A stretch of 64,000 nucleotides of DNA from Bdellovibrio reynosensis (GTDB lineage Bacteria > Bdellovibrionota > Bdellovibrionia > Bdellovibrionales > Bdellovibrionaceae). The position numbers and the translations under genes were made by a program. Where the stretch lies: NCBI RefSeq assembly GCF_022814725.1, contig NZ_CP093442.1, positions 248,001-312,000 on the forward strand. Direction: 5' to 3'. The notes beneath the pieces are model-generated. The model saw nothing but the letters and a program-made list of their open reading frames with translations, searched no databases and was not told where the DNA came from. Of this stretch, positions 1 through 64,000 are shown in pieces. Every line of letters starts with the position of its first letter. Position 1 is the stretch's first letter.

Positions 1-68
1 AGAATCACAATCGGGCCTAAGAGGTATATGCCCACACGACGTAAATTTTGATTGTACTTGTCATTCAT
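1..68 (-). CDS. Partial CDS (N-terminus), probable membrane protein
   Basis: Only the first 22 codons are in the window, read leftwards from the ATG whose A is at 68. The peptide begins MNDKYNQNLRRVG and then turns hydrophobic (IYLLGPIVI), which suggests a first membrane segment after a short basic cytoplasmic tail. An AGGTG Shine-Dalgarno sequence lies at 73-77 with a 4-base spacer, which supports the start. The frame is open to the window edge. The family cannot be recognised from this fragment. Its ribosome-binding site overlaps an inverted repeat (75-107). Confidence 0.55.
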   Translation of the reverse strand, partial: MNDKYNQNLRRVGIYLLGPIVI

Positions 69-74
69 AAGACA

Positions 75-107
75 CCTACACATAAATTTTCTTATGTTTT
101 GTGTAGG
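75..107 (-). promoter_or_regulatory. Inverted repeat overlapping the ribosome-binding site of the leftmost gene
   Basis: CCTACAC at 75-81 pairs with GTGTAGG at 101-107, and an inner ATAA/TTAT pair can extend the stem past a bulge. Read on the minus strand this hairpin sits just upstream of the ATG at 68, and the AGG of its Shine-Dalgarno sequence (75-77) is part of the stem. It could control translation by hiding the site, or be a DNA operator. The structure is seen; the role is inferred. Confidence 0.35.
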
Positions 108-157
108 CTATAAAGGTAAATAATCTTAACCTGTGGGGCTACAGTGCGGGACCAGGA

Positions 158-904
158 TTACTCTCCGTACTTGTTCATTTCAAAGAACCACTGACTTTCT
201 TTTTCTGGATCTGTGGCTAATTCCTTGTACTCCCGTAATGAGGAGTCAATCTGTTCCTGAACCTTGGGGTCCTTAAAATCAATACGGTGGCGGGTTTGAT
301 GAACGAGTTGGGTCGCTGGTCCATACTCCATTTGAATTTTCGGAGCCGGCGGAAACTGCGACATAGTTTTCTTCCAGTCCTCAACCGACACAGCTTTGTT
401 TTCAATCGAAGGATCTAAAACGTAAGGTATTTGCTTTCCATCTTTTTCTACCAGAATCATGGGTGCTACGTGATTGTTCCAAGAAATGATTTCGCCTTTG
501 CGCGAGGGGTGGGGTACTCGTAGATGGGGTGATTTTTCATCGACAAAAGCAAAAGCCTTTAGCGGAGTCACGCCTTTTAATAACATCAAGCGCGACATCT
601 CATGGGCCCGCGCCTGGCATCCGGCCCAAGCAAACTCATAAGGTATATGACTTTGATTTTTTAAATCAGTAAAAAGACGTTGCGCATCTTCTTCGCTCAG
701 CGCTGTGACGGGCTTGTTGTCAAATTTTGATGCTTTGGCAGTACGAGGACTTAAGATCGTATCTTCAGGGCAAGGGCGGGCTTCGCTGCGATTTAAGTGG
801 CGAAGGGTTCCGTCAAGACCACTAGCAAACGAATGCAAAGTTTTATCCTCTGCCAAAGAACTGACGCTAAAAAGTAAAACACCCAGAATGAGTCCGAACT
901 TCAT
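158..904 (-). CDS. Secreted protein-glutaminase-like deamidase
   Basis: A 248-residue protein with a signal peptide ending near LAED (residue 18-19). Cys96 in GCQARAHEM, His145 in WNNHVAP and Asp164 in YVLDPSI have the order and rough spacing of the Cys-His-Asp triad of protein-glutaminases (Chryseobacterium type), which deamidate glutamine side chains in proteins using a papain/transglutaminase-like fold. The exported location would put it in the periplasm or outside the cell, possibly acting on prey or self envelope proteins. It is a single gene with a 64-base gap to the lipoprotein gene behind it. A transglutaminase-like peptidase of another family is the main alternative. Family call from motif reading only. 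Confidence 0.6.
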   Translation of the reverse strand: MKFGLILGVLLFSVSSLAEDKTLHSFASGLDGTLRHLNRSEARPCPEDTILSPRTAKASKFDNKPVTALSEEDAQRLFTDLKNQSHIPYEFAWAGCQARAHEMSRLMLLKGVTPLKAFAFVDEKSPHLRVPHPSRKGEIISWNNHVAPMILVEKDGKQIPYVLDPSIENKAVSVEDWKKTMSQFPPAPKIQMEYGPATQLVHQTRHRIDFKDPKVQEQIDSSLREYKELATDPEKESQWFFEMNKYGE

Positions 905-968
905 AACCAGCTTTTCGGAAAAATTCGGCGTTTTACCGAGGGGAATTTGTTAAAATCTTTGTTTCAAA

Positions 969-1814
969 TTAAGACATCTCTGCCACAGATCTAATTTTTT
1001 GGAGCTGGCTGACCTTTTCAAGCAAATTGTGCCGCAGTTCTTTTTTCTGGTCTGCGTTCAGCGTAGAGGCCATAGAAATAATCAGCTTTTTTAATCCACG
1101 GTTGTAATTTTTTAAAGCCTCTTGATATTCAGGCAGATTAAAACTTTGCGGCTTTTGCGTGAACTGCACTATAAACTGTTGCGCTTTTTCTGGTGATTGA
1201 TGGACGGCTTGGATAAACGCATTAAAGACAGCTTCTTTATTTTTAAGTTTTAAAGCTTTCGGGTAAGGGAAGTTGCGAAGATGATTGTCAATCAATGCTT
1301 TCTGTTCGGTATTTAATGGGCCCAAAAACATTTTAAAATATTTGTGATACTTTTCTTTTTGTTCCTCTTGATATTCTTTGAAGTCAGCAAGCTTTTCTTT
1401 TTCTTCATTTTGTTTTTCATAGAAAGCTTTCTTGAAATGTTCCAGCTGATTTTTATTTGTCGATGCTATAAATTCCACAGCCGTCACTGAAAACTGCGCA
1501 TAGAAATCTTCAAATACGTTTTGCCCCATGGAAAATAGCTTTTCTATGATGGCCTCATCCACGGTGTTTTTTTGCAACTGCTGTTCTAGCTTTTTAGCGT
1601 CGTCAATAATCTGGGGTATAACCGTGGCAGAAACCTTTTTAAAATCTTTATTCAAAGATTTTTTAAGTTCTTTGCTTTGCGTGTATGTCAGATTGAAGTA
1701 ATCATCGACCTTAGAAACGATAAAAGTGTCTGCCCAATTAAAGGCTAAATCTAAACGGCTGCACGAGGGTAAAACTAGAAAACCCAAAAGCAGAACTAGA
1801 ACATATTTAATCAT
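969..1814 (-). CDS. DUF6279-like lipoprotein
   Basis: A 281-residue predicted lipoprotein: hydrophobic leader followed by a lipobox LPSC with the lipidated Cys at residue 18. The start of the mature part (LAFNWADTFIVSKVDDYFNL followed by a Gln-containing helix) resembles the DUF6279 family, whose members have a tryptophan and a DDYF-L-xxQ pattern just after the lipid anchor. The rest is Lys/Glu-rich and looks all-helical, with coiled-coil-like stretches around residues 140-165. No catalytic motif is visible. The function of the family is unknown. A GGGGGA ribosome-binding site precedes the ATG. Confidence 0.6.
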   Translation of the reverse strand: MIKYVLVLLLGFLVLPSCSRLDLAFNWADTFIVSKVDDYFNLTYTQSKELKKSLNKDFKKVSATVIPQIIDDAKKLEQQLQKNTVDEAIIEKLFSMGQNVFEDFYAQFSVTAVEFIASTNKNQLEHFKKAFYEKQNEEKEKLADFKEYQEEQKEKYHKYFKMFLGPLNTEQKALIDNHLRNFPYPKALKLKNKEAVFNAFIQAVHQSPEKAQQFIVQFTQKPQSFNLPEYQEALKNYNRGLKKLIISMASTLNADQKKELRHNLLEKVSQLQKIRSVAEMS

Positions 1815-1909
1815 TTTTTCCCCCTTAAAAAGGTTAGCAAATGATCGTGCAACTAAGTGGATGTCCGTTGTGATCCTTTAGGAAACAAGACTCAAGTCAT
1901 ATCTTAAAT

Positions 1910-2794
1910 CTATAAAAACCTCAGAAATCTTATGACTCTGGTCACGTCTTCGCCCCGGCATTCAGATTCCTTGCAGCGATTAGATACGATGCACTCACCA
2001 CGTTCCACAAAGTCAGATTCTCCGCGCACAAGAATTCCTTCCATCACCCCGGTGGTGGCATTAAAAACGGCAGAGCCCGAATTTCCTCCGTAGGTATCAA
2101 GATTTGCGACAAAGAAGTCCGTCGGCGAGTTAGTTCGCACTCTAGCCCCGGCGGCAATTTTGGTTGGCAAGCCCAAGGGATGACCAATCACCACCAATGG
2201 TTCGCCGGTCTGAATGGTACCGCTTCGGCGTATAGCTGCCGGCGCATGGTTCAGAACTGCTCGGTCCAAACGAATCAAAGCGAAGTCAGATCCTGTGTCC
2301 AGAATTTCTGAATAGATAATCTCTTTGCATGAATAGATCTCGCTATTGCTGATTTCCCGTGGTTGGCGACTCTTTGTTTTTAAGGCATAACCAAAAACGA
2401 ACTTACTTGCTTGGCAGTCGTAAAGACTGCGCATGCAGTGCCCTGCCGTTGCAATGATATCCTTAGCGACTAAAACCCCAGAGCAGAAACCGGCATTTTC
2501 CTGCTCGCCGAAGGGTTCACTCGAACATAAGTTGTAATTTTCTTTAAACGTTTTAGCGGTGATGATGGAGGTGGTGGCTCGTTCGGTGATGCGCGCTGAT
2601 TTAATCAGTGCCACGGTAGAATCAGCTAATTTTTTCTGCAGTGGATTGGTGACTTCATAAAGATCTTTGCGATTGTCTTCACCGTAAATAACCCGTTCAT
2701 CGACTTCAGGTGTTTTATTAATAAGTGCTTCATGTTGTTCTGGTTGACAGGAAGTTATCAAAAAACAAACAAAAATTAACAATGAATGTTTCAT
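1910..2794 (-). CDS. Trypsin-like serine protease, lipoprotein
   Basis: A 294-residue chymotrypsin-fold (S1/V8-like) protease. The lipobox ITSC puts a lipidated Cys at residue 16, so it is probably anchored in an envelope membrane. The triad is readable: His119 in TAGHC, Asp170 in GSDFALIRLD and Ser239 in GGNSGSAV. The oxyanion motif is GNSGS rather than GDSGG, which is typical of Glu-specific/V8-like members and of bacterial trypsin-like peptidases with a short activation region. About 75 residues separate the anchor from the protease domain. Several extra Cys (90, 104, 127, 156 and the C-terminal group) could form disulfides. A GGAGG site precedes the ATG. Confidence 0.85.
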   Translation of the reverse strand: MKHSLLIFVCFLITSCQPEQHEALINKTPEVDERVIYGEDNRKDLYEVTNPLQKKLADSTVALIKSARITERATTSIITAKTFKENYNLCSSEPFGEQENAGFCSGVLVAKDIIATAGHCMRSLYDCQASKFVFGYALKTKSRQPREISNSEIYSCKEIIYSEILDTGSDFALIRLDRAVLNHAPAAIRRSGTIQTGEPLVVIGHPLGLPTKIAAGARVRTNSPTDFFVANLDTYGGNSGSAVFNATTGVMEGILVRGESDFVERGECIVSNRCKESECRGEDVTRVIRFLRFL

Positions 2795-2988
2795 ACTTTC
2801 CTCCTTATCGCGAGCGGCAATCGTGTCTGCGAGATATTGAGGTTCATGTCTCTATTTTCATCCCATTTTTGCCGAAAGGGTTAAGGTTCCTGATGAGACG
2901 TGGTGGAACACAATATGGACCAGGACTTAAGGTGTTCGTTGCCTAGAACTAGGTTCGTAAGAAAAGATGTGTGGGTACCGGAGGATTC

Positions 2989-3264
2989 ATGCTAGCGAAT
3001 AATGTAGCAGATCAAAATGAAGTAAGAGACCGCTTAGCAACCATATTAAAAGGTGTGATTCAAGAAATGACTTCTTGCCCGCACACCATCGAAGTCAGTT
3101 ACTTGATGGGTGATAAGACAACGATTTATAAAGTCGATTTGCCTCAGGAGTTCCGTGGTAAGCTGATCGGCGCTCAAGGTAAGAACATCACAGCTTTAAG
3201 AAACATCATCGCAGCCATGGGCGGGAATCATGGTTTCAGAGCTATTATTGAGCTTGTCGTATAG
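2989..3264 (+). CDS. KH-domain RNA-binding protein (KhpA-like)
   Basis: A 91-residue protein consisting almost entirely of one KH domain. The signature loop is readable in FRGKLIGAQGKNITALR (GxxG = GAQG), followed by the expected helix and last strand (FRAIIELVV). Such small KH proteins bind RNA, and KhpA pairs with KhpB in Gram-positive bacteria. An in-frame GTG at 2971 would add six residues, but a GGAGG sequence at 2980-2984 lies inside that extension and is placed for the ATG at 2989, so 2989 is preferred. The gene appears monocistronic, with a hairpin right after it. Confidence 0.8.
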   Translation: MLANNVADQNEVRDRLATILKGVIQEMTSCPHTIEVSYLMGDKTTIYKVDLPQEFRGKLIGAQGKNITALRNIIAAMGGNHGFRAIIELVV

Positions 3265-3270
3265 TGTCAT

Positions 3271-3295
3271 GTTCCTTTCTCTGATATAAAGGAAC
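3271..3295 (+). terminator. Hairpin after the KH gene, weak terminator candidate
   Basis: GTTCCTTT at 3271-3278 pairs with AAAGGAAC at 3288-3295 around a 9-base loop. It sits 7 bases after the stop codon. The following tract (CCTTTG) is a poor T-run, so intrinsic termination is only possible, not clear. Confidence 0.35.
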
Positions 3296-3363
3296 CCTTT
3301 GTAACTTTTCATGTTGAAATACTGCCGAGTTTTGCAACAATTCCCATCAGTTAGTGAGGGGAT

Positions 3364-4128
3364 ATGTCATCTAATAGATTCGGCGACCTGTTAAAAAGCA
3401 AGCTAGAGGATATTCAAAAAAAGAATCCGCGCTTTTCATTTCGATCCTTAGCAAAGAAGGTCGGCATTTCTCCGGGTTGTCTCAACGAACTTATGCATGG
3501 CAAACGACCGCTAAGTGAGTTTTACGCCAACAAAATCGTCCTTGGCTTAGAGTTAGATATTAACGAGCGAAACGAGATTTATTCATTGATCGCGACTCGT
3601 TCCCGCAAATTTGCTGTTCAAAAAACCCTCGAAGACCAAGAATTAGAAATGCTGACCCACTGGGAGCATTTCGCGATTTTAAATCTCTTCCGTATGAAAA
3701 ACTTTCAAGCCGAACCAGAATGGATTGCAGGACGGTTAGGTATCCCTGTTGAAAAAGCTGAAAACAGCCTGCAGTTATTAATGAACCTGGGCTTTATTAA
3801 GCGTAAGGGCAACTCCATTGCCCGGGCAGTGGCAAGCCTATCAACCACCACGGACATTCCCAGCCAGGCCCTGGTGAAGGCCCATATCTCTGATTTAAAA
3901 AAGGCCATCGACGTTTTACAGTCGACAACACCAGCAGTTCGTGATTTCTCCTCGATCACAATGGCGATCAATCCAGAAAAAATCGAAGAGGCTAAAAAAT
4001 TGATCAAAAAGTTCCGTCGTAAGTTCAGCATCCTTGTTGAAGAAGGCGATCAGACGGAAGTTTATAATTTGAATATTCAGTTTTTTCCACTGACTCGCCC
4101 TGAAAAGGATCCTGTGAATGTTATCTAA
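3364..4128 (+). CDS. TIGR02147-family HTH regulator-like protein
   Basis: A 254-residue protein. Residues 20-50 form a helix-turn-helix of the lambda-repressor type (FSFRSLAKKVGISPGCLNEL). The rest follows the TIGR02147/DUF4423 pattern seen in Fibrobacter and Bdellovibrionota: a second winged-helix-like part around residues 95-150 and a C-terminal segment with the ITMAINPEK pattern. These proteins often sit next to a gene for a secreted protein. Here the stop overlaps the start of the next gene by 11 bases, so the two are probably translationally coupled. DNA binding and regulation of the neighbour are inferred. A GAGGGG site precedes the ATG. Confidence 0.75.
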   Translation: MSSNRFGDLLKSKLEDIQKKNPRFSFRSLAKKVGISPGCLNELMHGKRPLSEFYANKIVLGLELDINERNEIYSLIATRSRKFAVQKTLEDQELEMLTHWEHFAILNLFRMKNFQAEPEWIAGRLGIPVEKAENSLQLLMNLGFIKRKGNSIARAVASLSTTTDIPSQALVKAHISDLKKAIDVLQSTTPAVRDFSSITMAINPEKIEEAKKLIKKFRRKFSILVEEGDQTEVYNLNIQFFPLTRPEKDPVNVI

Positions 4129-5425
4129 GATTTTCGTGAGTTTTTTGGCGTCGTTGACTTTAGTATCAGCGGCAAAGGCGTATATTGGCGGGGACGAAAA
4201 AGGAAATGGCGGAGTCGTTATCCGTTGTTCACGTCCCACTTTGAAGTATGAAGTGTTGGATCTTTTTGAAGGCCGTGCGGTTCATGGCATTGATCTTGAG
4301 TTTGAAGATGCGCCCACCTATTTCATGATGGTTGATAAACTTATTGACCGAATTGCGCGGGTGAACCCGTCAAGAGCGGGACTTTATCGCGGTTACCTGC
4401 TGGGTTGGGTAGGGGAAGCCCGCATGATTCCTGGAGTGGACTTTACCGAACTGCCTGACAAAGGCTGGGGCACAATTCCTAATGGTTGTGAATTGCGCCA
4501 GGCTGTCGTGCAATTTAAAAAAGCCAACCTGAATGGATTTAAATATTTTGTCAATGCTGACATTTGGGAATCTTTGGATGAAAAAAACAAAGCGGCCTTA
4601 GTCATGCACGAGTTTATTTATCGTGAAGGGCTTAAAGAAGAAAACGATTTTACCAGTTCCGTCGGTGTTCGTTACTTCAACGCAGTTGTTCACTCTGCTG
4701 CGATTAAAAATTTATCTTTAGCTAAATACTTTGATGTTTTACGCAATGTCGGCTTTCAAGCTGCTGATGCCCATGGCTACGGTATTCTTTTACATTCCGG
4801 CCGGCACAATGGACCTTCAGTGATGGGGACTTCTTACGCTGTCCTTTTTCATGATGAAAACAACATCGCCTCTGCAGTTCTGTCGGTGAAAAGTAATTCT
4901 CTTATGGTCGCCCATAATACCCGTCAGGCGATCACGTGTGGTCAGTCGGCCAGTGGAGTTGTGAATGAGATTAATTTTTATTTGAACAATACCCCGCGCG
5001 ACATCAAATTGAATTGCAACATCCGTTTTTCGCTGCAAAGTGAAAGTGGCATCAGCGCAGGTTCTATGCTTGGCAGTCATTTTACCTATCACCAAGAAGA
5101 CGGGTCATTAAACACGGTGCGCTCTTATTCACTAGTGGATCAACGGGTGAGTGCGGCTTTTAATTTTGGCAATGATAGAACGTTTTCAATCAATCGTGGG
5201 ATTGATAATAACGGAAAATATGTAGCCGGCTTTTTCCCATCGGGAGCAATTCGTTTCCTATGTATGGGACGCCATTTTACAGACTTAAGCACGAGTTGGA
5301 TTACGACGGATGATAATTCAAAAGTGACTTTAAATGATGGTCGCTTTGGCTATTCACCGTTGGTGCATTTTTCTGAAGATGGCTCTAAGGCGACGACTTC
5401 TAAAGTTGATTGCAATACCTGGTAA
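4118..5425 (+). CDS. Secreted protein with N-terminal GNGG motif, function unknown
   Basis: A 435-residue exported protein (signal peptide ending near AKA, residues 19-21). Right after the cleavage site is GGDEKGNGGVVIRC, a GNGG...C start shared, to my knowledge, by a set of Bdellovibrio secreted proteins. Around residue 160 is AALVMHEFIYREG, a helix with a His-Glu pair that could bind metal but is not a full HExxH. The C-terminal half is rich in beta-prone Ser/Thr/Asn segments. Its ATG lies inside the upstream TIGR02147 gene (11-base overlap), so both are made from one transcript. No activity can be assigned. Confidence 0.7.
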   Translation: MLSKIFVSFLASLTLVSAAKAYIGGDEKGNGGVVIRCSRPTLKYEVLDLFEGRAVHGIDLEFEDAPTYFMMVDKLIDRIARVNPSRAGLYRGYLLGWVGEARMIPGVDFTELPDKGWGTIPNGCELRQAVVQFKKANLNGFKYFVNADIWESLDEKNKAALVMHEFIYREGLKEENDFTSSVGVRYFNAVVHSAAIKNLSLAKYFDVLRNVGFQAADAHGYGILLHSGRHNGPSVMGTSYAVLFHDENNIASAVLSVKSNSLMVAHNTRQAITCGQSASGVVNEINFYLNNTPRDIKLNCNIRFSLQSESGISAGSMLGSHFTYHQEDGSLNTVRSYSLVDQRVSAAFNFGNDRTFSINRGIDNNGKYVAGFFPSGAIRFLCMGRHFTDLSTSWITTDDNSKVTLNDGRFGYSPLVHFSEDGSKATTSKVDCNTW

Positions 5426-5428
5426 AGC

Positions 5429-6172
5429 CTAGGGTTGTGTAAAAAGATTCATCACAACAACACAGAGCGCGCCTAAAACGAATTCTTTTTGAATTAGGTA
5501 GCGCATGTTGCTTTCTTTAAGCTTATGAAAAATCTCTTCCAAGGTCACACTGATCATCGCACCACCGGCAAACGCTAAGATGTAAGGTAGTGTTGCAGAG
5601 GTAAGGCCGGTAAAAATTCCCCCTAAAGTACCGCCAAGGATTTCCATCACGCCTGTTAAGAAGGCTCCGTAAAGAGCGGCCTTGCGTGAAAAGCCGATAG
5701 ATAAAAAAGCTGCTGCTGTAGCTAAGCCTTCTGGGAAATTTTGAAACATGATGGCGCCGACCACGGTCCAACCATTCGCAGCCGAAATAGAATCGGCACT
5801 GAGGGCAGCCCCTGACGCTAAACCTTCTGGCAAGTTATGCAACATCATGGCCGTTACAAAAAGCCACGCCCGTTTATGCAAATTCACTTGGGAAGGGGAA
5901 AAGTTATGGATCAAATGGCTAAGCCCATAGATCGAAGCGACTCCTAAAAAAATTGCCAATGAAACGCCCAACATACTTTTTGAAGTGCGATACGCGGGAG
6001 CAATCAGGTTAAAAGCAGAAGCCGCCAACATCATTCCGATGGCAAAATCCAAATTTAAACTTTTCCAGGGGTTCCAAGTTTTAGTTTCTTTTTTCAAAAT
6101 GGGTAATGCTCCAACCATCGTTGAAAGCCCAGTAATTAAACCGGCAAAAATTCCGTACCATGCATTACCCAT
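5429..6172 (-). CDS. ZIP-family metal transporter (ZupT-like)
   Basis: A 247-residue membrane protein with about eight predicted transmembrane segments. The two ZIP signature helices are clear: MLHNLPEGLASGAAL and MFQNFPEGLATAAAF, which carry the His/Asn/Glu metal ligands. ZIP proteins import zinc, iron or manganese into the cytoplasm. It follows the Dps-like gene by 9 bases, and the Dps stop codon forms part of its Shine-Dalgarno sequence (TAGGAG), so the two are an operon. The pairing of an uptake transporter with an iron-storage protein fits metal handling under stress. Metal specificity cannot be read from sequence. Confidence 0.85.
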   Translation of the reverse strand: MGNAWYGIFAGLITGLSTMVGALPILKKETKTWNPWKSLNLDFAIGMMLAASAFNLIAPAYRTSKSMLGVSLAIFLGVASIYGLSHLIHNFSPSQVNLHKRAWLFVTAMMLHNLPEGLASGAALSADSISAANGWTVVGAIMFQNFPEGLATAAAFLSIGFSRKAALYGAFLTGVMEILGGTLGGIFTGLTSATLPYILAFAGGAMISVTLEEIFHKLKESNMRYLIQKEFVLGALCVVVMNLFTQP

Positions 6173-6181
6173 AATTCGCTC

Positions 6182-6715
6182 CTATGACGACTTATGACTG
6201 CGGATCATCCACGCAGACTTCTCATGAAATTCTATCAAGTCTTCATATAAAACAATAGCACTAGCTTCTTCTGCTGCTTCCGCTGTTTCCCAACGAGTTT
6301 TCAGTTGCACAGCTAAGTTTGAATGATCTTGATTCATGATCTCAATCATTTGGTTTGCACTTAGCTTATTTGCAGGCATTTGTTCTAGATCTGACAGTCT
6401 TTCGAACTCGTCAAAAGATCCAGGTGATGTTTCTCTTAGTGAACGAATCATCTCGGCGGCGCGATCAACAAATTCAGCTATTTCTTCGTATTGCTCTTCA
6501 AAAAGTTTATGCAAAGAAAAGAATAAAGGACCTTCGACATTCCAATGACAGTATTGAGTTTTAAGCTGCAAAATATAAAGGTCAGACAAAGTCGCCTTTA
6601 AAGATTCAATGACTGGGGTTTTGTCGACAGCTCCAGAGGTTTGAGCACGAGGTGTGCTGCGGACCTTTCTCAGTTCGCTTCTATTTAGGCTCGAGCGCTC
6701 ACTTTCTTGTCTCAT
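6182..6715 (-). CDS. dps: Dps/ferritin-like DNA-protection protein
   Basis: A 177-residue Dps-family protein. The ferroxidase region reads QYCHWNVEGPLFFSLHKLF, followed by EQYEEIAEFVDRAAEMIR, the usual H, H, D and E positions of the inter-subunit iron site. The N-terminal 35 residues are an Arg/Ser/Lys-rich tail, typical of Dps proteins that bind DNA through a basic extension. Dps forms 12-mers that oxidise and store iron with peroxide and shield DNA. It is the first gene of a two-gene operon with the ZIP transporter. A GGAGG site lies upstream of the ATG. Confidence 0.85.
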   Translation of the reverse strand: MRQESERSSLNRSELRKVRSTPRAQTSGAVDKTPVIESLKATLSDLYILQLKTQYCHWNVEGPLFFSLHKLFEEQYEEIAEFVDRAAEMIRSLRETSPGSFDEFERLSDLEQMPANKLSANQMIEIMNQDHSNLAVQLKTRWETAEAAEEASAIVLYEDLIEFHEKSAWMIRSHKSS

Positions 6716-6778
6716 AAAATCCTCCTCAAGTATGAACCATCTATAGAATACACCTAAATGAATGAACTCATACAGGGT

Positions 6779-6795
6779 CCGGTGTCAGCAGACAC
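6779..6795. repeat. Short palindromic element (CCGGTGT...GACAC)
   Basis: GTGTC at 6782-6786 pairs with GACAC at 6791-6795 across a 4-base loop. It lies in the divergent gap between dps and pcm. A related element (CCGGTGT..CAG..GACAC) occurs at 9338-9357 in another intergenic gap, which hints at a small dispersed repeat family, though two copies are weak evidence. Confidence 0.3.
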
Positions 6796-6834
6796 AAGTT
6801 TGCGACTCACATTTTGCAGTTGCAAAATAAAAGC

Positions 6835-7503
6835 ATGGATTTACAAAGCTTACAAAAAAATCTAATCAAGAAATCCCAACCGCTTTCTAGCAAAATAGAA
6901 GAGGCCTTTTACAAATATCCACGCCATGAATTTGTTCCTGAGTATTCTTTGACCGAGGCATACCTAGATAGACCTTTGCCTTTGTGGGATAAACCTCCTT
7001 ATGCCTCGACTATTTCACAGCCTAGTTTTGTTTTAAGGATCCTAGAATATTTAAAGCTTGAGGAAGGGCAAAAGGTCTTTGAACTTGGAACGGGCAGCGG
7101 GTGGAACACCGCTTTGATGGCGCATCTGGTAGGCGACAAGGGGCATGTCGTCAGTGTTGAGGTGATACCGGAGCTTGCTCAGCGTGCGGAAAATATTGTG
7201 AAGAAGTTAAAAATTAAAAATATCAAAATTTTTGCCGGCGATGGTTTTGAAGGTTATCAGCCTGAGGCCCCTTATGATCGCGCCATTTTTACGGCGGGCT
7301 CAACCGAATTCCCAGAAAAGCTTTTTGATCAATTAAAAGAAGGCGGGCGCATGGTGTTCGTCCATGAAGCGCATTTTGGTTATGATCTCTTAGAAGTTAT
7401 TGAAAAAATTGACGGCAAACCGGTGATTCAAGAAACCGTTCCATGTTCTTTTGTTTCAGTCGTAAGAAAAAAAGAGTCCCGTCTTAACAACGGAACTCTT
7501 TAG
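6835..7503 (+). CDS. pcm: Protein-L-isoaspartate O-methyltransferase
   Basis: A 222-residue PCMT. It repairs damaged proteins by methylating L-isoaspartyl residues with S-adenosylmethionine in the cytoplasm. The family pattern is complete: SQPSFVLRILEYL, the SAM motif VFELGTGSGWNTALMAHL, acidic loop VVSVEVIPEL, and FAGDGFEGY. A TTG at 6814 would add seven residues; the ATG at 6835 was preferred as the stronger codon, though neither has a good Shine-Dalgarno site. The last ten codons coincide with a hairpin that works as a terminator for the genes coming from the other side. Confidence 0.85.
   Translation: MDLQSLQKNLIKKSQPLSSKIEEAFYKYPRHEFVPEYSLTEAYLDRPLPLWDKPPYASTISQPSFVLRILEYLKLEEGQKVFELGTGSGWNTALMAHLVGDKGHVVSVEVIPELAQRAENIVKKLKIKNIKIFAGDGFEGYQPEAPYDRAIFTAGSTEFPEKLFDQLKEGGRMVFVHEAHFGYDLLEVIEKIDGKPVIQETVPCSFVSVVRKKESRLNNGTL
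7471..7501 (-). terminator. Intrinsic terminator inside the 3' end of pcm
   Basis: AAGAGTCCCGT at 7472-7482 pairs with ACGGAACTCTT at 7490-7500 (one mismatch) around a 7-base loop. On the minus strand the stem is followed by a run of seven T, so it terminates the ompA-like/csbD-like transcript. On the plus strand no T-run follows. The whole element is inside the pcm coding sequence. Confidence 0.75.
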
Positions 7504-7522
7504 GTGAGCAGGGCCCGTTACA

Positions 7523-7843
7523 TTACGCCCGGAAATCTTCCTTAGGCTTTCTGTCGCGGTTGGCGGGCTTCTTAGGTTTTAATTCTAAGACGCGCTCCTT
7601 TTTTTCTTCAGTCAAAACAGGTTTGGTTTCTTCGGGCTCATCATAAAGATGATAGCGTGACGCGATTTCAGAAAACCGTTCACTGGCTTCATCTATTGCT
7701 AAGCCCACTTTTTTTTCAATAAGTTCCACGATGGACTCTGAATGGCCCCGGGTTCTTTCAAGATCCCGTTCCGTAAGCTCGTGCCATTTTTCCATGAGCT
7801 CACGTTTTAAGTCCGTCCAATGCGGAGGAAGATGTGTTGCCAT
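7523..7843 (-). CDS. CsbD-like small protein
   Basis: A 106-residue protein whose first 55 residues match the CsbD-like stress-protein layout: W followed by LKRELMEKWHELTERDL and a Gly-Ile-containing helix. CsbD-like proteins are general-stress proteins of unclear function. The C-terminal 35 residues are a charged Lys/Glu/Arg/Pro tail. The GTG two codons upstream overlaps the ribosome-binding site; AGGAGG with a 5-base spacer points to the ATG at 7843. It is only 9 bases behind the OmpA-family gene, whose stop codon runs into its Shine-Dalgarno sequence, so they form an operon. Confidence 0.65.
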   Translation of the reverse strand: MATHLPPHWTDLKRELMEKWHELTERDLERTRGHSESIVELIEKKVGLAIDEASERFSEIASRYHLYDEPEETKPVLTEEKKERVLELKPKKPANRDRKPKEDFRA

Positions 7844-7852
7844 AAACACCTC

Positions 7853-9241
7853 CTATTCAGTTTCAATCACAAGATCAATACGACGATTTTGCGCGCGACC
7901 TTGTGGGGTGGTGTTGTCGCTGATTGGTTTTTCAGGGCCTACGCCCACCGCTTCAACTTTATTTTCTGCCACTATTCCGTTGCGTACTAGGTATTTTTCA
8001 ACGGCTTCGGCTCTTTTTTCAGAAAGTTCTACATTTTTTTCTGGGTCCCCGGTTGAGTCCGAGTGGCCTTCAATTGTGACTTTGCTTGCATTCACATCGG
8101 CTAAAGCTGACTCTACCTTTTTTAGGATGTTAGCGCTTTTTGGACCGATTTCGGATTTATTGGTCGCAAATTGTAAGGCTTTAAGGCGCACCATCAATCT
8201 ATTCCCTTCAGTGAAGACTTCAGCCTCACTGGGTTTGAATTGCTTACGTATGCGATCCGCCGTCGCTGAAAGGTTTTGTGACTTTTGACTTTCTTGTTCA
8301 AGCTGTCCCTGACGTTCGGCCAAAGCCATTCTTTCACGGGCCGCAGCATCAAGCTGAGTTTGCGATTGTTGCAGCTCTTGTTCTTTTCTTTGCAATTCTT
8401 GTTCGCTGGAAGTGTAGTCACCGCGCAGGCTTGAAATAGTTCTTTGTTGGCGTTCTGCTAGCAAAACTAAATCTTCAGTATTCCCAGCCTTCACTTTGCG
8501 AGTGACATCAACTAGATGACTTGATTCTTGTGTCGCATCTTCGGAAGCACGTCGAATGGCCTCAAGATTGCGTGGATCAGATAAAATCAATCTTTCGGCG
8601 TTTTCATATTTCATATTTGCGAGGTTGAAAGTTTTAGGCGCTCTTTTTTCAGCTCCGTCTTTTTTTGCGGCTTTGATATTATCTTCCGCACGACTTAGCT
8701 GCGCTTTGATGATGGATTTTCTTTCTAATTCGCGATATTCGGCAGTCAATTTATCGCCCCGTTTTTCTGCCGGGGTCAGGTTGCCTTTTTCTATGGAAGT
8801 GGTGATGTCTTCTAGATCATTTTCAGCCCGGTTCCATTCCGTCTTATAAAGCGTGGGTGTTCCGGCGCGAAGGGCTCCAGCGCGGGCGTCAGAAATATCT
8901 TTAAGCGAGGTCTGCGCAATGTCTGCTTTTTCATTGGCTTCCTTTAACCAGCCCCGCGAATAAGCCACGCTTTCTAAGATTTTTTCATTGGACTTGCCTT
9001 TGTCTTTCGCTTTTTTTGCTTTTTCCAAAGATTTTTGCGCATCGGTGAAATTTTCAGGAGAAAGTACGTCTACCTGACGATCTTTGGCGTCTTTAAGCAT
9101 TTCATCTGTGCGCTCAATTTCAGTTGAAGGATTGGCGCTTGAAGCAATAGTTTCAAAGCTTGGTGGTTTTGTGGCGCATCCGGCGGCTACACCCAAAGCA
9201 AACGTCATAGCGATTAAGGTTTTATTCCTACGCAACGTCAT
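7853..9241 (-). CDS. OmpA-family lipoprotein with DUF4398-like helical region
   Basis: A 462-residue outer-membrane-type lipoprotein: leader and lipobox AAGC (Cys22). Residues 30-300 are almost entirely helical and Lys/Glu/Ala-rich, resembling tandem DUF4398-like segments, with a strong coiled coil around 265-325. The C-terminal 120 residues are an OmpA-like peptidoglycan-binding domain: LQFATNKSEIGPKS, then VTIEGHSDSTGDPEKN, LSEKRAEAVEKYL and GRAQNRRIDLV, including the Asp and Arg that grip diaminopimelate. It probably tethers a membrane to peptidoglycan. It heads an operon with the CsbD-like gene. Confidence 0.85.
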   Translation of the reverse strand: MTLRRNKTLIAMTFALGVAAGCATKPPSFETIASSANPSTEIERTDEMLKDAKDRQVDVLSPENFTDAQKSLEKAKKAKDKGKSNEKILESVAYSRGWLKEANEKADIAQTSLKDISDARAGALRAGTPTLYKTEWNRAENDLEDITTSIEKGNLTPAEKRGDKLTAEYRELERKSIIKAQLSRAEDNIKAAKKDGAEKRAPKTFNLANMKYENAERLILSDPRNLEAIRRASEDATQESSHLVDVTRKVKAGNTEDLVLLAERQQRTISSLRGDYTSSEQELQRKEQELQQSQTQLDAAARERMALAERQGQLEQESQKSQNLSATADRIRKQFKPSEAEVFTEGNRLMVRLKALQFATNKSEIGPKSANILKKVESALADVNASKVTIEGHSDSTGDPEKNVELSEKRAEAVEKYLVRNGIVAENKVEAVGVGPEKPISDNTTPQGRAQNRRIDLVIETE

Positions 9242-9337
9242 AGCTGACTCCTTGATTTTGTTTTAAGGTCTTATCCACCATAAAGGCTAAACCCCCACCG
9301 CAAGCGCGTAAAAGAAAAACGCCCGAGCTGACAACTG

Positions 9338-9357
9338 CCGGTGTTCAGTGACACTGG
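9338..9357. repeat. Short palindromic element related to that at 6779
   Basis: CCGGTGT at 9338-9344 is opposed by ACACTGG at 9351-9357. It lies between the end of the cbb3 operon and the ompA-like promoter region. A second hairpin follows at 9365-9378 (CCTTCG-GA-CGAAGG). Neither is followed by a T-run on either strand, so terminator function is doubtful. Confidence 0.3.
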
Positions 9358-9403
9358 CCACGGACCTTCGGACGAAGGCAGGATTGCTTAATTGAAAATA
9401 TAT

Positions 9404-10042
9404 TTAATGAAGATAGAAAAAACTAATCAAAGAATAAATTGAAGCTGCGATAAGAATGCCACCAGCGATTCTTTTTTGATTCAACCCTGCAGAGTTAATA
9501 GTTGAGCGCACCATCAAAGGAACCGTGCATAAAACGGGAAGTCCACCCAGCCAGAATAACAACATCGTCAATCCCCCAGATTCGGGGCTTTGGGTTGCAA
9601 CCGCCGCCATCACGTAAGTGTACAGCCAACCACAAGGGAGTAACGCAGTCAGAAGCCCTACGACAACACCGGAACGCTTCAGATGAAAGGCTTGAAGCTT
9701 TTTAATCAATTTCAATGCAAAGTGGCTGACACTGAATTGGGAAAGATAGATTTGCAGTTTGGGAAATAAAAGGGCGGTGCCGCTAACAAATAAGAATCCA
9801 GATAGTAAAATTGCCGAAATCCAACGTAGCTCTACGAATTGGCTTTTTAAAAAGATATTGCCAAAAAATCCTGCCATCACCCCTAGCACAATATAGGAAA
9901 TCATTCGGCCCAGATGATAAGACCATAAGGTTTTTCGTGTGCTCATCAATGAAGCGATCGGCCCACACATCCCAGCGCAGTGCCAGCTTCCGATAAAGCT
10001 AGAACTGATAATTCCAAGTGCTAGAATCAGGCTTGTATTCAT
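9404..10042 (-). CDS. TauE/SafE-like (DsbD_2 type) membrane protein of the cbb3 cluster
   Basis: A 212-residue membrane protein with about six transmembrane segments. The N-terminal GSWHCAGMCGPIA with paired cysteines and the later LTALLPCGWLYTYVMAAVAT are typical of the TauE/SafE-like (DsbD_2) proteins that accompany cytochrome cbb3 genes, sometimes annotated CcoH-like or UreH-like. They are thought to act in metal or redox delivery during oxidase assembly. Its ATG overlaps the ccoG stop by 4 bases, and it is the last gene of the oxidase operon. The substrate is unknown. Confidence 0.75.
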   Translation of the reverse strand: MNTSLILALGIISSSFIGSWHCAGMCGPIASLMSTRKTLWSYHLGRMISYIVLGVMAGFFGNIFLKSQFVELRWISAILLSGFLFVSGTALLFPKLQIYLSQFSVSHFALKLIKKLQAFHLKRSGVVVGLLTALLPCGWLYTYVMAAVATQSPESGGLTMLLFWLGGLPVLCTVPLMVRSTINSAGLNQKRIAGGILIAASIYSLISFFYLH

Positions 10043-11475
10043 AACCGTGGTCCTAGGATGGTTAGATCTTTAGAAATGGAATCATTTTCAGAACCATCGA
10101 AGTAATCAAGTCTAAGCTTACTTTGAAATTTCCCATCTTTGTTAAAGACACTTTTTGGAGCTTTAACAAAGAAATACCATTCGCGCGATTGACCTGGTTG
10201 CAAGGTGATTGGATTTTCAGCGACGTTAATGGATAGAACACCGGGATCATTTAAACTTAAAGTATACTGAGAAACTTTCGAGCCTTGGTTTGTAATATGC
10301 AGACGGAACTGATTTAAGATCACTTCTTCTTGTTTTTCATTTTGCACAAAACTAAATGGCAGACCGTGCCCACGCAACAAAGTGAAATCAACCGATTTGC
10401 GGGTCGCCACTGAATAACTTAAGCCAGAAACTAATACCACGATCAATAAGGATAAAGCGATAGGTCTTAATTTTAAATAACTTTGTTTTTGACCACCTAA
10501 AGTTTCATAACGGATAAGGCCTTTAGGTTTTTTTACTTTTTCCATGATTTCATCGCAAGCATCCACACAAGCAGTACATGCGATGCACTCCATCTGTAAA
10601 CCATTGCGAATATCAATTCCGGTCGGGCAGACTTGTACACAACGATTGCAGGAAACACAATCACCTTGCTCTTTAGTATTCAAGGCAGTTTCAACGGATT
10701 GTAAAGACATGCGTGAGGCGTTTAAGGCACCTCGGCGTGGTTCACCGCGTTTTGCATCATACACGATCGCTAAAGAATTTGTATCAAGCAGAACTGACTG
10801 CAACCGCCCATAAGGGCACATGATCACGCAAAACTGTTCTCGGAACCAACCGAAATCAAAAAGAACCACAGAGGTAAAGAAAATGACCAACCAGAAGTAT
10901 GTGGAATTTTCAGCAGGGTCGTTTTGAGTCATCACTGCCAATTCTTTGGCGCCCACGAAGTACGCCATGAAACTATGGGCAATCAGTGATGAAGCGACCG
11001 TAAATAAAAACCATTTCAAAGATTTTTTAGTGAGTTTTTCTAAACTCATGGGGGCATCTTTTAAAGCGCGACGCTGGATATAGTTTCCTTCGACCCACTG
11101 TTCGATGCGACGAAAGACCCCATCAATAAATACCGTCTGCGGGCAGGCCCAGCCGCACCATACGCGACCCCATAGGGTGGTGACCAAGGCCAACCCTAAA
11201 GCTAAAGTCGCAAAAATAAAGAATAACAACGGAGCATCATGGGAACGATAAAGAATTCCAAAAAATGAAAACTCGCGATCTGGAATATTTAAGTGAATTG
11301 TTTGATGCCCGTTAATGGTAGTCCAAGGTAACGCTAAGAAAATAAAAAGCAGAACAGCCTGGCTCCAATTGCGATGCCTTCTAAAAAAACCGCGCACTTC
11401 GGCGGGGATGAGATGAACTCTATCCCCATTGTGATCGACGCTGGTTAATTTTGTAGGATCTAATGGAGCGTTCAT
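10039..11475 (-). CDS. ccoG: Cytochrome c oxidase accessory protein CcoG (RdxA/FixG)
   Basis: A 478-residue membrane iron-sulfur protein needed for cbb3 oxidase assembly, with a proposed role in copper reduction. Transmembrane segments flank the cysteine motifs RVWCGWACPQTVF and FCVIMCPYGRLQS, and two [4Fe-4S] motifs follow (CVSCNRCVQVCP and CIACTACVDACD). The C-terminal 120 residues form the family's Ig-like periplasmic domain. It lies 3 bases after ccoP and overlaps the TauE-like gene. A separate ccoH/fixH gene is not seen in the cluster. Confidence 0.95.
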   Translation of the reverse strand: MNAPLDPTKLTSVDHNGDRVHLIPAEVRGFFRRHRNWSQAVLLFIFLALPWTTINGHQTIHLNIPDREFSFFGILYRSHDAPLLFFIFATLALGLALVTTLWGRVWCGWACPQTVFIDGVFRRIEQWVEGNYIQRRALKDAPMSLEKLTKKSLKWFLFTVASSLIAHSFMAYFVGAKELAVMTQNDPAENSTYFWLVIFFTSVVLFDFGWFREQFCVIMCPYGRLQSVLLDTNSLAIVYDAKRGEPRRGALNASRMSLQSVETALNTKEQGDCVSCNRCVQVCPTGIDIRNGLQMECIACTACVDACDEIMEKVKKPKGLIRYETLGGQKQSYLKLRPIALSLLIVVLVSGLSYSVATRKSVDFTLLRGHGLPFSFVQNEKQEEVILNQFRLHITNQGSKVSQYTLSLNDPGVLSINVAENPITLQPGQSREWYFFVKAPKSVFNKDGKFQSKLRLDYFDGSENDSISKDLTILGPRL

Positions 11476-11478
11476 AAC

Positions 11479-12033
11479 TTAGTGACCTTCTATTTCCTGT
11501 CCTTGTGGGGCTTTTGCTCCGGCAGGATTGCTTCCTTGTTTAGAGAAAATATACGCAGCTAAAGCATAGAGTTCGGGTTTTTTAAGAACCGGTCCCCACG
11601 GCGGCATTCCTTTTTCAGGAATACCGTCAGTAATTACTTTAACAACTTCCATGCGAGTTCCACCATGAAGCCAGAATTTATCCGTTAAATTTGGACCAAC
11701 AAGACCTTGCAGTTCTTGACCATGACAAGCAGCGCACTTTGCTGTGTATTGCTCAGCACCTGTGGCTAGAACTTCGTCTTTGCCGAACATCGCTTTTAAT
11801 GATTCCTCAGTTTCTACCGGTACATTAGACTGTGCAGTGGCTTGGGCTTTATCGATTTCTGCCATGGCTACTTTCAATTCATCTTTTAATGTAGGGCCCC
11901 CGGCAATTTCATAGTGCAGGAAGTACATGAAGGCGAAAATGATTGTAAGCAGAAAGGTCCATAACCACCAAGTAGGAAGGGGATTATCGTGCTCAATGAT
12001 GCCGTCATATTCGTGGAATTTTTCGTCGCTCAT
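11479..12033 (-). CDS. ccoP: cbb3 oxidase diheme-subunit homologue CcoP, monoheme short form
   Basis: A 184-residue CcoP. The N-terminal YDGIIEHDNPLPTWWLW and the transmembrane segment after it are the standard CcoP start. One cytochrome c domain follows with the heme motif CAACHGQELQGLVGPNL and a methionine ligand region GMPPWGP. Typical proteobacterial CcoP is about 300 residues with two CxxCH motifs; only one is present here, so this is a short monoheme form. The start overlaps the ccoQ stop as TAATG. It passes electrons from soluble cytochrome c to the CcoNO core. Confidence 0.9.
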   Translation of the reverse strand: MSDEKFHEYDGIIEHDNPLPTWWLWTFLLTIIFAFMYFLHYEIAGGPTLKDELKVAMAEIDKAQATAQSNVPVETEESLKAMFGKDEVLATGAEQYTAKCAACHGQELQGLVGPNLTDKFWLHGGTRMEVVKVITDGIPEKGMPPWGPVLKKPELYALAAYIFSKQGSNPAGAKAPQGQEIEGH

Positions 12034-12197
12034 TATTCGCCTCCCTTTAATGGAAGTTGTTCAAGGTGGGCATATATTTCTTTACTGTGTTTGCGGTAAA
12101 CCCAAGCCACCACTCCAGCAAAGAACAGAAAGAAAATCACTAAGCCCATGGCGGTCAGGTGAGTGTCAGTGAAGTATTTTAAAGCTTCTTGTTTCAT
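12033..12197 (-). CDS. ccoQ: cbb3 oxidase small subunit CcoQ
   Basis: A 54-residue gene found by reading between ccoNO and ccoP. The protein begins MKQEALKYFTDTHLTAMG, has one transmembrane helix (LVIFFLFFAGVVAWVY) and a charged tail with YAHLEQLPL. This matches CcoQ, which stabilises the CcoP-CcoNO interaction. Both ends overlap neighbours by one base: its ATG shares the last A of the ccoNO stop (TAATG) and its own stop shares the A of the ccoP start. GGGAGG just before its stop serves ccoP. Confidence 0.85.
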   Translation of the reverse strand: MKQEALKYFTDTHLTAMGLVIFFLFFAGVVAWVYRKHSKEIYAHLEQLPLKGGE

Positions 12198-14368
12198 TAG
12201 TTTTTCCCTTTCTGACCAAGTGCTTGAAGGTAAGCGATCAAGGCTACGATTTCTTTTTTAGCTAGGCCTTTCGGTGCGCCATTGGCTTCAAGATCCGCAG
12301 CAATTTCTTGGGCTTGTTTTTGCGCGTGGATGTCAGCATTTGCAATCACATCCTGAGCGTAAGGAACACCCAGTTGTTCCATCACAGAAAGTTTTTTACG
12401 AAGAACTAGGAAGTCTGTGTTCTTGTCAACAAGCCATGGGTAGCTTGGCATAATACTTTTCGGAGTTACGGCGCGAGGATCCACCATGTGATTGTAGTGC
12501 CATAGATTAGGATAACGTTTTCCTAATCTTGCTAGATCAGGACCTGTTCTTTTTGATCCCCATTGAAATGGGCGATCATACATAGATTCAGCCACAGTTG
12601 ACGCCGGCCCATAGCGAAGAACCTCAGAAGCGATAGGTCTGATTTGTTGCGAGTGACAGACGTAACAGCCTTCTTTGATATAAAGATCACGACCAGCAAG
12701 TTCTAGCGGAGTGTACGGCTCAACAAAACTATTTGGCTCAACATATTTATGCAATGACAAGGTCGGGTAAATTTCAATAAACGATCCCACAGCGATCGCT
12801 AGGAAAGTTAGAACCGAGAAAGTCAGTCCCATTCCTTCTAATTTTCTGTGGGCCGCATTATAAATTTCGCCGTAACCAGTGCGTTCAACCACTACTGGTT
12901 TTTGTTCAACCTTTTTAGGAGCAAGTTGAATAGTTTTAAAGATGTTCCAACACATCAAGATAAAACCAACTACAAATAACAATCCACCGATGGCGCGAAC
13001 CCAGTATAGTGGAATGATACGAACGACAGTTTCAATAAAGTCTGGGTAGACAAGGTTTCCTTGGCCATCTACAGCAAGCCACATAAGACCTTGAGTGATC
13101 CCTGCGACGACCATTGAGATGTAATAAAGGATCACACCCACAAGCCCAATCCAGAAGTGATTTTCTAAAAGTTTTTTAGAGTAAAGTTCTGTATTCCAAA
13201 GGCGCGGCACTAGATAGTAAATCATCCCGAAGCTTAAGAAACCATTCCAGCCCAATGCACCCGCATGCACGTGACCAACAATCCAGTCTGTGTAGTGACC
13301 AAGAGCCGAGATGGATTTGATTGAAAGAAGCGGCCCTTCGAAAGTCGACATTCCATAAAAAGTTAATGCAGCAACGAAGAACTTAATTAACGGTTCAGTA
13401 CGAAGAAGATGCCAAGATCCTTTTAAAGTTAAAAGACCATTGATCATTCCACCCCACGATGGAGCCCACAACATAACAGAAAAGATCATTCCCAAAGTTT
13501 GTGCCCATTCAGGAAGTGAAGTGTACAAAAGATGGTGAGGACCCGCCCAGATGTAGATGAACACCAAAGCCCAGAAGTGAATGATAGATAAACGGTAAGA
13601 ATACACCGGACGATTCGCTGCTTTAGGAATGTAGTAGTACATTAAACCTAAGAACGGAGTCGTTAAGAAGAACGCCACCGCATTATGTCCGTACCACCAT
13701 TGAACCAAGGCATCTTGGATACCAGCATACACTGGGTAAGACTTAAACAGTGTTACAGGAATTTCAATGGAGTTAACTATGTGAAGTACGCCCACAGTAA
13801 TAATAGTTGCTATGTAAAACCAAATCGCCACATACATGTGTTTTTCACGGCGTTTTTTCAAAGTTCCAAAGAAGTTGATACCAAAGATCACCCACACGAC
13901 AGCAATGGCCACGTCAATCGGCCATTCCAGTTCCGCGTATTCTTTAGATTGAGAATATCCCAGTGGCAAAGTGATCGCCGCTGAAAGAATGATCAACTGC
14001 CAACCCCAGAAATGAATCTTAGACAGCAGGTCTGAAAACATTCTTGTTTTAAGCAGTCTTTGCGAAGAATGGTAGATACCAGCAAAGATCGCATTACCCG
14101 CAAAGGCAAAGATCGCCGCATTCGTATGCAGCGGACGTAAACGGCCGAATGTGATCCATTCCATGTTTCCGTTTAAAGGCCAGTAAGCCAATTGCAAAGC
14201 AGCGATAAGACCAAATAGGAAAGCCGCGCCTGCCCAAATCATCGTCGCTAGCAAAAACTTTTTAACGATCTCATCGTCGTAAAAGATTTCCTCTAACAGC
14301 GAAGATGATGCAGTTCTTTGCAGTCCTTCTTTGTACATGGGTTTATCGAATGTGTTTCTAGGGTTCAC
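12197..14368 (-). CDS. ccoNO: Fused cbb3 cytochrome oxidase subunits I and II (CcoN-CcoO)
   Basis: A 723-residue fusion. Residues 1 to about 480 are CcoN, the heme-copper oxidase core with 12 or more membrane spans and the ligand histidines in LRPLHTNAAIFAF, WYGHNAVAFFLT, GPHHLLYT and VGHVHAGALGW. From about 500 onwards is CcoO: a single membrane anchor (FSVLTFLAIAVGSFIEI), the heme c motif CYVCHSQQIRP and the WGSKRTGPDLARLG stretch. CcoNO reduces oxygen to water with high affinity and pumps protons. The GTG start overlaps the ccoS stop by 4 bases (GTGA). The fusion is continuous with no sign of a frameshift, and such fusions are known in Bacteroidota and Bdellovibrio. Confidence 0.95.
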   Translation of the reverse strand: MNPRNTFDKPMYKEGLQRTASSSLLEEIFYDDEIVKKFLLATMIWAGAAFLFGLIAALQLAYWPLNGNMEWITFGRLRPLHTNAAIFAFAGNAIFAGIYHSSQRLLKTRMFSDLLSKIHFWGWQLIILSAAITLPLGYSQSKEYAELEWPIDVAIAVVWVIFGINFFGTLKKRREKHMYVAIWFYIATIITVGVLHIVNSIEIPVTLFKSYPVYAGIQDALVQWWYGHNAVAFFLTTPFLGLMYYYIPKAANRPVYSYRLSIIHFWALVFIYIWAGPHHLLYTSLPEWAQTLGMIFSVMLWAPSWGGMINGLLTLKGSWHLLRTEPLIKFFVAALTFYGMSTFEGPLLSIKSISALGHYTDWIVGHVHAGALGWNGFLSFGMIYYLVPRLWNTELYSKKLLENHFWIGLVGVILYYISMVVAGITQGLMWLAVDGQGNLVYPDFIETVVRIIPLYWVRAIGGLLFVVGFILMCWNIFKTIQLAPKKVEQKPVVVERTGYGEIYNAAHRKLEGMGLTFSVLTFLAIAVGSFIEIYPTLSLHKYVEPNSFVEPYTPLELAGRDLYIKEGCYVCHSQQIRPIASEVLRYGPASTVAESMYDRPFQWGSKRTGPDLARLGKRYPNLWHYNHMVDPRAVTPKSIMPSYPWLVDKNTDFLVLRKKLSVMEQLGVPYAQDVIANADIHAQKQAQEIAADLEANGAPKGLAKKEIVALIAYLQALGQKGKN

Positions 14369-14520
14369 GAGTGTTTCCTTTCGCTATCATCATTCAAAAT
14401 TCGGTGCGCAGGGGTTTCTAGGTCATCAAATTGTCCCTTGGACGTGGCCCACATAAAAGCACCCACAAATCCAAGTCCTAGAACAAGAGCCATCGGAATC
14501 ATCAGCATAACGATGTTCAC
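14365..14520 (-). CDS. ccoS: cbb3 oxidase maturation protein CcoS
   Basis: A 51-residue gene read between ccoI and ccoNO. The GTG start at 14520 overlaps the ccoI stop as GTGA, and its own TGA overlaps the GTG of ccoNO the same way. The protein has an N-terminal membrane helix (MLMIPMALVLGLGFVGAFMW) followed by TSKGQFDDLETPAHRIL, and the GQFDDLExPA pattern is diagnostic of CcoS, required to insert cofactors into the oxidase core. Confidence 0.85.
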   Translation of the reverse strand: MNIVMLMIPMALVLGLGFVGAFMWATSKGQFDDLETPAHRILNDDSERKHS

Positions 14521-16790
14521 TTGAGCCCCCACAAAGTAGATAAAATAATGGCCAATGAACTTAACGGCATTAAGATCGCAGCCACCATTGGATTGATAAA
14601 TCCAGTCAGCGCCAAAGTTCCGCCGACAGAGTTGTAAACTAATGAAATAGTCAGATTACGGATCAAAACCTGACGAGTTCTGACTGAAAGTTTTAAAAGG
14701 TCAAAAAGAGGAGATAAGCCACCGCGAGTGAAATAAACGTCAGCACTTTGCAGGCTTAAGTCGACACTGCCTTTCATCGCAATACCCACATCTGCGGCTT
14801 GCAAGCAAAGTGAATCATTCGCACCGTCGCCGATCATGCAAGTGTCAGCTCTTTGTAAAAGTATTTCTTTCTTTTCTTCTGGGAAAAGTTCCGCGTGAAC
14901 ATTTTCTTTGGCAATGCCACAAAGTTCCGCCACTTTTTGCACGCGAGCTTTCTTATCTCCCGAAAGAACGAAGACATTGAAGCCCTGCGCGCGTAAATGT
15001 TGAACCGCGGAAGCAGAATCATTTCTTAAGTCGTCGCTAAAATAAAGGCGCGCCACACTTTCGTGGTTTTTAAAGACTTCAATGGCAGTTTCTGCTTCGT
15101 GCAGGCTTTCACTTAAGTGTTTGATTTCATACTTATCGCCATTGATGATACCGCTGACACCACTGCCAAGAACTTCTTTAGCATCAGTCACGGGGTGCAA
15201 ATCTTTATGTTGCCACACTTTTCTTAATGCAAAAGCAATGGGGTGATATGAAATAGCTTCAAGACTTAAAATGATTTTTTGCAAGTCTTCAGAAATGACC
15301 ACCGGAGCAGAGTAGGCTAAGGCTAGGTTTCCCTCAGTTAAAGTGCCAGTTTTATCAAAATAGATATTTTTAACTTTTAAAAGTTTTTCTAAAACAGCTG
15401 AGTCTTTTAGTAACATACCTTGTTTAAGACCTTTTTTTAAAGCCAAACCAAAAGTTAACGGTGAACCAAAGGCCAAAGCACAAGGGCAGGCCAAGACAAT
15501 CAATGCCAGTGCACGGTTGAAAGCAGCTGTCGCATCAATATGGAAATAGACAACAAAGAACAGTGCCGCAATTCCAAATACTGTGATTATCAGCTTTTGT
15601 GCTAAACGGTCTGTCAGCGCCACAAAGTCAGATTTTTTTAAATTATCTTGATCTAGTTGATTTAAAAGTTTTCCTAAGCGGCTTTCAGTAAATGGAGTTG
15701 CCACTTTCACAAAGATGGAATCATTTAAAACCCTAGTGCCTGCAAAAAGTTCCATGCCCTGTGAATAATGGCGAGGTAGTGACTCACCATTAAATAGCGA
15801 CATATCAAGGTGGGCCTGGCCAGAAATCAATTCACAGTCACTTGGTAAGATCTGATCACGAGTGATTTTTAAAACTTGTCCACGTTGAATTTTAGACCAA
15901 GGGATTAAAGAATATTCAAGGCCATCAGCCACGACGTATTTTTCATTTTTAAAAAAGCCTTTTACGCTAGAGCTAGAAAGGTAATTTTGCTGGACTCTTT
16001 TTAGTAGATAGCGGGCGCAAAGGATGAAGAATAAAAAGCTTGCAGTGCTATCAAAGTATATTTCGCCGTGACCTTTAACTAAATTATAAGTGGACATAAA
16101 GAAGCCCGATAGCATCGCAATCGCAATTGGCAGGTCCACATTCACCACTTTATATTTCAGTGAATTCCAGGCGCCGCGGTAAAACGGCAAGGCGCTATAA
16201 AGTAAAATCGGTAAAAATAAAAAGAAACTAATCCAGTTAAATACTGTCGCCCATGAGCCCGCAAGCCCTGCGTAAACAGGAACCACAAAAAGCATCGTGT
16301 TCCCAGCGCAGAAGCCAGCAACACCAATATGCTTTAAGAAAGTGCGGTTTTCCGATGTGAATTTTTCTTGGGGGTCATCGCCAGGACCTAGCAAACTTGG
16401 TTTATATCCTAGTTCTTGGATCACATAAGCGATTTGCGCTAAGGAAGCACCGTCATGTACTTTGATAGAAACAGTGGATTTGCCAAAGTTCACCCGCGCT
16501 GAAGAAACCCCCGGATAAAAAACGGGAAGTTTTTCTAAAAGATGCACGCATGAAGAACAGTGCAATCCTTCAGCATAAAACACATAATCAAAATCTTTTT
16601 TTGCACCTTGAAAATAGATCGTCTTAAAATCTTCGCTGTCTAAATGAGTGAAAGGATTTTTAGCAGCTTCAATGACCGGAAGAGCCTTTAAATGTTCCGC
16701 TAATAACTCGCAAGCCTGGCAGCAATAACGATCCGCATTCTGGGTTGGTATCCCGCAGTAATTGCAATTTGTTAGTGTCAGTTCTTGCAT
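14517..16790 (-). CDS. ccoI: Copper-exporting P-type ATPase CcoI, cbb3 assembly
   Basis: A 757-residue P1B-ATPase that moves copper across the inner membrane for cbb3 assembly. The N-terminus has a Cys-rich patch (CNYCG...CCQAC) as in FixI/CcoI, then a heavy-metal-associated domain with GLHCSSCVH. The membrane metal site is ACPCALAFGSPL, the phosphorylated Asp is in DKTGTLTEGN, and the hinge is MIGDGANDS. An ATG at 16814 is in frame, but AGAGG placed 6 bases before the ATG at 16790 favours the shorter start. It is the first gene of the operon and faces ilvE across a 158-base gap with a candidate Crp/Fnr site. Confidence 0.92.
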   Translation of the reverse strand: MQELTLTNCNYCGIPTQNADRYCCQACELLAEHLKALPVIEAAKNPFTHLDSEDFKTIYFQGAKKDFDYVFYAEGLHCSSCVHLLEKLPVFYPGVSSARVNFGKSTVSIKVHDGASLAQIAYVIQELGYKPSLLGPGDDPQEKFTSENRTFLKHIGVAGFCAGNTMLFVVPVYAGLAGSWATVFNWISFFLFLPILLYSALPFYRGAWNSLKYKVVNVDLPIAIAMLSGFFMSTYNLVKGHGEIYFDSTASFLFFILCARYLLKRVQQNYLSSSSVKGFFKNEKYVVADGLEYSLIPWSKIQRGQVLKITRDQILPSDCELISGQAHLDMSLFNGESLPRHYSQGMELFAGTRVLNDSIFVKVATPFTESRLGKLLNQLDQDNLKKSDFVALTDRLAQKLIITVFGIAALFFVVYFHIDATAAFNRALALIVLACPCALAFGSPLTFGLALKKGLKQGMLLKDSAVLEKLLKVKNIYFDKTGTLTEGNLALAYSAPVVISEDLQKIILSLEAISYHPIAFALRKVWQHKDLHPVTDAKEVLGSGVSGIINGDKYEIKHLSESLHEAETAIEVFKNHESVARLYFSDDLRNDSASAVQHLRAQGFNVFVLSGDKKARVQKVAELCGIAKENVHAELFPEEKKEILLQRADTCMIGDGANDSLCLQAADVGIAMKGSVDLSLQSADVYFTRGGLSPLFDLLKLSVRTRQVLIRNLTISLVYNSVGGTLALTGFINPMVAAILMPLSSLAIILSTLWGLK

Positions 16791-16840
16791 GAAAAGCCTC
16801 TTTCGTAAGCTCATCTTGCCTAAATTGCAGCTCAGGAAAT

Positions 16841-16854
16841 ATGACGTGGATCAT
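16841..16854. promoter_or_regulatory. Candidate Crp/Fnr-type operator upstream of ccoI
   Basis: ATGACGTGGATCAT has the TGA-N6-TCA core shared by CRP and FNR sites, with ATGA/TCAT half-sites. It lies 51 bases upstream of the ccoI start and 95 bases upstream of ilvE. Regulation of cbb3 operons by FNR-type proteins is well established, and an FNR-like gene lies 1.2 kb away. The outer bases do not match the full FNR consensus, so this is a tentative call. Confidence 0.35.
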
Positions 16855-16948
16855 GTCCTAATAATTTTCTTGCATTGAGACACTAAATTTTACTGATTCT
16901 GCAGCTCTTTGTTGCGCCGAAAGCCCAGTCTGTGGTTAATTTCCTACT

Positions 16949-18016
16949 ATGAATTCATTAGAAATTTCCGTTCGCCGTACCTTAAGCCCAAAAGCACTTC
17001 CGTCTAGCGAAACCCTTGGGTTCGGTAAATACTTTACCGACCATATGTTCTTAGCCTCATATTCTACAAAAAAAGGTTGGTACGACGCTCGCATCACTCC
17101 TTATGAACCACTTCCATTAGATCCCGGCGCAGCAGTTCTGCATTATGGTCAGGCTCTTTTTGAGGGCATGAAGGCCTTCCGCCACGAAGATGGAAAATGC
17201 GTGCTGTTCAGACCCGAGTTTAACTGGCAACGTATGTGTGAAGGTGCTGAAAGACTTTGCATGGTTGCGCCGCCAAAAGAACTTTTCATCGAAGGTATTA
17301 AAGCTTTGATCAAAGTGGATGAGGCTTGGGTTCCGAAGGAAAAAGGATGCTCGCTTTATATTCGTCCCACTTTGATTGGCACTGAAGGCTTCCTGGGTGT
17401 TCGACCTTCTGATGAATATATTTTCTTTACTATTCTTTCCCCGGTGTCTTCGTATTTCGGTGGGGGAGCTAAGCCTGTTAAAATCTGGGTTGAGCAGGAT
17501 TACACTCGCGCCTGCCCAGGCGGTTTGGGATCTACAAAAGCGGCTGCGAACTATGCAGGTAGCTTAAAAGCGGCAACCGAAGCTAAAAAGAAAAATTATG
17601 CGCAAGTATTATGGTTAGACATTCAACGTGAGTACGTTGAAGAAGTTGGAACCATGAATGTGTTCTTTGTTTTTGATAACGAAATCGTAACACCTTCTTT
17701 AGAAGGCACGATCCTGGGTGGCGGTATCCGTAACTCTGTGATTGAGCTTCTGAAGAGCATGAATAAGCCTGTGGTTGAACGTAAAGTAAAACTGCAAGAG
17801 ATCCGTGACGGGGCTGCATCAGGTCGCTTGAAAGAAGTTTTCGGTACAGGAACTGCAGCTGTGATCAGTCCTGTGGGTGAGCTTGCTGCCAAGGACTGGA
17901 ACATTGTTATTAATAATAACGAAGTTGGTCCGGTATCTAAAAAGCTTTATGATGAGCTGACGGGCATTCAAAGCGGTCAACTTCCAGATAGCAAAAATTG
18001 GTTATTAAAAATCTAA
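16949..18016 (+). CDS. ilvE: Branched-chain amino acid aminotransferase
   Basis: A 355-residue class IV PLP aminotransferase that makes valine, leucine and isoleucine from their keto acids, using glutamate. The long form (about 350 residues) with YGQALFEGMKAFRHEDG, RPTLIGTEGFLGV, the PLP lysine in GGLGSTKAAANYAGS, and VEEVGTMNVFFV plus EVFGTGTAAVISPVG matches the eukaryote-like bacterial BCAT group. The stop overlaps the convergent FNR-like gene by 4 bases. It has no operon partner and lies divergent from ccoI. Confidence 0.92.
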   Translation: MNSLEISVRRTLSPKALPSSETLGFGKYFTDHMFLASYSTKKGWYDARITPYEPLPLDPGAAVLHYGQALFEGMKAFRHEDGKCVLFRPEFNWQRMCEGAERLCMVAPPKELFIEGIKALIKVDEAWVPKEKGCSLYIRPTLIGTEGFLGVRPSDEYIFFTILSPVSSYFGGGAKPVKIWVEQDYTRACPGGLGSTKAAANYAGSLKAATEAKKKNYAQVLWLDIQREYVEEVGTMNVFFVFDNEIVTPSLEGTILGGGIRNSVIELLKSMNKPVVERKVKLQEIRDGAASGRLKEVFGTGTAAVISPVGELAAKDWNIVINNNEVGPVSKKLYDELTGIQSGQLPDSKNWLLKI

Positions 18017-18711
18017 GGTAAAGCGCGTTCGCGTAGTTTTTCTTTTGAAACGATGCGAATGCTGCGACCATCGGTTTGATCGATCAGGCCTTCTTTTTCA
18101 AAGTTGGCCAAAGTGCGAATCACAGTCTCTGGAGTTGTTCCAGCCCACTGAGCGATTTCGCGTCTTGTCCAATTCTGGTGTGAAAAATGATCCTGTAAAA
18201 ATAGAAGGGCTTCCGCAATTCTTTCGGGAGCTCCTTTGTCCATTTGATCGGCCCACTTTTCTTCTGCTAAACGCAGGTCTTTTGAAATATGGGAAATCAA
18301 ACGCATCGCTAGTTCCGGATGGGACTTGAAGATGTTCATGATATCTGTTTTAGAAATAAAGCAAAGTTCGCAGTCTTCAACCGCAATGGCCGTGGCGTGA
18401 TAAGGCTCTTGAGCAAAAAGGGAACGGTAGCCTAAGGCTCCACCAGGTCCTACGATACGCAATGTATGGGCAGAACCATTCGCAGAAATCACTTCAAGCT
18501 TCACTAGGCCTGCTTGAATCGTAAAAAGTCCCATCGGGTTAGAGCCCGCAGTAAAGATAATCTGACCTGCCTTAAATGAGGAACGCATTTTAATGTTTTC
18601 AATTTGTTCCATCACTTCAGGAATAGAGCAAAGCAAGCTTTCATCGCGGCTTTCGCAGTTACGGCAAGAATGGGGATCGAAATTTGGGGCGCAATCTTTT
18701 TTACTAATCAT
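18013..18711 (-). CDS. Crp/Fnr-family regulator with candidate Fe-S cysteines (FNR-like)
   Basis: A 232-residue Crp/Fnr protein: N-terminal cysteines, a cyclic-nucleotide-binding-type beta roll (about 40-150) and a winged helix with RREIAQWAGTTPETVIRTL. Cysteines at 7, 16, 19 and 28 plus EDCELC near residue 119 resemble the arrangement in FNR, whose [4Fe-4S] cluster uses three N-terminal Cys and one Cys in the beta roll. That would make it an oxygen sensor. The recognition helix has E-T-V-I-R rather than E-xx-S-R. A TTG at 18729 is possible, but the ATG at 18711 is preferred. Proximity to the cbb3 operon supports a role in oxygen response; cluster binding is inferred. Confidence 0.75.
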   Translation of the reverse strand: MISKKDCAPNFDPHSCRNCESRDESLLCSIPEVMEQIENIKMRSSFKAGQIIFTAGSNPMGLFTIQAGLVKLEVISANGSAHTLRIVGPGGALGYRSLFAQEPYHATAIAVEDCELCFISKTDIMNIFKSHPELAMRLISHISKDLRLAEEKWADQMDKGAPERIAEALLFLQDHFSHQNWTRREIAQWAGTTPETVIRTLANFEKEGLIDQTDGRSIRIVSKEKLRERALP

Positions 18712-18747
18712 TCCCAAATATCCTACCAAATCATATTTAGTTCGTCC

Positions 18748-19731
18748 TCACAATAAAGCCTTATGCAGCAATATATCATCCAGAGGTCCAAGATAAGACA
18801 CTGTATTCAGGCGCTCAGAAGCCGAAAGGGCCTCGGCACTAAGATCCCAGGGGGCCAGAATGTGTCTAAAAAATTGCAAAAACTCGCCTTCCGTTTGGGA
18901 GGCTAATGAGGCCTTCAAACTAATGTTTTCGCGACGCTTAAAGTATCCCAGTAAGATGGCTTTAAGGGTTTTTAAAAGATGCAAAGGGACCGAGTTCATA
19001 TCCGACATCAAGTAATGAAATTCTTTTTCAAAGACCTTGTCTTCACAGAGCATTTCTTGAATTTTCGCATCTTTGTGAACCATCATTAGCTTCTTAGAAA
19101 ATTCAATTTGCGCCACGGCCTTTTCTGCATCCGCAAAAAAGTGGTCGGCATGAATCAGATCATGAACGATGAAGCCTAAAACATCGCGACCTTCTTCAAC
19201 CAAATTAAGAACTTCATTTTTTTGAATAAGCATACTAATGCAACGTTTGCCTTGCGCCTGCATTGAAAGAACTTCTTCAGGAGTGGGGATACCCATTGTT
19301 AAGTTTAAAACATAATTGCCTGATTGCCAGGCTATAAGTGATTGTTGTACGGACAGCGGGATTGAACGCCAACTGAAGTCGCAGAATAACTGAACGAAGG
19401 GCGCGGGCTTATCAAGTCTCTTCAAGGATTTGGCCTGGGCATATTCTTTGGGAAGGTGATGGCGCAAAAGTTCAATCACGGCGTGACCTGTAACGCCAGC
19501 CTGATGATTTTTTGAAGCAGAAATAAGATTGTGCGGGCCGCCCAAAAAATCCTGTGGTCTGCGCAAAAAGCAAAATATCAAAATATAAATCGATGCGATC
19601 TCAACATCACTGAGTTGGCGCTTCTGCCAAAGTGCAACGAAAGGTTTTAAACACTGATGGGCAAGCTCTGCTTTGGAATTTAAAAAGGCATCATCTAACA
19701 AACGATGCCTGAATCGACCAGCACGTAACAT
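18748..19731 (-). CDS. Hypothetical protein with HDLIHADHFF motif
   Basis: A 327-residue soluble protein that I do not recognise. It looks helical throughout, has no signal peptide, and contains GFIVHDLIHADHFFADAEKA around residues 190-205. The closely spaced His and Asp residues in that helix could bind a metal, but no known fold is evident. The gene lies 36 bases upstream of the FNR-like gene on the same strand and may be cotranscribed with it. Likely a lineage-restricted protein. Confidence 0.6.
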   Translation of the reverse strand: MLRAGRFRHRLLDDAFLNSKAELAHQCLKPFVALWQKRQLSDVEIASIYILIFCFLRRPQDFLGGPHNLISASKNHQAGVTGHAVIELLRHHLPKEYAQAKSLKRLDKPAPFVQLFCDFSWRSIPLSVQQSLIAWQSGNYVLNLTMGIPTPEEVLSMQAQGKRCISMLIQKNEVLNLVEEGRDVLGFIVHDLIHADHFFADAEKAVAQIEFSKKLMMVHKDAKIQEMLCEDKVFEKEFHYLMSDMNSVPLHLLKTLKAILLGYFKRRENISLKASLASQTEGEFLQFFRHILAPWDLSAEALSASERLNTVSYLGPLDDILLHKALL

Positions 19732-19844
19732 AATGCTTCTTTTATTTAATATCCAAATAGAAGTCTAACAATTTACTCGTTGCCAAGTGCGATGTGGACG
19801 GAATCTAATGAGGAAACAACACTTCCTAAGGATTGGGAGACTTC

Positions 19845-20681
19845 ATGAAGACATCGTTTCTTGTGATGCTGTTGGTAGTAGGCGGAATCAATCAAGCTGC
19901 TGCAAATTGGGGTAGGAACCCTAAGTTTGATAACTACTTCACTGTCAAGGAGCAGCCGACGCTGCGACAAGAAGACGTTTCCTTAGATCCTTTAGAAGTG
20001 ATTCAGTCCGCACTTGAAAGCGCCTCTGTTGAAGAATTGAAAGTGCAAATTTATTCCCTGCTTAATTTTGAATTTCATAACGAACGCTACGGTTACACCA
20101 ACGAACCCTACAATCGTAAAAAACATTTCGGTGGTTGGGTGAATGACCCCCGTGATCATGATTGCTATAACACAAGAGCCAAAGTGTTAATGCGTGACTC
20201 TTTAAGGCCGGTGGATTTTGCTAGCAACGGTTGCACAGTGGTTCGTGGTCATTGGGAAGATCCCTATGCAGGGCGCGATTACACATACGCTAGTGATATT
20301 CAAATTGATCACTTCGTTCCTTTGAAAAACGCTTACATCAGTGGCGCCTATAAATGGAATCAAACCAAGCGTTGTCTTTATGGAAATTTTCTAGGTAACG
20401 ATTATCACTTGTTATCTGTCTTGGGTGATGAAAATCAAACGAAGAGCGATAAAACGCCTGAAGAATACATGCCACCCAATCGCGCCTACGCTTGTCAGTA
20501 CTTAGCGCAGTGGTTAAAAGTTAAACTGATTTGGACCCTGGGGTTAACGCCGCCAGAAAAAGATAAAGTGATAGAGCTTGCCCGTCAGAATAATTGCAAG
20601 TCGACGGACTTTGAGTTTTCTGCACAAGAATTAAGTCAGCAACGTCGCTTTATGGCTGACAATATGGATTTGTGCCAGTAA
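19845..20681 (+). CDS. Secreted HNH endonuclease (DUF1524-like)
   Basis: A 278-residue exported nuclease: signal peptide ending at AAA (about residue 20). The C-terminal half has the DUF1524/GmrSD-C HNH pattern: DIQIDHFVPLKNAYISGAYKW, then GNDYHLLSVLGDENQTKSDK and TPEEYMPPN. The DHFVPL His and the Asn/Lys positions are those of secreted HNH nucleases. It probably degrades DNA outside the cytoplasm, for example prey DNA if the host is predatory. GGGAG 6 bases ahead of the ATG at 19845 decides the start over the upstream TTG. The next gene starts 9 bases after its stop. Confidence 0.8.
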   Translation: MKTSFLVMLLVVGGINQAAANWGRNPKFDNYFTVKEQPTLRQEDVSLDPLEVIQSALESASVEELKVQIYSLLNFEFHNERYGYTNEPYNRKKHFGGWVNDPRDHDCYNTRAKVLMRDSLRPVDFASNGCTVVRGHWEDPYAGRDYTYASDIQIDHFVPLKNAYISGAYKWNQTKRCLYGNFLGNDYHLLSVLGDENQTKSDKTPEEYMPPNRAYACQYLAQWLKVKLIWTLGLTPPEKDKVIELARQNNCKSTDFEFSAQELSQQRRFMADNMDLCQ

Positions 20682-20690
20682 TCCAAAGAC

Positions 20691-21596
20691 ATGCTTGAAT
20701 CTAAAGATCGCATTTTAGGAATGTTGTGGGGGCTTCACGCTGGGGATTCCTTGGGTGCCCCCATCGAATTTTTACCACCTTCAAAAGTTTGGAATGCCCA
20801 TACCGAAATGACCGGCGGCGGCAGTTTTAGATGGAAGGTCGGTGAAGCCACTGACGACACAGATTTAATGCTTTGTGTGCTTCGCGCGATTGAAAGCCCT
20901 AAGAAATTTTCTTTTGATATTTTAAAAAAAGAAATGCTGAAGTGGTTAGATAGCAAACCACCTGATATCGGCACCACCACCATCCGAGGCTTAGTGAACC
21001 TAAAGTCAGGATTGCCGCTGCGTGAATGTGGATATGTCGACAACAAGTTTCAAGGCAATGGATCATTAATGCGCGTGGCCCCGCTTTGCCTTCTTGAAGA
21101 AAGCGTCGTGGGTAGTTACCAGGGTGGTTTAATGTTGGGATTAAACGACGTGATAGAGACACAAACCAAGATGACTCACGGACATCATTATTGTGTCGAA
21201 TCAGATAAAGTATTGATTGCAGCGCTCAAAGCCATTATGCGTGGCGGATCAAAGTCCTCCGTTTTTCAGGCGGCTCAGCATGAAGCCTTAAAATCTTCGC
21301 CGTATATTTTAGAACGTCTTCTGCAAATTCCGGTGACACCGTGGGAAAATTTAAAAACATCCGGATTCTGTGTTGATACTTTGTGTGCAGCACTTTGGGC
21401 TTTTTTGAAAATTGATAATTTGGAAGATGCCTTAGTGGCGGTGGTGAACCGCGGTGATGATTCAGATTCCTGCGGAGCTGTGGCCGGAGCATTGTGCGGA
21501 GCTTACTATGGTCCGCAAGCTATTCCTGAACGTTGGCTTTCTGTATTAGAATTTAGAGACGAGATAAAACAAATCTGTTTGGCAGGGCGCTTTTAA
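20691..21596 (+). CDS. ADP-ribosylglycohydrolase family protein
   Basis: A 301-residue DraG/ARH-fold protein that would remove ADP-ribose from proteins or hydrolyse related N-glycosidic bonds. The paired metal motifs are present: GDSLGAPIEF and EATDDTDLMLCVL near the N-terminus, and NRGDDSDSCGAVAGALCGAYYG near the C-terminus, which bind the two Mg ions. No signal peptide, so cytoplasmic. It lies 9 bases after the secreted nuclease gene and 17 bases before the antiporter gene, so the three may be cotranscribed. No ADP-ribosyltransferase gene is visible nearby; the target is unknown. Confidence 0.85.
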   Translation: MLESKDRILGMLWGLHAGDSLGAPIEFLPPSKVWNAHTEMTGGGSFRWKVGEATDDTDLMLCVLRAIESPKKFSFDILKKEMLKWLDSKPPDIGTTTIRGLVNLKSGLPLRECGYVDNKFQGNGSLMRVAPLCLLEESVVGSYQGGLMLGLNDVIETQTKMTHGHHYCVESDKVLIAALKAIMRGGSKSSVFQAAQHEALKSSPYILERLLQIPVTPWENLKTSGFCVDTLCAALWAFLKIDNLEDALVAVVNRGDDSDSCGAVAGALCGAYYGPQAIPERWLSVLEFRDEIKQICLAGRF

Positions 21597-21613
21597 AGCG
21601 CTTAAGATAAGCC

Positions 21614-22903
21614 ATGCAATATTCACAGATTGAAATTCTTGGCACAGTCTTTTTCTTTTTAGCGGTCATCCATACTTTCTTAGTGGGACGCTTTACCCAT
21701 TGGGCTCATCATTATCCCAAACATTCTATGCGCCATGGGATTTTACATTTATTTGGCGAGATTGAAGTTGTCTTTGCCATCTGGGCTGCAGCCTTCATGG
21801 CTTTGTTTATCGCTTTGCAAGGCTGGCAGGAAGCTATCAACTATCAAACTTCACTGAATTTTACCGAGCCGTTTTTTATTTTTGTGATCATGGTTCTGTG
21901 TTCTACGCGTCCGATTCTAACGGCAGCTAGACAAGGTATTCAATTTGTCAGCTCGTTGATTCAAAAGACTTTTAAAACTCCAGCAGTGCACACGGATCTA
22001 GCGGTAATTTTAGTTCTGGGTCCACTGGCGGGAAGTTTTATTACAGAGCCTGCTGCGATGACCGTGACCGCATTTATGTTGAATGCAACTTTGCAAAAAG
22101 AATCTAAGAATTTAATTTATGCTTTATTAGCAGTCTTGTTCGTGAATGTTTCCATCGGCGGAGCATTGACTCCGTTTGCAGCGCCGCCAATTTTGATGGT
22201 GGCATCAAAGTGGAATTGGGATTTTGCTTTTGTCTTTTCAAATCTTGGGTGGAAAAGTGCCATCGCAGTTGTTATCAACAGCCTTGGATTAATTTTCTTC
22301 TTTCGTCGAGAGTTCGCGCAAAGCTGTATCACTTTAAAAGAAGTGGAAACCCGTTTGCAAGGCGGGCAGGCTAAAACTCCGGCGGGCGTAATTCTGCTGC
22401 ATTTGGTTTTCTTGGCGATGGTTGTAATTACCGGTCACTATCAAAATGCATTCCTTGGAATCTTTTTACTTTTCTTAGGGGTCGCGACTGTTACGAAGGC
22501 TTATCAAGATAATTTGCGTCTGAAAGAAAGTCTTTTGGTCGCGATGTTCCTTGGCGGCATCATCCAGTTCGGAGCTTTTCAGAAATGGTGGTTGGCTCCG
22601 CTGCTTTCAAGTCTGAATGATTTGTTTTTATTTTCAGGAGCAGTTGCTCTAACCGCAATTACTGATAATGCTGCGTTAACTTATTTGGGGTCGCAAGTAG
22701 AGTCTTTATCCGACTCAAGTAAATACGCTCTTGTTGCGGGTGCTATTGCAGGGGGTGGCTTGACCATAATCGCCAATGCCCCGAATGCTGCCGGCTATAA
22801 TATTTTGAGTAATAAGTTTCCGAAAGGATTAAGCCCATTACATCTGTTAGCAGCAGCCCTTGCGCCGACGGCAGTGGCAGTGTTTTGTCTTTGGATTTTG
22901 TAA
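21614..22903 (+). CDS. Putative Na+/H+ antiporter (PF07399-like)
   Basis: A 429-residue polytopic membrane protein with about 11 predicted helices. The opening (ILGTVFFFLAVIHTFLVGRF, then HLFGEIEVVFAIWAAAF) and the later GSFITEPAAMTVTAFML and AITDNAALTYLGSQ fit the putative Na+/H+ antiporter family PF07399, related to the ArsB/NhaD ion-transporter superfamily. It would exchange sodium for protons at the inner membrane. It starts 17 bases behind the ADP-ribosylglycohydrolase. The ion specificity is not shown by sequence. Confidence 0.75.
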   Translation: MQYSQIEILGTVFFFLAVIHTFLVGRFTHWAHHYPKHSMRHGILHLFGEIEVVFAIWAAAFMALFIALQGWQEAINYQTSLNFTEPFFIFVIMVLCSTRPILTAARQGIQFVSSLIQKTFKTPAVHTDLAVILVLGPLAGSFITEPAAMTVTAFMLNATLQKESKNLIYALLAVLFVNVSIGGALTPFAAPPILMVASKWNWDFAFVFSNLGWKSAIAVVINSLGLIFFFRREFAQSCITLKEVETRLQGGQAKTPAGVILLHLVFLAMVVITGHYQNAFLGIFLLFLGVATVTKAYQDNLRLKESLLVAMFLGGIIQFGAFQKWWLAPLLSSLNDLFLFSGAVALTAITDNAALTYLGSQVESLSDSSKYALVAGAIAGGGLTIIANAPNAAGYNILSNKFPKGLSPLHLLAAALAPTAVAVFCLWIL

Positions 22904-22961
22904 TCTTTAAGAGCGAAAAACAGTCATTTACCATTGGATTTTTTTAATCAAAGTCTCTAGT

Positions 22962-24794
22962 ATGCCGGCCATGGATTCCTTGGACCCGGTATTTTTTGAA
23001 CTTTCCAATGAGATGATGGCTATTTTCGATTTAAATTGGAAAGCCGTTAAACTAAATTCGCATTGGTCCACGAATCTTGGATACACCAAAGAAGAACTTC
23101 TTAATATATCTTTTGCTGAATTGATTCACCCTGATGATCTGAAATACACAGCTGAAATCGGGGAGCGCATAAAAAAAGAAGTCGTCGTCGGCAATGTTGA
23201 AAATCGCTACCGCACCAAAAATGGAAAATATATTTATCTGCGCTGGAATTATAAAGTCGATAAAGATCGCGGCCTGGTTTTCACAACAGCTACAAATATC
23301 ACCGAACAAAAAGTTCAGGAAGAAATCGCCCGTCAAACCAATCGCGTAGCGGGGCTTGGTAACTGGAGTGTCGATCTAAGTACAAACCAAGTTTATTGGT
23401 CCCCAGAAATGTGGGAACTTTTTGGCTTAACCCCAGATTTTGTTCAAACCAAAGAAAACTGGGCACTGACTTTAGAAACCAGCCTTAGTTTTTTTGGTAA
23501 AGACAAAGAGATCGTTAGACAGAAATATCAGAATTTGGTGGAAAAGGGCGAGACTTACGATATCGAAGTTTCTGTTTCTACACCCGACGGTCGAAATTTC
23601 CCAGTCCGTGTTATTGGTGCTGCCATGGAAGAAAATGGCGTGCGCAGTCGCACCTATGGTACTATTCAAGACATCACTAAAATTAAAGAGTCTGAAAAAA
23701 TATTAAAGTATCAGCAGTACTTACTTAATGGAATTTTTGAAGCATCGCCAGCACTCATCTTTGTTAAAGACTTAGAAGGAAAATACATCCTGGTCAGTCG
23801 TAAGTTTGAACAGTTTATGGGGCGAACGAAGGCAGAACTTTTAGGTAGAACTGATTTTGATTTCTTCCCAGATTTTGCCGCAAAAAGATTCGTGCGGCAG
23901 GACCGTGAGGTCGCAGCCAGCGGCGTTCATGTCACTTTTGAAGATGATGTCAAAAATTCTGATGGACAAGATAAACACTATCACACTGAGAAATTCCCTT
24001 TATCTGATGAAAATGGAAAAATTATTGCGGTGGCCGGGGTTGCTTCAGATATTACTGAACTTCACCGTTATCAAAAAGAATTGGTCCACGCAAAAGAAGC
24101 GGCAGAGTTTGGCACACGCGCAAAGTCTCAGTTCCTAGCAAACATGAGCCATGAAATCCGCACTCCGATGAATTCAATTATGGGGATGGCGGACCTTCTT
24201 TCTGAAAGCTCGTTGGATGAAGAACAGAAAGAATATGTGACGATATTGTCTAGAGCTGCTGAAAGTTTGCTGAATTTGATCAACGATATTTTAGATCTTT
24301 CTAAAATTGAATCGGGATTAATGACTTTAGATAAAGAGCCTTTTTCTTTGCGTGAAGCGATTGCACATTCTGTAGAAATGTTGCGTATAAAAGCCACGCA
24401 AAAAAACTTAAACCTTAGCTATGAAGTTGAAGAGGCCGTACCACAGTACATCATCGGAGACTCGGCCCGGGTTCAGCAGATCCTGGTTAATCTTATTGGC
24501 AACGCGATTAAATTCACCGATGCGGGTGAAGTGAAAGTTCAAGCCAACTTCATCAAAGATCGAAATGAAGTGGAAGTCGTTGTCGAGGACACAGGGATCG
24601 GGCTGACTGCGGAACAATTGAAAGGCTTATTCACTCGGTTTTCTCAAGGGGATTCGTCTATCACTCGTCGCTTCGGCGGTACGGGCCTTGGTCTTAGCAT
24701 AAGTAAAGAATTGGTGGAAAAAATGGGCGGCTTTATTGGGGTTCAAAGTAAATACCATCAAGGCTCAAAGTTTTTCTTCACTTTACAGTTATAA
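22962..24794 (+). CDS. Multi-PAS sensor histidine kinase
   Basis: A 610-residue cytoplasmic sensor kinase without membrane segments. Three PAS/PAC modules fill residues 8-115, 125-245 and 250-370 (for example ELLNISFAELIHPDD in the first). HisKA follows with the phospho-acceptor in FLANMSHEIRTPMNSIMG, then HATPase_c with NLIGNAIKFTDAG, VEDTGIGL and FGGTGLGLSISKEL. There is no receiver domain and no adjacent regulator, so it is an orphan; the stand-alone receiver at 41137 is one possible partner in this window. No clear Shine-Dalgarno site marks the start, and an ATG at 22971 is also possible. Confidence 0.88.
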   Translation: MPAMDSLDPVFFELSNEMMAIFDLNWKAVKLNSHWSTNLGYTKEELLNISFAELIHPDDLKYTAEIGERIKKEVVVGNVENRYRTKNGKYIYLRWNYKVDKDRGLVFTTATNITEQKVQEEIARQTNRVAGLGNWSVDLSTNQVYWSPEMWELFGLTPDFVQTKENWALTLETSLSFFGKDKEIVRQKYQNLVEKGETYDIEVSVSTPDGRNFPVRVIGAAMEENGVRSRTYGTIQDITKIKESEKILKYQQYLLNGIFEASPALIFVKDLEGKYILVSRKFEQFMGRTKAELLGRTDFDFFPDFAAKRFVRQDREVAASGVHVTFEDDVKNSDGQDKHYHTEKFPLSDENGKIIAVAGVASDITELHRYQKELVHAKEAAEFGTRAKSQFLANMSHEIRTPMNSIMGMADLLSESSLDEEQKEYVTILSRAAESLLNLINDILDLSKIESGLMTLDKEPFSLREAIAHSVEMLRIKATQKNLNLSYEVEEAVPQYIIGDSARVQQILVNLIGNAIKFTDAGEVKVQANFIKDRNEVEVVVEDTGIGLTAEQLKGLFTRFSQGDSSITRRFGGTGLGLSISKELVEKMGGFIGVQSKYHQGSKFFFTLQL

Positions 24795-24894
24795 CCTCTT
24801 CCGTCTTGTGTCCTAACAAAAAGTTTTCCGTGTTGTTTATCCCGCTAGCTTTTACGCGCATGAATTGCCTTTTACAATGGTCCCTGAGGTGCAT

Positions 24895-25497
24895 ATGGCA
24901 AAGTATCAAGTCCTTGCAGTGGTCGGTGGTATCGCTAAAGAATCTTTAAATAAAAAGTTCTATGGTGCGATGAAGGAACTGGCGCCTAAAGATTTTGAAC
25001 TTGCGACATTTGATATTTCAACGCTGCCGTTTTTTACCCAAGACATGGAAAACGATCCGCCGGAAATTGTGCAAGATTTTAAAGAGCTGGTTAAAGCTTG
25101 TGACGCCGTGGTTTTTATCACTCCAGAATACAATCGATCCTTTCCCGGAGTTTTAAAAAATGCTTTAGATTGGCCGTCTCGTCCCTATGGACAAAATCTT
25201 TGGAAAGGTAAAGCCGCCGCAGTCACCGGTGCCTCGACCGGGAGTATTGGGACCTTCGGTGCTCAACATCACCTGCGCCAGTGTTTAGCTTATCTAGATG
25301 TCGATGTGATGGGGCAGCCAGAGCTTTATTTCAATGCTTCAAAGGCTTTTGATGAAAATGGACAGATAAAGAATGATGCCAAAAAATTAGTAACTCAGTA
25401 TTGGGAAGCTTTTGAAAAGCATCTGGAACATCTGCACATCGCAGAAAATAAAAAAGGGAACCCGAAGGTTCCCTTTCAAGAGCACAGAGCTCATTAG
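24895..25497 (+). CDS. NADPH-dependent FMN reductase
   Basis: A 200-residue flavodoxin-fold reductase (NAD(P)H:quinone/chromate reductase type). Readable motifs: VVGGIAKESLNKKF for phosphate binding, FITPEYNRSFPGVLKNALDW (the family hallmark PEYN) and GASTGSIGTFGAQHHLRQCL. The start at 24895 follows GAGG by 5 bases; an upstream TTG (24865) was rejected. The last 15 codons carry a hairpin that acts as a terminator for the gene arriving from the other strand, which gives the protein an unusual Lys/Gly/Pro tail (KKGNPKVPF). Confidence 0.85.
   Translation: MAKYQVLAVVGGIAKESLNKKFYGAMKELAPKDFELATFDISTLPFFTQDMENDPPEIVQDFKELVKACDAVVFITPEYNRSFPGVLKNALDWPSRPYGQNLWKGKAAAVTGASTGSIGTFGAQHHLRQCLAYLDVDVMGQPELYFNASKAFDENGQIKNDAKKLVTQYWEAFEKHLEHLHIAENKKGNPKVPFQEHRAH
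25453..25476 (-). terminator. Intrinsic terminator inside the 3' end of the FMN reductase gene
   Basis: AAAGGGAACC at 25453-25462 pairs perfectly with GGTTCCCTTT at 25467-25476. On the minus strand the loop is TTCG and the stem is followed by TTTTTTATTTT, a strong intrinsic terminator for the gene at 25503-25748. It lies wholly within the plus-strand coding sequence. Confidence 0.85.
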
Positions 25498-25502
25498 CAG
25501 GC

Positions 25503-25748
25503 TTAGTGACCCGCTGGAGCTGCAGCAGGAGCTGCTTCTTCTTTTTTCTCTTCTTTTTTAGCAGTTTTCTTTTTAGTAGCTTTTTTCTCAGCTTTCATTT
25601 CAGTGTGAGCTTGAGTTTCGCCGTGAGCTGCTTCTGGATTAGCAGTTGTTGTCGCAGGAGTTGCAGTTCCGTGACCACCGTGTGTATCAGCAGCTTGAGC
25701 AACAGCACCAACAAAAACTAGAGACATAATGATAGAAGCGATTTTCAT
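25503..25748 (-). CDS. Small secreted Ala/Lys/Glu-rich protein
   Basis: An 81-residue exported protein: signal peptide ending AQAA (about residue 20), then a His/Thr/Ala-rich part (THGGHGTATPATTTANPEAA) and a Lys/Glu block (KKATKKKTAKKEEKKEEAA) ending AAPAGH. The composition is histone-H1-like and low in complexity. It has an AGGAGG ribosome-binding site (spacer about 5) and its own strong terminator, so it is a real, probably well-expressed gene. No family is recognised. It could bind metal through its histidines, or nucleic acid or cell wall through its lysines; this is speculation. Confidence 0.7.
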   Translation of the reverse strand: MKIASIIMSLVFVGAVAQAADTHGGHGTATPATTTANPEAAHGETQAHTEMKAEKKATKKKTAKKEEKKEEAAPAAAPAGH

Positions 25749-25834
25749 AGTAACCTCCTAATGGTTATTTTTGCTTTCTATTGGACAACTCAAAAAGGCT
25801 AACAAAGAGGGATAAATTGCGTATTAAAAGGGAA

Positions 25835-27292
25835 TTAAATATTTTTAATTTCAAAGCTAAATCGAGCGCCGCGGGGCTCTTTGTTTTGTACTTTGAGTTT
25901 GGCACTATGTAGAACTGCAATTTTTTGTGCAATAGCTAGCCCTAGACCAAAGCCTTTAACACGGTTTTCCATGGTAGAGCCGCGGGAAAATCGTTCGAAG
26001 ATGAAAGGCAATTGATCCGCGGGAATTCCTGGACCGTTGTCTTCCACAATGAAGTACGTCGATTCTTTTCGCCACATTAAAATGAGACTGACTACTTCAT
26101 TATTCGGAGAATACTTGATCGCGTTTTCAATTTTGTTCACGCATAGATTGATAAGAAGATCATTGTCTCCACGTACAAATTTGCGATCATCATTGGTTTC
26201 ATTCACGATATCGAATTTTAATTTGATGTCCTTGGACTTCGCCAGTTTTTCACAACGTGAAAGCGCTTCAAAGATCACTTCATCAAAAGCAAGTTCTTGC
26301 AGATTTAAGGCGCCAATACCTGCGTCCACACGGGCTAGTAAAAGCATCTCTTGAACGATTTTTGATAAGCTGTCTACTTCCTGCAGGGCGCTTTTAATGA
26401 ATTGGTCCGTATTTTTATCTTCTGATTTTTGTAACAGCTCAAGTTCCCCGCGCATGATCGTCAGTGGAGTCAGAAGTTGGTGGGAAGCATCTGCAACGAA
26501 ACGTTCTTGGCTTTGAAAAGCTTGCTGAATACGATCCAGCATTTCATTTAAAGTTAAACTGAGTTTGCGAATTTCATCATTGGCATTGGGAACCGGCACG
26601 CGTTGGGAAAGTTCACTGGCTTTGATATTTTTAGCGATGTTGATCATTCTATTGACCGGATTTAATGCGCGGGCTGAAAGAAACAAGCCTCCGAACGTGG
26701 CAATCAGTAAGACCAGTGGAATCCCTACTTGCAACATCGTTAGGCGTTGGCTGATTTGCGTTTCAAGCAATGTCATGGGCACTGCAATTTGCAAAAGAAT
26801 CTGCGGTTTTGAAGCATTGTCGACAGGGAAAGAAATCAGACGATAAGAGTCAGCCTCAGCAGACGGGATATTGTGGATATGTTCCATCGTACGATAGGTG
26901 GCTTCTTCGCCAGCCCAGATGCGTTCAAAATCTTTTTTGTAGGGCGGGTTGAATTCACCGAAATTTCCAATGCGGGCTAGTACGGCGCCAGAGCTATGGC
27001 GTACTTGAATCAATGCTGTACCTAAAGGAAAGGGAAGGATTTTACCTTGATCTAATTGCAGTGGGGGGAAATTTAGATCCCCTTTAACGCCAATTTCAAT
27101 GCCTTCAGAAACGTCGACACAGTAATTGAATAAAGCATCATCGAAATCTTGTTGAAGAGTATCAATCATCGCTTGAAACATATACATGTTAAAAGCAATC
27201 ATCGTTGTTCCAAAGATAAGCAAAAAAATGAGCGACAGGCGCAGACGAATACTGATGCGAGAAATAAGATTAAAGATTTTCTCTAAGTACAT
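25835..27292 (-). CDS. Membrane sensor histidine kinase (OmpR-partner type)
   Basis: A 485-residue kinase: transmembrane segment at about 15-37, a 140-residue periplasmic sensor region, a second segment near 190-208, HAMP (ALNPVNRMINIAKNI), HisKA with FVADASHQLLTPLTIM and HATPase_c with NKIENAIKYSP, VEDNGPGIP and GFGLGLAIAQKI. It would sense an envelope signal and phosphorylate the regulator encoded just upstream. The genes overlap by 23 bases, so they are translationally linked. The HxxxT variant SHQLLTPL is standard for this class. Confidence 0.93.
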   Translation of the reverse strand: MYLEKIFNLISRISIRLRLSLIFLLIFGTTMIAFNMYMFQAMIDTLQQDFDDALFNYCVDVSEGIEIGVKGDLNFPPLQLDQGKILPFPLGTALIQVRHSSGAVLARIGNFGEFNPPYKKDFERIWAGEEATYRTMEHIHNIPSAEADSYRLISFPVDNASKPQILLQIAVPMTLLETQISQRLTMLQVGIPLVLLIATFGGLFLSARALNPVNRMINIAKNIKASELSQRVPVPNANDEIRKLSLTLNEMLDRIQQAFQSQERFVADASHQLLTPLTIMRGELELLQKSEDKNTDQFIKSALQEVDSLSKIVQEMLLLARVDAGIGALNLQELAFDEVIFEALSRCEKLAKSKDIKLKFDIVNETNDDRKFVRGDNDLLINLCVNKIENAIKYSPNNEVVSLILMWRKESTYFIVEDNGPGIPADQLPFIFERFSRGSTMENRVKGFGLGLAIAQKIAVLHSAKLKVQNKEPRGARFSFEIKNI

Positions 27293-27953
27293 AGCCTGTT
27301 CCGACGACAGTATGGATCAATCGTTTGCTAAACGGAGCATCGATCTTTTTACGAAGCAAGTTGATGTACACGTCAATGACGTTGCTTTCAGAATCAAAGT
27401 TAATATCCCACACATGCTCTGCAATCGAAACGCGACCCAAAGGGCGCTCGGGATTGCGCATGAAATATTCTAACAAAGCAAACTCTTTGGTGGTCAGAGT
27501 GATCTCTTGCCCCAGTCGACGGGCTTTGCGGTGAATCAGGTCTAATTCAAGTTCTGCATATTTTAAAAGGTTATTACCGATGCCACTGACCGGACTTTTA
27601 CGGCGCAGCAGTGCGCGCACACGGGCGTGAAGTTCATCAAAGGAATAGGGCTTCGTCAAATAATCATCAGCACCCGCATCAAGGCCATTCACTTTGTCTT
27701 TGGTGGTTGATAAGGCCGTCAGCATCATGATCGGACCTTCATATCCATCACTGCGAATGTGGCGAGCTGTATCGATGCCACTTTGATCCGGCAGCATCAC
27801 ATCAAGGATGACTAAATCATAATCGCCTTGGGCCATGTACGATTCAGCCGCGCCGCCGCTTTCAGCAATGTCCACAGCATAACCGACTTCGTTTAAGCCT
27901 TTTTTTAGAAAGTTCGCCATTTTGACTTGGTCTTCAACGACTAAAATTCTCAC
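27270..27953 (-). CDS. OmpR-family response regulator
   Basis: A 227-residue regulator: receiver domain with acidic pocket VVEDQ, phospho-Asp in LVILDVMLPDQSG and Lys in DDYLTKPYSF, then a winged-helix DNA-binding domain with LTTKEFALLEYFMRNPERPL and VIDVYINLLRKKID. It overlaps the LTA-synthase-like gene by 4 bases and the kinase gene by 23. All three form one operon, so the regulator probably controls the envelope enzyme gene it is cotranscribed with, as PmrA does with eptA in enterics (known parallel; target here inferred). Confidence 0.93.
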   Translation of the reverse strand: MRILVVEDQVKMANFLKKGLNEVGYAVDIAESGGAAESYMAQGDYDLVILDVMLPDQSGIDTARHIRSDGYEGPIMMLTALSTTKDKVNGLDAGADDYLTKPYSFDELHARVRALLRRKSPVSGIGNNLLKYAELELDLIHRKARRLGQEITLTTKEFALLEYFMRNPERPLGRVSIAEHVWDINFDSESNVIDVYINLLRKKIDAPFSKRLIHTVVGTGYVLRENL

Positions 27954-30046
27954 GGGGTCCTCGCCATGGATTCTTTTTCTTTCATGAAATAATAATCCAG
28001 CACACCCATCAAGGATTTATATCGGACAGACAACTTTTCTTGATGTTCATTCGATGTTCCAGGAATCAATCGTTCAAAGGGGCCTTCCCACGCAAAGTAC
28101 TTATCATTGATCTTTTTGCCAGCAGCTAAAAGTCCGCCACTGCGATCCACGATTAAGTTAGAGGCGTTCACAGCAAAGTCGGGAGTTTGCGAAAATAAAT
28201 TGCGACCCACAGAATGGTATTCTTTATCAGAAAGAGCGAGTTCGTAAAGAGTGGGCGCTATATCAGCCTGGGAGCCGAAACTTTTTGGATCTAATTTTTT
28301 GCGAACGGCCGCCGGTGTATAAAGATAGAAAGGCACGGAGCCTTTTTGCATGAGTTCTTGTTCAGGAAAGTTGACGAGCCAAAAAGAGTGATCGCCCGTA
28401 ACCGCTAAGATCACCTTGTCTTTTAACGGAGAGTTTTTAATTTTCGTGATGAACTGTGCAAGTTTGTCTGAAGAATAGCGATAAGTGGCAAAGCGTTTTG
28501 CGGCAAGCTCTTTATCGACAATCAATCGGCCCGAAAGTTCTTCTGGAACTTTTAATTGCGGTCCTTGATAGCCAAAAGGGAGTTGATAGGGCGGATGGTT
28601 GGTGGTGGTCATTGCTAGTAGAAACTGGGGCTGTTGGGCTTCACCCAAGGTTTTTAGCATGTAGTTAAAGACGTCTTCGTCGTAAACGCCCCAGTCGTGT
28701 TTGTCCTTAAGGCCGCCCATGGCTTCGGTGATTTCAGTTTCACCTTCAACAGTGTCAAAGTTTTGAATGAAGGCGAATTTGTTGATTTCTCTCCAGCCAG
28801 GGTTGCCGCCATAAATGAAGCGCGCCTTGTAGCCGGATTCTTTAAATGTGCGCGCAGGACTGGAACGGAAAGGCACCTGTAAATATTCACTTTCCGTCAG
28901 GAACTCGCTGACCGGGCGCTGTGGGGATCCAATCATCAAGCAGCTTAAGCTTCCGATTGTTGCGTTTGAGCTAGAAAGGAAATTGGTAATGTAGGTGTCT
29001 TCGTTAAGATGTTGTTTAAATCCACCCAGCAAATCAAAATCGACTGAATTATATTTAAACCAGTAAGCACCCATGGATTCCATCACAAGCAGAATGACGT
29101 GCGGACGGGTTTTTTCAGCCCATTCATTTTTTGCTGTCCTTTTTTGCAAAAGTTCTAAAGGATCGGCAGGGACAAATTCTAGCGGAACTTGAAAATAATC
29201 TGAGAAAGCCTGGCGATGGTTTTCACCGTATCCATAGTGGCGAAGATTGCTATCCCATTTGGAAGTTTGCAAAGACTTTAACTCTATGGCTCGGGCGAAC
29301 GCGCGAATTCCGTTAAAGCTTAAATGATTTACGAAAATACTTTTTGAAATACCCGTGTCCATTTCACTTAAAGGAAATAAAGCTAAACTGCCGCGAGCAC
29401 CAACACCATTAAGAACAAAAGCGATAAAGAAAAATAGAACGAAGGCGGGATAAGATATTTTTTTTAGTTTTAGTGGCAGCCATTCGTTTTTTTGCTGGAA
29501 GTGAATTCTTAAACCTTTTCCTAAAAGGTAAGTGAAAACACCCAGCCCAAGAAAAATCCAAATAATAGGGTAGTTGCGCCACATGGTTTTAATCAAAGCC
29601 CATGTGTCATCATTGATGAACCCAAAGATCAGAACATTGATGCGATCTTGATAGAAGCTATAAAACCCTAGATCTACCGCCGACACGAAGGTCACGATGA
29701 AAAGCATCATTAAATAATAGGGAATTAAAAAACGCGCGAAGTTTTTAAAAATCGGAGTGATCGCGATTTCAAAAAGACGAGTAAAAGAAAAAAGCGAAGC
29801 GATCAGAAGTATGAGGAGTGGGATCGCGTTTACATAAAATAAAACGGTGCTATCAAAGCGGGCCCCTAAAATAAAGGCACGCAGAACATCGATTTTTAAA
29901 TTTGAAAGTTCAGAAGATTTACCGAAGGAAATAAGGAAAGCCAGGCGCCACAGGAAACCAAGAAAGATAAAAAACGCATTCAACGCAAGGATGCGTTTAA
30001 AGTAAAGCCAACATTGATTCAGCCATTGGGCTCGGTTTGATTCCAT
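27950..30046 (-). CDS. LTA-synthase-family membrane phosphotransferase/sulfatase
   Basis: A 698-residue protein with five N-terminal membrane helices (about residues 20-210) and a large periplasmic alkaline-phosphatase-superfamily domain. The nucleophile region is VILLVMESMG...SSNATIGSLSCLM, with Thr in NATIGS, and the metal site is VTGDHSFW. In Gram-positives this family polymerises glycerol phosphate; in Gram-negatives relatives (OpgB, EptA, CvfB-type) add phosphoglycerol or phosphoethanolamine to glycans or lipid A. It is the first gene of an operon with a two-component system. The substrate is unknown. Confidence 0.88.
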   Translation of the reverse strand: MESNRAQWLNQCWLYFKRILALNAFFIFLGFLWRLAFLISFGKSSELSNLKIDVLRAFILGARFDSTVLFYVNAIPLLILLIASLFSFTRLFEIAITPIFKNFARFLIPYYLMMLFIVTFVSAVDLGFYSFYQDRINVLIFGFINDDTWALIKTMWRNYPIIWIFLGLGVFTYLLGKGLRIHFQQKNEWLPLKLKKISYPAFVLFFFIAFVLNGVGARGSLALFPLSEMDTGISKSIFVNHLSFNGIRAFARAIELKSLQTSKWDSNLRHYGYGENHRQAFSDYFQVPLEFVPADPLELLQKRTAKNEWAEKTRPHVILLVMESMGAYWFKYNSVDFDLLGGFKQHLNEDTYITNFLSSSNATIGSLSCLMIGSPQRPVSEFLTESEYLQVPFRSSPARTFKESGYKARFIYGGNPGWREINKFAFIQNFDTVEGETEITEAMGGLKDKHDWGVYDEDVFNYMLKTLGEAQQPQFLLAMTTTNHPPYQLPFGYQGPQLKVPEELSGRLIVDKELAAKRFATYRYSSDKLAQFITKIKNSPLKDKVILAVTGDHSFWLVNFPEQELMQKGSVPFYLYTPAAVRKKLDPKSFGSQADIAPTLYELALSDKEYHSVGRNLFSQTPDFAVNASNLIVDRSGGLLAAGKKINDKYFAWEGPFERLIPGTSNEHQEKLSVRYKSLMGVLDYYFMKEKESMARTP

Positions 30047-30080
30047 GAGAGGCTGAAAATCTCACGAATTGAGCCCGACC

Positions 30081-30494
30081 TCAATCTGGAATTTTGCCGT
30101 AGTCCCACATCTTATTGGGATCATCAGGGACGACGATGCCTCCGCCGCCTTCTTTTTTCTCGACCTTTTTGATGTGTTTATCAGCGTTCACTGTCACGGA
30201 AACAGAAGGACCTTTGGGTTTTTTACTGGATTCTAGAAGCTTCAAAAGCTTGGCATACTGCTCCGTAGAGCGCAAAAGCATATAGCCACCTTTGACTTTG
30301 CTAGTGCCTTCAAAAAAGACCTCTACTCCGTCGCTTTCTTCCCGCACAACCTTGACCTTAGCAGTAAAGCTTTGCGACTTGTCCTGGGTTTCCCCAGAGT
30401 CTTCCTTTTCAAAAAGATCCGTATTGTAGGATTTTGCCTGGGCATGGGCTTGTGCATCACCCATAAGCAAGAGTACCATTAATAAGTGCAGCAT
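30081..30494 (-). CDS. Small exported hypothetical protein
   Basis: A 137-residue protein with a signal peptide ending near AHAQA (about residue 19). The mature part is charged, with a beta-prone middle (AKVKVVREESDGVEVFFEG), a helix with YAKLLKLLESSKK, and a C-terminus with VEKKEGGGGIVVPDDP. No family is recognised. It lies 34 bases upstream of the LTA-synthase-like gene on the same strand and may be the first gene of that operon, which would suggest an envelope role. Confidence 0.65.
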   Translation of the reverse strand: MLHLLMVLLLMGDAQAHAQAKSYNTDLFEKEDSGETQDKSQSFTAKVKVVREESDGVEVFFEGTSKVKGGYMLLRSTEQYAKLLKLLESSKKPKGPSVSVTVNADKHIKKVEKKEGGGGIVVPDDPNKMWDYGKIPD

Positions 30495-30588
30495 TATGAT
30501 GCCCCCTGAATACTAATATAATGCACGGGCTTCTATTGCCATGCAATAGGGTCTATAGTAGGTTTTTGGGCATTAAGAGGGAGATCAC

Positions 30589-30828
30589 ATGAATCTTGGG
30601 TGGACAGAAATTTTATTGATCGGCGGTATCGCTTTATTACTTTTTGGACCAACAAAACTTCCCGGTTTGGGACGTTCTATGGGTGAAGCAATCCGCGGCT
30701 TTAAAAAAGGTCTCAGCGATGACTCTTCAAACGAGCGCGAAGTAAACCAACAGATCTCTCAGAATAAACAACAACCAATGAACCAAGAACAAACTCAAAC
30801 AGAAAAAGACACAAACAAACAGTCATAG
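30589..30828 (+). CDS. tatA: Sec-independent translocase protein TatA
   Basis: A 79-residue TatA: N-terminal membrane helix WTEILLIGGIALLLFGPTKL, the FGPTKLPGLGR hinge with the conserved Phe-Gly, an amphipathic helix (SMGEAIRGFKKGL) and a Gln/Asn-rich cytoplasmic tail. TatA forms the pore that exports folded Tat substrates. Two predicted substrates lie in this window (47242 and 56539). tatB and tatC are not adjacent. A GAGGGAGA site precedes the ATG and a strong terminator follows the gene. Confidence 0.93.
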   Translation: MNLGWTEILLIGGIALLLFGPTKLPGLGRSMGEAIRGFKKGLSDDSSNEREVNQQISQNKQQPMNQEQTQTEKDTNKQS

Positions 30829-30851
30829 TCTTTTGAAAAAAGTTTGTTACT

Positions 30852-30888
30852 AAAAGAGGCTTTTCCAGGAATGGAAGCCTCTTTTTTA
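30852..30888 (+). terminator. Intrinsic terminator after tatA
   Basis: AAAAGAGGCTT at 30852-30862 pairs with AAGCCTCTTTT at 30875-30885, with a run of six T from 30882. It ends the tatA transcript. Confidence 0.85.
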
Positions 30889-31069
30889 TTTTCAAAACTG
30901 CCTTGCTCATCACTCCAACGATTAAAGTTTCCTCATGCTATTTCTCGCATCAAGGATGGCCCCACTGATCGTTTGTTTACTCACAGTGTTATCTATTTGA
31001 AAAAGAAAATTTTCATCGCAATATAGACCGTTAGCAAAAAATGAAAACAACCTTTAAGGGGAGACAGCA

Positions 31070-31771
31070 ATGAATAAGTTAGTAGTTGGTGGTTTAGTAG
31101 TTGCAGCTTTGGGCTTCACTACAGCATGCCAAAAGAAAGTTAAGCTCGACACAGACATGAAAAAAGCGAGCTACGCTATCGGCCAACAAATCGGCGGCAA
31201 CTTGAAACAGCAAAACATCGATTTCGATGCTGATGCTTTAGCTCAGGCATTGAAAGACGCTTCTGCTGGCAAAAACGAAATGTCTAAAGAAGACATGCAA
31301 GCAGCTATGATGAAACTTCAAGAAATGGCGATGAAAAAACAACAAGAAGCAGCTGATACAAATGCTAAAGCTGGTAAAGACTTCCTAGAGAAGAACAAAT
31401 CAGCAGCTAACGTAAAAACAACAGCTTCTGGTCTTCAATACATCGTTGAAAAAGAAGGCACTGGCGCTTCTCCTAAAAAAGAAGACGTAGTAAAGGTTCA
31501 CTACAAAGGAACTTTGACTAACGGTGAACAATTCGATTCTTCGTACGACCGTGGTCAACCTGCTGAATTCCCAGTTGGTGGCGTAATCCCAGGTTGGACA
31601 GAAGCTCTTCAATTGATGAAAGTTGGCGGCAAATCTAAACTTTTCATCCCACCAGAACTTGCTTACGGTCCATCAGGTCGTCCTGGTATTCCACCGAATT
31701 CAGTTCTTGTTTTCGAAGTTGAACTTATCGACATCGTAAAACAACAAGCTGCTGCTAAAAAAACTAAGTAA
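31070..31771 (+). CDS. FKBP-type peptidyl-prolyl isomerase, lipoprotein (Mip-like)
   Basis: A 233-residue Mip/FkpA-like isomerase. Lipobox TTAC gives a lipidated Cys at residue 20. Residues 30-110 are the helical dimerisation region (ASYAIGQQIGGNLKQQ), rich in Met, Gln and Lys. The FKBP domain fills the C-terminal 110 residues: VKVHYKGTLTNGEQFDSSYDRG, VIPGWTEALQLMKVGGKSK and FIPPELAYG. It assists folding of envelope proteins. The stop overlaps the pdxH start by one base (TAATG), so the two are cotranscribed. Confidence 0.93.
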   Translation: MNKLVVGGLVVAALGFTTACQKKVKLDTDMKKASYAIGQQIGGNLKQQNIDFDADALAQALKDASAGKNEMSKEDMQAAMMKLQEMAMKKQQEAADTNAKAGKDFLEKNKSAANVKTTASGLQYIVEKEGTGASPKKEDVVKVHYKGTLTNGEQFDSSYDRGQPAEFPVGGVIPGWTEALQLMKVGGKSKLFIPPELAYGPSGRPGIPPNSVLVFEVELIDIVKQQAAAKKTK

Positions 31772-32361
31772 TGTTCGATACAAACTTAGATCCTTTTCTG
31801 CATTTTGACCGTTTGATGAAACAAGCGGTCGCAAAGCAAATCCCCGAAGCCAACGCCATGTCGTTGGCGACGGTGGATGAAAAGGGCGTGCCCTCCGTAA
31901 GAATCGTCTATCTAAAAGACGTGTCACAGGAGGGTTTTGTTTTTTTTGGAAACTACGATAGCCACAAAGGGAAAGACATTCTTGCCAATCCAAACGTGTG
32001 CTTAAATTTCCACTGGCCAGAAATCTGGCATCAAATCCGTATCACCGGCAAAGCAGAAAAAATTTCGGCAGCTGAAAGCGATGCGTACTTCGCAACGCGC
32101 GCAAGACTAAGTCAAATCGGAGCCTGGGCTTCGAATCAAAGTGCCGTGATCAAAGACCACGATCACCTCACTCGCAGAGTGCTAGAGTTCGAAAAACAAT
32201 TCGACGGCCAAGCAGTCCCACGCCCACCTAACTGGGGCGGCTGGAGAGTAAAACCCACAGAAATCGAATTCTGGTTCGGCCTTACCGGCAGACTCCACGA
32301 GCGCTACATCTATTCCCGCGCCGCCGACGGCTCGTGGAAAACCTTCATGCGCTCTCCATAG
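31771..32361 (+). CDS. pdxH: Pyridoxamine 5'-phosphate oxidase
   Basis: A 196-residue FMN enzyme that oxidises pyridoxamine or pyridoxine 5'-phosphate to pyridoxal 5'-phosphate. Motifs: NAMSLATVDEKGVPSVRIV, FFGNYDSHKGKDI, VRITGKAEKIS in the form QIRITGKAEKIS, and the C-terminal signature WGGWRVKPTEIEFWFG with RLHERYIY. The length is normal for the family (about 200). It has no own ribosome-binding gap because its ATG overlaps the FKBP stop. A 424-base repeat-filled region follows. Confidence 0.93.
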   Translation: MFDTNLDPFLHFDRLMKQAVAKQIPEANAMSLATVDEKGVPSVRIVYLKDVSQEGFVFFGNYDSHKGKDILANPNVCLNFHWPEIWHQIRITGKAEKISAAESDAYFATRARLSQIGAWASNQSAVIKDHDHLTRRVLEFEKQFDGQAVPRPPNWGGWRVKPTEIEFWFGLTGRLHERYIYSRAADGSWKTFMRSP

Positions 32362-32376
32362 TCGAGAGTCCTCGGT

Positions 32377-32560
32377 TCTTCAAATTGCCTTCTAAGCTTA
32401 GGGTATTTCGCTCAACTGTCTCAGACAGTCCTCGCGCATTTCAGTCTTTGTTAGGCGCCGATTTCGGTTCTTTGTTTTCTAATTGCTAGATTGATTTTTC
32501 TTGGCGCTGCGGAACTCGCATTTGAACGAAATACCCTAAGCTTAGAAGGCAATTTGAAGA
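32377..32560. repeat. Long inverted repeat, 34-bp perfect arms
   Basis: The 34 bases at 32377-32410 are exactly the reverse complement of 32527-32560, and after one mismatch the pairing continues to 32415/32522 (38 of 39 pairs). The arms contain a CTAAGCTTAG palindrome. The loop of about 106 bases holds a further palindrome (CTGTCT-C-AGACAG, 32416-32428). It begins 16 bases after the pdxH stop. No coding sequence is seen inside. It could be a small mobile (MITE-like) element, a structured RNA or a recombination site. No T-run follows, so it is not a simple terminator. Confidence 0.8.
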
Positions 32561-32577
32561 CGACGTTCCCGTTTTGG

Positions 32578-32787
32578 AGGTGCCTGCTTCTTTTTTGGGT
32601 CTACAATGCGTTATCGATCCCAGGAAAACCGGGAATGATAGTTGGTTGAACTTTGGACGGATTTCCTAAAGGTGCCTGCTTCTTTTTACGGTTGCGGCGT
32701 GCCAAGAGGTGCCTGCTTGTTTTTTACGTCTACGTTGCGTTAGCGATTCGGTGATGCGGTGTAGACGTAAAAAAGAACCAGGCACCT
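32578..32787. repeat. Cluster of AGGTGCCTGCTT repeats with one inverted copy
   Basis: Units beginning AGGTGCCTG(C/G)TT and followed by a T-run start at 32578, 32670 and 32707; a fourth, inverted, occupies 32761-32787. Units one and three share a further tail (TCTAC..TGCGTTA.CGAT). The third and fourth form a 27-bp stem with two mismatches around a 27-base loop. The inverted unit reaches into the stop codon of the GNAT gene. With the 34-bp inverted repeat before it, this fills the only gene-free stretch over 300 bases in the window. Confidence 0.75.
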
Positions 32788-33343
32788 ATTTGGTTTTTGC
32801 GTAGATTTCTATGTCTTGCCAGCGGTTGTTTACTTTTAGGCGTTTTTTGCTTAGGCCCTCTTTTTTTAAGCCGATGGCTAGAGCTGTCTTGATGGATTTT
32901 TTGTTTTTTGGTGCGATGCCGGCTTCTACTCTGTGTAGATCTAGGTTTTTAAATGCGATTTGCATGGCGGCTTTGCAGGCTTCTTGGGCGTAGCCGTTTC
33001 CCCAATAGGGGTTGAAGATTCTGTAGCCTAGGTAGGCGTTTTGAAAAATGCCTCGGCTGATGTCCATTAACTTTACTGTTCCGATCAGAACGCCATCGTC
33101 TTTTCTGAAGATGCCGAAGTCATAGAAGTGGTCTTTCAGGCGATTTTGTTTTTCGAATTTTAAATGCTCTTTGAATTTTTGTTTTGTTAGCTCTGAATCA
33201 TCCCATGCAGTTTCGTCCCATTCGTTTTGTGGGGGGTGCATGTTGGAATAAGCTTGGGCCCAGTTTTCGTAATCGAATGACTCTAAAGGGCGAATGATCA
33301 GGCGTTTTGTTTCTTTATAAAGAGGCAGAATGATAGATTTCAT
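32786..33343 (-). CDS. GNAT-family acetyltransferase (RimJ/RimL type)
   Basis: A 185-residue N-acetyltransferase. The opening TKRLIIRPLESFDYENWAQA and the acetyl-CoA segment AYLGYRIFNPYWGNGYAQEA followed by ALDLHRVEAGIAPKNKKS (as NLDLHRVEAGI) are those of the RimJ/RimL subgroup, which acetylates ribosomal proteins or small amines. Its start overlaps the end of the PEGA-like gene by 29 bases in another frame, so the two are linked. The substrate is unknown. Its stop codon abuts a dispersed repeat. Confidence 0.85.
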   Translation of the reverse strand: MKSIILPLYKETKRLIIRPLESFDYENWAQAYSNMHPPQNEWDETAWDDSELTKQKFKEHLKFEKQNRLKDHFYDFGIFRKDDGVLIGTVKLMDISRGIFQNAYLGYRIFNPYWGNGYAQEACKAAMQIAFKNLDLHRVEAGIAPKNKKSIKTALAIGLKKEGLSKKRLKVNNRWQDIEIYAKTK

Positions 33344-33626
33344 TGCTGATAAGTCTAAGAGGGATGCGCTCTAAGTTGCAATGATAATAGGTCAAATTGT
33401 GGAAGCTGCGGATGTAGGCTTCATGATCTTTGTGGCCGACTAATTTGATCGTAACTTTAACTTCCTTGCCTTTAGGAATATTGACGGCTTTTGGGGTTAA
33501 GAATTCGGTTTTATGATCATCTAACCAAATCTCTGCACCCTCTTGTTCAGAAACAATCATGCACAGGCATGAGCGCGAACGGGGCTGTGGGAGCAGTAAA
33601 TCTCTTAATGTTTTAAACCAAGTCAT
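33315..33626 (-). CDS. Small PEGA-domain-like protein
   Basis: A 103-residue protein. After an Arg-rich N-terminus (LLLPQPRSRSCLCM) the stretch GAEIWLDDHKTEFLTPKAV, then PKGKEVKVTIKLVGHKDHEA and a last strand IPLRLI, follows the PEGA pattern, a small beta domain found on surface and envelope proteins. No signal peptide is obvious, so its location is uncertain. The gene overlaps the GNAT gene by 29 bases. Function unknown. Confidence 0.6.
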   Translation of the reverse strand: MTWFKTLRDLLLPQPRSRSCLCMIVSEQEGAEIWLDDHKTEFLTPKAVNIPKGKEVKVTIKLVGHKDHEAYIRSFHNLTYYHCNLERIPLRLISNEIYHSASL

Positions 33627-33753
33627 TATGTGCCTCCCTTCAAAGTGGTTAGGGATTTAGCACACCTTTATTCAAAAATTCTAGGGATTTCAATAAAAAC
33701 TAGACTCAGGAAAAACCTGTAATCTTGTGTAACTACTTCGCCACAGTCGACGC

Positions 33754-34143
33754 TTATTGCAAGGCGTGAGGAGCGATCAAATAAAATTCTGGGATTTCGA
33801 CGCTAAAACTTTCGCCACTTTCGCCTAAAAAATAATAATGTCCGCGCATGCTTCCGGTGGAGGCGTTTAACGGACAAGCGCTGTCGTATTCAAAGGTTTG
33901 ACCGGGTTGGATTTTCGGTTGAACCCCGACGACCCCAGGGCCACGGACTTCTTCTTTGTGACCAAGTGAGTCAGTGATGGTCCAATGACGGCTCATCAAC
34001 TGCGCAGGAGCAGAGCCTTTATTAGTGATCGCAATTTTATACGCAAAAAAGTGATAACCCTGATCTGGCTTAGATTCCGAAGGAATGTAAACCACTTTCG
34101 CGCTGACTTGGATATCGGGAGTTGTCTCTTTTTGTGTTGCCAT
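33754..34143 (-). CDS. apaG: ApaG-domain protein
   Basis: A 129-residue ApaG, a fibronectin-III-like beta-sandwich protein. The family blocks are readable: FFAYKIAITNKGSAPAQLMS, RHWTITDSLGHKEEVRGPGV, VGVQPKIQPGQTFEYDSACP and GSMRGHYYFLGESGE. ApaG is linked to Co/Mg resistance and Ap4A metabolism in enterics, but its biochemical role is unclear. A TTG three codons upstream is possible; the ATG at 34143 is preferred. It lies 48 bases after the nuclease/phosphatase-family gene. Confidence 0.9.
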   Translation of the reverse strand: MATQKETTPDIQVSAKVVYIPSESKPDQGYHFFAYKIAITNKGSAPAQLMSRHWTITDSLGHKEEVRGPGVVGVQPKIQPGQTFEYDSACPLNASTGSMRGHYYFLGESGESFSVEIPEFYLIAPHALQ

Positions 34144-34191
34144 CTTTGACAAAGAATAAATTTGTCTAATGGAAAGGTCAACGTGATCGAA

Positions 34192-35220
34192 CTATTTAAT
34201 CTTCAGGTTTTCAATTTCAAAAACCACCGGATAGTGATCCGATGGCAGACTTAATTTTGCATCCATGGATTTAGGAATATCATGGGCCATTCCGAATTCA
34301 TCTTTATAACGATGCACATGGGCTGATCCGGCCTTAATTAGCGGAGCCAATTGCGGATTGATAAAAGCAAAATCAATCTGTCTTCCTTCCGCGCGAGCCC
34401 CGTTCCGAACTTGGTAAAAAGTCGCGCGAGCTTCTTGAGGTAAAGCACTAACTTCAAGAACATCTTTAAGCTGAGTTGTAGCGTAAAGACCTTTAAATTC
34501 TTCATCGGTGTTCTGCAAACTAGCATTCCCGTTAAAGTCACCAGCGACTACGATGGGTAACTCCGGATGCACATGGGTGAGTTCGTTATAGATCTCTAGC
34601 AAAGTGCGCATCTCAGCCTGGCGTCTTTCAAAGCCATTAGGATCAATGCGGTCAGGATCAAGGCGCGACTTTAAGTGAGCTAACAAGATAATTAAAAACG
34701 GCTTTTCTTTATCGGTCGTGAAAAGTCGCAGCTCTGCCACATCCCGTGAAAACTTATGGCTTGTGGTAATGCCACCTTTCACCGGGTAACCAGTCAGCAA
34801 GCTTTGTCGTTCGTGGGGGTAAAGGTAATTGATCGGACGATTTTTATTAGACTGCAAATCAAAGTAAAAATTCAAATTTTTACGAATTAAAAAGCCCACG
34901 TCGATATTGCGCTCAGAATTTCCTTCAATCAAACAAGGGGAGTAGACATCATCCATAAAGAGTTGGTTGAAGTTTTTAAGAGACTCAAAACCACCGACTT
35001 CACAGAACATGACGATATCGGCGTTAATCTCTTTAAGGGCTTTAGCGATGTCTTGGGTTTTCTTAAGGCTTTTATTTTCGTAAACGGAGGTAGACAGGCG
35101 CTGCCACTGAACTTCCTTCAGATCCAAAACCTCTTTGCCAGGTGTTCCATCGAACATCAAAAAGAGATTCTCTGCATTGAGTAAGCATAATTTTAGATTT
35201 GTGGTCTCAGTCCACGTCAT
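34192..35220 (-). CDS. Endonuclease/exonuclease/phosphatase-family protein
   Basis: A 342-residue DNase I-fold phosphoesterase without a signal peptide. Motifs in order: LKLCLLNAENLF (Asn of the first motif), ADIVMFCEVGG (catalytic Glu), the His in LLAHLKSRLDPDRIDPNGF, VVAGDFNGNASLQ (Asp and Asn), RQIDFAFIN and the C-terminal SLPSDHYPVVFEI with the catalytic Asp-His. It could act on DNA, RNA or phospholipid head groups; the fold alone does not tell. It is divergent from pepA, with a 56-base gap. Confidence 0.88.
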   Translation of the reverse strand: MTWTETTNLKLCLLNAENLFLMFDGTPGKEVLDLKEVQWQRLSTSVYENKSLKKTQDIAKALKEINADIVMFCEVGGFESLKNFNQLFMDDVYSPCLIEGNSERNIDVGFLIRKNLNFYFDLQSNKNRPINYLYPHERQSLLTGYPVKGGITTSHKFSRDVAELRLFTTDKEKPFLIILLAHLKSRLDPDRIDPNGFERRQAEMRTLLEIYNELTHVHPELPIVVAGDFNGNASLQNTDEEFKGLYATTQLKDVLEVSALPQEARATFYQVRNGARAEGRQIDFAFINPQLAPLIKAGSAHVHRYKDEFGMAHDIPKSMDAKLSLPSDHYPVVFEIENLKIK

Positions 35221-35276
35221 ATTATGATTTTACGGACTTAATCACCCCAATCACAAACTAAAAGTGAGGAATTAAA

Positions 35277-36809
35277 GTGGCTAAAAAGGCAACTAGCGCA
35301 AAAACTTCGTCAAAACTAACTATTCAATCCTGGGTTGAGACTTTTGAATTCGGCAAAGAACTTAAAGTAAAAAATGAATTGATGGGTTTTGTCTATTTCC
35401 TGGGCGTAGATGACGTTAGCAAATACACCTCTTTGATTTCCCAGCACTCTTTGGACTGGCAAGTGGATTCACTAAAGAAATCGGACCGTGAGTTTGTCTA
35501 TTTCGTGGGTCAACGTGGACCTGTATGGATTTTGCGTCCTCGCAAAAAAGCAACGGTGGGTCATGGCGGTTTGATCGATGAAACTTCCTACGCTTGGGCC
35601 CGCGATCAATTCGGTACCTTGGTTTCTAACTTTAAAGCTCATCACTTAAAATTCGTACAAATCGAACTTCACGGAACTGATGAAAGCCAAGACTTAGGGG
35701 CTTTAGTTGGTTTTGATATGGCCACCTATAACTTCCGCCAGTTTAATGACGGAAAACATTTAGCGGACTTGCCAAAGGTTTCTATTAGAAAGTCTTTGGG
35801 TGGTTTGGAAAAAGCTTTAGTAAGAGACGCGATCTTGCGCGCCCGCGGAGTCAACTTAGCTCGTCACTTGGTAAGCCTTCCGCCAAATATGTTAAACCCA
35901 CGCACGTTTGCTGAAATGGCAGCAAAAAAAGTATTCCCAGCTTCTTTGAAAGTTTCAGTGTGGGATACAAGAAGATTGGTTCAAGAAGGCATGGGACTGC
36001 ACGTAGCTGTGGGCCAAGGTGCTGAAAATGGGCCATGCATGGTTCACATGCGCTATCGTCCCGCAAAAAAATCAAAACTAAAACCCATCGCCTTTGTTGG
36101 TAAAGGTATTACGTTTGATACGGGCGGCCTTGATATCAAGCCTTCAAGTGCCATGCGCTTAATGAAAAAAGACATGGGTGGAGCAGCCAGCATCATGGGT
36201 CTTGCTTCATGGGTTGCTGAAAGCAACTATCCAGGTCCTGTGGATTTCTATTTGGCTTTAGCTGAAAACGCGGTTGACGGAAAATCATTCCGCCCGGGCG
36301 ACATCATCACGGCAAGAAATGGAATGAAGGTTGAAATCGATAACACCGATGCTGAAGGCCGTTTAGTTCTAGCGGACGTATTAGATGTGGCATGTACAAC
36401 TAAAGGTGCTGACGAACCAGAATATGTGATCGACGTAGCGACCTTAACTGGAGCTATCAAAGTAGGTTTGGGTGCTGAAATTGCCGGTCTATTCGCCAAC
36501 GACGATGAACTAGCAAATGCACTTACATTGGCAGGTAACAGAGCCGGCGACCTTAACTGGAGAATGCCACTTTTTGAAAGATACTGGGGCGATTTATCGT
36601 CGCCGTTTGCTGATTGTAAAAACTCGGGCGGCGGTTTTGGTGGCGCCATCACAGCGGCGTTGTTCTTACAACGTTTCGTGGGCGGTAAAAAATGGGCTCA
36701 CTTAGACGTGTACGCGTGGGCGGACAAAGCAGGGGGAGCAATAACGGCAAGCGGTGGAAGTGGTCAGCCGGTTCAATGTCTGATCGAATTCTTAGTCGGT
36801 CGTCGATAA
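35277..36809 (+). CDS. pepA: Leucyl aminopeptidase (M17)
   Basis: A 510-residue cytosolic aminopeptidase that removes N-terminal residues from peptides with two metal ions. The catalytic domain has VGKGITFDTGGLDIKPSSAM, MKKDMGGAAS and the M17 signature NTDAEGRLVLADVL. The N-terminal half is longer and less conserved, with a Lys/Ser/Thr-rich start. The start is GTG at 35277, 7 bases after GAGGAA. The gene seems monocistronic and ends at a large hairpin shared with the opposing gene. Confidence 0.92.
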   Translation: MAKKATSAKTSSKLTIQSWVETFEFGKELKVKNELMGFVYFLGVDDVSKYTSLISQHSLDWQVDSLKKSDREFVYFVGQRGPVWILRPRKKATVGHGGLIDETSYAWARDQFGTLVSNFKAHHLKFVQIELHGTDESQDLGALVGFDMATYNFRQFNDGKHLADLPKVSIRKSLGGLEKALVRDAILRARGVNLARHLVSLPPNMLNPRTFAEMAAKKVFPASLKVSVWDTRRLVQEGMGLHVAVGQGAENGPCMVHMRYRPAKKSKLKPIAFVGKGITFDTGGLDIKPSSAMRLMKKDMGGAASIMGLASWVAESNYPGPVDFYLALAENAVDGKSFRPGDIITARNGMKVEIDNTDAEGRLVLADVLDVACTTKGADEPEYVIDVATLTGAIKVGLGAEIAGLFANDDELANALTLAGNRAGDLNWRMPLFERYWGDLSSPFADCKNSGGGFGGAITAALFLQRFVGGKKWAHLDVYAWADKAGGAITASGGSGQPVQCLIEFLVGRR

Positions 36810-36908
36810 GGGCTCATCTGACTGCGTTGGAAGTCTCTTGTCCTCGCTCCGACGTAGCGCTGCTACGCCTGCGCTGCGGGAAGAGACTTCCGCCTTGCAT
36901 ATGAACCC
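36810..36908. repeat. Large imperfect hairpin between convergent genes
   Basis: Three nested pairings: GGGCTCAT (36810-36817) with ATGAACCC (36901-36908, one mismatch), GGAAGTCTCTT (36829-36839) with AAGAGACTTCC (36881-36891, perfect), and CGTAGC (36853-36858) with GCTACG (36862-36867). It starts right after the pepA stop and ends 22 bases before the stop of the opposing gene. It may act as a two-way transcription barrier or as a structured RNA; it lacks T-runs. Confidence 0.7.
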
Positions 36909-36930
36909 TTCTCGCCAACCTTGAACCAGC

Positions 36931-38346
36931 TTAGTCTGTGTAGCCGAAAAGTTTTTTTGTTTTGATTAAGTCGCGCACTTTTTCTGGCACTTTGCTTTCC
37001 CATTCAGGATCGCCCTTTTCAATCATCTTCATGACATCTTTAGAGTGCAAGTAATCATCAGTTTCATCACAACCGGAGATTTCAACGATCTGGTTGTTTT
37101 CAATAAAATGTTTATAGACGTGACGTAGATTAGGTGACGGGAAGAAGCTTTTCGCGGTTAAGCAAAGTACGTTGGTTTTATGCGGATAAACGTAAAGCTT
37201 CGTTTTTTGCTCTAAAAGTTTACCCAAACCTTCAAGCAATCCACCTTCTAAGTTTTTATAGTGTTCTTCTGTGAATAATTTTTCTAAGTGGCTTGCGCCC
37301 ACTACCAAAGCCATAAAGTGAGAGTTGTAGCGTCTTAAGAAACGTTTTAATCCATAGAATAAAAAGAAGTTTGAAATCAAAACATGATGTCCAAGACTTG
37401 TTAACGTTTCTACACGCTCTAAGAAATCTTTTTCATCCACTTCTCCGCCGGTTTGCAGATTGTGCATGGTTAGTTCCATCATCGGCAGGATTTCTAAGTC
37501 TTTGCCTTCGCTTTTTAGGATGTCAGACTTCATTTGCACTAAGCCTTTTTGCAAGACATCTACGTGGGTAACCGTAACCGGGCGGAAGTGACCACGTTGA
37601 ATCAATAGTGACTTTCCGTAAACAGCATCTGCGATATTAAGAATTTCGTTTTCAGGTGAAAATAAAATAGCTTCAGCCAAACCGCGACGAACAAGTTCAA
37701 GATTCATCAGGCGCTCATTAAAGTGCGTAAGGGCAGGCCCTTTAAACTTAATCACATCAATAACAACTTGGCCTTCTTTTAAGTTATCAACCAAGCGCGG
37801 AATAAATTCTTCGGGATTACCGATGTGGTAAAAGGCGCAATCCAAAAGATTCACCCCTAAAACACCCAAAGCTTCTTGTTGTTGCAAGCGATAGCGATCC
37901 AGCATTCTTATATGTAAAATAATATCGTTGCTTGGACCTTCAGGTTCTGTTTGAAAGCGCACACCCATCCAACCGTGGGATTGTTTGTTGCTGCCAGAAG
38001 AAGCGGTCGCCACGGTGTTAGCGAAAGAAAAGAAGCGCGAAGTTTTGCCGCGGCCTTCGCTAAGGCGTTCTACTAAAAGATCGTATTCATGCCCTAGCAT
38101 TTTATACAGACGGGGTTCACAAACATATCGACCATTGGCTTCGCGGCCGTAAATGTCGTCGCTTACAACCATATCGTAAGCGGAAATCGTTTTTGCAATC
38201 GTTTGTGAGGCTTTACCTGCTTGGAAGAAATGGCGGGCAACTTCTTGGCCTGCCCCAATTTCAGCAAAAGCTCCATAGCGGGAAGTGTCTTTGTTAATTT
38301 TTAAAGCTTTGCCGTGGGTGTTTTCAGGAGTATGAGAATCAGCCAT
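36931..38346 (-). CDS. Conserved protein of unknown function (GAFAEIGAGQEVARHFF family)
   Basis: A 471-residue soluble protein. The N-terminal stretch YGAFAEIGAGQEVARHFFQA, then SQTIAKTISAYDM and SDDIYGREANGRYVCEPRL, belongs to a family I recall as widespread in Bacteroidota and other phyla under unreliable names such as TonB-dependent receptor or nicotinate-nucleotide adenylyltransferase. Neither name fits: there is no signal peptide, no barrel and no nucleotidyl-transferase HxGH. Strong conservation suggests an enzyme or scaffold. Its start overlaps the DUF502 gene stop by one base, so it may work with that membrane protein. Confidence 0.75.
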   Translation of the reverse strand: MADSHTPENTHGKALKINKDTSRYGAFAEIGAGQEVARHFFQAGKASQTIAKTISAYDMVVSDDIYGREANGRYVCEPRLYKMLGHEYDLLVERLSEGRGKTSRFFSFANTVATASSGSNKQSHGWMGVRFQTEPEGPSNDIILHIRMLDRYRLQQQEALGVLGVNLLDCAFYHIGNPEEFIPRLVDNLKEGQVVIDVIKFKGPALTHFNERLMNLELVRRGLAEAILFSPENEILNIADAVYGKSLLIQRGHFRPVTVTHVDVLQKGLVQMKSDILKSEGKDLEILPMMELTMHNLQTGGEVDEKDFLERVETLTSLGHHVLISNFFLFYGLKRFLRRYNSHFMALVVGASHLEKLFTEEHYKNLEGGLLEGLGKLLEQKTKLYVYPHKTNVLCLTAKSFFPSPNLRHVYKHFIENNQIVEISGCDETDDYLHSKDVMKMIEKGDPEWESKVPEKVRDLIKTKKLFGYTD

Positions 38347-38948
38347 TATTTTTTCTCGCCTTCTTTATCAGCTTTCACCCAGCCTGTGATAGCTAAGCTC
38401 ATGGCTTTTTCAATTGGCATATCTAACGGTGTGATGCGGGAACGAGGTACCATCAAGGTAAATCCACCAAGACCATAACTCATCGGCACGTAAACGGCGA
38501 TGCGATCCCCGGCGTTTTGTTCAATGGCAGGAATATCTTTAAAATTTTCTCGAGTCACAAGACCCAAAACGCGGACACCGGTTTCACCCATGTCTACGAA
38601 GACGACCTTTTGTAAACCACCAGGTCCGCCGCCCTTAGAAAATAAATTCATCAGGTCACGAAGCGGGGAATAGATTGCTTTAATAAACGGAACTTGAGTC
38701 ATGCGTTGCTCAAGTTTTTGAAAAAGACCGCCAGTTAATAAGTTGTTTAAGGCTAAGCCCAACAACATGATTAAAGCCACAGTCAGTAAAAAGCCCAAGC
38801 CCGGAATATAAATCGGCAGAATGCGACGAAGAGAATCACCTAAAAAGCTATCAACAATAGTGATGCCGGCATAGATAATATAAATAGTCAGAGCAATTGG
38901 CAGAAAAGTGACGAGACCTTGCAAGAAGATTTTCTGAAGTTGTTTCAT
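38346..38948 (-). CDS. DUF502-family membrane protein
   Basis: A 200-residue inner-membrane protein with two N-terminal helices (LVTFLPIALTIYIIYAGITI and LGFLLTVALIMLLGLALNN) and a C-terminal beta-rich cytoplasmic or periplasmic part with IKAIYSPLRDLMNLF, VVFVDMGETGVRVLGLVT and VYVPMSYGLGGFTLMVPRS. This is the DUF502 pattern. No function has been established for the family. The stop overlaps the start of the following gene as TAATG, which indicates tight co-translation with the conserved unknown protein. Confidence 0.85.
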   Translation of the reverse strand: MKQLQKIFLQGLVTFLPIALTIYIIYAGITIVDSFLGDSLRRILPIYIPGLGFLLTVALIMLLGLALNNLLTGGLFQKLEQRMTQVPFIKAIYSPLRDLMNLFSKGGGPGGLQKVVFVDMGETGVRVLGLVTRENFKDIPAIEQNAGDRIAVYVPMSYGLGGFTLMVPRSRITPLDMPIEKAMSLAITGWVKADKEGEKK

Positions 38949-39105
38949 AGCTGGATATCCTGTTCGTCTAACATTATCGGTAGTTCATAAATATCAGCTA
39001 AGTCGAGTACGCTCAAGCTCTTAGCTTTTCGCAAAATGAGACACATTTTTCACTTAACCCTCCTAGACTCCTGACCGAAAAGAATGGGGTCACGAAGGAG
39101 AACCG

Positions 39106-40989
39106 GTGAAACCGATTCTAAAGACGCTTTTTATTGCTGTTGTAACTGTAAGCTCTGCAGCCTTCGCTCGCCCCGAAGCTAAAGTGGTTCCAGGAGAATA
39201 CCTTGTGAAGTTTAAGGCTTCCTCAGGCGGTGCTTCTATTGCCCACCAAAAGATTCAAGGAAAGGCGACTTTAAAAGCCAATTTCCATGGCCTGGGCATG
39301 ATGCAAATCAATATGAAGGCCGGTCCCGATGAAAAAGCCAATTTCGAAGCTTTAAAAAATGACCCCGATGTTGAATACATTGAGCCTAACTACGTTTTAG
39401 AAAAGTCTGATGTTGTCGTCAGTGAGTCTTTTGAACGCCAATCTTACGAACAATTTTCTAATAGTTCTTTTGCATCCACAAATCCCGCGGTGTATTCGCA
39501 AAATAATGCCAATACAGGTATTGATTCAGCGTGGCCTGTTTTAACTGCGTTAGATGGCAGCCATGGCAAAATCGTTGTTGCCGTGATCGATACTGGTTTA
39601 GACAAGAATCATGATGTCTTTAAAGCTTATAACTCAAATGGCTCTGGCGGGACGGGATCGTTGTGGGTGAATCCAATTGAAGCTAATGGTTCCGCAGGCG
39701 TTGATGATGACCAGAACGGTTATGTTGATGACATCAACGGTTGGAACTTTATTAATAACTCAGGCAACTTTGCTGATGACGATGATCACGGAACCCACGT
39801 AGCGGGGATCGTTGTCGGGGCTTCGCAAAATATTTTTGCTCGTCCACTGCAAGAATCAAAAATCCAAATCATGCCTTTAAAATTCTTAGACGGGGCGGGT
39901 TCTGGGTCCACTTCCAACGCGATTCGTGCGATTTATTACGCTGTTAATAACGGTGCAAAAGTCATTAATAATTCTTGGGGAGGCGCTTCTTACAGTCGTG
40001 CCCTTCATGATGCGATCACTTATGCTTACGATCATAAAGTTTTAGTCGTCTGTGCTGCCGGAAACTATGCTAGTGATAACGACGCTTATCCGATGTACCC
40101 GGCAAACTATGATGTTCCAAGCAATCTTTCAGTGGGTTCAACCACGCGCTTTGATGATCTTTCAAGTTTTTCAAATTATGGCGCAAATACAGTTCATATT
40201 GGTAGCCCGGGTGAATATATCGAAAGTACTGTTCCTGGTAATCAGATGATGAAGATGCACGGAACAAGTATGGCCGCTCCGTTTGTTGCGGGGGTGGCAG
40301 CTCTTGCGATGCGTGAAGCTCCCTCATTATCTGGCTATCAGATTAAAGAATTAATATTAAGAACGGGTGATACGAACGGTTATCTTAGCAGTTTGATCTC
40401 CACAAGTTCCCGCATTGATGCCCTTTACTTACTGCAAGAAGCCCAACAAATGGTGTCGACAGCTTCTTCGCAGCCTGGTTACAAGCCGTCTTATTTGTCT
40501 GAGCGGGCTCCGGCGTCTGAGTCTTCAGGCGGTGGCGGTGGCTGCGGTTTAGTAAAAGCGGTGACTGAAAATGGCCCGGGTTCAGGCAGAGGTTCTGGCG
40601 GTGGTGCGGGTGTCGTAATTGGCTTACTGATGATGCCACTGGTGTTCTGGCAGGCTTTAAGAAGCCGTGAACCGAAATCAAAACGTAAATACGAACGCTT
40701 TAAAATGAGTTCTGAAATCCGCGTGATGGTGGGTGATAAAGAACTTGTGGGTAACGTGAACACGATCTCTGAAGGTGGTTTGTCGTTTAATACCGAAGCT
40801 GCTCTTGAAAAAGGCGGCATCGTTACAATGCGAATCCAAAGCCCAGACGGTCACGAGTCCATCGAAGTGCAAGGTCACGTCGTATGGAACGAGAAAAACC
40901 AAGCTTACGGAGTGCAGTTCGATAATGCTAAGCAGGGCGCCCTTGCCATGATTAGGGATTGGTCTGCTAGCTTAGTTAAAAGTAATTAG
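39106..40989 (+). CDS. Subtilase (S8) with transmembrane anchor and C-terminal PilZ domain
   Basis: A 627-residue fusion. Signal peptide 1-21; inhibitor-like propeptide about 25-100 (GEYLVKFKASSGG...DVEYIEPNYV); subtilisin domain about 135-450 with Asp162 (VIDTGLD), His228 (DHGTHVAG) and Ser388 (GTSMAAPF). A Gly/Ser-rich segment with one Cys (GGGGGCGLV, Cys480) leads into a hydrophobic helix at 502-518 (GVVIGLLMMPLVFWQAL), a basic stop-transfer run (RSREPKSKRK) and a PilZ domain from about 525: RKYER fits RxxxR, while TISEGG has Thr where Asp/Asn is usual. Predicted topology: periplasmic protease, cytoplasmic c-di-GMP-type domain. The frame is continuous. GTG start after GGAG. Confidence 0.88.
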   Translation: MKPILKTLFIAVVTVSSAAFARPEAKVVPGEYLVKFKASSGGASIAHQKIQGKATLKANFHGLGMMQINMKAGPDEKANFEALKNDPDVEYIEPNYVLEKSDVVVSESFERQSYEQFSNSSFASTNPAVYSQNNANTGIDSAWPVLTALDGSHGKIVVAVIDTGLDKNHDVFKAYNSNGSGGTGSLWVNPIEANGSAGVDDDQNGYVDDINGWNFINNSGNFADDDDHGTHVAGIVVGASQNIFARPLQESKIQIMPLKFLDGAGSGSTSNAIRAIYYAVNNGAKVINNSWGGASYSRALHDAITYAYDHKVLVVCAAGNYASDNDAYPMYPANYDVPSNLSVGSTTRFDDLSSFSNYGANTVHIGSPGEYIESTVPGNQMMKMHGTSMAAPFVAGVAALAMREAPSLSGYQIKELILRTGDTNGYLSSLISTSSRIDALYLLQEAQQMVSTASSQPGYKPSYLSERAPASESSGGGGGCGLVKAVTENGPGSGRGSGGGAGVVIGLLMMPLVFWQALRSREPKSKRKYERFKMSSEIRVMVGDKELVGNVNTISEGGLSFNTEAALEKGGIVTMRIQSPDGHESIEVQGHVVWNEKNQAYGVQFDNAKQGALAMIRDWSASLVKSN

Positions 40990-41014
40990 TTCTTATTAAA
41001 GACTAGATTAAAAA

Positions 41015-41050
41015 TAAAAAAGCTTCGCTAACAAAGCGGAGCTTTTTTTT
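41015..41050 (+). terminator. Intrinsic terminator after the subtilase gene
   Basis: AGCTTCGCT at 41021-41029 pairs with AGCGGAGCT at 41035-41043 (one mismatch), flanked by an A-run before and a run of eight or more T after. It ends transcription from the subtilase-PilZ gene. Confidence 0.85.
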
Positions 41051-41136
41051 TGCGCTCGAGCAGTGATTTTGAGTGTTTTTTACCAAGTCTGTTTCTTGAG
41101 GGTAAGACTTTGCGAGTAATTTAGTAACATGAATAT

Positions 41137-41526
41137 ATGCAGCAAGCGGAAATTAAAAAACGTCAGCTAGAAAATAAAAAGATATTAGTCGTCGATGACA
41201 ACATTGATAACCAGAGACTTATGAGTCGTATGTTGCAACTTGCGGGAGCAGTGACAGCAGTAGCTAAAGACGGCGAAGAAGGAGTTGAAAAAGCTCTTCA
41301 TGAAAATTTCGATGCTATTCTGATGGATTTGCAAATGCCTGTGAAAAACGGATTGGATGCGACTTCAGAACTGCGCAGTCAATCCTATCAAAAACCCATC
41401 ATCGCAGTGACGGCCCATGGAAAAGGGGATAAAGAACGCTGCATGGAAATTGGATTTAGTGATTTTCTAGAAAAGCCTTTAGAAAAGGACTTTCTAATTA
41501 AGTCCGTTCTAAAGGTTCTTGCTTAA
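41137..41526 (+). CDS. Stand-alone response-regulator receiver (CheY-like)
   Basis: A 129-residue single receiver domain after a charged 15-residue lead: acidic pair in ILVVDDNIDN, phospho-Asp in AILMDLQMPVKNG, Thr/Ser switch in IIAVTAHGKG and Lys in FLEKPLEKD. The DLQMPxxNG form is typical of receivers found in hybrid kinases, so it may receive phosphate from an orphan kinase such as the multi-PAS kinase in this window. No output domain. Its stop is 3 bases from the convergent mgtE stop. Confidence 0.85.
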   Translation: MQQAEIKKRQLENKKILVVDDNIDNQRLMSRMLQLAGAVTAVAKDGEEGVEKALHENFDAILMDLQMPVKNGLDATSELRSQSYQKPIIAVTAHGKGDKERCMEIGFSDFLEKPLEKDFLIKSVLKVLA

Positions 41527-41528
41527 AA

Positions 41529-42872
41529 TTAAAGTAAAATTCCATGAAGTAAGAAGCTCGCCACTGTGAAATAGATCACAAGTCCCGTCACGTCTACCAG
41601 GGTCGCAACCGCAGGAGCAGAAGCAGAAGCGGGGTCAAAGCCCACTTTTTTAAGAATGAATGGAAGCATGGAGCCTGAAATCGTACCCCATAATACGACA
41701 CCCATCACGCTCACACAGACAGTAGCAGCGACCATCATGTAGTGCTCGGTATAAAGGGTTTCACGGTTTGGCCAAAGCATAATACGAATAAATCCAATCG
41801 CACCCAGAAGCACGCCCAGGCAAAGTCCCGTCAGAATCTCGCGACCTAATACACGCCACCAGTCGCGCAGGCGAACCTCGCCAAGAGCGATTGAACGAAT
41901 TAAGATTGTGGAAGCTTGGGAACCAGAGTTACCACCAGAGCTGATGATCAAAGGAATGAACATCGATAGCACGATGGCTTTCGCTAACTCATCTTCAAAA
42001 AAGGCCATTGCCGTCGCAGTGAACATTTCCCCTAAAAAGAGGATCAATAACCAACCGCCACGCTTTTTAAGCATTTCTGCCATCGAGATTTTTAAATAAG
42101 GCGCGTCTAAAGTTTCAACGGCACCGATTTTATGGATATCTTCCGTGGCTTCTTCTTGGATTGCTGTCGCCACGTCATCGAAAGTAACGATACCTTTCAT
42201 GATGCCTGTTTCATCAACAACCGGTACGGCCATTAAATCTTGTTGCGCAAAGATACGGCCGATTTGCTCTTGGTCCATTTCAACAGGGACTTTAAGCACG
42301 TCGGTTTGCATGATCTCTTCAATTTTTCTGCCCGGAGTGGCAGAGAAAAGTTCACGGAATGAAACCACGCCCAGAAGCTTTTGCTCAGAATCTAAAACGT
42401 AAGCGTAATAGATTGTTTCAACGTGGGTCTTAGCTTGAATGCGGATGTAGCTAATCGCTTCATCCACAGTCATCTCGGGACGAAGACGACAGAAACGGGA
42501 ACTCATCAATCCCCCCGCAGCGTCTTCGGCATAAGCTAATAGCACCGTCACTTCACGACGGGTTTGCGGATCTAATAGCGACAATAAATCATCTTTTTGA
42601 TCTAATCCGATTTCTTGAATCAAATCGGCCACGTCATCGGGGGCAAGAAGGCGAATCCAACCACGCTTTTCTAGCGGGGCTGCTTCAGCAATTAATTCGG
42701 CCTGGTCATGGGTCCTAAGACTAAGGAAAAGCTCTTCAGCTTCAGTTCGAGGAAGCTCTTTGAATTTCTCACGACGTTCAGCGGGGGAAAGCGCCGACCA
42801 GGTCTCAGTCAAGCTTAAGACTTCTTCTTGCTCTTGAAGATCTTTTTCAAGGACCTGGTTGTCGTTATCCAT
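41529..42872 (-). CDS. mgtE: Magnesium transporter MgtE
   Basis: A 447-residue MgtE channel for Mg uptake. Order: N-terminal superhelical MgtE_N domain (about 30-130), two CBS domains (about 135-250) starting at SRFCRLRPEMTVDEAISYI, a plug helix, and five membrane helices from about 285 with the family signature ISSGGNSGSQASTILIRSIA. The cytosolic domains sense Mg and gate the pore. The gene appears monocistronic. A tight receiver gene converges on it. Confidence 0.92.
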   Translation of the reverse strand: MDNDNQVLEKDLQEQEEVLSLTETWSALSPAERREKFKELPRTEAEELFLSLRTHDQAELIAEAAPLEKRGWIRLLAPDDVADLIQEIGLDQKDDLLSLLDPQTRREVTVLLAYAEDAAGGLMSSRFCRLRPEMTVDEAISYIRIQAKTHVETIYYAYVLDSEQKLLGVVSFRELFSATPGRKIEEIMQTDVLKVPVEMDQEQIGRIFAQQDLMAVPVVDETGIMKGIVTFDDVATAIQEEATEDIHKIGAVETLDAPYLKISMAEMLKKRGGWLLILFLGEMFTATAMAFFEDELAKAIVLSMFIPLIISSGGNSGSQASTILIRSIALGEVRLRDWWRVLGREILTGLCLGVLLGAIGFIRIMLWPNRETLYTEHYMMVAATVCVSVMGVVLWGTISGSMLPFILKKVGFDPASASAPAVATLVDVTGLVIYFTVASFLLHGILL

Positions 42873-42938
42873 CTACACTCCGCTGCTGACTCTGAACGAT
42901 GAAGTACTCTACTTCATCGGCAAGTTCAAAGGGATTTG

Positions 42939-44807
42939 TTAGACCAGTTCTGCATTTTTAAACTTCGGAAGAACCTCTTGGGTTGGCCCCAAAGCAACGA
43001 TTTCACCATTCTGCAGCCACAGGATTCTATCACATTTTGCCAGGGTCGAAAGACGATGGGCAATGATGATCTGGGTACGGTCCGAGAAAAACTCTTCTGT
43101 AGCCTTGACCATGATTTCTTCAGACTGCGGATCAACAGAACTTGTTGCCTCATCCATGATCACAATCGGAGCATCTTGCAAAAGACAGCGAGCCATACAA
43201 AGAAGCTGTCTTTCGCCAAGGGATAAATTCTTCCCACGTTCTTCAATCTTCATAAGTAATTTACCGGGCTGAGCTTCGACCCACGCACGTAAACCCACTT
43301 GTTCTAAAACTTCCCATAGTTTTTGATCAGGAAGGTTGTCTTTGATATCTAAGTTAAAGCGCAACGAACCTTGGAATAAGATCGGTTCTTGCGCGATAAA
43401 AGCCAAAGATTGTCGGTAAAGATTTAAATCCACACCGTGGGCATCTTCTTTTAATTTCGGCTGATGTTCATTGATCGAAATAAAACCCTGGCTTAACGGG
43501 TAAAGGTAAAACAGTGCTTGGATCAGGCTTGATTTACCAGAACCTGTGCGACCCACGATGCCTAAACGTTCACCGGCTTTAACTTGAAAATCAACACCTT
43601 TAAGAACCCAGGGCAGGTCATCGCGGTATTTAAACCACAGGTCTTTGACTTCCACCGAAGCATTGCGATTGTCAGTCAGACGGCGAGTCGAAAGATATTT
43701 TTCAACGGATTCAGAATAAACCGCGTGGCCTGTTGTAAATTTAGCTGTGGATGGAAGGTGATTGCCGGCTTCTGTTTCCATGCGCATGTATTGATCTAAG
43801 CGTTCAACACCAATCATCGCTTCTTCAAATTGCGTTAACCACTCAAAGAACATTTGCACAGTGTTTCCGGAAAGTGCAATGAAACTAAACGCCACGCCCA
43901 CCGAACCCACTGTGGCCCATCCATAATCCACCATAAAGTAAGCAGAAACCCCGGTGATCAGTAATAACAGGGCTGTTAAACTGTTCATTTGAAATGAAAA
44001 GCTAAATAGGTTTTTTGAGGTGTTCAATTTTTGCGTTAGGAAATAGCGATCTAAGCGATCAAATCGTTCCGCAAAAGATTTTTGACGGCTGAACGACCGT
44101 ATCGTGCTAGCCCCTTGAGTCGTTTCAGCAAAGTGCGCAATACTTGGGGATCGACTTGCAGAAAGTTCGCGGCGGGAAGCGCGCAGTTTATCGCGGTTTA
44201 AGCGATACACAAGATAGTTCATGACACCGATTAACCCGACAAAAAGCAAATAAATCGGATTTGCAACAGTGATTAGAATCACCATCATCGTAAGATCGAA
44301 GATGATTGAAAGAAACTCGGCTAAGGGACCACCGAACAAGCGAAATACGTTTCCATAGTCGCTAGAAAAACGCGTGATAATTCGGCCAGCCGGCGTGTTG
44401 TCAAAGAATCCCATCGGCAGGCGTGATGTTCTTAAGGTCACTTCATCATAGAATGAAGAAATTGCTAAGGCCGATAATCGAGAAAAGCCCACGCGGAAAA
44501 CCAATGTAAAAGCGAAGCCAGTGACCGCCATCCCACATAATAAAGTAACGAAATCACCGGAATCAAAACCGCTTAACGGCGTGGGTTTACCAACTAAGTT
44601 ATCAACCCAATATCCGATGATGTTTGTATTTGCTAATAACAAACCACGCCCAATAACACCTAAGGCTAAGCAGATCGCAATGCGAGTTAGAAAGGGATTA
44701 TAAGCAAATTTCAGGGTTTCAAAAAGGGTGGGGCTATAGCCGCCTTCTTTTTTGGTATCGCCATCAGAAAGGTATCTTTGCGAGGCTTTGCTAAAATTCT
44801 TAGACAT
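42939..44807 (-). CDS. ABC exporter half-transporter, MRP NBD2-like
   Basis: A 622-residue half-transporter: six membrane helices (about 45-340) then an ATPase domain with Walker A GRTGSGKSSLIQALF, signature LSLGERQLLCMARCLL and Walker B IVIMDEATSSVD with an intact catalytic Glu. The LSxGxRQLLCxARxLL and DEATSSVD wording is that of the second ATPase domain of eukaryotic MRP/ABCC proteins. The ATG at 44807 lies inside the end of the previous half-transporter gene (8-base overlap, GAGG 7 bases ahead); a longer frame upstream was rejected. The pair probably forms a heterodimer. Confidence 0.88.
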   Translation of the reverse strand: MSKNFSKASQRYLSDGDTKKEGGYSPTLFETLKFAYNPFLTRIAICLALGVIGRGLLLANTNIIGYWVDNLVGKPTPLSGFDSGDFVTLLCGMAVTGFAFTLVFRVGFSRLSALAISSFYDEVTLRTSRLPMGFFDNTPAGRIITRFSSDYGNVFRLFGGPLAEFLSIIFDLTMMVILITVANPIYLLFVGLIGVMNYLVYRLNRDKLRASRRELSASRSPSIAHFAETTQGASTIRSFSRQKSFAERFDRLDRYFLTQKLNTSKNLFSFSFQMNSLTALLLLITGVSAYFMVDYGWATVGSVGVAFSFIALSGNTVQMFFEWLTQFEEAMIGVERLDQYMRMETEAGNHLPSTAKFTTGHAVYSESVEKYLSTRRLTDNRNASVEVKDLWFKYRDDLPWVLKGVDFQVKAGERLGIVGRTGSGKSSLIQALFYLYPLSQGFISINEHQPKLKEDAHGVDLNLYRQSLAFIAQEPILFQGSLRFNLDIKDNLPDQKLWEVLEQVGLRAWVEAQPGKLLMKIEERGKNLSLGERQLLCMARCLLQDAPIVIMDEATSSVDPQSEEIMVKATEEFFSDRTQIIIAHRLSTLAKCDRILWLQNGEIVALGPTQEVLPKFKNAELV

Positions 44808-46584
44808 GACTAGCCTCGCTTTGATTTTTTTCCGTGGCTTCTTTAGCGACGGATGTTGTGTATTCGCGGAACTTTTCACTTCTTGCTAAAAGTTCTTCGA
44901 AGGTACCTTGATCAATGATTCGGCCATCCTCCATAAATAAAATTCGATCCACGCGGTGAAGGGCACTAAGACGGTGAGTCACTAATAAGCGCGTTCGATC
45001 TTTCCAGGCACCGATTAAAAGCTGATCAAAAAGTTTTTGTTCGGTATCAACGTCCACCGCGCTTAAGCAATCATCTAGTAACAAGATCGGAGCTTGATGA
45101 TAGTGAACTCGGGCAAGACCCACACGCTGGCGTTGGCCGCCTGAAAGGTTTACGCCACGCTCGCCAATCTCTGTTGCAAGTCCTTTTTCAACACGTTCGC
45201 CACTGAGATCAAACTGTGCAAGCTTTAAAGATTCTTCAACCATGGTGTCACGATCTGGATCGATATCATAAACAAAGGCGACGTTTTCGCGTAACGAGGC
45301 GCTCATGATAAATCCCTCTTGGGGAACATAAGCAAATTGACCGCGGACGTCGTCTAGGGAAATCTGCAAAGCATTCTTTTCGCCCAGGTGATAGAAATTA
45401 AAGTTTGCCCCTGTTTCACGCAAAAGCGAAAGCAGAAGCATGGATTTTCCAGACCCTACTTCGCCAACGATGGCAACAAATTCACCGTGGGCCACATCCA
45501 GGTTGATATCATCTAAAATCTTACGGTTGCGAATAACTAAGTTGAGGCCATGCACTTGCAAGGCGAACTTTTCATCCCGCTTTTGTTCCCGGGTTTTGCT
45601 GCCAAGGGCTGGTGTTTTATTATTTTCCGTACTTAAAAAATCTTCTAGACGCTTTAATGACGTCCATGAATCAAAAGCAAAAGTAAAGAACCACGGCATT
45701 TGACGGAATGGACGGGTTAAGAAAACACCGACAATCCATAAAAGCGCTAACAGCTCGCCCGTGGTTAATTGGTGTTTGGAATAAAAAACCAAAGTTCCCA
45801 GGGCCACAACGTTTAATATGAAAGTGATCGATGAAGAAATCGCATTCATAATCTGACCATTGGTCACCATCATCACGCGGTTGTTGGTTTCAACTTCACG
45901 TTTAGCAAAGATGTTGCTTTCAAAATGTTTAGTCCACCCTAAAATACGAATGGTGCGAATATTTTGCACCCACTCGTTCACAAGACCAATACGTTCTGCT
46001 GCAAGCTGCTTAAAGTTAAAAAAGAACTTTGACTGGCGGAAAGCCATGAACGTATTAAACGAGGCAATCGTGATCATCAGAAGTACGATGGGCCACAGCG
46101 GAACATCAAACAAAACTGAAATCGCAACAGGCGCTAAGATTAACGGAAATAAAGTAGAACATCCAGCTGGTAAAGTTTGATCAAGAAAAACCGTCGCGCC
46201 TTGTACGTCTGTCGCATATAAAGAAACAATTTCTCCGACGGGACGCCCACTCATGGTGTCGACTTGCAGGTTCAGGGTCTTTTCATACACTCTTTGCGCA
46301 AAGATTTTTTGCATGAACAAAGATTCGCGCATACTTAAAAAGTTCGTCAGTTGTGAAAACGCTTGACCCAAAAGCACACACAAGAACGCACCAAGGACAT
46401 AGGTCAGTGGATTATCAAACTGAATGAAGTGAAAGCGGCTTTGCATTCCGGAGATATGATCGATGAATTCTTTTTGAAAAAAAGGTCCCATCAAACCAAG
46501 CACTGCTGCAAACAGCGAACAGAATAGAATCGCTACGCGAGCGTAAAAGCGGGTGAATATGACTTCAGATAAGAGTGACTTCAT
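44800..46584 (-). CDS. ABC exporter half-transporter, MRP NBD1-like (degenerate site)
   Basis: A 594-residue half-transporter with six membrane helices and an ATPase domain: Walker A GEVGSGKSMLLLSLL, signature NLSGGQRQRVGLARVHY and Walker B PILLLDDCLSAVD, where the catalytic Glu is replaced by Asp. GxVGxGKS and DDxLSAVD are the hallmarks of the first, degenerate ATPase domain of ABCC/MRP proteins. With the next gene it makes a split MRP-like exporter with one weak and one strong ATP site. Its start overlaps the oxygenase gene stop by 4 bases. The substrate is unknown. Confidence 0.88.
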   Translation of the reverse strand: MKSLLSEVIFTRFYARVAILFCSLFAAVLGLMGPFFQKEFIDHISGMQSRFHFIQFDNPLTYVLGAFLCVLLGQAFSQLTNFLSMRESLFMQKIFAQRVYEKTLNLQVDTMSGRPVGEIVSLYATDVQGATVFLDQTLPAGCSTLFPLILAPVAISVLFDVPLWPIVLLMITIASFNTFMAFRQSKFFFNFKQLAAERIGLVNEWVQNIRTIRILGWTKHFESNIFAKREVETNNRVMMVTNGQIMNAISSSITFILNVVALGTLVFYSKHQLTTGELLALLWIVGVFLTRPFRQMPWFFTFAFDSWTSLKRLEDFLSTENNKTPALGSKTREQKRDEKFALQVHGLNLVIRNRKILDDINLDVAHGEFVAIVGEVGSGKSMLLLSLLRETGANFNFYHLGEKNALQISLDDVRGQFAYVPQEGFIMSASLRENVAFVYDIDPDRDTMVEESLKLAQFDLSGERVEKGLATEIGERGVNLSGGQRQRVGLARVHYHQAPILLLDDCLSAVDVDTEQKLFDQLLIGAWKDRTRLLVTHRLSALHRVDRILFMEDGRIIDQGTFEELLARSEKFREYTTSVAKEATEKNQSEASHV

Positions 46585-47171
46585 GATGCATCGTCCCTAA
46601 ACCAACCCGTTAAACTTAAGCGGGGCTGAATGCTCTTCGCGACTTGATGAGGGAAGAGTTCACTGCGAAAAAGTACAAAAGTTCCAAGACGCGGTTCAAC
46701 TTGCGCGATCTTAATATCTTGATTTTCAGGATCATAGATTTCTAATTCGCCGCCGTGACCTTTTTCCCAGTGCTCATTAAGGTACAGAATGAAAGTGACC
46801 TTTCGTGCTCCGGAACCTTTATGATTATCGATATGCTTATCATAGTGGGCGCCCGGTGGATATAAGGCAAAATGTGTCTCGTATCTTTTGAGCCCCAAAT
46901 AAAAAGCAGAGTTTAAATTTTCTAAAATGCTTTGAAGACTGGCAAGAAACTGCTGTTGCACGGGGGACGTTTCTTTTTCATCAAGCCAGTAAGTAAAATC
47001 GCCGCGAATTTCAGCATGGGTCCCTTTGCTGGCCCCATGTCCGATGGAAGCTTTTTGCAACTGACCTTGTGTTGAAAGCCTTTGACACTCTTGGGCAAGG
47101 GACTTGCAGAAATCTAGAGTGAAAACATCCCCTGAGTAAGCCCAGTTATTCTGTGCTAACTCATCAAACAT
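46581..47171 (-). CDS. 2OG-Fe(II) oxygenase, prolyl-hydroxylase (PHD/SM-20) like
   Basis: A 196-residue oxygenase using 2-oxoglutarate, iron and oxygen. The iron and cosubstrate residues are readable: HxD in YDKHIDNHKGSG, distal His in LFPHQVAKS and Arg in QPRLSLTGWF. ARKVTFILYLNEHW...GHGGELEIY is close to the EGL-9/PHD family, whose bacterial member in Pseudomonas hydroxylates a proline of EF-Tu. A TTG at 47210 gives 13 more residues, but would leave only 31 bases to the divergent gene, so the ATG at 47171 is preferred without strong proof. It is the first gene of an operon with the split ABC exporter. Confidence 0.82.
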   Translation of the reverse strand: MFDELAQNNWAYSGDVFTLDFCKSLAQECQRLSTQGQLQKASIGHGASKGTHAEIRGDFTYWLDEKETSPVQQQFLASLQSILENLNSAFYLGLKRYETHFALYPPGAHYDKHIDNHKGSGARKVTFILYLNEHWEKGHGGELEIYDPENQDIKIAQVEPRLGTFVLFRSELFPHQVAKSIQPRLSLTGWFRDDAS

Positions 47172-47241
47172 TCTTTCTAGCGCTGTATGATTGAATTGAT
47201 TCCTGTCCAAAGTGTTGCCATTCTATTCACGAGAGGGATTG

Positions 47242-48747
47242 ATGGCAAAACGTTCTTTTACCCGTCGCGAGTTTTTAAAGGTTTCTGCTCTAGGAACTTC
47301 GGCTATGGCTCTTAGCAGTTGCACTAGCATGGATCGCTATTTCATGGGCGATAGCAGAGATCTTAAAAATGAAGTTCTCATTTTAGGAGCAGGGGCGGCG
47401 GGCCTTTCAGCAGCATTTGAACTTAAAAGAAATAAGGTGCCTTTCCGCATTTTTGAAGCTTCTTCCCGCATTGGGGGGCGCGTTCAGAGTGTTGCAGCAT
47501 ATCAAGAACAAGGGCCCATCGCAGAACTTGGTGCTGAGTACATTGATCTAAGTCATACCGATGTTTTTAATTTGGCAAAGGAACTGAATTTACCTCTGAC
47601 AGAGTTAAAATCTTTACCGAATCTTGAAGCCCATCTTTTTTCGTTTGCAGGTAAGACTTATCGCGTGAAGGAACTTGTGCCAAAGTTAAAATCTTTGCAG
47701 ACACCTTTGCGCCGTATTCGCAGTGATCTTTACCGTGATCAAGAAGTCGTGCTGAATCATGCAAACTCTTTGCAGTATGAACGATCCCTTTACTATGACA
47801 CTTTATCATTAAAAGATCTTTTAGAATCCTGGGTGACGGAAGTGGATCCAGTGATTTTAAAATTAATCGAAGTTCAAGCTGTGCAACGTTTTGGTGTGGA
47901 TGCAAAAGACCAGTCAGCACTTCACTTTCTTTCAACTTTAGATGGTGAAGGAAGTTCGCTTTTAAGTGGTCGCACGACTCATCGTATGGACGGTGGATTG
48001 TCAGGGATGACGCAAACCCTGGCAGCAAGGGTGGCCGGGGTTATCCCTGATCATATCCTACGGTTAAATTCCGCTTTGATTGAAGTTGAAGAAAAAGAAA
48101 ATGTTTTTACCTTCGTTTTTGCAACACCGAAAGGAAAAGAAAGAATCACGGCACGCACGGTGATTTGCACAATTCCCTTTTCGAAATTGCGCGAAGTGAA
48201 GGGTATTGAAAAATTGCGTTTTTCAGATCTGAAACATGAAAACATCAAAAACCAAGCCTATGCCACCCATAGCAAAGTAATTATTCCGTTTGCTGTACCT
48301 TTCTGGAACGCCCGCCGTGGAAATACGCCTGCCAACGTCGGCAATTTCACGGGCGATTTTACTTCGCAAAAAATCTGGGATTCTTCCCGCGCTCAGGAGG
48401 TTAGCCAAGGTTTACTGACTTCACAGCGCGCCGGAAACAGTGGCGCAAAGGCTGGAGCAGTGGCCGTTGACGAAACGCTGAAAGACTTAAAACTGTTTTA
48501 TAACGACATTCCAAACTATGAAGACTGGGGAGCCCAAGTGGCGAACTGGTCCACAAGGAAATGGAGTGCTGGTTCCATGTCAGTATTTAAACCAGGTCAG
48601 TACATGAAGTACAAAGGTGTTGCTGCGATTCCAGAATACGACGGCAAATTCCTATTTGCCGGGGAACACACAAGCTTAAGATTCGCGGGCACCTTACAAG
48701 GAGCCATCGAAACAGGGATCAAGGCTGCTCAAACTATCACAGTATAA
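47242..48747 (+). CDS. Tat-exported flavin amine oxidase, probable lipoprotein
   Basis: A 501-residue FAD amine oxidase. The N-terminus has a twin-arginine signal (FTRREFLKVSALG) that ends in a lipobox-like LSSC, so it is probably exported folded and then lipidated. FAD binding: VLILGAGAAGLSAAFELKR and EASSRIGGRVQS; the C-terminal FAD block is FAGEHTSLRFAGTLQGAIETG. It oxidises amines or amino acids and releases peroxide and ammonia; the substrate is unknown. GAGGG 5 bases ahead of the ATG at 47242 decides the start. A strong terminator follows. Confidence 0.88.
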   Translation: MAKRSFTRREFLKVSALGTSAMALSSCTSMDRYFMGDSRDLKNEVLILGAGAAGLSAAFELKRNKVPFRIFEASSRIGGRVQSVAAYQEQGPIAELGAEYIDLSHTDVFNLAKELNLPLTELKSLPNLEAHLFSFAGKTYRVKELVPKLKSLQTPLRRIRSDLYRDQEVVLNHANSLQYERSLYYDTLSLKDLLESWVTEVDPVILKLIEVQAVQRFGVDAKDQSALHFLSTLDGEGSSLLSGRTTHRMDGGLSGMTQTLAARVAGVIPDHILRLNSALIEVEEKENVFTFVFATPKGKERITARTVICTIPFSKLREVKGIEKLRFSDLKHENIKNQAYATHSKVIIPFAVPFWNARRGNTPANVGNFTGDFTSQKIWDSSRAQEVSQGLLTSQRAGNSGAKAGAVAVDETLKDLKLFYNDIPNYEDWGAQVANWSTRKWSAGSMSVFKPGQYMKYKGVAAIPEYDGKFLFAGEHTSLRFAGTLQGAIETGIKAAQTITV

Positions 48748-48778
48748 AAAAAGGAGTTTTTAAAGAACTCCTTTTTTT
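48746..48778. terminator. Bidirectional intrinsic terminator
   Basis: AAAGGAGTT (48750-48758) pairs with AACTCCTTT (48766-48774), with A- and T-runs on both sides. It ends the amine oxidase transcript and can also serve the leftward pair 48812-51051. Confidence 0.88.
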
Positions 48779-48811
48779 ATTTCTAGAATTTTCTAAAATT
48801 TTTTTAAAAAA

Positions 48812-49327
48812 TTAATTCGCAAGATTCACTTGAAGAATCGAAGTATCACCTTGAGCAGTTACAAAGCTATCGACGTCCGCTTTATTGATCGCGTTGATCA
48901 AAGAGCTTAAGCGGTTCGAAGTCGCTACCATACCTTGCGGTACAGAACCATCCGCATTCACCCAAGAATAGTTCGGTTGTGGCGACACGACAAAAACGAT
49001 GATGTTGTAAGACGGACGGAAGCCTTCTTTTTCAACTTGCACCGCTGGTAACTTCATAGAGTCTGCAGTGATAGCTACGGTGCGAGATTCTTTCACTTGG
49101 GTGATAGAGATCTGCGTAGAATCCATCGAGATGAACGGGCGGGAACCGACAGCGTAAAGAACTGTCAGATACTGACCGCGCAAGTTGCCAAGCTTATTGA
49201 CTTGCAAAGAAGGGATTGTTTCAAAGCGTGCTGCTTCAGCACTGCGATCAGAAAAGCTTCCTGTCATCAAGCCTAAACCAACAATCAAAGTAAGGGCATT
49301 GATGATGATAAGTTTAAGTGACTTCAT
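48812..49327 (-). CDS. Exported hypothetical protein
   Basis: A 171-residue protein with an N-terminal hydrophobic signal (LIIINALTLIVGLGLMTGSF). The mature part is beta-prone with LRGQYLTVLYAVGSRPFISM, YNIIVFVVSPQPNYSWVNA and a Ser/Asn-rich end. No family is recognised. Its start overlaps the stop of the 575-residue gene by 4 bases, so the two products are probably made together and may act together in the periplasm. Confidence 0.65.
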   Translation of the reverse strand: MKSLKLIIINALTLIVGLGLMTGSFSDRSAEAARFETIPSLQVNKLGNLRGQYLTVLYAVGSRPFISMDSTQISITQVKESRTVAITADSMKLPAVQVEKEGFRPSYNIIVFVVSPQPNYSWVNADGSVPQGMVATSNRLSSLINAINKADVDSFVTAQGDTSILQVNLAN

Positions 49328-51051
49328 TTTGTCGCTCCTGTTTGCGCTGCAGTTTTTGCGTAATCTAAGTACATCACTAAGTGTCCAGTGGGGCTCATGA
49401 GTACGCGATTAATATCTAATTTAATTCCTAAAATCTGTGGTGGCAGCGGAAGACTTCCTGGAATAACTTCATTCCCGTACTTCCATTTCTCGCTCTTCTT
49501 CGCAAGTTCCTTGCGAACACCGTCGTATACTTTTCCTTTTACCAGTCGTCCCGCTAAGGAAAGATATTTTTCGTCCATGGTCATACTATTGGTGTCAATA
49601 GTGTGCAGGGCGAGCTGCATGCCGCTCTTATCGCTCAACTGACGGAGTTTTGCAATAATATCGAATTTTAAAATCACAGTATCTTTTAAGAACATTGAGC
49701 CCGGTTGGTTTTCTACGGCCACATGAAGTTTGACGAAAGTCTCTTGTGGTTTCAAAGCGACACCAGCCGGAGTTTTTACATAATCCATCAGCGGCGCAGA
49801 AACTAGTTTCAAAACGGTACCATCGGTCTGTTTGATCTTTTCAAAGTTCTTTCTTTCAAATGATAGTTGCATCACGCGATTGATTAAAGCGCGATCCAAG
49901 CTTAAAGCGATGTCGAAATTTTCCGGTGCTACAGCATCAAAGGACATCGCACCACGGGAGCCACTTGAAGGAATCGGGTTGCTAATAGGATTTAAGCTGT
50001 CTTCAACGTATCCAGTTAAGTCGATATTTAAAGACTTTTTCAGATTGATGTTTTGGAGCTGTAAGCCCCACTTAAAGTTCGGGCGCAGATCCGTCACTTC
50101 TTTGCCTGGGGGAACCATGTCTTGAACTTGTTCAATCGGCCCTTTTAAAAACTCTCGGGCTTTTTGGTTCAGCATTTCAGGCAGTTGTTTTCGCGTAAAC
50201 TCGCCAAGATTTGCGCGAACGGCTTCCAGAATGGCTGGAGCTTGTGCTCTAAAAAGTTTATCGATCTCTTCATTATTCAAATAAAACTTTTTACCATTCA
50301 CTTCCACCGCGAAAGTTGGGACTACTAACTTCTGGTAAGAAAGTGATAGAGGAATGGAATCCAAATTGTTAGCGACTTCTAAAGCTTCGAAATCAAGTCC
50401 TCCAGTTGCGTTCATGCGGATATAAAACGGAAGACGAAGCTTTAAAGGGGTTTCTGTGCTGCCAGCAGATAAGGACATGTCTTCAAAACCGGCCTTACCC
50501 AGGAATTCATTATCTGCATCCCAGGCAATCACTGAACTTGTAGAGATCGTAAGTTGATTGACCTCAAGTTCAATAGCTAAAATTGCCCCATCGCGCTTGC
50601 CTAATTTCGACATCAAGTCATCATCAGTCACAATACCGAAGCGAGTAAAATGGGCCACATAGCCAGACTCACCAACTTCAATAGCCGGGCGATGATTATT
50701 TAATGAAAAACCCACAAGCCATTTAGTTAATAGGTTACGAACTTGTTCGTACATTTTTACTTCTTCAGAATGCTTTTCTTTGAAGTCGTCAGGATTAATA
50801 GATTTATCAAAAGTGTATTTCATCGCGGGGAAATAGCCTTCGTCTAAGTTCACACCCAGATTGCCAAGAATTTCAGAAAGGCGGGTGTCAAAGAATTTCA
50901 TCCCACGGGGACTTACTTGAATTTGAACGGCTTTGTTCAATAGATGTTTTACCGGCAATTGCGGGTTCGTATCCATGGCAGCGGCGTTAAGGGCTTGCAA
51001 TGAAATCAACAAGGGCAGCAAAATTTTTGAGCTTTGGAACCTACGTACCAT
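49324..51051 (-). CDS. Exported protein, possible TULIP/BPI-like lipid-binding fold
   Basis: A 575-residue exported protein (signal ending about residue 25, NAAAMD). I do not recognise a named family. The layout of amphipathic strands and helices, such as VQIQVSPRGMKFFDTRLSEI near the N-terminus, an elongated strand-rich middle, a helix LGEFTRKQLPEMLNQKAREF, and a second beta-rich half ending KLDINRVLMSPTGHLVMYLD, recalls BPI/LBP-type tubular lipid-binding proteins. This is a weak resemblance by eye. It forms an operon with the 171-residue exported protein. Lipid or lipoprotein handling in the envelope would be the prediction. Confidence 0.65.
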   Translation of the reverse strand: MVRRFQSSKILLPLLISLQALNAAAMDTNPQLPVKHLLNKAVQIQVSPRGMKFFDTRLSEILGNLGVNLDEGYFPAMKYTFDKSINPDDFKEKHSEEVKMYEQVRNLLTKWLVGFSLNNHRPAIEVGESGYVAHFTRFGIVTDDDLMSKLGKRDGAILAIELEVNQLTISTSSVIAWDADNEFLGKAGFEDMSLSAGSTETPLKLRLPFYIRMNATGGLDFEALEVANNLDSIPLSLSYQKLVVPTFAVEVNGKKFYLNNEEIDKLFRAQAPAILEAVRANLGEFTRKQLPEMLNQKAREFLKGPIEQVQDMVPPGKEVTDLRPNFKWGLQLQNINLKKSLNIDLTGYVEDSLNPISNPIPSSGSRGAMSFDAVAPENFDIALSLDRALINRVMQLSFERKNFEKIKQTDGTVLKLVSAPLMDYVKTPAGVALKPQETFVKLHVAVENQPGSMFLKDTVILKFDIIAKLRQLSDKSGMQLALHTIDTNSMTMDEKYLSLAGRLVKGKVYDGVRKELAKKSEKWKYGNEVIPGSLPLPPQILGIKLDINRVLMSPTGHLVMYLDYAKTAAQTGATK

Positions 51052-51321
51052 TTCTTACCTCGGCATTAGGGTGCTATCTATCCGCAGCCCTTAATGCAAA
51101 GCCAAGTCCAAACGTTATTGGGGTCAAATCAAATCAAATTGCGTATGAGAATTCTGCTAGTGTCAAAAATTCAGACAGATGCCCCTCATCGTCAGTTCCC
51201 TAAGCTCGGGGACAAAATACCTAAAAATTAAACACTCGGGAAAAAACTTTTAAAGTCGGATTTAGTTTCCATTTTAGAAAAGAATTTTGATAGAAGTTCG
51301 CGATGAATAAAAGGAGATCCC

Positions 51322-52122
51322 ATGCTTAAAAAATTATCGGTACTTCTGATTGCTACAGCGATGTTAACAGCTTGTAGCGAACAAAATGCTTCTCAAGTAG
51401 AGTTGTCTGGTGACCAAGCGGGTGTCATAGGCGGTGACCTTGTTGCTTCTGGTTCTAAAATCGCAGCTTCTACAGTAGGTCTTTATGATAGTGGCAGTGG
51501 TTCTCTTTGCACTGGTACGTTGATTGGTCCAAACTTGGTTTTAACAGCGGCTCATTGTATCACTCCAAACTCAAACAAACTTATTGTTTACTTTGGGAAA
51601 GATCTTAAAAATAACCCAGACTCTGCATTGATCCGTAAAAGTGACGACGCCATTGTTCACGAAAAATACAACCCAGAGCGCGGCGAAGATACTTACGACA
51701 TCGCTTTAGTTTCTTATGAAGGTACTACTCCAGCAGGTTTTGTTCCAGCTCCATTACTTGGCAACTTCTCTCAAGTTCAAAAAGGCACTAAAGTTCACGT
51801 TGCAGGTTTCGGTTTAAACTGGGCGTGGGGTGTAAAAAAAGGGGCAGGCGTTTTACGTACGACTGAACTTAAAGTTAAAAAATCTCTTTATGGTTCTACG
51901 GAAATCATGCTTGATCAATCTCTTCGTAAAGGGATCTGCAGCGGTGATTCTGGTGGCCCAGCTTACCTAGAAATCAACGGTAAATTGCACCTACTAGGTG
52001 TTGCTAGCCGTGGTGATTCATTGCCAATCCCATTGACTCCAGATTGCTTTATTCTTTCTATCTTCACTCGTGTTGATGCTCACGCTGATTGGATTTCTAA
52101 GAATGCTGACATTTTGAATTAA
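51322..52122 (+). CDS. Trypsin-like serine protease (S1A), lipoprotein
   Basis: A 266-residue protease with lipobox LTAC (Cys18). The chymotrypsin-type triad is complete: His in VLTAAHCIT, Asp in TYDIALVSYEG and Ser in ICSGDSGGPAYL, with four or more Cys available for disulfides (CTGTLIG/AHC and GICSGD/TPDC). GVIGGDLVASGSKIAAS resembles an activation site (mature IxGG). It acts on proteins in the periplasm or at the surface. It is monocistronic with its own terminator. Unlike the protease at 1910, it has a classical GDSGGP. Confidence 0.92.
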   Translation: MLKKLSVLLIATAMLTACSEQNASQVELSGDQAGVIGGDLVASGSKIAASTVGLYDSGSGSLCTGTLIGPNLVLTAAHCITPNSNKLIVYFGKDLKNNPDSALIRKSDDAIVHEKYNPERGEDTYDIALVSYEGTTPAGFVPAPLLGNFSQVQKGTKVHVAGFGLNWAWGVKKGAGVLRTTELKVKKSLYGSTEIMLDQSLRKGICSGDSGGPAYLEINGKLHLLGVASRGDSLPIPLTPDCFILSIFTRVDAHADWISKNADILN

Positions 52123-52147
52123 TTAATTCTTAAAACATGTTCATACG

Positions 52148-52178
52148 AAAAAGCCGGGATTAAACTCGGCTTTTTTTG
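52148..52178. terminator. Bidirectional intrinsic terminator
   Basis: AAAAAGCCG (52148-52156 region) pairs with CGGCTTTTT around a 10-12-base loop, with seven T on the plus strand and five on the minus. It lies between the convergent protease gene and the BNR-repeat gene. Confidence 0.85.
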
Positions 52179-52179
52179 T

Positions 52180-53844
52180 TTAGAAATGATCAACAAGGTA
52201 CCAGGATTTGCCTTGGTCCGTGGATTTTAAGATCGCTGAATTCTGCATCGGTGAGGTGTTGAAGACTTCCTGATTTCCTTGATTTGCAAACTTCATAAAG
52301 TACGGTACCCAGGGTCTTAGCTGACTGTATTCAAGATACAAGGTGTCTTTGCGATCAATCGCAAGCACTTGATAGTAGTGACTGTAGTCATGGGCATTCG
52401 GATAAACCAGGATCTTGGGTGTACTCCAACCTTGATTCTTTCCTTCAGCAACCGTTGCTGTTTGATAGGCCAAGGCGCCAAAGTATTCTTTGTCATGAAT
52501 CGTCCTGTCTTGAGCCCACAAGCGATAGGCAAGATGCAGTTGATCTTTACTGTCGACGATCAAAGAAACATAGGTTTGGCTTCCACCGGGGACGCCAGGA
52601 ATATTATAAGTCGCTGCATAACCGCTATCAGTCATGTTCACATACTGTTCCGGCGTCCAGTCAGAAATAGAATCAGACTTTAGCGAAGATGTAGAGGTGA
52701 AGTGTCCACCATGGGATCCACCCACCACATGCAAGTGCCCGTGGCTGGTGCGCACGATGCCTGGTTGATTGTGGCTGTCGTTCACAGGCCAGGTTCTTAA
52801 AATCTCTTTTTTACTTAAAGATTTTTTAACGAGGTCATATTCAGCAATCCAGATACCTGAATAGGGATTGCCATCTTTATCAGGAACTATATTGGTAGGG
52901 CGGCCCTGTTCATTTTTTTCTAACGGGTGGTTCAAAGTCGCTTCAAGCCACACGACGAAATATTTATTTCCTGAACGCAGGATCTTAACCGCAGAACCGC
53001 TGCGATAGCCGATGGGCTGAGCGGTATGGCTGATAGTAATTGGAGTATCTAGGACAAGGTCGGCTTGTTTGTTGAAGTGCGAAGTCTGAAGCACCAATTC
53101 ACCGAAAGTTCCCTGCCAGTCTTGAAAACCTTTTTCATAACCAGGAACCTTAGCAACTATTTTATAATAAATAAAAGCAGGCGGTCCCTGCAGAGGGGCG
53201 TGGGAATAAGGTCTTTCCAGATCATACCACTGCGGAAGGTTGTCTGATGATAATAGCTTTTTGGTTTTCCAAGTGGATCCACCATCGCGGGAATACATCA
53301 AAGCATAGTGCCGCAAGAATGGGTTCTTATCTTTCACACGAAGTGCCGTATAAAGAACGTTGTCCTTATCAAAGACGGCCATCTTCGGATCCCACAAAAT
53401 ATCCTGACGATTGTTACGCTTTAAATCTTCAATTGGAGTGTCAGAAAATTCTTGCTGAAGGGCTGCTGCGCTTAACGGTAAATCCACCCACTGACTGCCA
53501 TCGAACTTAACAAATCCATTTTCAAGGTCCGTTAATTGACTGCGCAGATGTTTTCTTAAGTAAGGTGCGTTTGTACTATCAAAGGCAGGAATATAAACTG
53601 GGAAAGCCGGATTCCAGCCAAACACCGCGCGTTCGTGGGAATCGGCAATAAGTTTAAGAGCATCTTGTGAAGTTTTGATTCCTGTTAAACTTTCAGCGCT
53701 GAACGCCGGAAGTTGAATCGGTGCATAGATGCGCGAAGATTCGCTAGATGAAAAAGAAGAAGTCCCCGGCGTTTTTGAAGACACCGTTTTCACAATCACA
53801 ACCAGAGCCGTTAAGCCCAATGCAAACAGGGTGAGCTTTTTCAT
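52180..53844 (-). CDS. Exported BNR/sialidase-fold protein
   Basis: A 554-residue exported protein (N-terminal membrane-spanning signal LTLFALGLTALVVIVKT). It contains Asp-box motifs MYSRDGGSTWKTKKL and LKSTDQGKSWYLVDH and a repeated strand pattern, so it should fold as a beta-propeller of the sialidase/BNR_4 kind. Such proteins bind or cleave glycans. A full sialidase active site (Arg triad) could not be traced. It lies 15 bases downstream of the outer-membrane-barrel gene and may be cotranscribed with it. Confidence 0.75.
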   Translation of the reverse strand: MKKLTLFALGLTALVVIVKTVSSKTPGTSSFSSSESSRIYAPIQLPAFSAESLTGIKTSQDALKLIADSHERAVFGWNPAFPVYIPAFDSTNAPYLRKHLRSQLTDLENGFVKFDGSQWVDLPLSAAALQQEFSDTPIEDLKRNNRQDILWDPKMAVFDKDNVLYTALRVKDKNPFLRHYALMYSRDGGSTWKTKKLLSSDNLPQWYDLERPYSHAPLQGPPAFIYYKIVAKVPGYEKGFQDWQGTFGELVLQTSHFNKQADLVLDTPITISHTAQPIGYRSGSAVKILRSGNKYFVVWLEATLNHPLEKNEQGRPTNIVPDKDGNPYSGIWIAEYDLVKKSLSKKEILRTWPVNDSHNQPGIVRTSHGHLHVVGGSHGGHFTSTSSLKSDSISDWTPEQYVNMTDSGYAATYNIPGVPGGSQTYVSLIVDSKDQLHLAYRLWAQDRTIHDKEYFGALAYQTATVAEGKNQGWSTPKILVYPNAHDYSHYYQVLAIDRKDTLYLEYSQLRPWVPYFMKFANQGNQEVFNTSPMQNSAILKSTDQGKSWYLVDHF

Positions 53845-53859
53845 TGGGCCTTTAAAAAA

Positions 53860-54687
53860 TTAAAAGTTAAAACCGTAACCCGCGCGAAGGATCATTTGTC
53901 TAGCCGAAGACGTGCTGCTATCAGGATAGATCGCATAATCAAACTGCACCGGTATAAAGTTTCTAGAATTCAAATTATAATCAACACCAATAGAACCAAT
54001 TAATGTTTGATTTGTGCTGATCTTGCTTTCATCTAAAAAGTTCGTACTGCTTTTAGCAATCGCAAAAAGAAAGCCCAATCCGCCGCCAGCCCAAACATTC
54101 AATTTGGGGTTTTGATAAAAACTGTAGCGCAACAAGCCTTGCACGCCCAGATATGAAATGTCCACGGTGCGATTGGTGCCACTGTCAGATCCCGCGGCTT
54201 GGAACGTTTCATAACCACCAAGAATCCGAGCACTTACTTTTTGTCCAAGATCAGGAAGGGGCATTTGATAAATGCCAGAAAGATTAAAGCTAGAACCTGA
54301 AACTGAAATAGTCGTGTTAGAAATTTTAGAGCTCATGCTGTTCATAGCATAACCACCTATGACACCCCAGGATTTACCAGGAGCCACACCACCTGCACTT
54401 GAACCTGCACTGCCACCAGCACGTGCTCCCACTTTGGATAAGGTGTATTCCTGTTGCATCTTACCTTTTAAGATAGCAGCAACAGCACGGCCTTCTTTGA
54501 TTTGTTTGATTTCAAGGATAGCGCGCGCTTTTCCGTCAGAACTTCTTGCACCTAATTTATCGCCGACATTGACGCTTTCGCCTTCAAGGTCGACTAAAAC
54601 GCGATCGTTTTTAATAGTTAAAGCCCGAATGGCAAAAGCCGGGGACACCACTGATGTAACAAGCAAAGCTGCAATGAGGATTTTCAT
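53860..54687 (-). CDS. Outer-membrane beta-barrel protein with SH3-like N-terminal part
   Basis: A 275-residue exported protein: signal ending AFA (about residue 19), a small beta domain (IKNDRVLVDLEGESVNVGDK...KARAILEIKQIKEGRAVAAI) of about 70 residues that looks like a ligand-binding or FlgA/SH3-type module, a Gly/Ser/Ala linker, then about 170 residues of alternating strands ending in the aromatic residue of barrel proteins (GYGFNF). No family name can be given. It probably sits in the outer membrane. The BNR-fold gene follows at 15 bases. Confidence 0.72.
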   Translation of the reverse strand: MKILIAALLVTSVVSPAFAIRALTIKNDRVLVDLEGESVNVGDKLGARSSDGKARAILEIKQIKEGRAVAAILKGKMQQEYTLSKVGARAGGSAGSSAGGVAPGKSWGVIGGYAMNSMSSKISNTTISVSGSSFNLSGIYQMPLPDLGQKVSARILGGYETFQAAGSDSGTNRTVDISYLGVQGLLRYSFYQNPKLNVWAGGGLGFLFAIAKSSTNFLDESKISTNQTLIGSIGVDYNLNSRNFIPVQFDYAIYPDSSTSSARQMILRAGYGFNF

Positions 54688-54724
54688 AAGGTTATTATCG
54701 ACAGATTCATTTTGAAACTCAAGC

Positions 54725-54870
54725 TCCTCCTTTCCGCCTTCGCCAAGGCTTCAGCGGACGAGCGCCCTCAAACATTACCCTTTGCTAGCCCCTTTAACCG
54801 TCACGGGCTAGCCCGCCGTATCCCAAAAAGAGATGGGATGCGAGCCGGTAGTAAGGTTAACTCAGCAAGA
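54725..54870. repeat. Palindrome-rich intergenic segment
   Basis: Within the 286-base gap before the heme cluster: GCTAGCCC (54784-54791) faces GGGCTAGC (54805-54812), and ATCCC (54820-54824) faces GGGAT (54835-54839). The composition is more GC-rich than its surroundings. No reading frame of note is present. It may be a structured repeat or leader region of the following operon. Confidence 0.4.
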
Positions 54871-54973
54871 ATTTTGAAGAACTCCGTCTCAAGTTGAGAA
54901 GGCGGGTCGAGTTTTTCCGTAGAAGTCCGATACACTATCAGTGTTCGCGCGTTTATTCTATGGGGGAATGGCC

Positions 54974-56518
54974 GTGTCAAATTTCTATAGTTCTTTACTG
55001 CTTTTATTAGTAGTAGCACCTGCATTGGCGCAACCAATGTCAGAGGCGGCACTTTTTAATCGCTGCTATTCGCACTTAACGGGCAAGCCTGTTCCGTTAA
55101 ATCACGCTACGATGACAGAAATTAAGGCTGGAAAGATTAAAGCTCTTGATGCATGTAATGGGCTTTTAGATAAAGCGGATTTACAAGCCTCAGGAATGCT
55201 TGTTAACAGCGGCGACTCTGAAGCCCGAGCTGTTTTAAACAACTTTTATGAGTTTCACCGCAGCTGGTTCCCAACAAACTCGGTTGAACAAATTCAAGAA
55301 TATAACGAAGAGATGTCCCGCGGAACTATGGACATCTATGACACTACAGAGCCTGCATTAGCAGTGACCCGTGCGGTGTTTGCCCGTGGTTCCCGATACA
55401 GTGATGTGCTGACGTTAAATCAAGGTATGCACGCCCACAGGCAAGAAAACCAAACCGTCAGAAATATGATTGGTTGGAACGTCTCTTTCCCAGGCCGTCG
55501 CATCGCGGGAAATAATGCCGGGCTTGATCAAAACCTTTTTAATTTCAGAGCCTACACTCAGGGGTATGACGGAAACTCAGACACCACTCAAGCTATGTTC
55601 ATCACGCTTCCAAAAATTGAAGTGGGGGAACTTGTTGGTATTCGTCTGAAAACAGAGTCCGTGATGATTCCAAACCTTTCGTTACAACCACTCGGTGGTG
55701 ATAAAAGAGGTAATGACCAACCAGGTTTGAATTTTAACTTTAATTTATTCGCGACCCATGGCGGTGGTGTGCTAGGCACGCCGATTTATTTGATGTTGAA
55801 CTATGGCCACGGCCGGGGTGTTGAAGCCAATGGTACAACCAAAGTTCCCCGTCGATGGGCCCAAACCAACATGAACACGTTCTTGTGTCAGGATCTTCCG
55901 TCATTAAGGGAATCTGATGTGCGCCAATATGTCGTTGGCAACTCTTCGACACCTTTCAGAAATGGTGCTAGCTGTGTAATGTGTCACGCTACTTTAGATC
56001 CAATGGCTTACACTGCTCGCAATGTGGTTGTTGGTAACTCTGACTTTGCGGCATTAGATCGCGGAGCAAGAACCCACTCTAAGACAGCATTGCATTTAAC
56101 TAGTTATCGTCCTGAAATCGCCTCAGTGGCAGGATGGCCATCAGAACCCGTAGCGAACTTCCATCGTCAAACTCCTTCAGGCAGATTGTTCTTTAGATCT
56201 ATGACGGGTGCTTTGATTGATAGACAAGTGCCGAACATTGCGGGCCTGGGTGCTGCGATGGCTGATACTCCGGACTATTATTATTGTGCGGCGAAACGTT
56301 ACTTTGAACATCTAACAGGTATTCAAGTAGCTCTTTACGATCGCACGAATCCGAATAATGCAGAATTGAATTTAAAACTCTCTGAAGTTGCAAAAGAGGA
56401 CCGTAAGTTTGTCGAATCTCTTGGGGAAGAGCTTCGTACATCACAATCTGTTCGTCAGCTTGTGAAAAGAATTATGGCATCAGAGTACTACCGCAACGTG
56501 AATTTTAGAGGCAATTAA
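54974..56518 (+). CDS. Exported heme-motif protein (DUF1592/DUF1588-like)
   Basis: A 514-residue exported protein with a clean signal peptide (LLLLLVVAPALAQ). One c-type heme motif, CVMCHATLDPMAYTARN, lies near residue 333; its surroundings recall the CxxCH...DP segment of the planctomycete-type DUF1588/DUF1592 cytochrome proteins. The rest has no other clear motif; late in the chain is YYYCAAKRYFEHLTG. The start is GTG at 54974, 6 bases after GGGGGA, rather than the upstream ATG that touches this site. First gene of a five-gene rightward operon with a Tat-exported partner. Confidence 0.7.
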   Translation: MSNFYSSLLLLLVVAPALAQPMSEAALFNRCYSHLTGKPVPLNHATMTEIKAGKIKALDACNGLLDKADLQASGMLVNSGDSEARAVLNNFYEFHRSWFPTNSVEQIQEYNEEMSRGTMDIYDTTEPALAVTRAVFARGSRYSDVLTLNQGMHAHRQENQTVRNMIGWNVSFPGRRIAGNNAGLDQNLFNFRAYTQGYDGNSDTTQAMFITLPKIEVGELVGIRLKTESVMIPNLSLQPLGGDKRGNDQPGLNFNFNLFATHGGGVLGTPIYLMLNYGHGRGVEANGTTKVPRRWAQTNMNTFLCQDLPSLRESDVRQYVVGNSSTPFRNGASCVMCHATLDPMAYTARNVVVGNSDFAALDRGARTHSKTALHLTSYRPEIASVAGWPSEPVANFHRQTPSGRLFFRSMTGALIDRQVPNIAGLGAAMADTPDYYYCAAKRYFEHLTGIQVALYDRTNPNNAELNLKLSEVAKEDRKFVESLGEELRTSQSVRQLVKRIMASEYYRNVNFRGN

Positions 56519-56538
56519 ACAAGTTTTTGGGGGCCACA

Positions 56539-58215
56539 ATGGGGGACGGAAATAATTTTACTCGTAGGGGATTTATCGCCACTGGTGCTATCGCCGGTGC
56601 AGCGGCATTAGTGCCTACACCCATCGAGCGTCTTTTAAATGTTTTAAGCAGCGGTTTCATTAGCGAAGCGCAAGCGGAAGCTAGTGGTAACGTGGGTGCT
56701 AGAAACTACATTAACATCCTGATGGCTGGTGGTCCGATGCGCTACACCTTTGACCACTGGATGCGCACGAACTCAAGTGATCCTACATTGGATTTTAATC
56801 CAATGATCACAAATAAGTTTGTATCTTCTGGCGGCAGAGTGATCGGCGTTGAAAACGCGACATTTAATTACAACGGCGTTTTAGTTCCACATATGTTTTC
56901 CCATTCTGTGTTTCACCGCAATGGGGGACAACGTCCTTTAAGAGATCTTTTAAACAATATGCTTGTGATCCGCGGTTATGGCTCTGGATTTGATGGCCAT
57001 CCGTTTAACGCCACAATTCAGCAAGCGCCGGTGGGCGGTGTTTCTTCGGTGGCTGGTTTAGCTGCTGACTATTCAACAAAAACATTCGAAGCTGTTGAAT
57101 TTCCTGACCGTGGTGCTTTCGGTAATTACAGTTCTACTAAAGGCAAAGCACTTAATAAAGTCAGTGGACCCCATGCCTTGCTTGAGGGTTTTGGTGGGCC
57201 GCAGGGCGGTCGTGTTAAAGGTCGCAGTCTTGCGGATCGTAACCGTGAAGCTTTTGATTTGGCGCAAGCGCGATTGCGTGCTTATGCGCAAAGTGACTTT
57301 GCTGGTAACGTGATCGTCGGCAAAAATTTAAGCAACGCTGTAGAGCTTATGAAAAAAGGCTCTGGCAACCTAGATTCTTTCTGGGGGCCTGCTGTTGCAC
57401 GATATAAATCAATTATTGAAAACAGCATGCGCCAACAAGGCTTGGTAGGTATTAATGATGTTCCTTTGATTTCTGATCAGGGCAATTTATGGCGCGTGCA
57501 TGTGACTGACGGAAACCGTGGTCTTACAGTAAGCAGTGATTTTGACATGCGCGATGCTACAAAATCCATGACTTGCCCAGGTGCCTTAAGCGAAGGCTTG
57601 GCAATGGCCGAATACGTTTTAAAAGAAGGCCTAGTGACTTCTTTAAATTTGCAAGTGGGTGATTTAGATAACATCACGTTAAAAGAAGTGGGCGGTGGCG
57701 TTCGCATGTTCAACGCGGTCAAGGACATGCACGAAACAGGTGCAATCCCAGGTGTGTTGCTGTGTACAGCCTATTACAGAGCCATCGCAGCGGGTCTTTT
57801 AGAATTAATCGATCAGTTAAAAGCGACGCAAAGAAACGGTTCGGATCTGTGGTCTGAAACAGTCGTGCAAATTATTTCTGAATTCGATCGTTCGGGCCGT
57901 AGTAATGGAACGGGCTCTGATCACGGTTTTAATCAAATGGTTACAAGCGTGTATTCAGGTGCCATCACAAATGGTCCATTCGTAGTTGGTAACATCCAAC
58001 GCGGTGGTCACGGTGGAGGCTACACTGGGACTCAAGGTATTGGGGCGCCGATTGATGGTTACAATCAAAAAGGAATGCCATCACCAACAATGGCGGCTTC
58101 AACAGTCGCTGCTGTCTTAAGAGTTCCACACAATCCTTATGAAAATTTGGCAGCGCCATTAGTGCAATTAAATGGCGGTCTTAAAGTTTTAAAAACAGCG
58201 AAGATTGTGGGGTGA
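56539..58215 (+). CDS. Tat-exported DUF1501-like protein
   Basis: A 558-residue protein with a Tat signal (FTRRGFIATGAIAGAAAL). The early ILMAGGPMRYTFDHWM and the late SEFDRSGRSNGTGSDHGFNQ, then VYSGAITNGPFVVGNI, resemble DUF1501, an alkaline-phosphatase-superfamily group in which SEFGRTxxxNGxxGRDHW and GGxxxG precede the C-terminus. In Planctomycetes DUF1501 genes pair with heme-motif DUF1549/DUF1592-type genes; the same pairing here supports the call. The enzymatic role of the family is unknown. GGGGG five bases before the ATG at 56539 decides the start; the gene begins 20 bases after the heme-protein stop. Confidence 0.7.
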   Translation: MGDGNNFTRRGFIATGAIAGAAALVPTPIERLLNVLSSGFISEAQAEASGNVGARNYINILMAGGPMRYTFDHWMRTNSSDPTLDFNPMITNKFVSSGGRVIGVENATFNYNGVLVPHMFSHSVFHRNGGQRPLRDLLNNMLVIRGYGSGFDGHPFNATIQQAPVGGVSSVAGLAADYSTKTFEAVEFPDRGAFGNYSSTKGKALNKVSGPHALLEGFGGPQGGRVKGRSLADRNREAFDLAQARLRAYAQSDFAGNVIVGKNLSNAVELMKKGSGNLDSFWGPAVARYKSIIENSMRQQGLVGINDVPLISDQGNLWRVHVTDGNRGLTVSSDFDMRDATKSMTCPGALSEGLAMAEYVLKEGLVTSLNLQVGDLDNITLKEVGGGVRMFNAVKDMHETGAIPGVLLCTAYYRAIAAGLLELIDQLKATQRNGSDLWSETVVQIISEFDRSGRSNGTGSDHGFNQMVTSVYSGAITNGPFVVGNIQRGGHGGGYTGTQGIGAPIDGYNQKGMPSPTMAASTVAAVLRVPHNPYENLAAPLVQLNGGLKVLKTAKIVG

Positions 58216-58219
58216 TGAA

Positions 58220-58921
58220 GTGAAGAATCATTCAAGAACCAAAATCTTTACCTTGTTATTGTGTGGCGCTTTGCTAACCCAAGCCTATCAAAACTGTGGC
58301 GAGATGGCGCAGTTTGAGGTTTCTGAACAAGCTTCCTTGGGATTAAGTCAAAGTTCGCAGTCGTCAGATGAAAATCATCCATCAGCAAAACCGGTGGAAC
58401 TGCCAGTTCAGAAGATCCAGGTCGTGAATAAAAATTACGTCGCGGCTTTAATGCGTGAAATCTTCACCACAAGCACGGGTCCAGTTCCGAATTTAGAAGG
58501 CCTTATTCATCAATGGATCATGACTCGCGGGGCGCAGTATGGTCTAGGTTGCAATCCTTATAGCTCTTATACGGGTCGTGACTGCGGTGGTGATATTTCT
58601 AACTCTAATTTGCCGGCAAAAACAGACGCCAACACCGTTCGCGAATCGTTCCGTATTCAATTTTGCGAAAACATCTTAGGAATGGATGAAGGCGTCAACG
58701 CCATCCTTCAAAAACTAAGAAACCGGGGTGCTGCTCCGACGGCAGACACGGTGAAACAGGTCTATGGTCTTTTTTATCGTGGCGATGAAGCACCTGAAGC
58801 TGTGGTGAATTCACTGCTTGATTTGGACAGGACACTGGCGCTTAAAAATGAGACGCCTCTAGAAAGATGGCGAGCTTTAGCACTCCAAGTTTGCGAATCA
58901 CCAGGGTGGCAGTTACAATAG
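58220..58921 (+). CDS. Exported Cys-containing protein, putative atypical lipoprotein
   Basis: A 233-residue exported protein. The leader ends in LTQAYQNCGEMAQF: a Cys sits where a lipoprotein Cys would be, but with Asn at -1 instead of Gly/Ala/Ser. The middle has NYVAALMREIFTTSTGPVPN and several Cys (CNPYSSYTGRDCGG). The C-terminal helices resemble DUF1592-type segments (ALALQVCESPGWQL). GTG start 4 bases after the previous stop. Third gene of the heme cluster. Function unknown. Confidence 0.65.
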   Translation: MKNHSRTKIFTLLLCGALLTQAYQNCGEMAQFEVSEQASLGLSQSSQSSDENHPSAKPVELPVQKIQVVNKNYVAALMREIFTTSTGPVPNLEGLIHQWIMTRGAQYGLGCNPYSSYTGRDCGGDISNSNLPAKTDANTVRESFRIQFCENILGMDEGVNAILQKLRNRGAAPTADTVKQVYGLFYRGDEAPEAVVNSLLDLDRTLALKNETPLERWRALALQVCESPGWQLQ

Positions 58922-58945
58922 CAGCAGGGGTTTCGGGGGAAATAA

Positions 58946-59956
58946 ATGAGTTTGGGGATGAAGAAAAATTTGATCGTGGGTGGTGCTATGTTAGTCATGG
59001 TTTTGGCTTTCCAAAACTGCAGTGACTTTGCGTTGCAAGATCAAGTTCTTTACGAACAAGGCCTTTTAGAATCCCGCGAATCGTTAGATGCAACGACTCT
59101 TCCGAAACTTTTAGAATCAGATGACATTGGAATGTGGTCAAAGCCTTCAAATCCAACCTTTGTTAACGTCACTCCATTCTTAGCACGTCAGTGGTCCGTG
59201 GTCGTCGCTGCGGATCGTTCTGTAACCGGTAAAATTATTTCACTTGATTCCGGTGCCAACTTAGATGAAGGGTACATCAATATTGCCGACGGAAAAATTC
59301 GCGCCGTTCACGTAAGCACGGCTACAGATTCTTCGTATGTCGAAGCCAATGTTCCAACAAGCGGTGATAAGATGGTCATCGCTGCTACTTTCGGCGTGGA
59401 TGCAGAGGACATTTCTTTAGTCGTCAACGGTATCGTACAATCCGCGACGGTTCAAAAGACAGGAACTCCGACTGATTTTTCTTATGTCGCAAAAAGTCTA
59501 ACCACGGCACCTGCTAATGGCCAAGTTTATGAATATGTCGTTTACGGTGGATACGATACAGGTGCTTTGACGAATCCTGAATTAAATGTGATGTCTCGTT
59601 ATATCGCGGATAATAACACGATTGCGAATGTGGTGTTTGATCCAAGCCTTATTGGTGGTGGCACTACTAAAGATGAAGAGGAAGTAAATCCTCTGTTTGT
59701 TGCGGCTAAGGCCATCATCGATGCTAAATGTTTAAGCTGTCACAGCAGTTCAAGCAATGGTGACTTCAGAAACTTAACTGAAAGTAAAGCCATGCAAAAT
59801 GGACTCGTAGTTGCTGGAAGTCCTGCAACTTCTAAACTTTATTATCGTCTGAGTGGCGCTACAGTAGGTCCTGGACCACGTAACATGCCTACAAGCGGAA
59901 GTGTCTCTGCTTCCGAAGCTCAGGCGATTTCTGACTGGATTTCAAGCATTCAATAA
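58946..59956 (+). CDS. Exported LamG-like/cytochrome c protein, atypical lipoprotein
   Basis: A 336-residue exported protein with the same unusual leader end as the gene before it (LAFQNCSDFALQ, Cys after Asn). Residues 70-210 are a beta-rich LamG/concanavalin-like domain (for example KMVIAATFGVDAEDISLVVN). The C-terminal 90 residues look like a small cytochrome c: heme motif CLSCHSSSSNGDF near residue 260 and a candidate Met ligand in RNMPTSGS, then SEAQAISDWISSIQ. It could anchor a heme domain at the envelope surface. GGGGGAAA precedes the ATG at 58946. Confidence 0.7.
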   Translation: MSLGMKKNLIVGGAMLVMVLAFQNCSDFALQDQVLYEQGLLESRESLDATTLPKLLESDDIGMWSKPSNPTFVNVTPFLARQWSVVVAADRSVTGKIISLDSGANLDEGYINIADGKIRAVHVSTATDSSYVEANVPTSGDKMVIAATFGVDAEDISLVVNGIVQSATVQKTGTPTDFSYVAKSLTTAPANGQVYEYVVYGGYDTGALTNPELNVMSRYIADNNTIANVVFDPSLIGGGTTKDEEEVNPLFVAAKAIIDAKCLSCHSSSSNGDFRNLTESKAMQNGLVVAGSPATSKLYYRLSGATVGPGPRNMPTSGSVSASEAQAISDWISSIQ

Positions 59957-59989
59957 CAAAATAATCAATTGATCGAGGGGGATTATTAA

Positions 59990-60472
59990 ATGAAATTTTT
60001 TGCAGCTTTGCTTCTATCTATGAGTTTTTCATACACAGCATTGGCTCAGAGCGTGGTTGTCGACGTGGTTTTAAATCCGATGGGGGATTTTAAAGCGAAA
60101 ACATCAGACGTTAAAGGTGAAGCCGTTGTCAACGGTGACAGTGTTTCAGCATCTAATATCGTGGTGAATTTAAAAGGTCTTAAAACCGGTGTTGAGCTTA
60201 GAGATAAGCATACACAAAAACACTTAGGTACTGACAAGTTCCCAGACGCTGTCCTTGTTTCTGCTACAGGAAAGGGTGGTAAAGGAACTGGTAAGATTAA
60301 AATCAGAGGAATTGAAAAAGACATCGCCGGTGTTTACAAAGTCGATGGCAAAACTCTAAAAGCGAAATTTAAATTAACTTTATCTGATTTCGGTATCGAA
60401 GATATCAACTACATGGGTGTCGGAGTTGAGGACGAAGTCACTTTGAATGTCTCCGTCCCAGTAAAACCCTAA
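59990..60472 (+). CDS. YceI-family periplasmic protein
   Basis: A 160-residue YceI protein (signal ending TALAQ). The lipocalin-like barrel pattern is complete: FKAKTSDVKGEAVVNG, IVVNLKGLKTGVELRDKH, then DAVLVSATGKGG and the late strand FKLTLSDFGIEDINYMGVG. YceI proteins bind long isoprenoids such as polyprenyl or quinone chains. In a cluster of heme proteins a quinone-related role is reasonable but unproved. It ends 4 bases into the convergent barrel gene. Confidence 0.85.
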   Translation: MKFFAALLLSMSFSYTALAQSVVVDVVLNPMGDFKAKTSDVKGEAVVNGDSVSASNIVVNLKGLKTGVELRDKHTQKHLGTDKFPDAVLVSATGKGGKGTGKIKIRGIEKDIAGVYKVDGKTLKAKFKLTLSDFGIEDINYMGVGVEDEVTLNVSVPVKP

Positions 60473-61113
60473 AAACGGAAATTAAGCCCGATTTTCCAAA
60501 GCGTGGCCCCTTCAGCTAAGGGGCCAATCCCTGAATAGAAATCCCAGCGTGGAAACAATCGTAAGTTAATATCAAATAAAGCCGTCATATTTAATTTGCG
60601 CCCATCATCGATGCTTAAAGTTGAATCTTCATTGGGCCAACTGACGTTTTTCATAAATCCCATTCCTGTAACACCTAAGCTGATTCTTCCGGAATGACGA
60701 TAGAAAACCCGTGGTGAAAGACCGTAAACAGTGAAGGGGACTTTGTCTTCTTGATATTCAATTGTTTGCGGATCTTCGCCACTGTTCGCTCTTCCAGAGC
60801 CAACGAAGGCACCAATACTCCATCCCCAGTGACGGTATAATATATCTCGTTGCACGCCGATGATCAGGCCATTGTAATTCACTGGGGCCTTACCAAGCGT
60901 CACACCCTGCTGAAGTTTTAAGGTGTCGTTCCATTGAATTGAGGAAAGAATCAGGGAGTTCACTGTTTGTGTTTTATAGGCGCGCTCTTCAGAGGCAGGT
61001 GCGTCTTGAGCCTCGGCAGACATTTCAGCCGCGTCCTCTGACGATTCCTCTTGGGCGTAGCCTGTTCTAAAGGAAAGAAGGACTAGGGTTAAAAGTAATA
61101 ATTTCTTTTTCAT
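60469..61113 (-). CDS. Exported beta-barrel-like protein
   Basis: A 214-residue exported protein: signal peptide ending GYAQ, an acidic Ala/Glu-rich stretch (EESSEDAAEMSAEAQDAPAS), then strands ending in an aromatic residue (WKIGLNFRF), typical of outer-membrane barrels with eight or so strands. No family name. It lies 8 bases behind the barrel-cytochrome gene, and its stop overlaps the convergent yceI-like gene by 4 bases. Confidence 0.7.
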   Translation of the reverse strand: MKKKLLLLTLVLLSFRTGYAQEESSEDAAEMSAEAQDAPASEERAYKTQTVNSLILSSIQWNDTLKLQQGVTLGKAPVNYNGLIIGVQRDILYRHWGWSIGAFVGSGRANSGEDPQTIEYQEDKVPFTVYGLSPRVFYRHSGRISLGVTGMGFMKNVSWPNEDSTLSIDDGRKLNMTALFDINLRLFPRWDFYSGIGPLAEGATLWKIGLNFRF

Positions 61114-61121
61114 TTAGGTCC

Positions 61122-62300
61122 TTAATAAGAAATATGAACTTGTCCATGAAGCGTCCAATCATCGGCCTTACCATTAGTGGCCTGAAAGAACTTCGTATTC
61201 GTGAACATGGTTCTAACCTCTAAACGTGGAAGCGGAAACATCAGTGCTCCGAAACTCCATTTCATAGTTTCATTAGAGGATTTATTGATGTCGTCTTTCT
61301 TATGTTCAAGAGTCGATAACAAGTTATAACCACGTCTTAGTGAAATTAAGCTTTCAACCCAAGCATAGGTGCCAAGTTGTGCATCACTATCGTCCGTCAG
61401 ATTGGTTTTTTCTTTTAATCCGAATTCAGCAAGAATGGCCGAACCCTTTGAAAGCCCCATGCGGGAAGTCACACCCAAAAGATTCCATTTTTCCATTTCG
61501 CTTTGCGAAGTAAGAAACGATGCCCCCACTTTGTAATTTTCATACATTTGGTATTCGCCAGCTGCAGAAAAACCTTTTTGCTTTTTTTCTTCAAGATTTG
61601 CTTGGTTTCCGATGAATGCATTCACAGCAATATCCCAAGTCGGGTAAGTGAAATGCACCACCACACCTTGCGATTGGTCGTGTTGACCTAAAGTTATATC
61701 TTTACGATTGAAAGCCGTGTGATCGGGGTGCCTGATTCCGTAGACTTTGTCCATTAAACCAACATACAGCCACAGGTTTTTATTTTGCTGATAACGAAGG
61801 TAAAATTCCTTAGCAAACCATGTGTATTGAGGATTAGAGCGATCCAGATGGCTTTCTTTTCCCGTATAAGAAGCTGTGGTGATTAAACTGTATTTTTGTT
61901 TTTTATCCGCAAAAAGATTTAAATTTATATCATTCTGCATTTCGAAATACATATAGGTTGAAGACGCTGGGGTGTTGTCAGGGGATCTTCGCAACCATAA
62001 TCCACGATATTTAAGACCGGGACGAATCCACCATGGCAGTTTCTTTTTACCTAAAAATCCCGACATCGCCGCGATTTCTTCTTCTTCTCTACGGTCAGGG
62101 AAGATGTCTCTGGCGGTGATTTCTGTCGCGAACAAAGCCCGTCCGTAGTCATTCAAAGCACCGCCCCCAAGACCATTGTAATGGCAGGTGATGCAGGATG
62201 AATAACTATAGCCAATAAAGTCAGGGTAGGCCTGGGCTTGGCTGATAAAAAGAAACGAAAATAAAGCAAATAAACAGTGGCGAATTTTAAGCTGTATCAC
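61122..62300 (-). CDS. Exported heme-motif/beta-barrel protein
   Basis: A 392-residue exported protein. Near the mature N-terminus is SSCITCHYNGLGGGALNDYG, a CxxCH motif with the GGxLNxYG pattern seen in outer-membrane c-type cytochromes. The remaining 340 residues are a strand-rich, aromatic barrel (LKYRGLWLRRS, WLYVGLMDKVYGI, LHGQVHISY at the end), so it resembles a porin carrying a heme domain. An upstream GTG at 62351 would give an unusually long leader; the GTG at 62300 gives a 24-residue signal. Neither has a good ribosome-binding site. Upstream of, and cotranscribed with, the 214-residue barrel gene. Confidence 0.72.
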   Translation of the reverse strand: MIQLKIRHCLFALFSFLFISQAQAYPDFIGYSYSSCITCHYNGLGGGALNDYGRALFATEITARDIFPDRREEEEIAAMSGFLGKKKLPWWIRPGLKYRGLWLRRSPDNTPASSTYMYFEMQNDINLNLFADKKQKYSLITTASYTGKESHLDRSNPQYTWFAKEFYLRYQQNKNLWLYVGLMDKVYGIRHPDHTAFNRKDITLGQHDQSQGVVVHFTYPTWDIAVNAFIGNQANLEEKKQKGFSAAGEYQMYENYKVGASFLTSQSEMEKWNLLGVTSRMGLSKGSAILAEFGLKEKTNLTDDSDAQLGTYAWVESLISLRRGYNLLSTLEHKKDDINKSSNETMKWSFGALMFPLPRLEVRTMFTNTKFFQATNGKADDWTLHGQVHISY

Positions 62301-62381
62301 AATGAGACAAATTCTATTGGAGCGAAGCTTAGAATCAATAAAAATCTTCACCTGACCGCAGTGTTTACCGATAAGTTGGCT

Positions 62382-63053
62382 ATGGAACCAAAATCATCAA
62401 CATTGGAACGACCACGGGCCGTGCAAATGGCCGCTGCAGTATTAATCGCAACTCCTGTTTTAGACATCATGATGATGCAAAGAACTGGAACGCAGATATT
62501 TTCATGGATCAGTTGGGTGATGATTGCCGGAGCAGGAATCAGTTTGATGATTCGCCATAAGCTATCTTGGCTGGTGGGCATTGCTTTATGCTGCCTTTTT
62601 GTTCTTTCTACCGGTTTTAGTTTGTTTCACGATTTAGAGTCTGCAGACCCTATTGTCAGTTCGGCTAAACTATTGGACTGCTTACTTGTGTTATTTATCG
62701 TGGGCACTGTTTCTTACTTTTTCAGATATCCTTACTTAGATCGTCGCCAAAATTGGTTTGCGCCAACAGGGGAACGTTTTGCTCTTTCCATGTCTGTTGT
62801 TCTAGATGGCGTTGAAACTCAAACTCTAGATCTTTCGTATACCGGGGCTAAAATTGCCACACCAGAAGGTGCTACCTTCAAAGTGGGCGATAAAATTCCA
62901 TTGCAGTTCAGCGAAATTAACGACATCCAGTGTTGGGCCCGAATTATTGACTCGAAACCAGGCCAAGTCCGCGTTCATTTCGAGGACACTTCGGCCGGTG
63001 ATAAAGAGATGATTCGTCAGTGGCTTTCTGCCCAAAATTTACAAAAAGTCTAA
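62382..63053 (+). CDS. Membrane-anchored PilZ-domain protein
   Basis: A 223-residue protein with four membrane helices (about 15-110) and a C-terminal PilZ domain from about 125: ERFALSMSVVLDGVETQTLDLSYTGAKIATP, where DLSYTG fits the DxSxxG c-di-GMP motif; a clear RxxxR is not certain (DRRQN and ERFAL are candidates). The exact motif split is read by eye. It would bind c-di-GMP at the inner membrane, with a role that is not apparent. The ATG at 62382 was chosen; a longer frame from 62277 overlaps the divergent gene. Confidence 0.72.
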   Translation: MEPKSSTLERPRAVQMAAAVLIATPVLDIMMMQRTGTQIFSWISWVMIAGAGISLMIRHKLSWLVGIALCCLFVLSTGFSLFHDLESADPIVSSAKLLDCLLVLFIVGTVSYFFRYPYLDRRQNWFAPTGERFALSMSVVLDGVETQTLDLSYTGAKIATPEGATFKVGDKIPLQFSEINDIQCWARIIDSKPGQVRVHFEDTSAGDKEMIRQWLSAQNLQKV

Positions 63054-63127
63054 TCTAAAAAGTTCTTTTCACTTTCGTGGAAGCTGGAATCAGAGTATAG
63101 ACAAGGCATCTTTGTTAGGAACACATA

Positions 63128-63856
63128 ATGGCAAAAGCACCTAAAAAAACCACTAAGAAAACGACTTTGAAAACCAGCAAAAAGCAATCGATTGAGCCTG
63201 GCGTTCATGCCCATGAGACAGCCGTGTTGGTGAAGCAAATTCTGGACAATGTTCGTCCAACACCCATGATTCATAACGGTCTAAGTAACGAAGAAAAGAT
63301 CGAAAAAATCACCGAAAAATTCACAGAAATCATGGAAGTTCTTGGTCTTGATCTTACAGATGACAGCTTAGGTGATACTCCTCGCCGCGTAGCTAAGATG
63401 TACGTTAACGAAGTATTCGCAGGTCTTGATGCGAAAAAGTTCCCTAAGATGACAGTGATTGAAAATAAAATGAATTACGATCAAATGATCGTCGTTCAAA
63501 GCATCAGCTGCCTTTCTTTTTGTGAACACCATTTCTTGCCAATTGATGGTTTTGCTACGGTGGCTTATATCCCGAATCAGAAGGTGATCGGACTTTCAAA
63601 GATCAACCGCATTGTGCAATATTTTGCACGTCGTCCCCAGGTGCAGGAACGTCTCACTAAGCAGATCGCGGATTGCTTGCAATATATCTTAGGTACTGAG
63701 CACGTCGCAGTTCATATCAATGCTAAACACTATTGCGTAGTTATGCGCGGAATTGAAGACACAGGCAGTACCACATCAACGGCGGATCTCAGAGGCCATT
63801 TTAAATCCCGCCAAGAAACCAGAGAAGAATTCCTTCAACAGATTAAGACCAAATAA
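63128..63856 (+). CDS. folE: GTP cyclohydrolase I
   Basis: A 242-residue FolE that opens GTP to make 7,8-dihydroneopterin triphosphate, the first step of folate synthesis. The N-terminal 25 residues are a Lys/Thr-rich extension. The enzyme core has the zinc ligands and active site in [46 protein letters not shown] and [17 protein letters not shown]. Length and motifs are normal. A bidirectional terminator follows. Confidence 0.93.
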
Positions 63857-63885
63857 AAAAAGCCGGATTTAAAATCCGGCTTTTT
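63857..63885. terminator. Bidirectional intrinsic terminator
   Basis: AGCCGGATTT (63861-63870) pairs with AAATCCGGCT (63872-63881), with A-runs before and T-runs after, so it can stop folE and the convergent gene at the right edge. Confidence 0.88.
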
Positions 63886-63907
63886 AGTTTTTAGATATCT
63901 TTGTAGC

Positions 63908-64000
63908 TTATGACTCCGCTAAAGCTGACTGAAGAAGCTCCCTTGAATTTTTAGAGAGGGCTTCAATTCCAACCATGCGGCGGATTTGTTTTAGCGCCTT
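63908..64000 (-). CDS. Partial CDS (C-terminus), unidentified
   Basis: The last 30 codons and stop of a leftward gene cut by the window edge. The readable end is LKQIRRMVGIEALSKNSREL followed by LQSALAES and a TAA at 63908. The peptide is charged and helical. The family cannot be told. It ends 23 bases from the terminator, which supports its reality. Confidence 0.45.
   Translation of the reverse strand, partial: KALKQIRRMVGIEALSKNSRELLQSALAES

Follow-up and report, generated by a model that had tools for sequence, protein, structure and literature searches.

The gene at 39106-40989 of a 64,000-nucleotide stretch of the Bdellovibrio reynosensis genome (contig NZ_CP093442.1, positions 248,001 to 312,000; the whole stretch is called the window here) encodes a subtilase that is joined to a PilZ domain by a Gly-rich, Cys-containing segment and a membrane helix. 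The joining segment looks like a sorting signal, yet such signals normally form the very end of a protein. The locus therefore raises the question of what this segment is, and of what a predicted c-di-GMP sensor placed behind it could do for an exported protease.

Architecture, distribution and gene context of the S8-PilZ protein

The gene has the following features, in window coordinates.

39055-39081, forward strand: candidate sigma28 (FliA)-like promoter, TAAC-N15-ACCGAAAA, proposed from a CCGA core and a single-sequence score
39095-39100, forward strand: ribosome binding site AAGGAG, 5 bases 5' of the GTG, read from the sequence
39106-40989, forward strand: S8-PilZ open reading frame, 627 aa, GTG start
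39106-39168, forward strand: signal peptide, residues ~1-21, with a Lys-rich start, a hydrophobic core and SAAFA; helix at residues 2-19 in the model; predicted cleavage site
39169-39390, forward strand: subtilase prodomain, to residue 95 (PF22148, Fervidolysin_NPro-like, E=1.6e-8, residues 16-95)
39568-40374, forward strand: Peptidase S8 catalytic domain, residues 155-423 (PF00082, E=2.7e-51; D162, H228, N320, S388)
40498-40602, forward strand: disordered Gly-rich linker, residues 465-499 (pLDDT <50 across 465-501)
40540-40548, forward strand: GCG motif with the invariant Cys480, the sole cysteine conserved in 29/29 sequences
40540-40683, forward strand: internal module resembling a sorting tail (GCG, linker, LLxxP helix, basic residues; E=8.8e-10 with a profile of non-S8 tails)
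40603-40662, forward strand: single transmembrane helix, residues 500-519, with the invariant Pro511 (AlphaFold2 helix; alignment)
40681-40962, forward strand: PilZ domain, residues 526-619 (PF07238, E=9.4e-18; R527/R531 as RxxxR, S555-x-G557-G558)
41020-41051, forward strand: terminator-like hairpin with a T-run (intrinsic type), 3' of the stop, recognized by eye in the sequence

A preliminary description of this DNA had read a signal peptide, a propeptide, a full S8 triad, a Gly-rich Cys segment, one helix, a basic stretch and a PilZ domain in a single frame. Pfam, AlphaFold2 and the alignment confirm all of these parts. The protease belongs to the S8 family by its Asp-His-Ser triad (D162/H228/S388) with N320, its Pfam match and its structural match to 3vv3, and the PilZ profile scores 64.9 bits against a Pfam gathering score of 22.5. 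The closest solved protein by sequence is deseasin MCP-01 (3vv3, E=1e-57), and Foldseek on the predicted model also places the protease part in S8 with a match to 3vv3. The AlphaFold2 model, which was built from 29 sequences, has the prodomain and the S8 domain at high confidence, disorder at residues 465-501 and a helix at 500-519. The helix does not adjoin the GCG motif directly but starts about 20 residues past it. The PilZ-like strands are modelled at modest confidence (pLDDT ~45-67), and a search of solved structures with the PilZ part returned weak matches only, to PilZ 'type IV fimbriae assembly proteins'. The basic juxtamembrane stretch after the helix is RSREPKSKRK. Hydrophobicity, charges and conservation fit a one-pass topology in which the protease is external and the PilZ domain cytoplasmic, which supports the orientation proposed earlier at the level of sequence-based prediction.

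The preliminary description proposed a domain search for other S8-PilZ fusions, and they are present in 89 of the 99 sampled genomes of the class, usually in one copy per genome. When 60 relatives were searched with the protein, nearly all yielded full-length orthologues, at 40-75% identity from genus to order. A C-terminal profile matched 90 of 291 genomes of the phylum (20 in the genus, 29 in the family, 38 in the order, 2 in the class and 1 elsewhere in the phylum). The lone match beyond the class is weak; the protein, 369 aa long, is a membrane PilZ protein that lacks S8. Ten class members have no match; one of these has a version with a degenerate PilZ, two have S8 and the tail but no PilZ, and the other seven are five genomes of 2.0 Mb or less and two fragmented assemblies (210 and 230 contigs). 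No full-length S8-PilZ was found outside the class in the 291 phylum genomes or in 84,980 species genomes. The scan of the latter found the architecture at 29 loci, nearly all in Bdellovibrionota records, and the remaining records have names that are generic or clearly wrong. A Streptomyces griseus MAG record (L054) contains an S8-PilZ gene and neighbours that are both of Bdellovibrio type and is very likely mislabelled. The presence across the class indicates that S8-PilZ is not a chance fusion. Across 29 diverse sequences, residues D162, H228, N320, S388, C480, P511, R527, R531, S555, G557 and G558 do not vary. Since C480 is the only conserved cysteine, it has no conserved intrachain disulfide partner.

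The fusion itself has been known since 2008, when a survey tabulated 'Subt-PilZ' from one B. bacteriovorus protein, NP_969350.1 (PMC2605481, Table 3). This protein has the same two domains in the same order, comes from the same bacterial group and is probably the orthologue of the window protein. The table entry reads 'Signalling', and the fusion is also placed there under modules of unknown function. Unlike the present analysis, the survey entry makes no mention of a membrane helix, tail, conservation or mechanism.

The FliA-like site of the window gene is weak, with a 9/12 match that 20% of shuffles equal. Its relatives score stronger, and most genus orthologues have the CCGA core at the corresponding aligned position of their upstream region. 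A FliA promoter for this gene is suggestive only. A FliA-like site is found in most attack-phase genes of B. bacteriovorus (PMC3627812), and the expression of the pilZ genes Bd2524, Bd2545 and Bd3100 drops on exit from the attack phase (PMC2797640). The S8-PilZ orthologue of B. bacteriovorus is suspected to be one of these three. The divergent DUF502 gene (38346-38948, reverse strand) has a FliA -10-like element, ACCGATAA, upstream at 38974-38981 (reverse strand), which is present in most genus relatives. Since FliA-like elements are kept upstream of both, the two divergent genes may be attack-phase genes.

A 471-aa protein (36931-38346, reverse strand) has no Pfam family and adjoins DUF502 and S8-PilZ across most of the family. 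The neighbours (the 471-aa gene, DUF502, MgtE and an ABC pair) are common within the family and absent near more distant S8-PilZ members. Operon logic was therefore rejected as a guide to function. A response regulator lies directly 3' of S8-PilZ, and it holds that position only at the window's own locus. The window has a second PilZ match at ~62811-63026 (forward strand; locus L012, 37.1 bits) within a 259-aa open frame, and the whole genome has 17 PilZ matches.

The tail module on unrelated exported proteins

The firmest new result of this analysis is the identity of the tail module. The linker and helix of S8-PilZ recur as a free C-terminal tail on unrelated exported proteins. Judged by its residues, the segment is a lineage-specific tripartite module of the sorting-signal type, made up of GCG, a flexible linker, a Leu-Leu-x-Pro helix and a basic end. 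The pattern on other proteins is GCG[LTMS][VI], a Gly/Pro linker, an LLP helix and Arg/Lys, and it forms the extreme C-terminus of matrixin-like, gingipain-like (C25), LPMO-like and PilZ-less S8 proteins. A matrixin-like M10 metalloprotease of the same genome (G000:C1:1476086-1476808, reverse strand), first picked up as a weak profile match, ends in GCGLVKQNPPTNGSTMWWACLALLLPLLIYSKLRFKLSQTRS, and three homologues from a whole-protein search have the same kind of end. Two S8 proteins of relatives stop right after the helix, with ...EGGGCGRV...GWVFLLFPFLAAIILRPKRKAVS in L112 and ...GGGCGLVKS...LLLMPLFAFLALRRRCLYQD in L113.

A tail profile found many further carriers in 99 genomes of the order. 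The 30 matches examined include M10 proteases, three C25 proteases, LPMO-like proteins of the SCE4755 family, a possible zinc phospholipase, S8 proteins and unclassified proteins; a few are plain membrane proteins and represent chance matches. True carriers nearly all have the motif at a distance of 31-65 residues from the stop. The C25 carriers are at least 1,499 to 3,298 aa long. Three very large gingipain-like C25 proteases of Bdellovibrionales (L198, L209 and L210) have the GCG-type tail directly after the catalytic domain. The small-genome members of the order (G203, G233, G242, G309 and G312; 1.2-1.5 Mb) have no tail match at E<=0.5 and a single rhomboid match each.

In a reciprocal test, a profile made from 25 non-S8 tails only was searched against 2,478 ORFs from the window, the PilZ loci of the same genome and loci of other species. 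All 31 matches at E<0.01 are S8-PilZ proteins, and the next match is at 0.39. The window ORF has E=9e-10 and is listed twice via two loci; no other window ORF matched. Ten column-shuffled control profiles together produced a single match below 0.01. A profile that contained S8 tails was the original source of most of the 25 tails, a caution that applies less to the four M10 tails. A profile from those four alone ranks S8-PilZ proteins 1 to 16, at weaker E-values. The raw DNA pattern GCGx[VI] gives 71 matches against 66 in the reversed control and is thus uninformative by itself; a proper helix and end occur among its matches only in S8-PilZ and matrixin.

One short tail is therefore found on unrelated exported proteins of one lineage, as is generally expected of a sorting signal. 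LPXTG, GlyGly-CTERM and MYXO-CTERM are regarded as end-of-protein signals that undergo cleavage. The earlier observation that a segment normally terminal is here followed by a domain is borne out by the C-terminal tails of the unrelated proteins. A sorting-type tail appears to be retained internally throughout an entire class whose members are largely predators, with a predicted second-messenger receptor behind it. The tail family points to a sorting pathway in Bdellovibrio-type bacteria for which no NCBIfam model gave a match.

Possible control of the tail by the PilZ domain

To our knowledge, many Bdellovibrio PilZ proteins have no established job. Canonical c-di-GMP-binding PilZ domains have RxxxR and [D/N]xSxxG motifs. 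RxxxR is present as R527 and R531 in 29/29 sequences and starts about 8 residues past the helix. The second motif departs from the canonical form at position 553, which is T in 18 and S in 11 sequences; S555 and G557/G558 are present in 29/29. Two further members outside the 29 (L119 and L118) have D or N at this position. Binding of c-di-GMP by the window PilZ is plausible. In PilZ proteins with known complexes the RxxxR linker wraps the ligand, so the bound ligand could alter the tail at its cytoplasmic end. In B. bacteriovorus, c-di-GMP controls life-cycle decisions (PMC3271064).

In a tree of the S8 part, the PilZ-less L112 groups with L201, a protein with a PilZ too degenerate for Pfam to detect, and both fall within the S8-PilZ group (98% SH-aLRT). 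PilZ has thus probably disappeared at least once without loss of the tail. L202 is at the base of the tree, L113 is weakly placed inside the group and L208 is an unplaceable long branch.

We propose the following chain of events. The signal peptide would export the protein until the single helix halts it in the inner membrane, with the subtilase outside and PilZ in the cytoplasm, and the subtilase would fold and autoprocess after export. The GCG linker, Pro-containing helix and basic end would act as a processing or sorting tail, as on other Bdellovibrio-type secreted proteins, and would hold the protease until release. An intramembrane protease may cut the tail, perhaps after lipid modification of the Cys. 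The subtilase would then be released, or handed to the cell surface or periplasm, and the helix and PilZ would remain. PilZ would sense c-di-GMP and control either the cutting of the tail or the location of the protein, which would tie protease delivery to the attack-to-growth switch. The whole chain, from export through a tail cut that releases the protease to a PilZ domain that makes this step c-di-GMP-dependent, is quite possible but falls short of probable. It is somewhat unlikely that c-di-GMP on PilZ gates the cutting of an internal Cys-type tail from an undescribed Bdellovibrionota family with its own sortase and so frees a surface protease. If PilZ does control the cut, c-di-GMP would directly govern the delivery of surface proteins, which would be a concrete c-di-GMP output in the attack-to-growth switch of Bdellovibrio. 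A cell signal could in this way control the delivery of an exported protease via a predicted c-di-GMP sensor.

A processable tail is supported by the class-wide architecture in usually one copy per genome, by the invariant catalytic residues together with C480, P511, R527/R531 and S555-x-G557-G558, and by the same tail ending matrixin, C25, LPMO-like and S8 proteins along with the reciprocal profile test. The retention of the tail where PilZ goes (L112 with L201), the MYXO-CTERM precedents (PMC11980579) and the life-cycle role of c-di-GMP (PMC3271064) also support it. Against it count the lack of a CPBP enzyme and of a rhomboid above the rhombosortase cut-off in the genome, or of any near tail genes elsewhere, and the presence of the only rhomboid class compatible with all examined carriers in genomes where tails are absent. 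The T/S in place of D/N in 29/29 and the modest confidence of the PilZ model also count against it. In addition, if the tail were cut immediately, PilZ could regulate little.

The protein may instead be a stable transmembrane receptor-protease, the main idea of the preliminary description. Its helix would then serve simply as an anchor, no cut would take place, and c-di-GMP on PilZ would alter the activity or clustering of the periplasmic subtilase. This agrees with the retention of the architecture as a single polypeptide across most of the class, an RxxxR that adjoins the membrane and a PilZ domain retained with its invariant residues. However, a plain anchor needs neither an invariant GCG nor a helix proline, and it need not share them with the free C-terminal tails of unrelated proteins. 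The predicted disordered linker before the helix would also conduct a conformational change poorly, and we consider a receptor of this kind unlikely.

It is less likely still that PilZ is a passenger or simple localiser on a working, tail-sorted subtilase, and that it has stopped reading c-di-GMP or does no more than bind a partner. The change of D/N to T/S in 29/29 aligned sequences and the lineages that retain S8 and tail with a degenerate or missing PilZ would suit such a role, but R527, R531, S555, G557 and G558 stay invariant despite identity down to ~42%, which is unexpected for a passenger, and two further members have the canonical D/N. The topology would also permit signalling from the outside in. 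Here the protein itself, prey enzymes or an intramembrane protease would cut the tail and so free or alter the PilZ part for a role inside the cell. The helix proline and Gly-rich linker of S8-PilZ recall features seen in substrates of intramembrane proteases. However, the PilZ part has no known output domain, and the loss of PilZ with retention of the tail suggests that the outside half is the constant part, so that this direction of signalling seems very improbable.

Known sorting systems and candidate cutting enzymes

The preliminary description had likened the segment to a GlyGly-CTERM-type sorting signal. The same tail on unrelated exported proteins agrees with the kind of signal, but membership in the GlyGly-CTERM family was rejected. 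TIGR03501 has no match in the window protein at E<1 or in the genome at E<=10, the segment is internal, and the motif is centred on Cys. The genome has three rhomboids, which are below the rhombosortase cut-off (best TIGR03902 score 42.7 against 84) and, by eye, are without the diagnostic active-site His, at the position defined in PMC3237569. MYXO-CTERM membership was also rejected, because TIGR03901 scores are under the cut-off (no match for the window tail; 18.2 bits against 20 for the best tail of a relative) and the myxosortase family CPBP (PF02517) has no match across the whole genome. The motif of MYXO-CTERM (an invariant Cys, a helix and an Arg-rich end) has its counterpart in the conserved C480, helix and basic residues.

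Rhomboids occur in 99/99 genomes of the order, so co-occurrence with the tail gives no discrimination. Of the rhomboid classes, only the GlpG-like one typified by L089 fits all the tail carriers examined, and genomes without tails have it as well. The L091-type rhomboid was rejected as the tail-cutting enzyme because it is absent from many tail-positive genomes. In the L090 rhomboid (G000:C1:1465715-1466173) the active-site stretch, GASAS, is atypical, and the protein has a long insertion. It lies ~10 kb from the tail-bearing matrixin gene in the same genome; this is taken as coincidence. For 19 tail genes of other genomes, no rhomboid was found within ~8 kb.

The membrane-anchored PilZ regulators Alg44 and BcsA control polysaccharide synthesis. 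Like S8-PilZ, they have PilZ beside a membrane helix with RxxxR in the juxtamembrane linker; the outside domain of S8-PilZ differs in being a protease on a sorting-type tail.

Among sorting signals, GlyGly-CTERM with rhombosortase (PMC3237569, PMC6219818) shares with the window tail a tripartite order of motif, helix and basic residues, a Gly-rich composition and a place on secreted proteases. MYXO-CTERM with MrtX of Myxococcota shares an invariant Cys in a Gly-rich motif, the helix, an Arg-rich end and one internal copy (PMC11980579), and is the nearer of the two. Its carriers are surface proteins, and the signal (invariant Cys, helix, Arg) is cut and confers surface anchoring (PMC11980579). 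The window tail differs in its longer gap between Cys and helix and in its helix proline. The internal copy is in MXAN_5598, where a beta-barrel follows and the N-terminal part is proposed to be still processed (PMC11980579). An arrangement resembling it is seen in L204 (G281:C9), which has Asp-rich repeats, a GGGGGCGLV tail and a barrel-like domain with weak Pfam support in one frame. The domain behind the internal tail is a beta-barrel in MXAN_5598 (PMC11980579), whereas in S8-PilZ it is a PilZ domain predicted to be cytoplasmic.

Follow-up and report, generated by a model that had tools for sequence, protein, structure and literature searches.

A split ABCC-like transporter gene pair linked to a prolyl-hydroxylase-like oxygenase in Bdellovibrio reynosensis and its relatives

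The window analysed in this work is a 64,000-nucleotide stretch (G000:C1:248001-312000) of the Bdellovibrio reynosensis genome, which is a single contig of 3,582,323 bases. Encoded on its reverse strand, in order of transcription, are a prolyl-hydroxylase-like (PHD-like) 2-oxoglutarate (2OG)/Fe(II) oxygenase, hereafter PHD, and two half transporters, ABC1 and ABC2, each with an ABC-type membrane region joined to an ATPase domain; an MgtE gene follows, and a flavin amine oxidase gene is divergent from PHD (Table 1). The preliminary description had placed the unit at 42939-47171. Its open reading frames were recovered and its right-hand end was moved, since 47171 corresponds to an internal ATG and PHD probably starts at TTG 47210, a start codon found in all 19 genus sequences compared, with similar codons after it. 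The ABC2 open frame taken from its first GTG spans 42939-44879, and the ATG at 44807 is the likelier start. At 39106-40989 a subtilase-like protein is encoded; judged by eye, its C-terminal end resembles a Gly-rich sorting tail with a membrane segment and a PilZ-like domain.

Table 1. Features of the transporter-oxygenase locus (window coordinates)
Feature	Position	Strand	Remarks
PHD-like 2OG/Fe(II) oxygenase (PHD)	46581..47210	-	TTG start (probable); match to 2OG-FeII_Oxy_3
ABC1, TMD1-NBD1-type half transporter	44800..46584	-	Walker B D504-D505 (45070-45075), LSGGQ (45133-45147)
ABC2, TMD2-NBD2-type half transporter	42939..44807	-	LSLGE signature (43212-43226), catalytic-type E553 (43149-43151), H584
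ATGA overlap, PHD stop/ABC1 start, 4 nt	46581..46584	-	ORF coordinates
Overlap, ABC1 stop/ABC2 ATG start, 8 nt	44800..44807	-	ORF coordinates
MgtE magnesium transporter gene	41529..42872	-	66 nt downstream of ABC2, same strand
Flavin amine oxidase/L-amino-acid-oxidase-like protein	47242..48747	+	Divergent from PHD; Tat motif RREFLK
Promoter-like TTGCCA-17-TAGAAT	47220..47248	-	Directly upstream of PHD start

The overlaps among the three genes were as previously described (Table 1). The 4-nt PHD/ABC1 overlap recurs in 31/45 other linked loci and an overlap of any length in 40/45, with start codons picked mechanically and proteins of <150 aa left out of these counts. We infer that PHD and ABC1 are translationally coupled via the ATGA overlap; the pump genes are probably translated together with the oxygenase, and MgtE is possibly the last gene of the operon.

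Between PHD and the amine oxidase gene, the DNA at 47189-47225, which includes the first PHD codons, is near-invariant in 14 genus sequences, and the promoter-like element touches this block, which is common to both divergent genes. Because the divergent region is near-invariant at the DNA level, the two genes probably have overlapping promoters. Conservation is better evidence for a promoter than the promoter scan, which returned 5 sites against a shuffle mean of 11.2, i.e. fewer than expected; an Rfam search gave no match. In the amine oxidase, a twin-arginine motif is followed, past a hydrophobic stretch, by a recurrent Cys (lipobox-like), and for these features the protein looks like a Tat-exported lipoprotein. 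By a loose pattern, the Tat motif was present in 55/56 family amine oxidases.

The Walker B motif is D504-D505 in ABC1, which has a canonical LSGGQ signature, and D552-E553 in ABC2, which has LSLGE. D505 was invariant in an alignment of 18 ABC1 sequences. Asp-Asp in Walker B together with [LI]SGGQ was found in 33/33 split ABC1 domains (a single one having ISGGQ), and xSxGE together with Asp-Glu in 31/32 split ABC2 domains, the remaining one having no recognised signature, which agrees with the degenerate NBD1 and the NBD2 signatures originally proposed. This division of motifs between the two proteins implies that a single ATP site works and that the other is degenerate, as in ABCC. L078 was left out of the ABC2 alignment owing to a stop within its coordinates, and a structure model of ABC2 alone (pLDDT 40.0) was not used as evidence.

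Family placement was carried out with profile models, solved structures and trees of the ATPase domains. The top NCBIfam model for both halves was TIGR00957 (MRP), ABC1 matching model positions 330-873 and ABC2 positions 1038-1506, at scores far under the curated cut-off; this cut-off, 1470 bits, was made for the full-length protein. Among solved-structure matches obtained with family profiles, the N half of MRP1 came first for ABC1, and the C halves of ABCC5, ABCC2 and ABCC4 came first for ABC2. Since whole-sequence scores of full-length transporters are inflated by their two domains, single domains were compared instead; the ABC1 ATPase domain scored 128.8 bits to MRP1 NBD1 versus 81.9 bits to NBD2. 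For the ABC2 ATPase domain alone, a whole-sequence phmmer search placed ABCB4 at the top (115.9 and 121.4 bits for its two domains), mixed with ABCC proteins, and this mixed list was resolved by a 50-domain ATPase tree. ABC1 grouped there with bacterial single-chain NBD1 plus MRP1 NBD1 (support 96), and ABC2 with single-chain NBD2 plus MRP1 NBD2 (support 99); the next branch was the ordinary heterodimer of the same genome (G000:C1:3342588-3345045), with strong support for ABC1 (100) and weak support for ABC2 (58). A 92-domain tree was built with FastTree, whose supports are quoted, after 8/18 ABC1 and 8/17 ABC2 alignment rows had been marked for thinning. In this tree 25 split ABC1 domains formed one group and 24 split ABC2 domains another, each beside the fused forms (0.999 and 0.978); support was weak (0.575) for joining MRP1 NBD1 to fused bacterial NBD1 and moderate (0.771) for the split ABC2 group. 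MRP1 was the one eukaryotic ABCC protein in both trees. A grouping with ABCB, which would have counted against the first proposal, was thus not seen in either tree, and a plain ABCB-like exporter was rejected because both ATPase domains group with the matching MRP half.

Full ABCC/MRP transporters (MRP1, ABCC2, ABCC4, ABCC5, YCF1) resemble the pair in having Asp-Asp and LSGGQ in NBD1 and Glu with a non-consensus signature in NBD2 (MRP1 compared), as well as in the grouping of each window half with its own MRP half. They are built as one chain (TMD1-NBD1-TMD2-NBD2), whereas the pair is encoded by two overlapping genes, and the MRP1 NBD2 signature has Gln where split ABC2 has Glu. A shortened stretch between Walker A and the Q-loop of NBD1 is a hallmark of ABCC. 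Counted between Walker A Lys and Q-loop Gln, MRP1 NBD1 has 29 residues, but window ABC1 has 42, as do most split ABC1, ABCB4 and other bacterial exporters of the set. Some split ABC1 proteins have been separately shortened (28 residues in some family members, by alignment those of genus g3; 37 in L208). We place ABC1 and ABC2 beside ABCC as a two-gene sister lineage and not within ABCC proper, on the basis of the two chains and the unshortened NBD1 spacing. The split MRP/ABCC-like exporter first proposed was therefore upheld in the kinship of its halves with MRP NBD1 and NBD2 and revised as to its position, beside ABCC and not inside it.

Bacterial single-chain MRP-like proteins of the same phylum (1231-1263 aa; L171-L173, L211-L214) share the domain order and similar motifs, and are the sister group of the two-gene pair in both ATPase trees. 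They differ from the window pair in being fused, in their NBD1 spacing (32-40 residues in 7/7) and in their NBD2 signature, LSQGQ. Such open reading frames occur in several genus genomes and in relatives (L211 at G006:C1:2494000-2510000, L173, L214, L171, L172, L212 and L213); none was seen in the window's own genome. Known bacterial heterodimers of the BmrCD/TmrAB/TM287-288 kind also combine one degenerate with one working ATP site. Like them the pair has two genes and one degenerate site, and it probably works as they do; it differs in that it falls with the MRP domains in the tree and not with the heterodimer of its own genome, BmrCD and the like not being in the tree.

The PHD/SM-20-like identity of the oxygenase was borne out by its 2OG-FeII_Oxy_3 match and by comparison with solved structures, of which the best relative was 4iw3, the prolyl hydroxylase (PPHD) of Pseudomonas putida with EF-Tu (E 5.7e-42). 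A structure model of PHD (pLDDT 89.4) was aligned to 4iw3 with Z 29.5 and an rmsd of 1.7 over 198 aligned residues at 37% identity, and PHD2 and other structures reached at most Z 25.5; Foldseek placed 4iw3 first, and the best 50 structural matches listed (VIA list) were prolyl hydroxylases alone. The model has a DSBH fold with an HxD...H metal triad and a 2OG Arg, as in PPHD/PHD2-type enzymes, and H126, D128, H188 and R197, which we take to be the metal and 2OG ligands of the family, were invariant in 39/39 aligned sequences. PHD is thus like PPHD in its whole-length fold and ligand residues, but belongs to a pump-linked branch and overlaps a pump gene.

For the PHD tree, which had 64 rows, most of the near-identical sequences from the genus were thinned out. 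In it PPHD (4iw3) joined the unlinked PHDs (97/90), and pump-linked PHDs lay elsewhere, several deep branches being weak. A single clade of linked PHDs alone, that of G013 included, was rejected (p 0.0006), because the PHD of G035 nests with Alcaligenaceae PHDs; a clade of linked PHDs plus six Alcaligenaceae PHDs was not rejected (p 0.068), and a joint clade of linked PHDs, Alcaligenaceae PHDs and PPHD was weakly rejected (p 0.035). The G035 pump-linked PHD (L084) groups with Alcaligenaceae PHDs L180, L182, L187, L188, L192 and L201 (100/99), which suggests gene transfer. The neighbours of Alcaligenaceae PHDs look variable from ORF layout alone, and an ABC1 orthologue was not found in the 9 genomes searched. 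At L090:6048-8759 (G102), a PHD gene of the unlinked branch lies ~120 nt downstream of another ABC exporter gene, whose product is 24% identical to ABC1.

ABC1 was detected in 79/118 relatives (E <=1e-60), including all 66 family genomes with the window's own counted and G033 by a partial match only. Across the phylum, 92/368 genomes had an ABC1 match (E <=1e-58), a count that takes in single-chain relatives, and the pair is patchy. Nine two-gene loci outside the order (L202-L210) have the pair with no adjoining PHD, oxidase or MgtE. At L206:1651-4527 the ABC1 orthologue lies in a 960-aa open frame with ~370 extra N-terminal residues that match no Pfam family. Among 299 Pseudomonadota genomes, with 4 candidates scored per genome, no ABC1 match was found at E 1e-58 and one at 1e-55. 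L235 (G422) of the Pseudomonadota set is a tandem pair with DD and LSTGE motifs and 32% identity to ABC1.

In 64/64 assessable other family loci, 41/41 in other genera, ABC1 is followed by ABC2 as a gene of its own; these counts leave out G036, where the apparent ABC2 match falls within ABC1 itself, at the end of a contig. PHD was found in 71/118 relatives and lies directly upstream of ABC1 in 46/50 PHD-bearing family genomes, own counted, the exceptions being G013 (PHD moved by ~34 kb), G036, G047 and G050. Counted by genus, PHD lies immediately before ABC1 in the window's own genome, in 22/23 genus genomes and in 23/41 assessable other-genus genomes, so that the conserved linkage of the three-gene unit, on which the original proposal depended, is present, and a split ABCC-like pump linked to PHD is supported. 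The pump is kept with no PHD in the slot in 18/41 assessable other-genus family genomes and in 1/23 within the genus, and other families of the order commonly have PHDs with no adjoining pump; strict dependence of pump and PHD on each other was rejected on both grounds. In PHD-less loci the slot is empty and is closed by the approach of oxidase and pump genes to each other. The amine oxidase is kept in 22/22 genus loci and 35/39 other-genus loci, and MgtE in 21/22 and 31/35, respectively. In other genera, the flanking genes on the other side are mostly gone (p171 5/36, p575 8/33, response regulator 4/31, trypsin 0/31), and farther downstream the S8 protease is kept in 22/26 loci and DUF502 in several. 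Chance adjacency of PHD and pump was rejected, since the slot is kept while p171, p575 and trypsin are mostly lost. Oxidase, pump and MgtE are a stable block and PHD is a facultative member, as the block is kept in other genera while PHD is present in only 23/41.

Open-licence literature was searched for earlier accounts. No paper joining Bdellovibrio, ABC transporter and multidrug resistance-associated protein was found there, nothing related was found on Bdellovibrio prolyl hydroxylase, and among the matches listed none described a pump-PHD system.

With moderate confidence, we favour a reading in which PHD is an accessory hydroxylase of proteins, expressed jointly with an ABCC-type pump. 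ABC1 and ABC2 would form a heterodimeric ABCC (MRP)-type ABC exporter kept as two genes, in which ABC1, with Asp for the catalytic Glu, may supply the degenerate ATP site and the LSxGE signature of ABC2 would complete it. The second site, formed by the Walker B Glu and the His of ABC2 with the LSGGQ of ABC1, would hydrolyse ATP and so drive export across the inner membrane. Pump and PHD-like 2OG/Fe(II)/O2 hydroxylase, perhaps with MgtE, would share one message, and the amine oxidase of the opposite strand, putatively Tat-exported, would act on the outside of the inner membrane or farther out. The hydroxylase itself would be an accessory protein (prolyl) hydroxylase from a pump-linked branch of the PPHD/PHD2 family, not required by the pump.

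Other explanations were weighed against the same observations. Asymmetric DD/LSxGE pairs occur in ordinary bacterial heterodimers, and the window's own genome has such a heterodimer, the next branch on both sides of the 50-domain tree, so that ABC1/ABC2 could be an ordinary ABCB/MsbA-like or BmrCD/TmrAB-like heterodimer that resembles MRP by chance; with both domains joining their own MRP half in both trees, apart from that heterodimer, we regard this as very improbable. PHD, pump, oxidase and MgtE could also share only regulation or a stable neighbourhood, with no mutual action, which fits the retention of the S8 protease and DUF502 farther downstream, the facultative presence of PHD, the PHDs found elsewhere with no pump and the occurrence of the pair alone in other families. 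PHD nevertheless keeps its slot and its overlap while the upstream p171, p575 and trypsin genes are mostly lost, and occupies that slot in nearly all PHD-bearing family genomes, which makes such an arrangement possible though rather doubtful.

Two further readings, in which the hydroxylase acts on the cargo or on the control of the pump, rank lower than the accessory hydroxylase, and both seem unlikely. ABCC pumps of known function transport conjugates and anions, and a hydroxylase tailoring a peptide or small-molecule cargo, with the amine oxidase outside serving the same pathway, would be in keeping with the frequent PHD/ABC1 gene overlap and with the divergent Tat amine oxidase kept in most other-genus loci. 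Pump and oxidase remain in many genomes that have no PHD, however, no precursor-peptide or biosynthetic gene was seen within the block, and the closest solved PHD relatives act on proteins. Alternatively, PHD could hydroxylate EF-Tu or a pump subunit and thereby tie pump production or activity to oxygen. Its fold is nearest to PPHD in complex with EF-Tu, and Pro54 is present in switch I of the organism's EF-Tu (IDKSPEERERGITI), but this residue is to our knowledge near-universal and so carries little weight. PPHD of Pseudomonas putida hydroxylates EF-Tu, according to PMC7864055 and PMC5701443; the pump-linked PHDs form a different branch, and since PPHD groups with the unlinked PHDs its target is not simply transferable to the window PHD. 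Proline columns of ABC1, ABC2, MgtE and the amine oxidase were inspected in a set drawn mostly from one genus and none tracks PHD presence, so that a target proline in these proteins that follows PHD presence was rejected. We consider it quite unlikely that predatory bacteria have here an oxygen-gated export unit, in which a dedicated prolyl hydroxylase would mark a cargo or pump-control protein under oxygen and the pump would be a surviving two-gene ABCC sister, split off before fusion and NBD1 shortening.

The main interest of the locus, with the accessory hydroxylase as the favoured reading, lies in the place of the pump beside the ABCC family and in its persistent overlap with a hydroxylase gene. 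Most of what is known of ABCC pumps (MRP, CFTR, SUR) concerns single-chain proteins of eukaryotes, among them the MRP drug pumps found in plants and animals, and a two-gene bacterial sister lying outside the fused forms on both halves would offer a natural system for the pre-fusion origin of asymmetric ATP sites. The conserved overlap with a hypoxia-sensor-type hydroxylase may likewise provide a second bacterial setting, beside Pseudomonas PPHD, for a role of prolyl hydroxylation.
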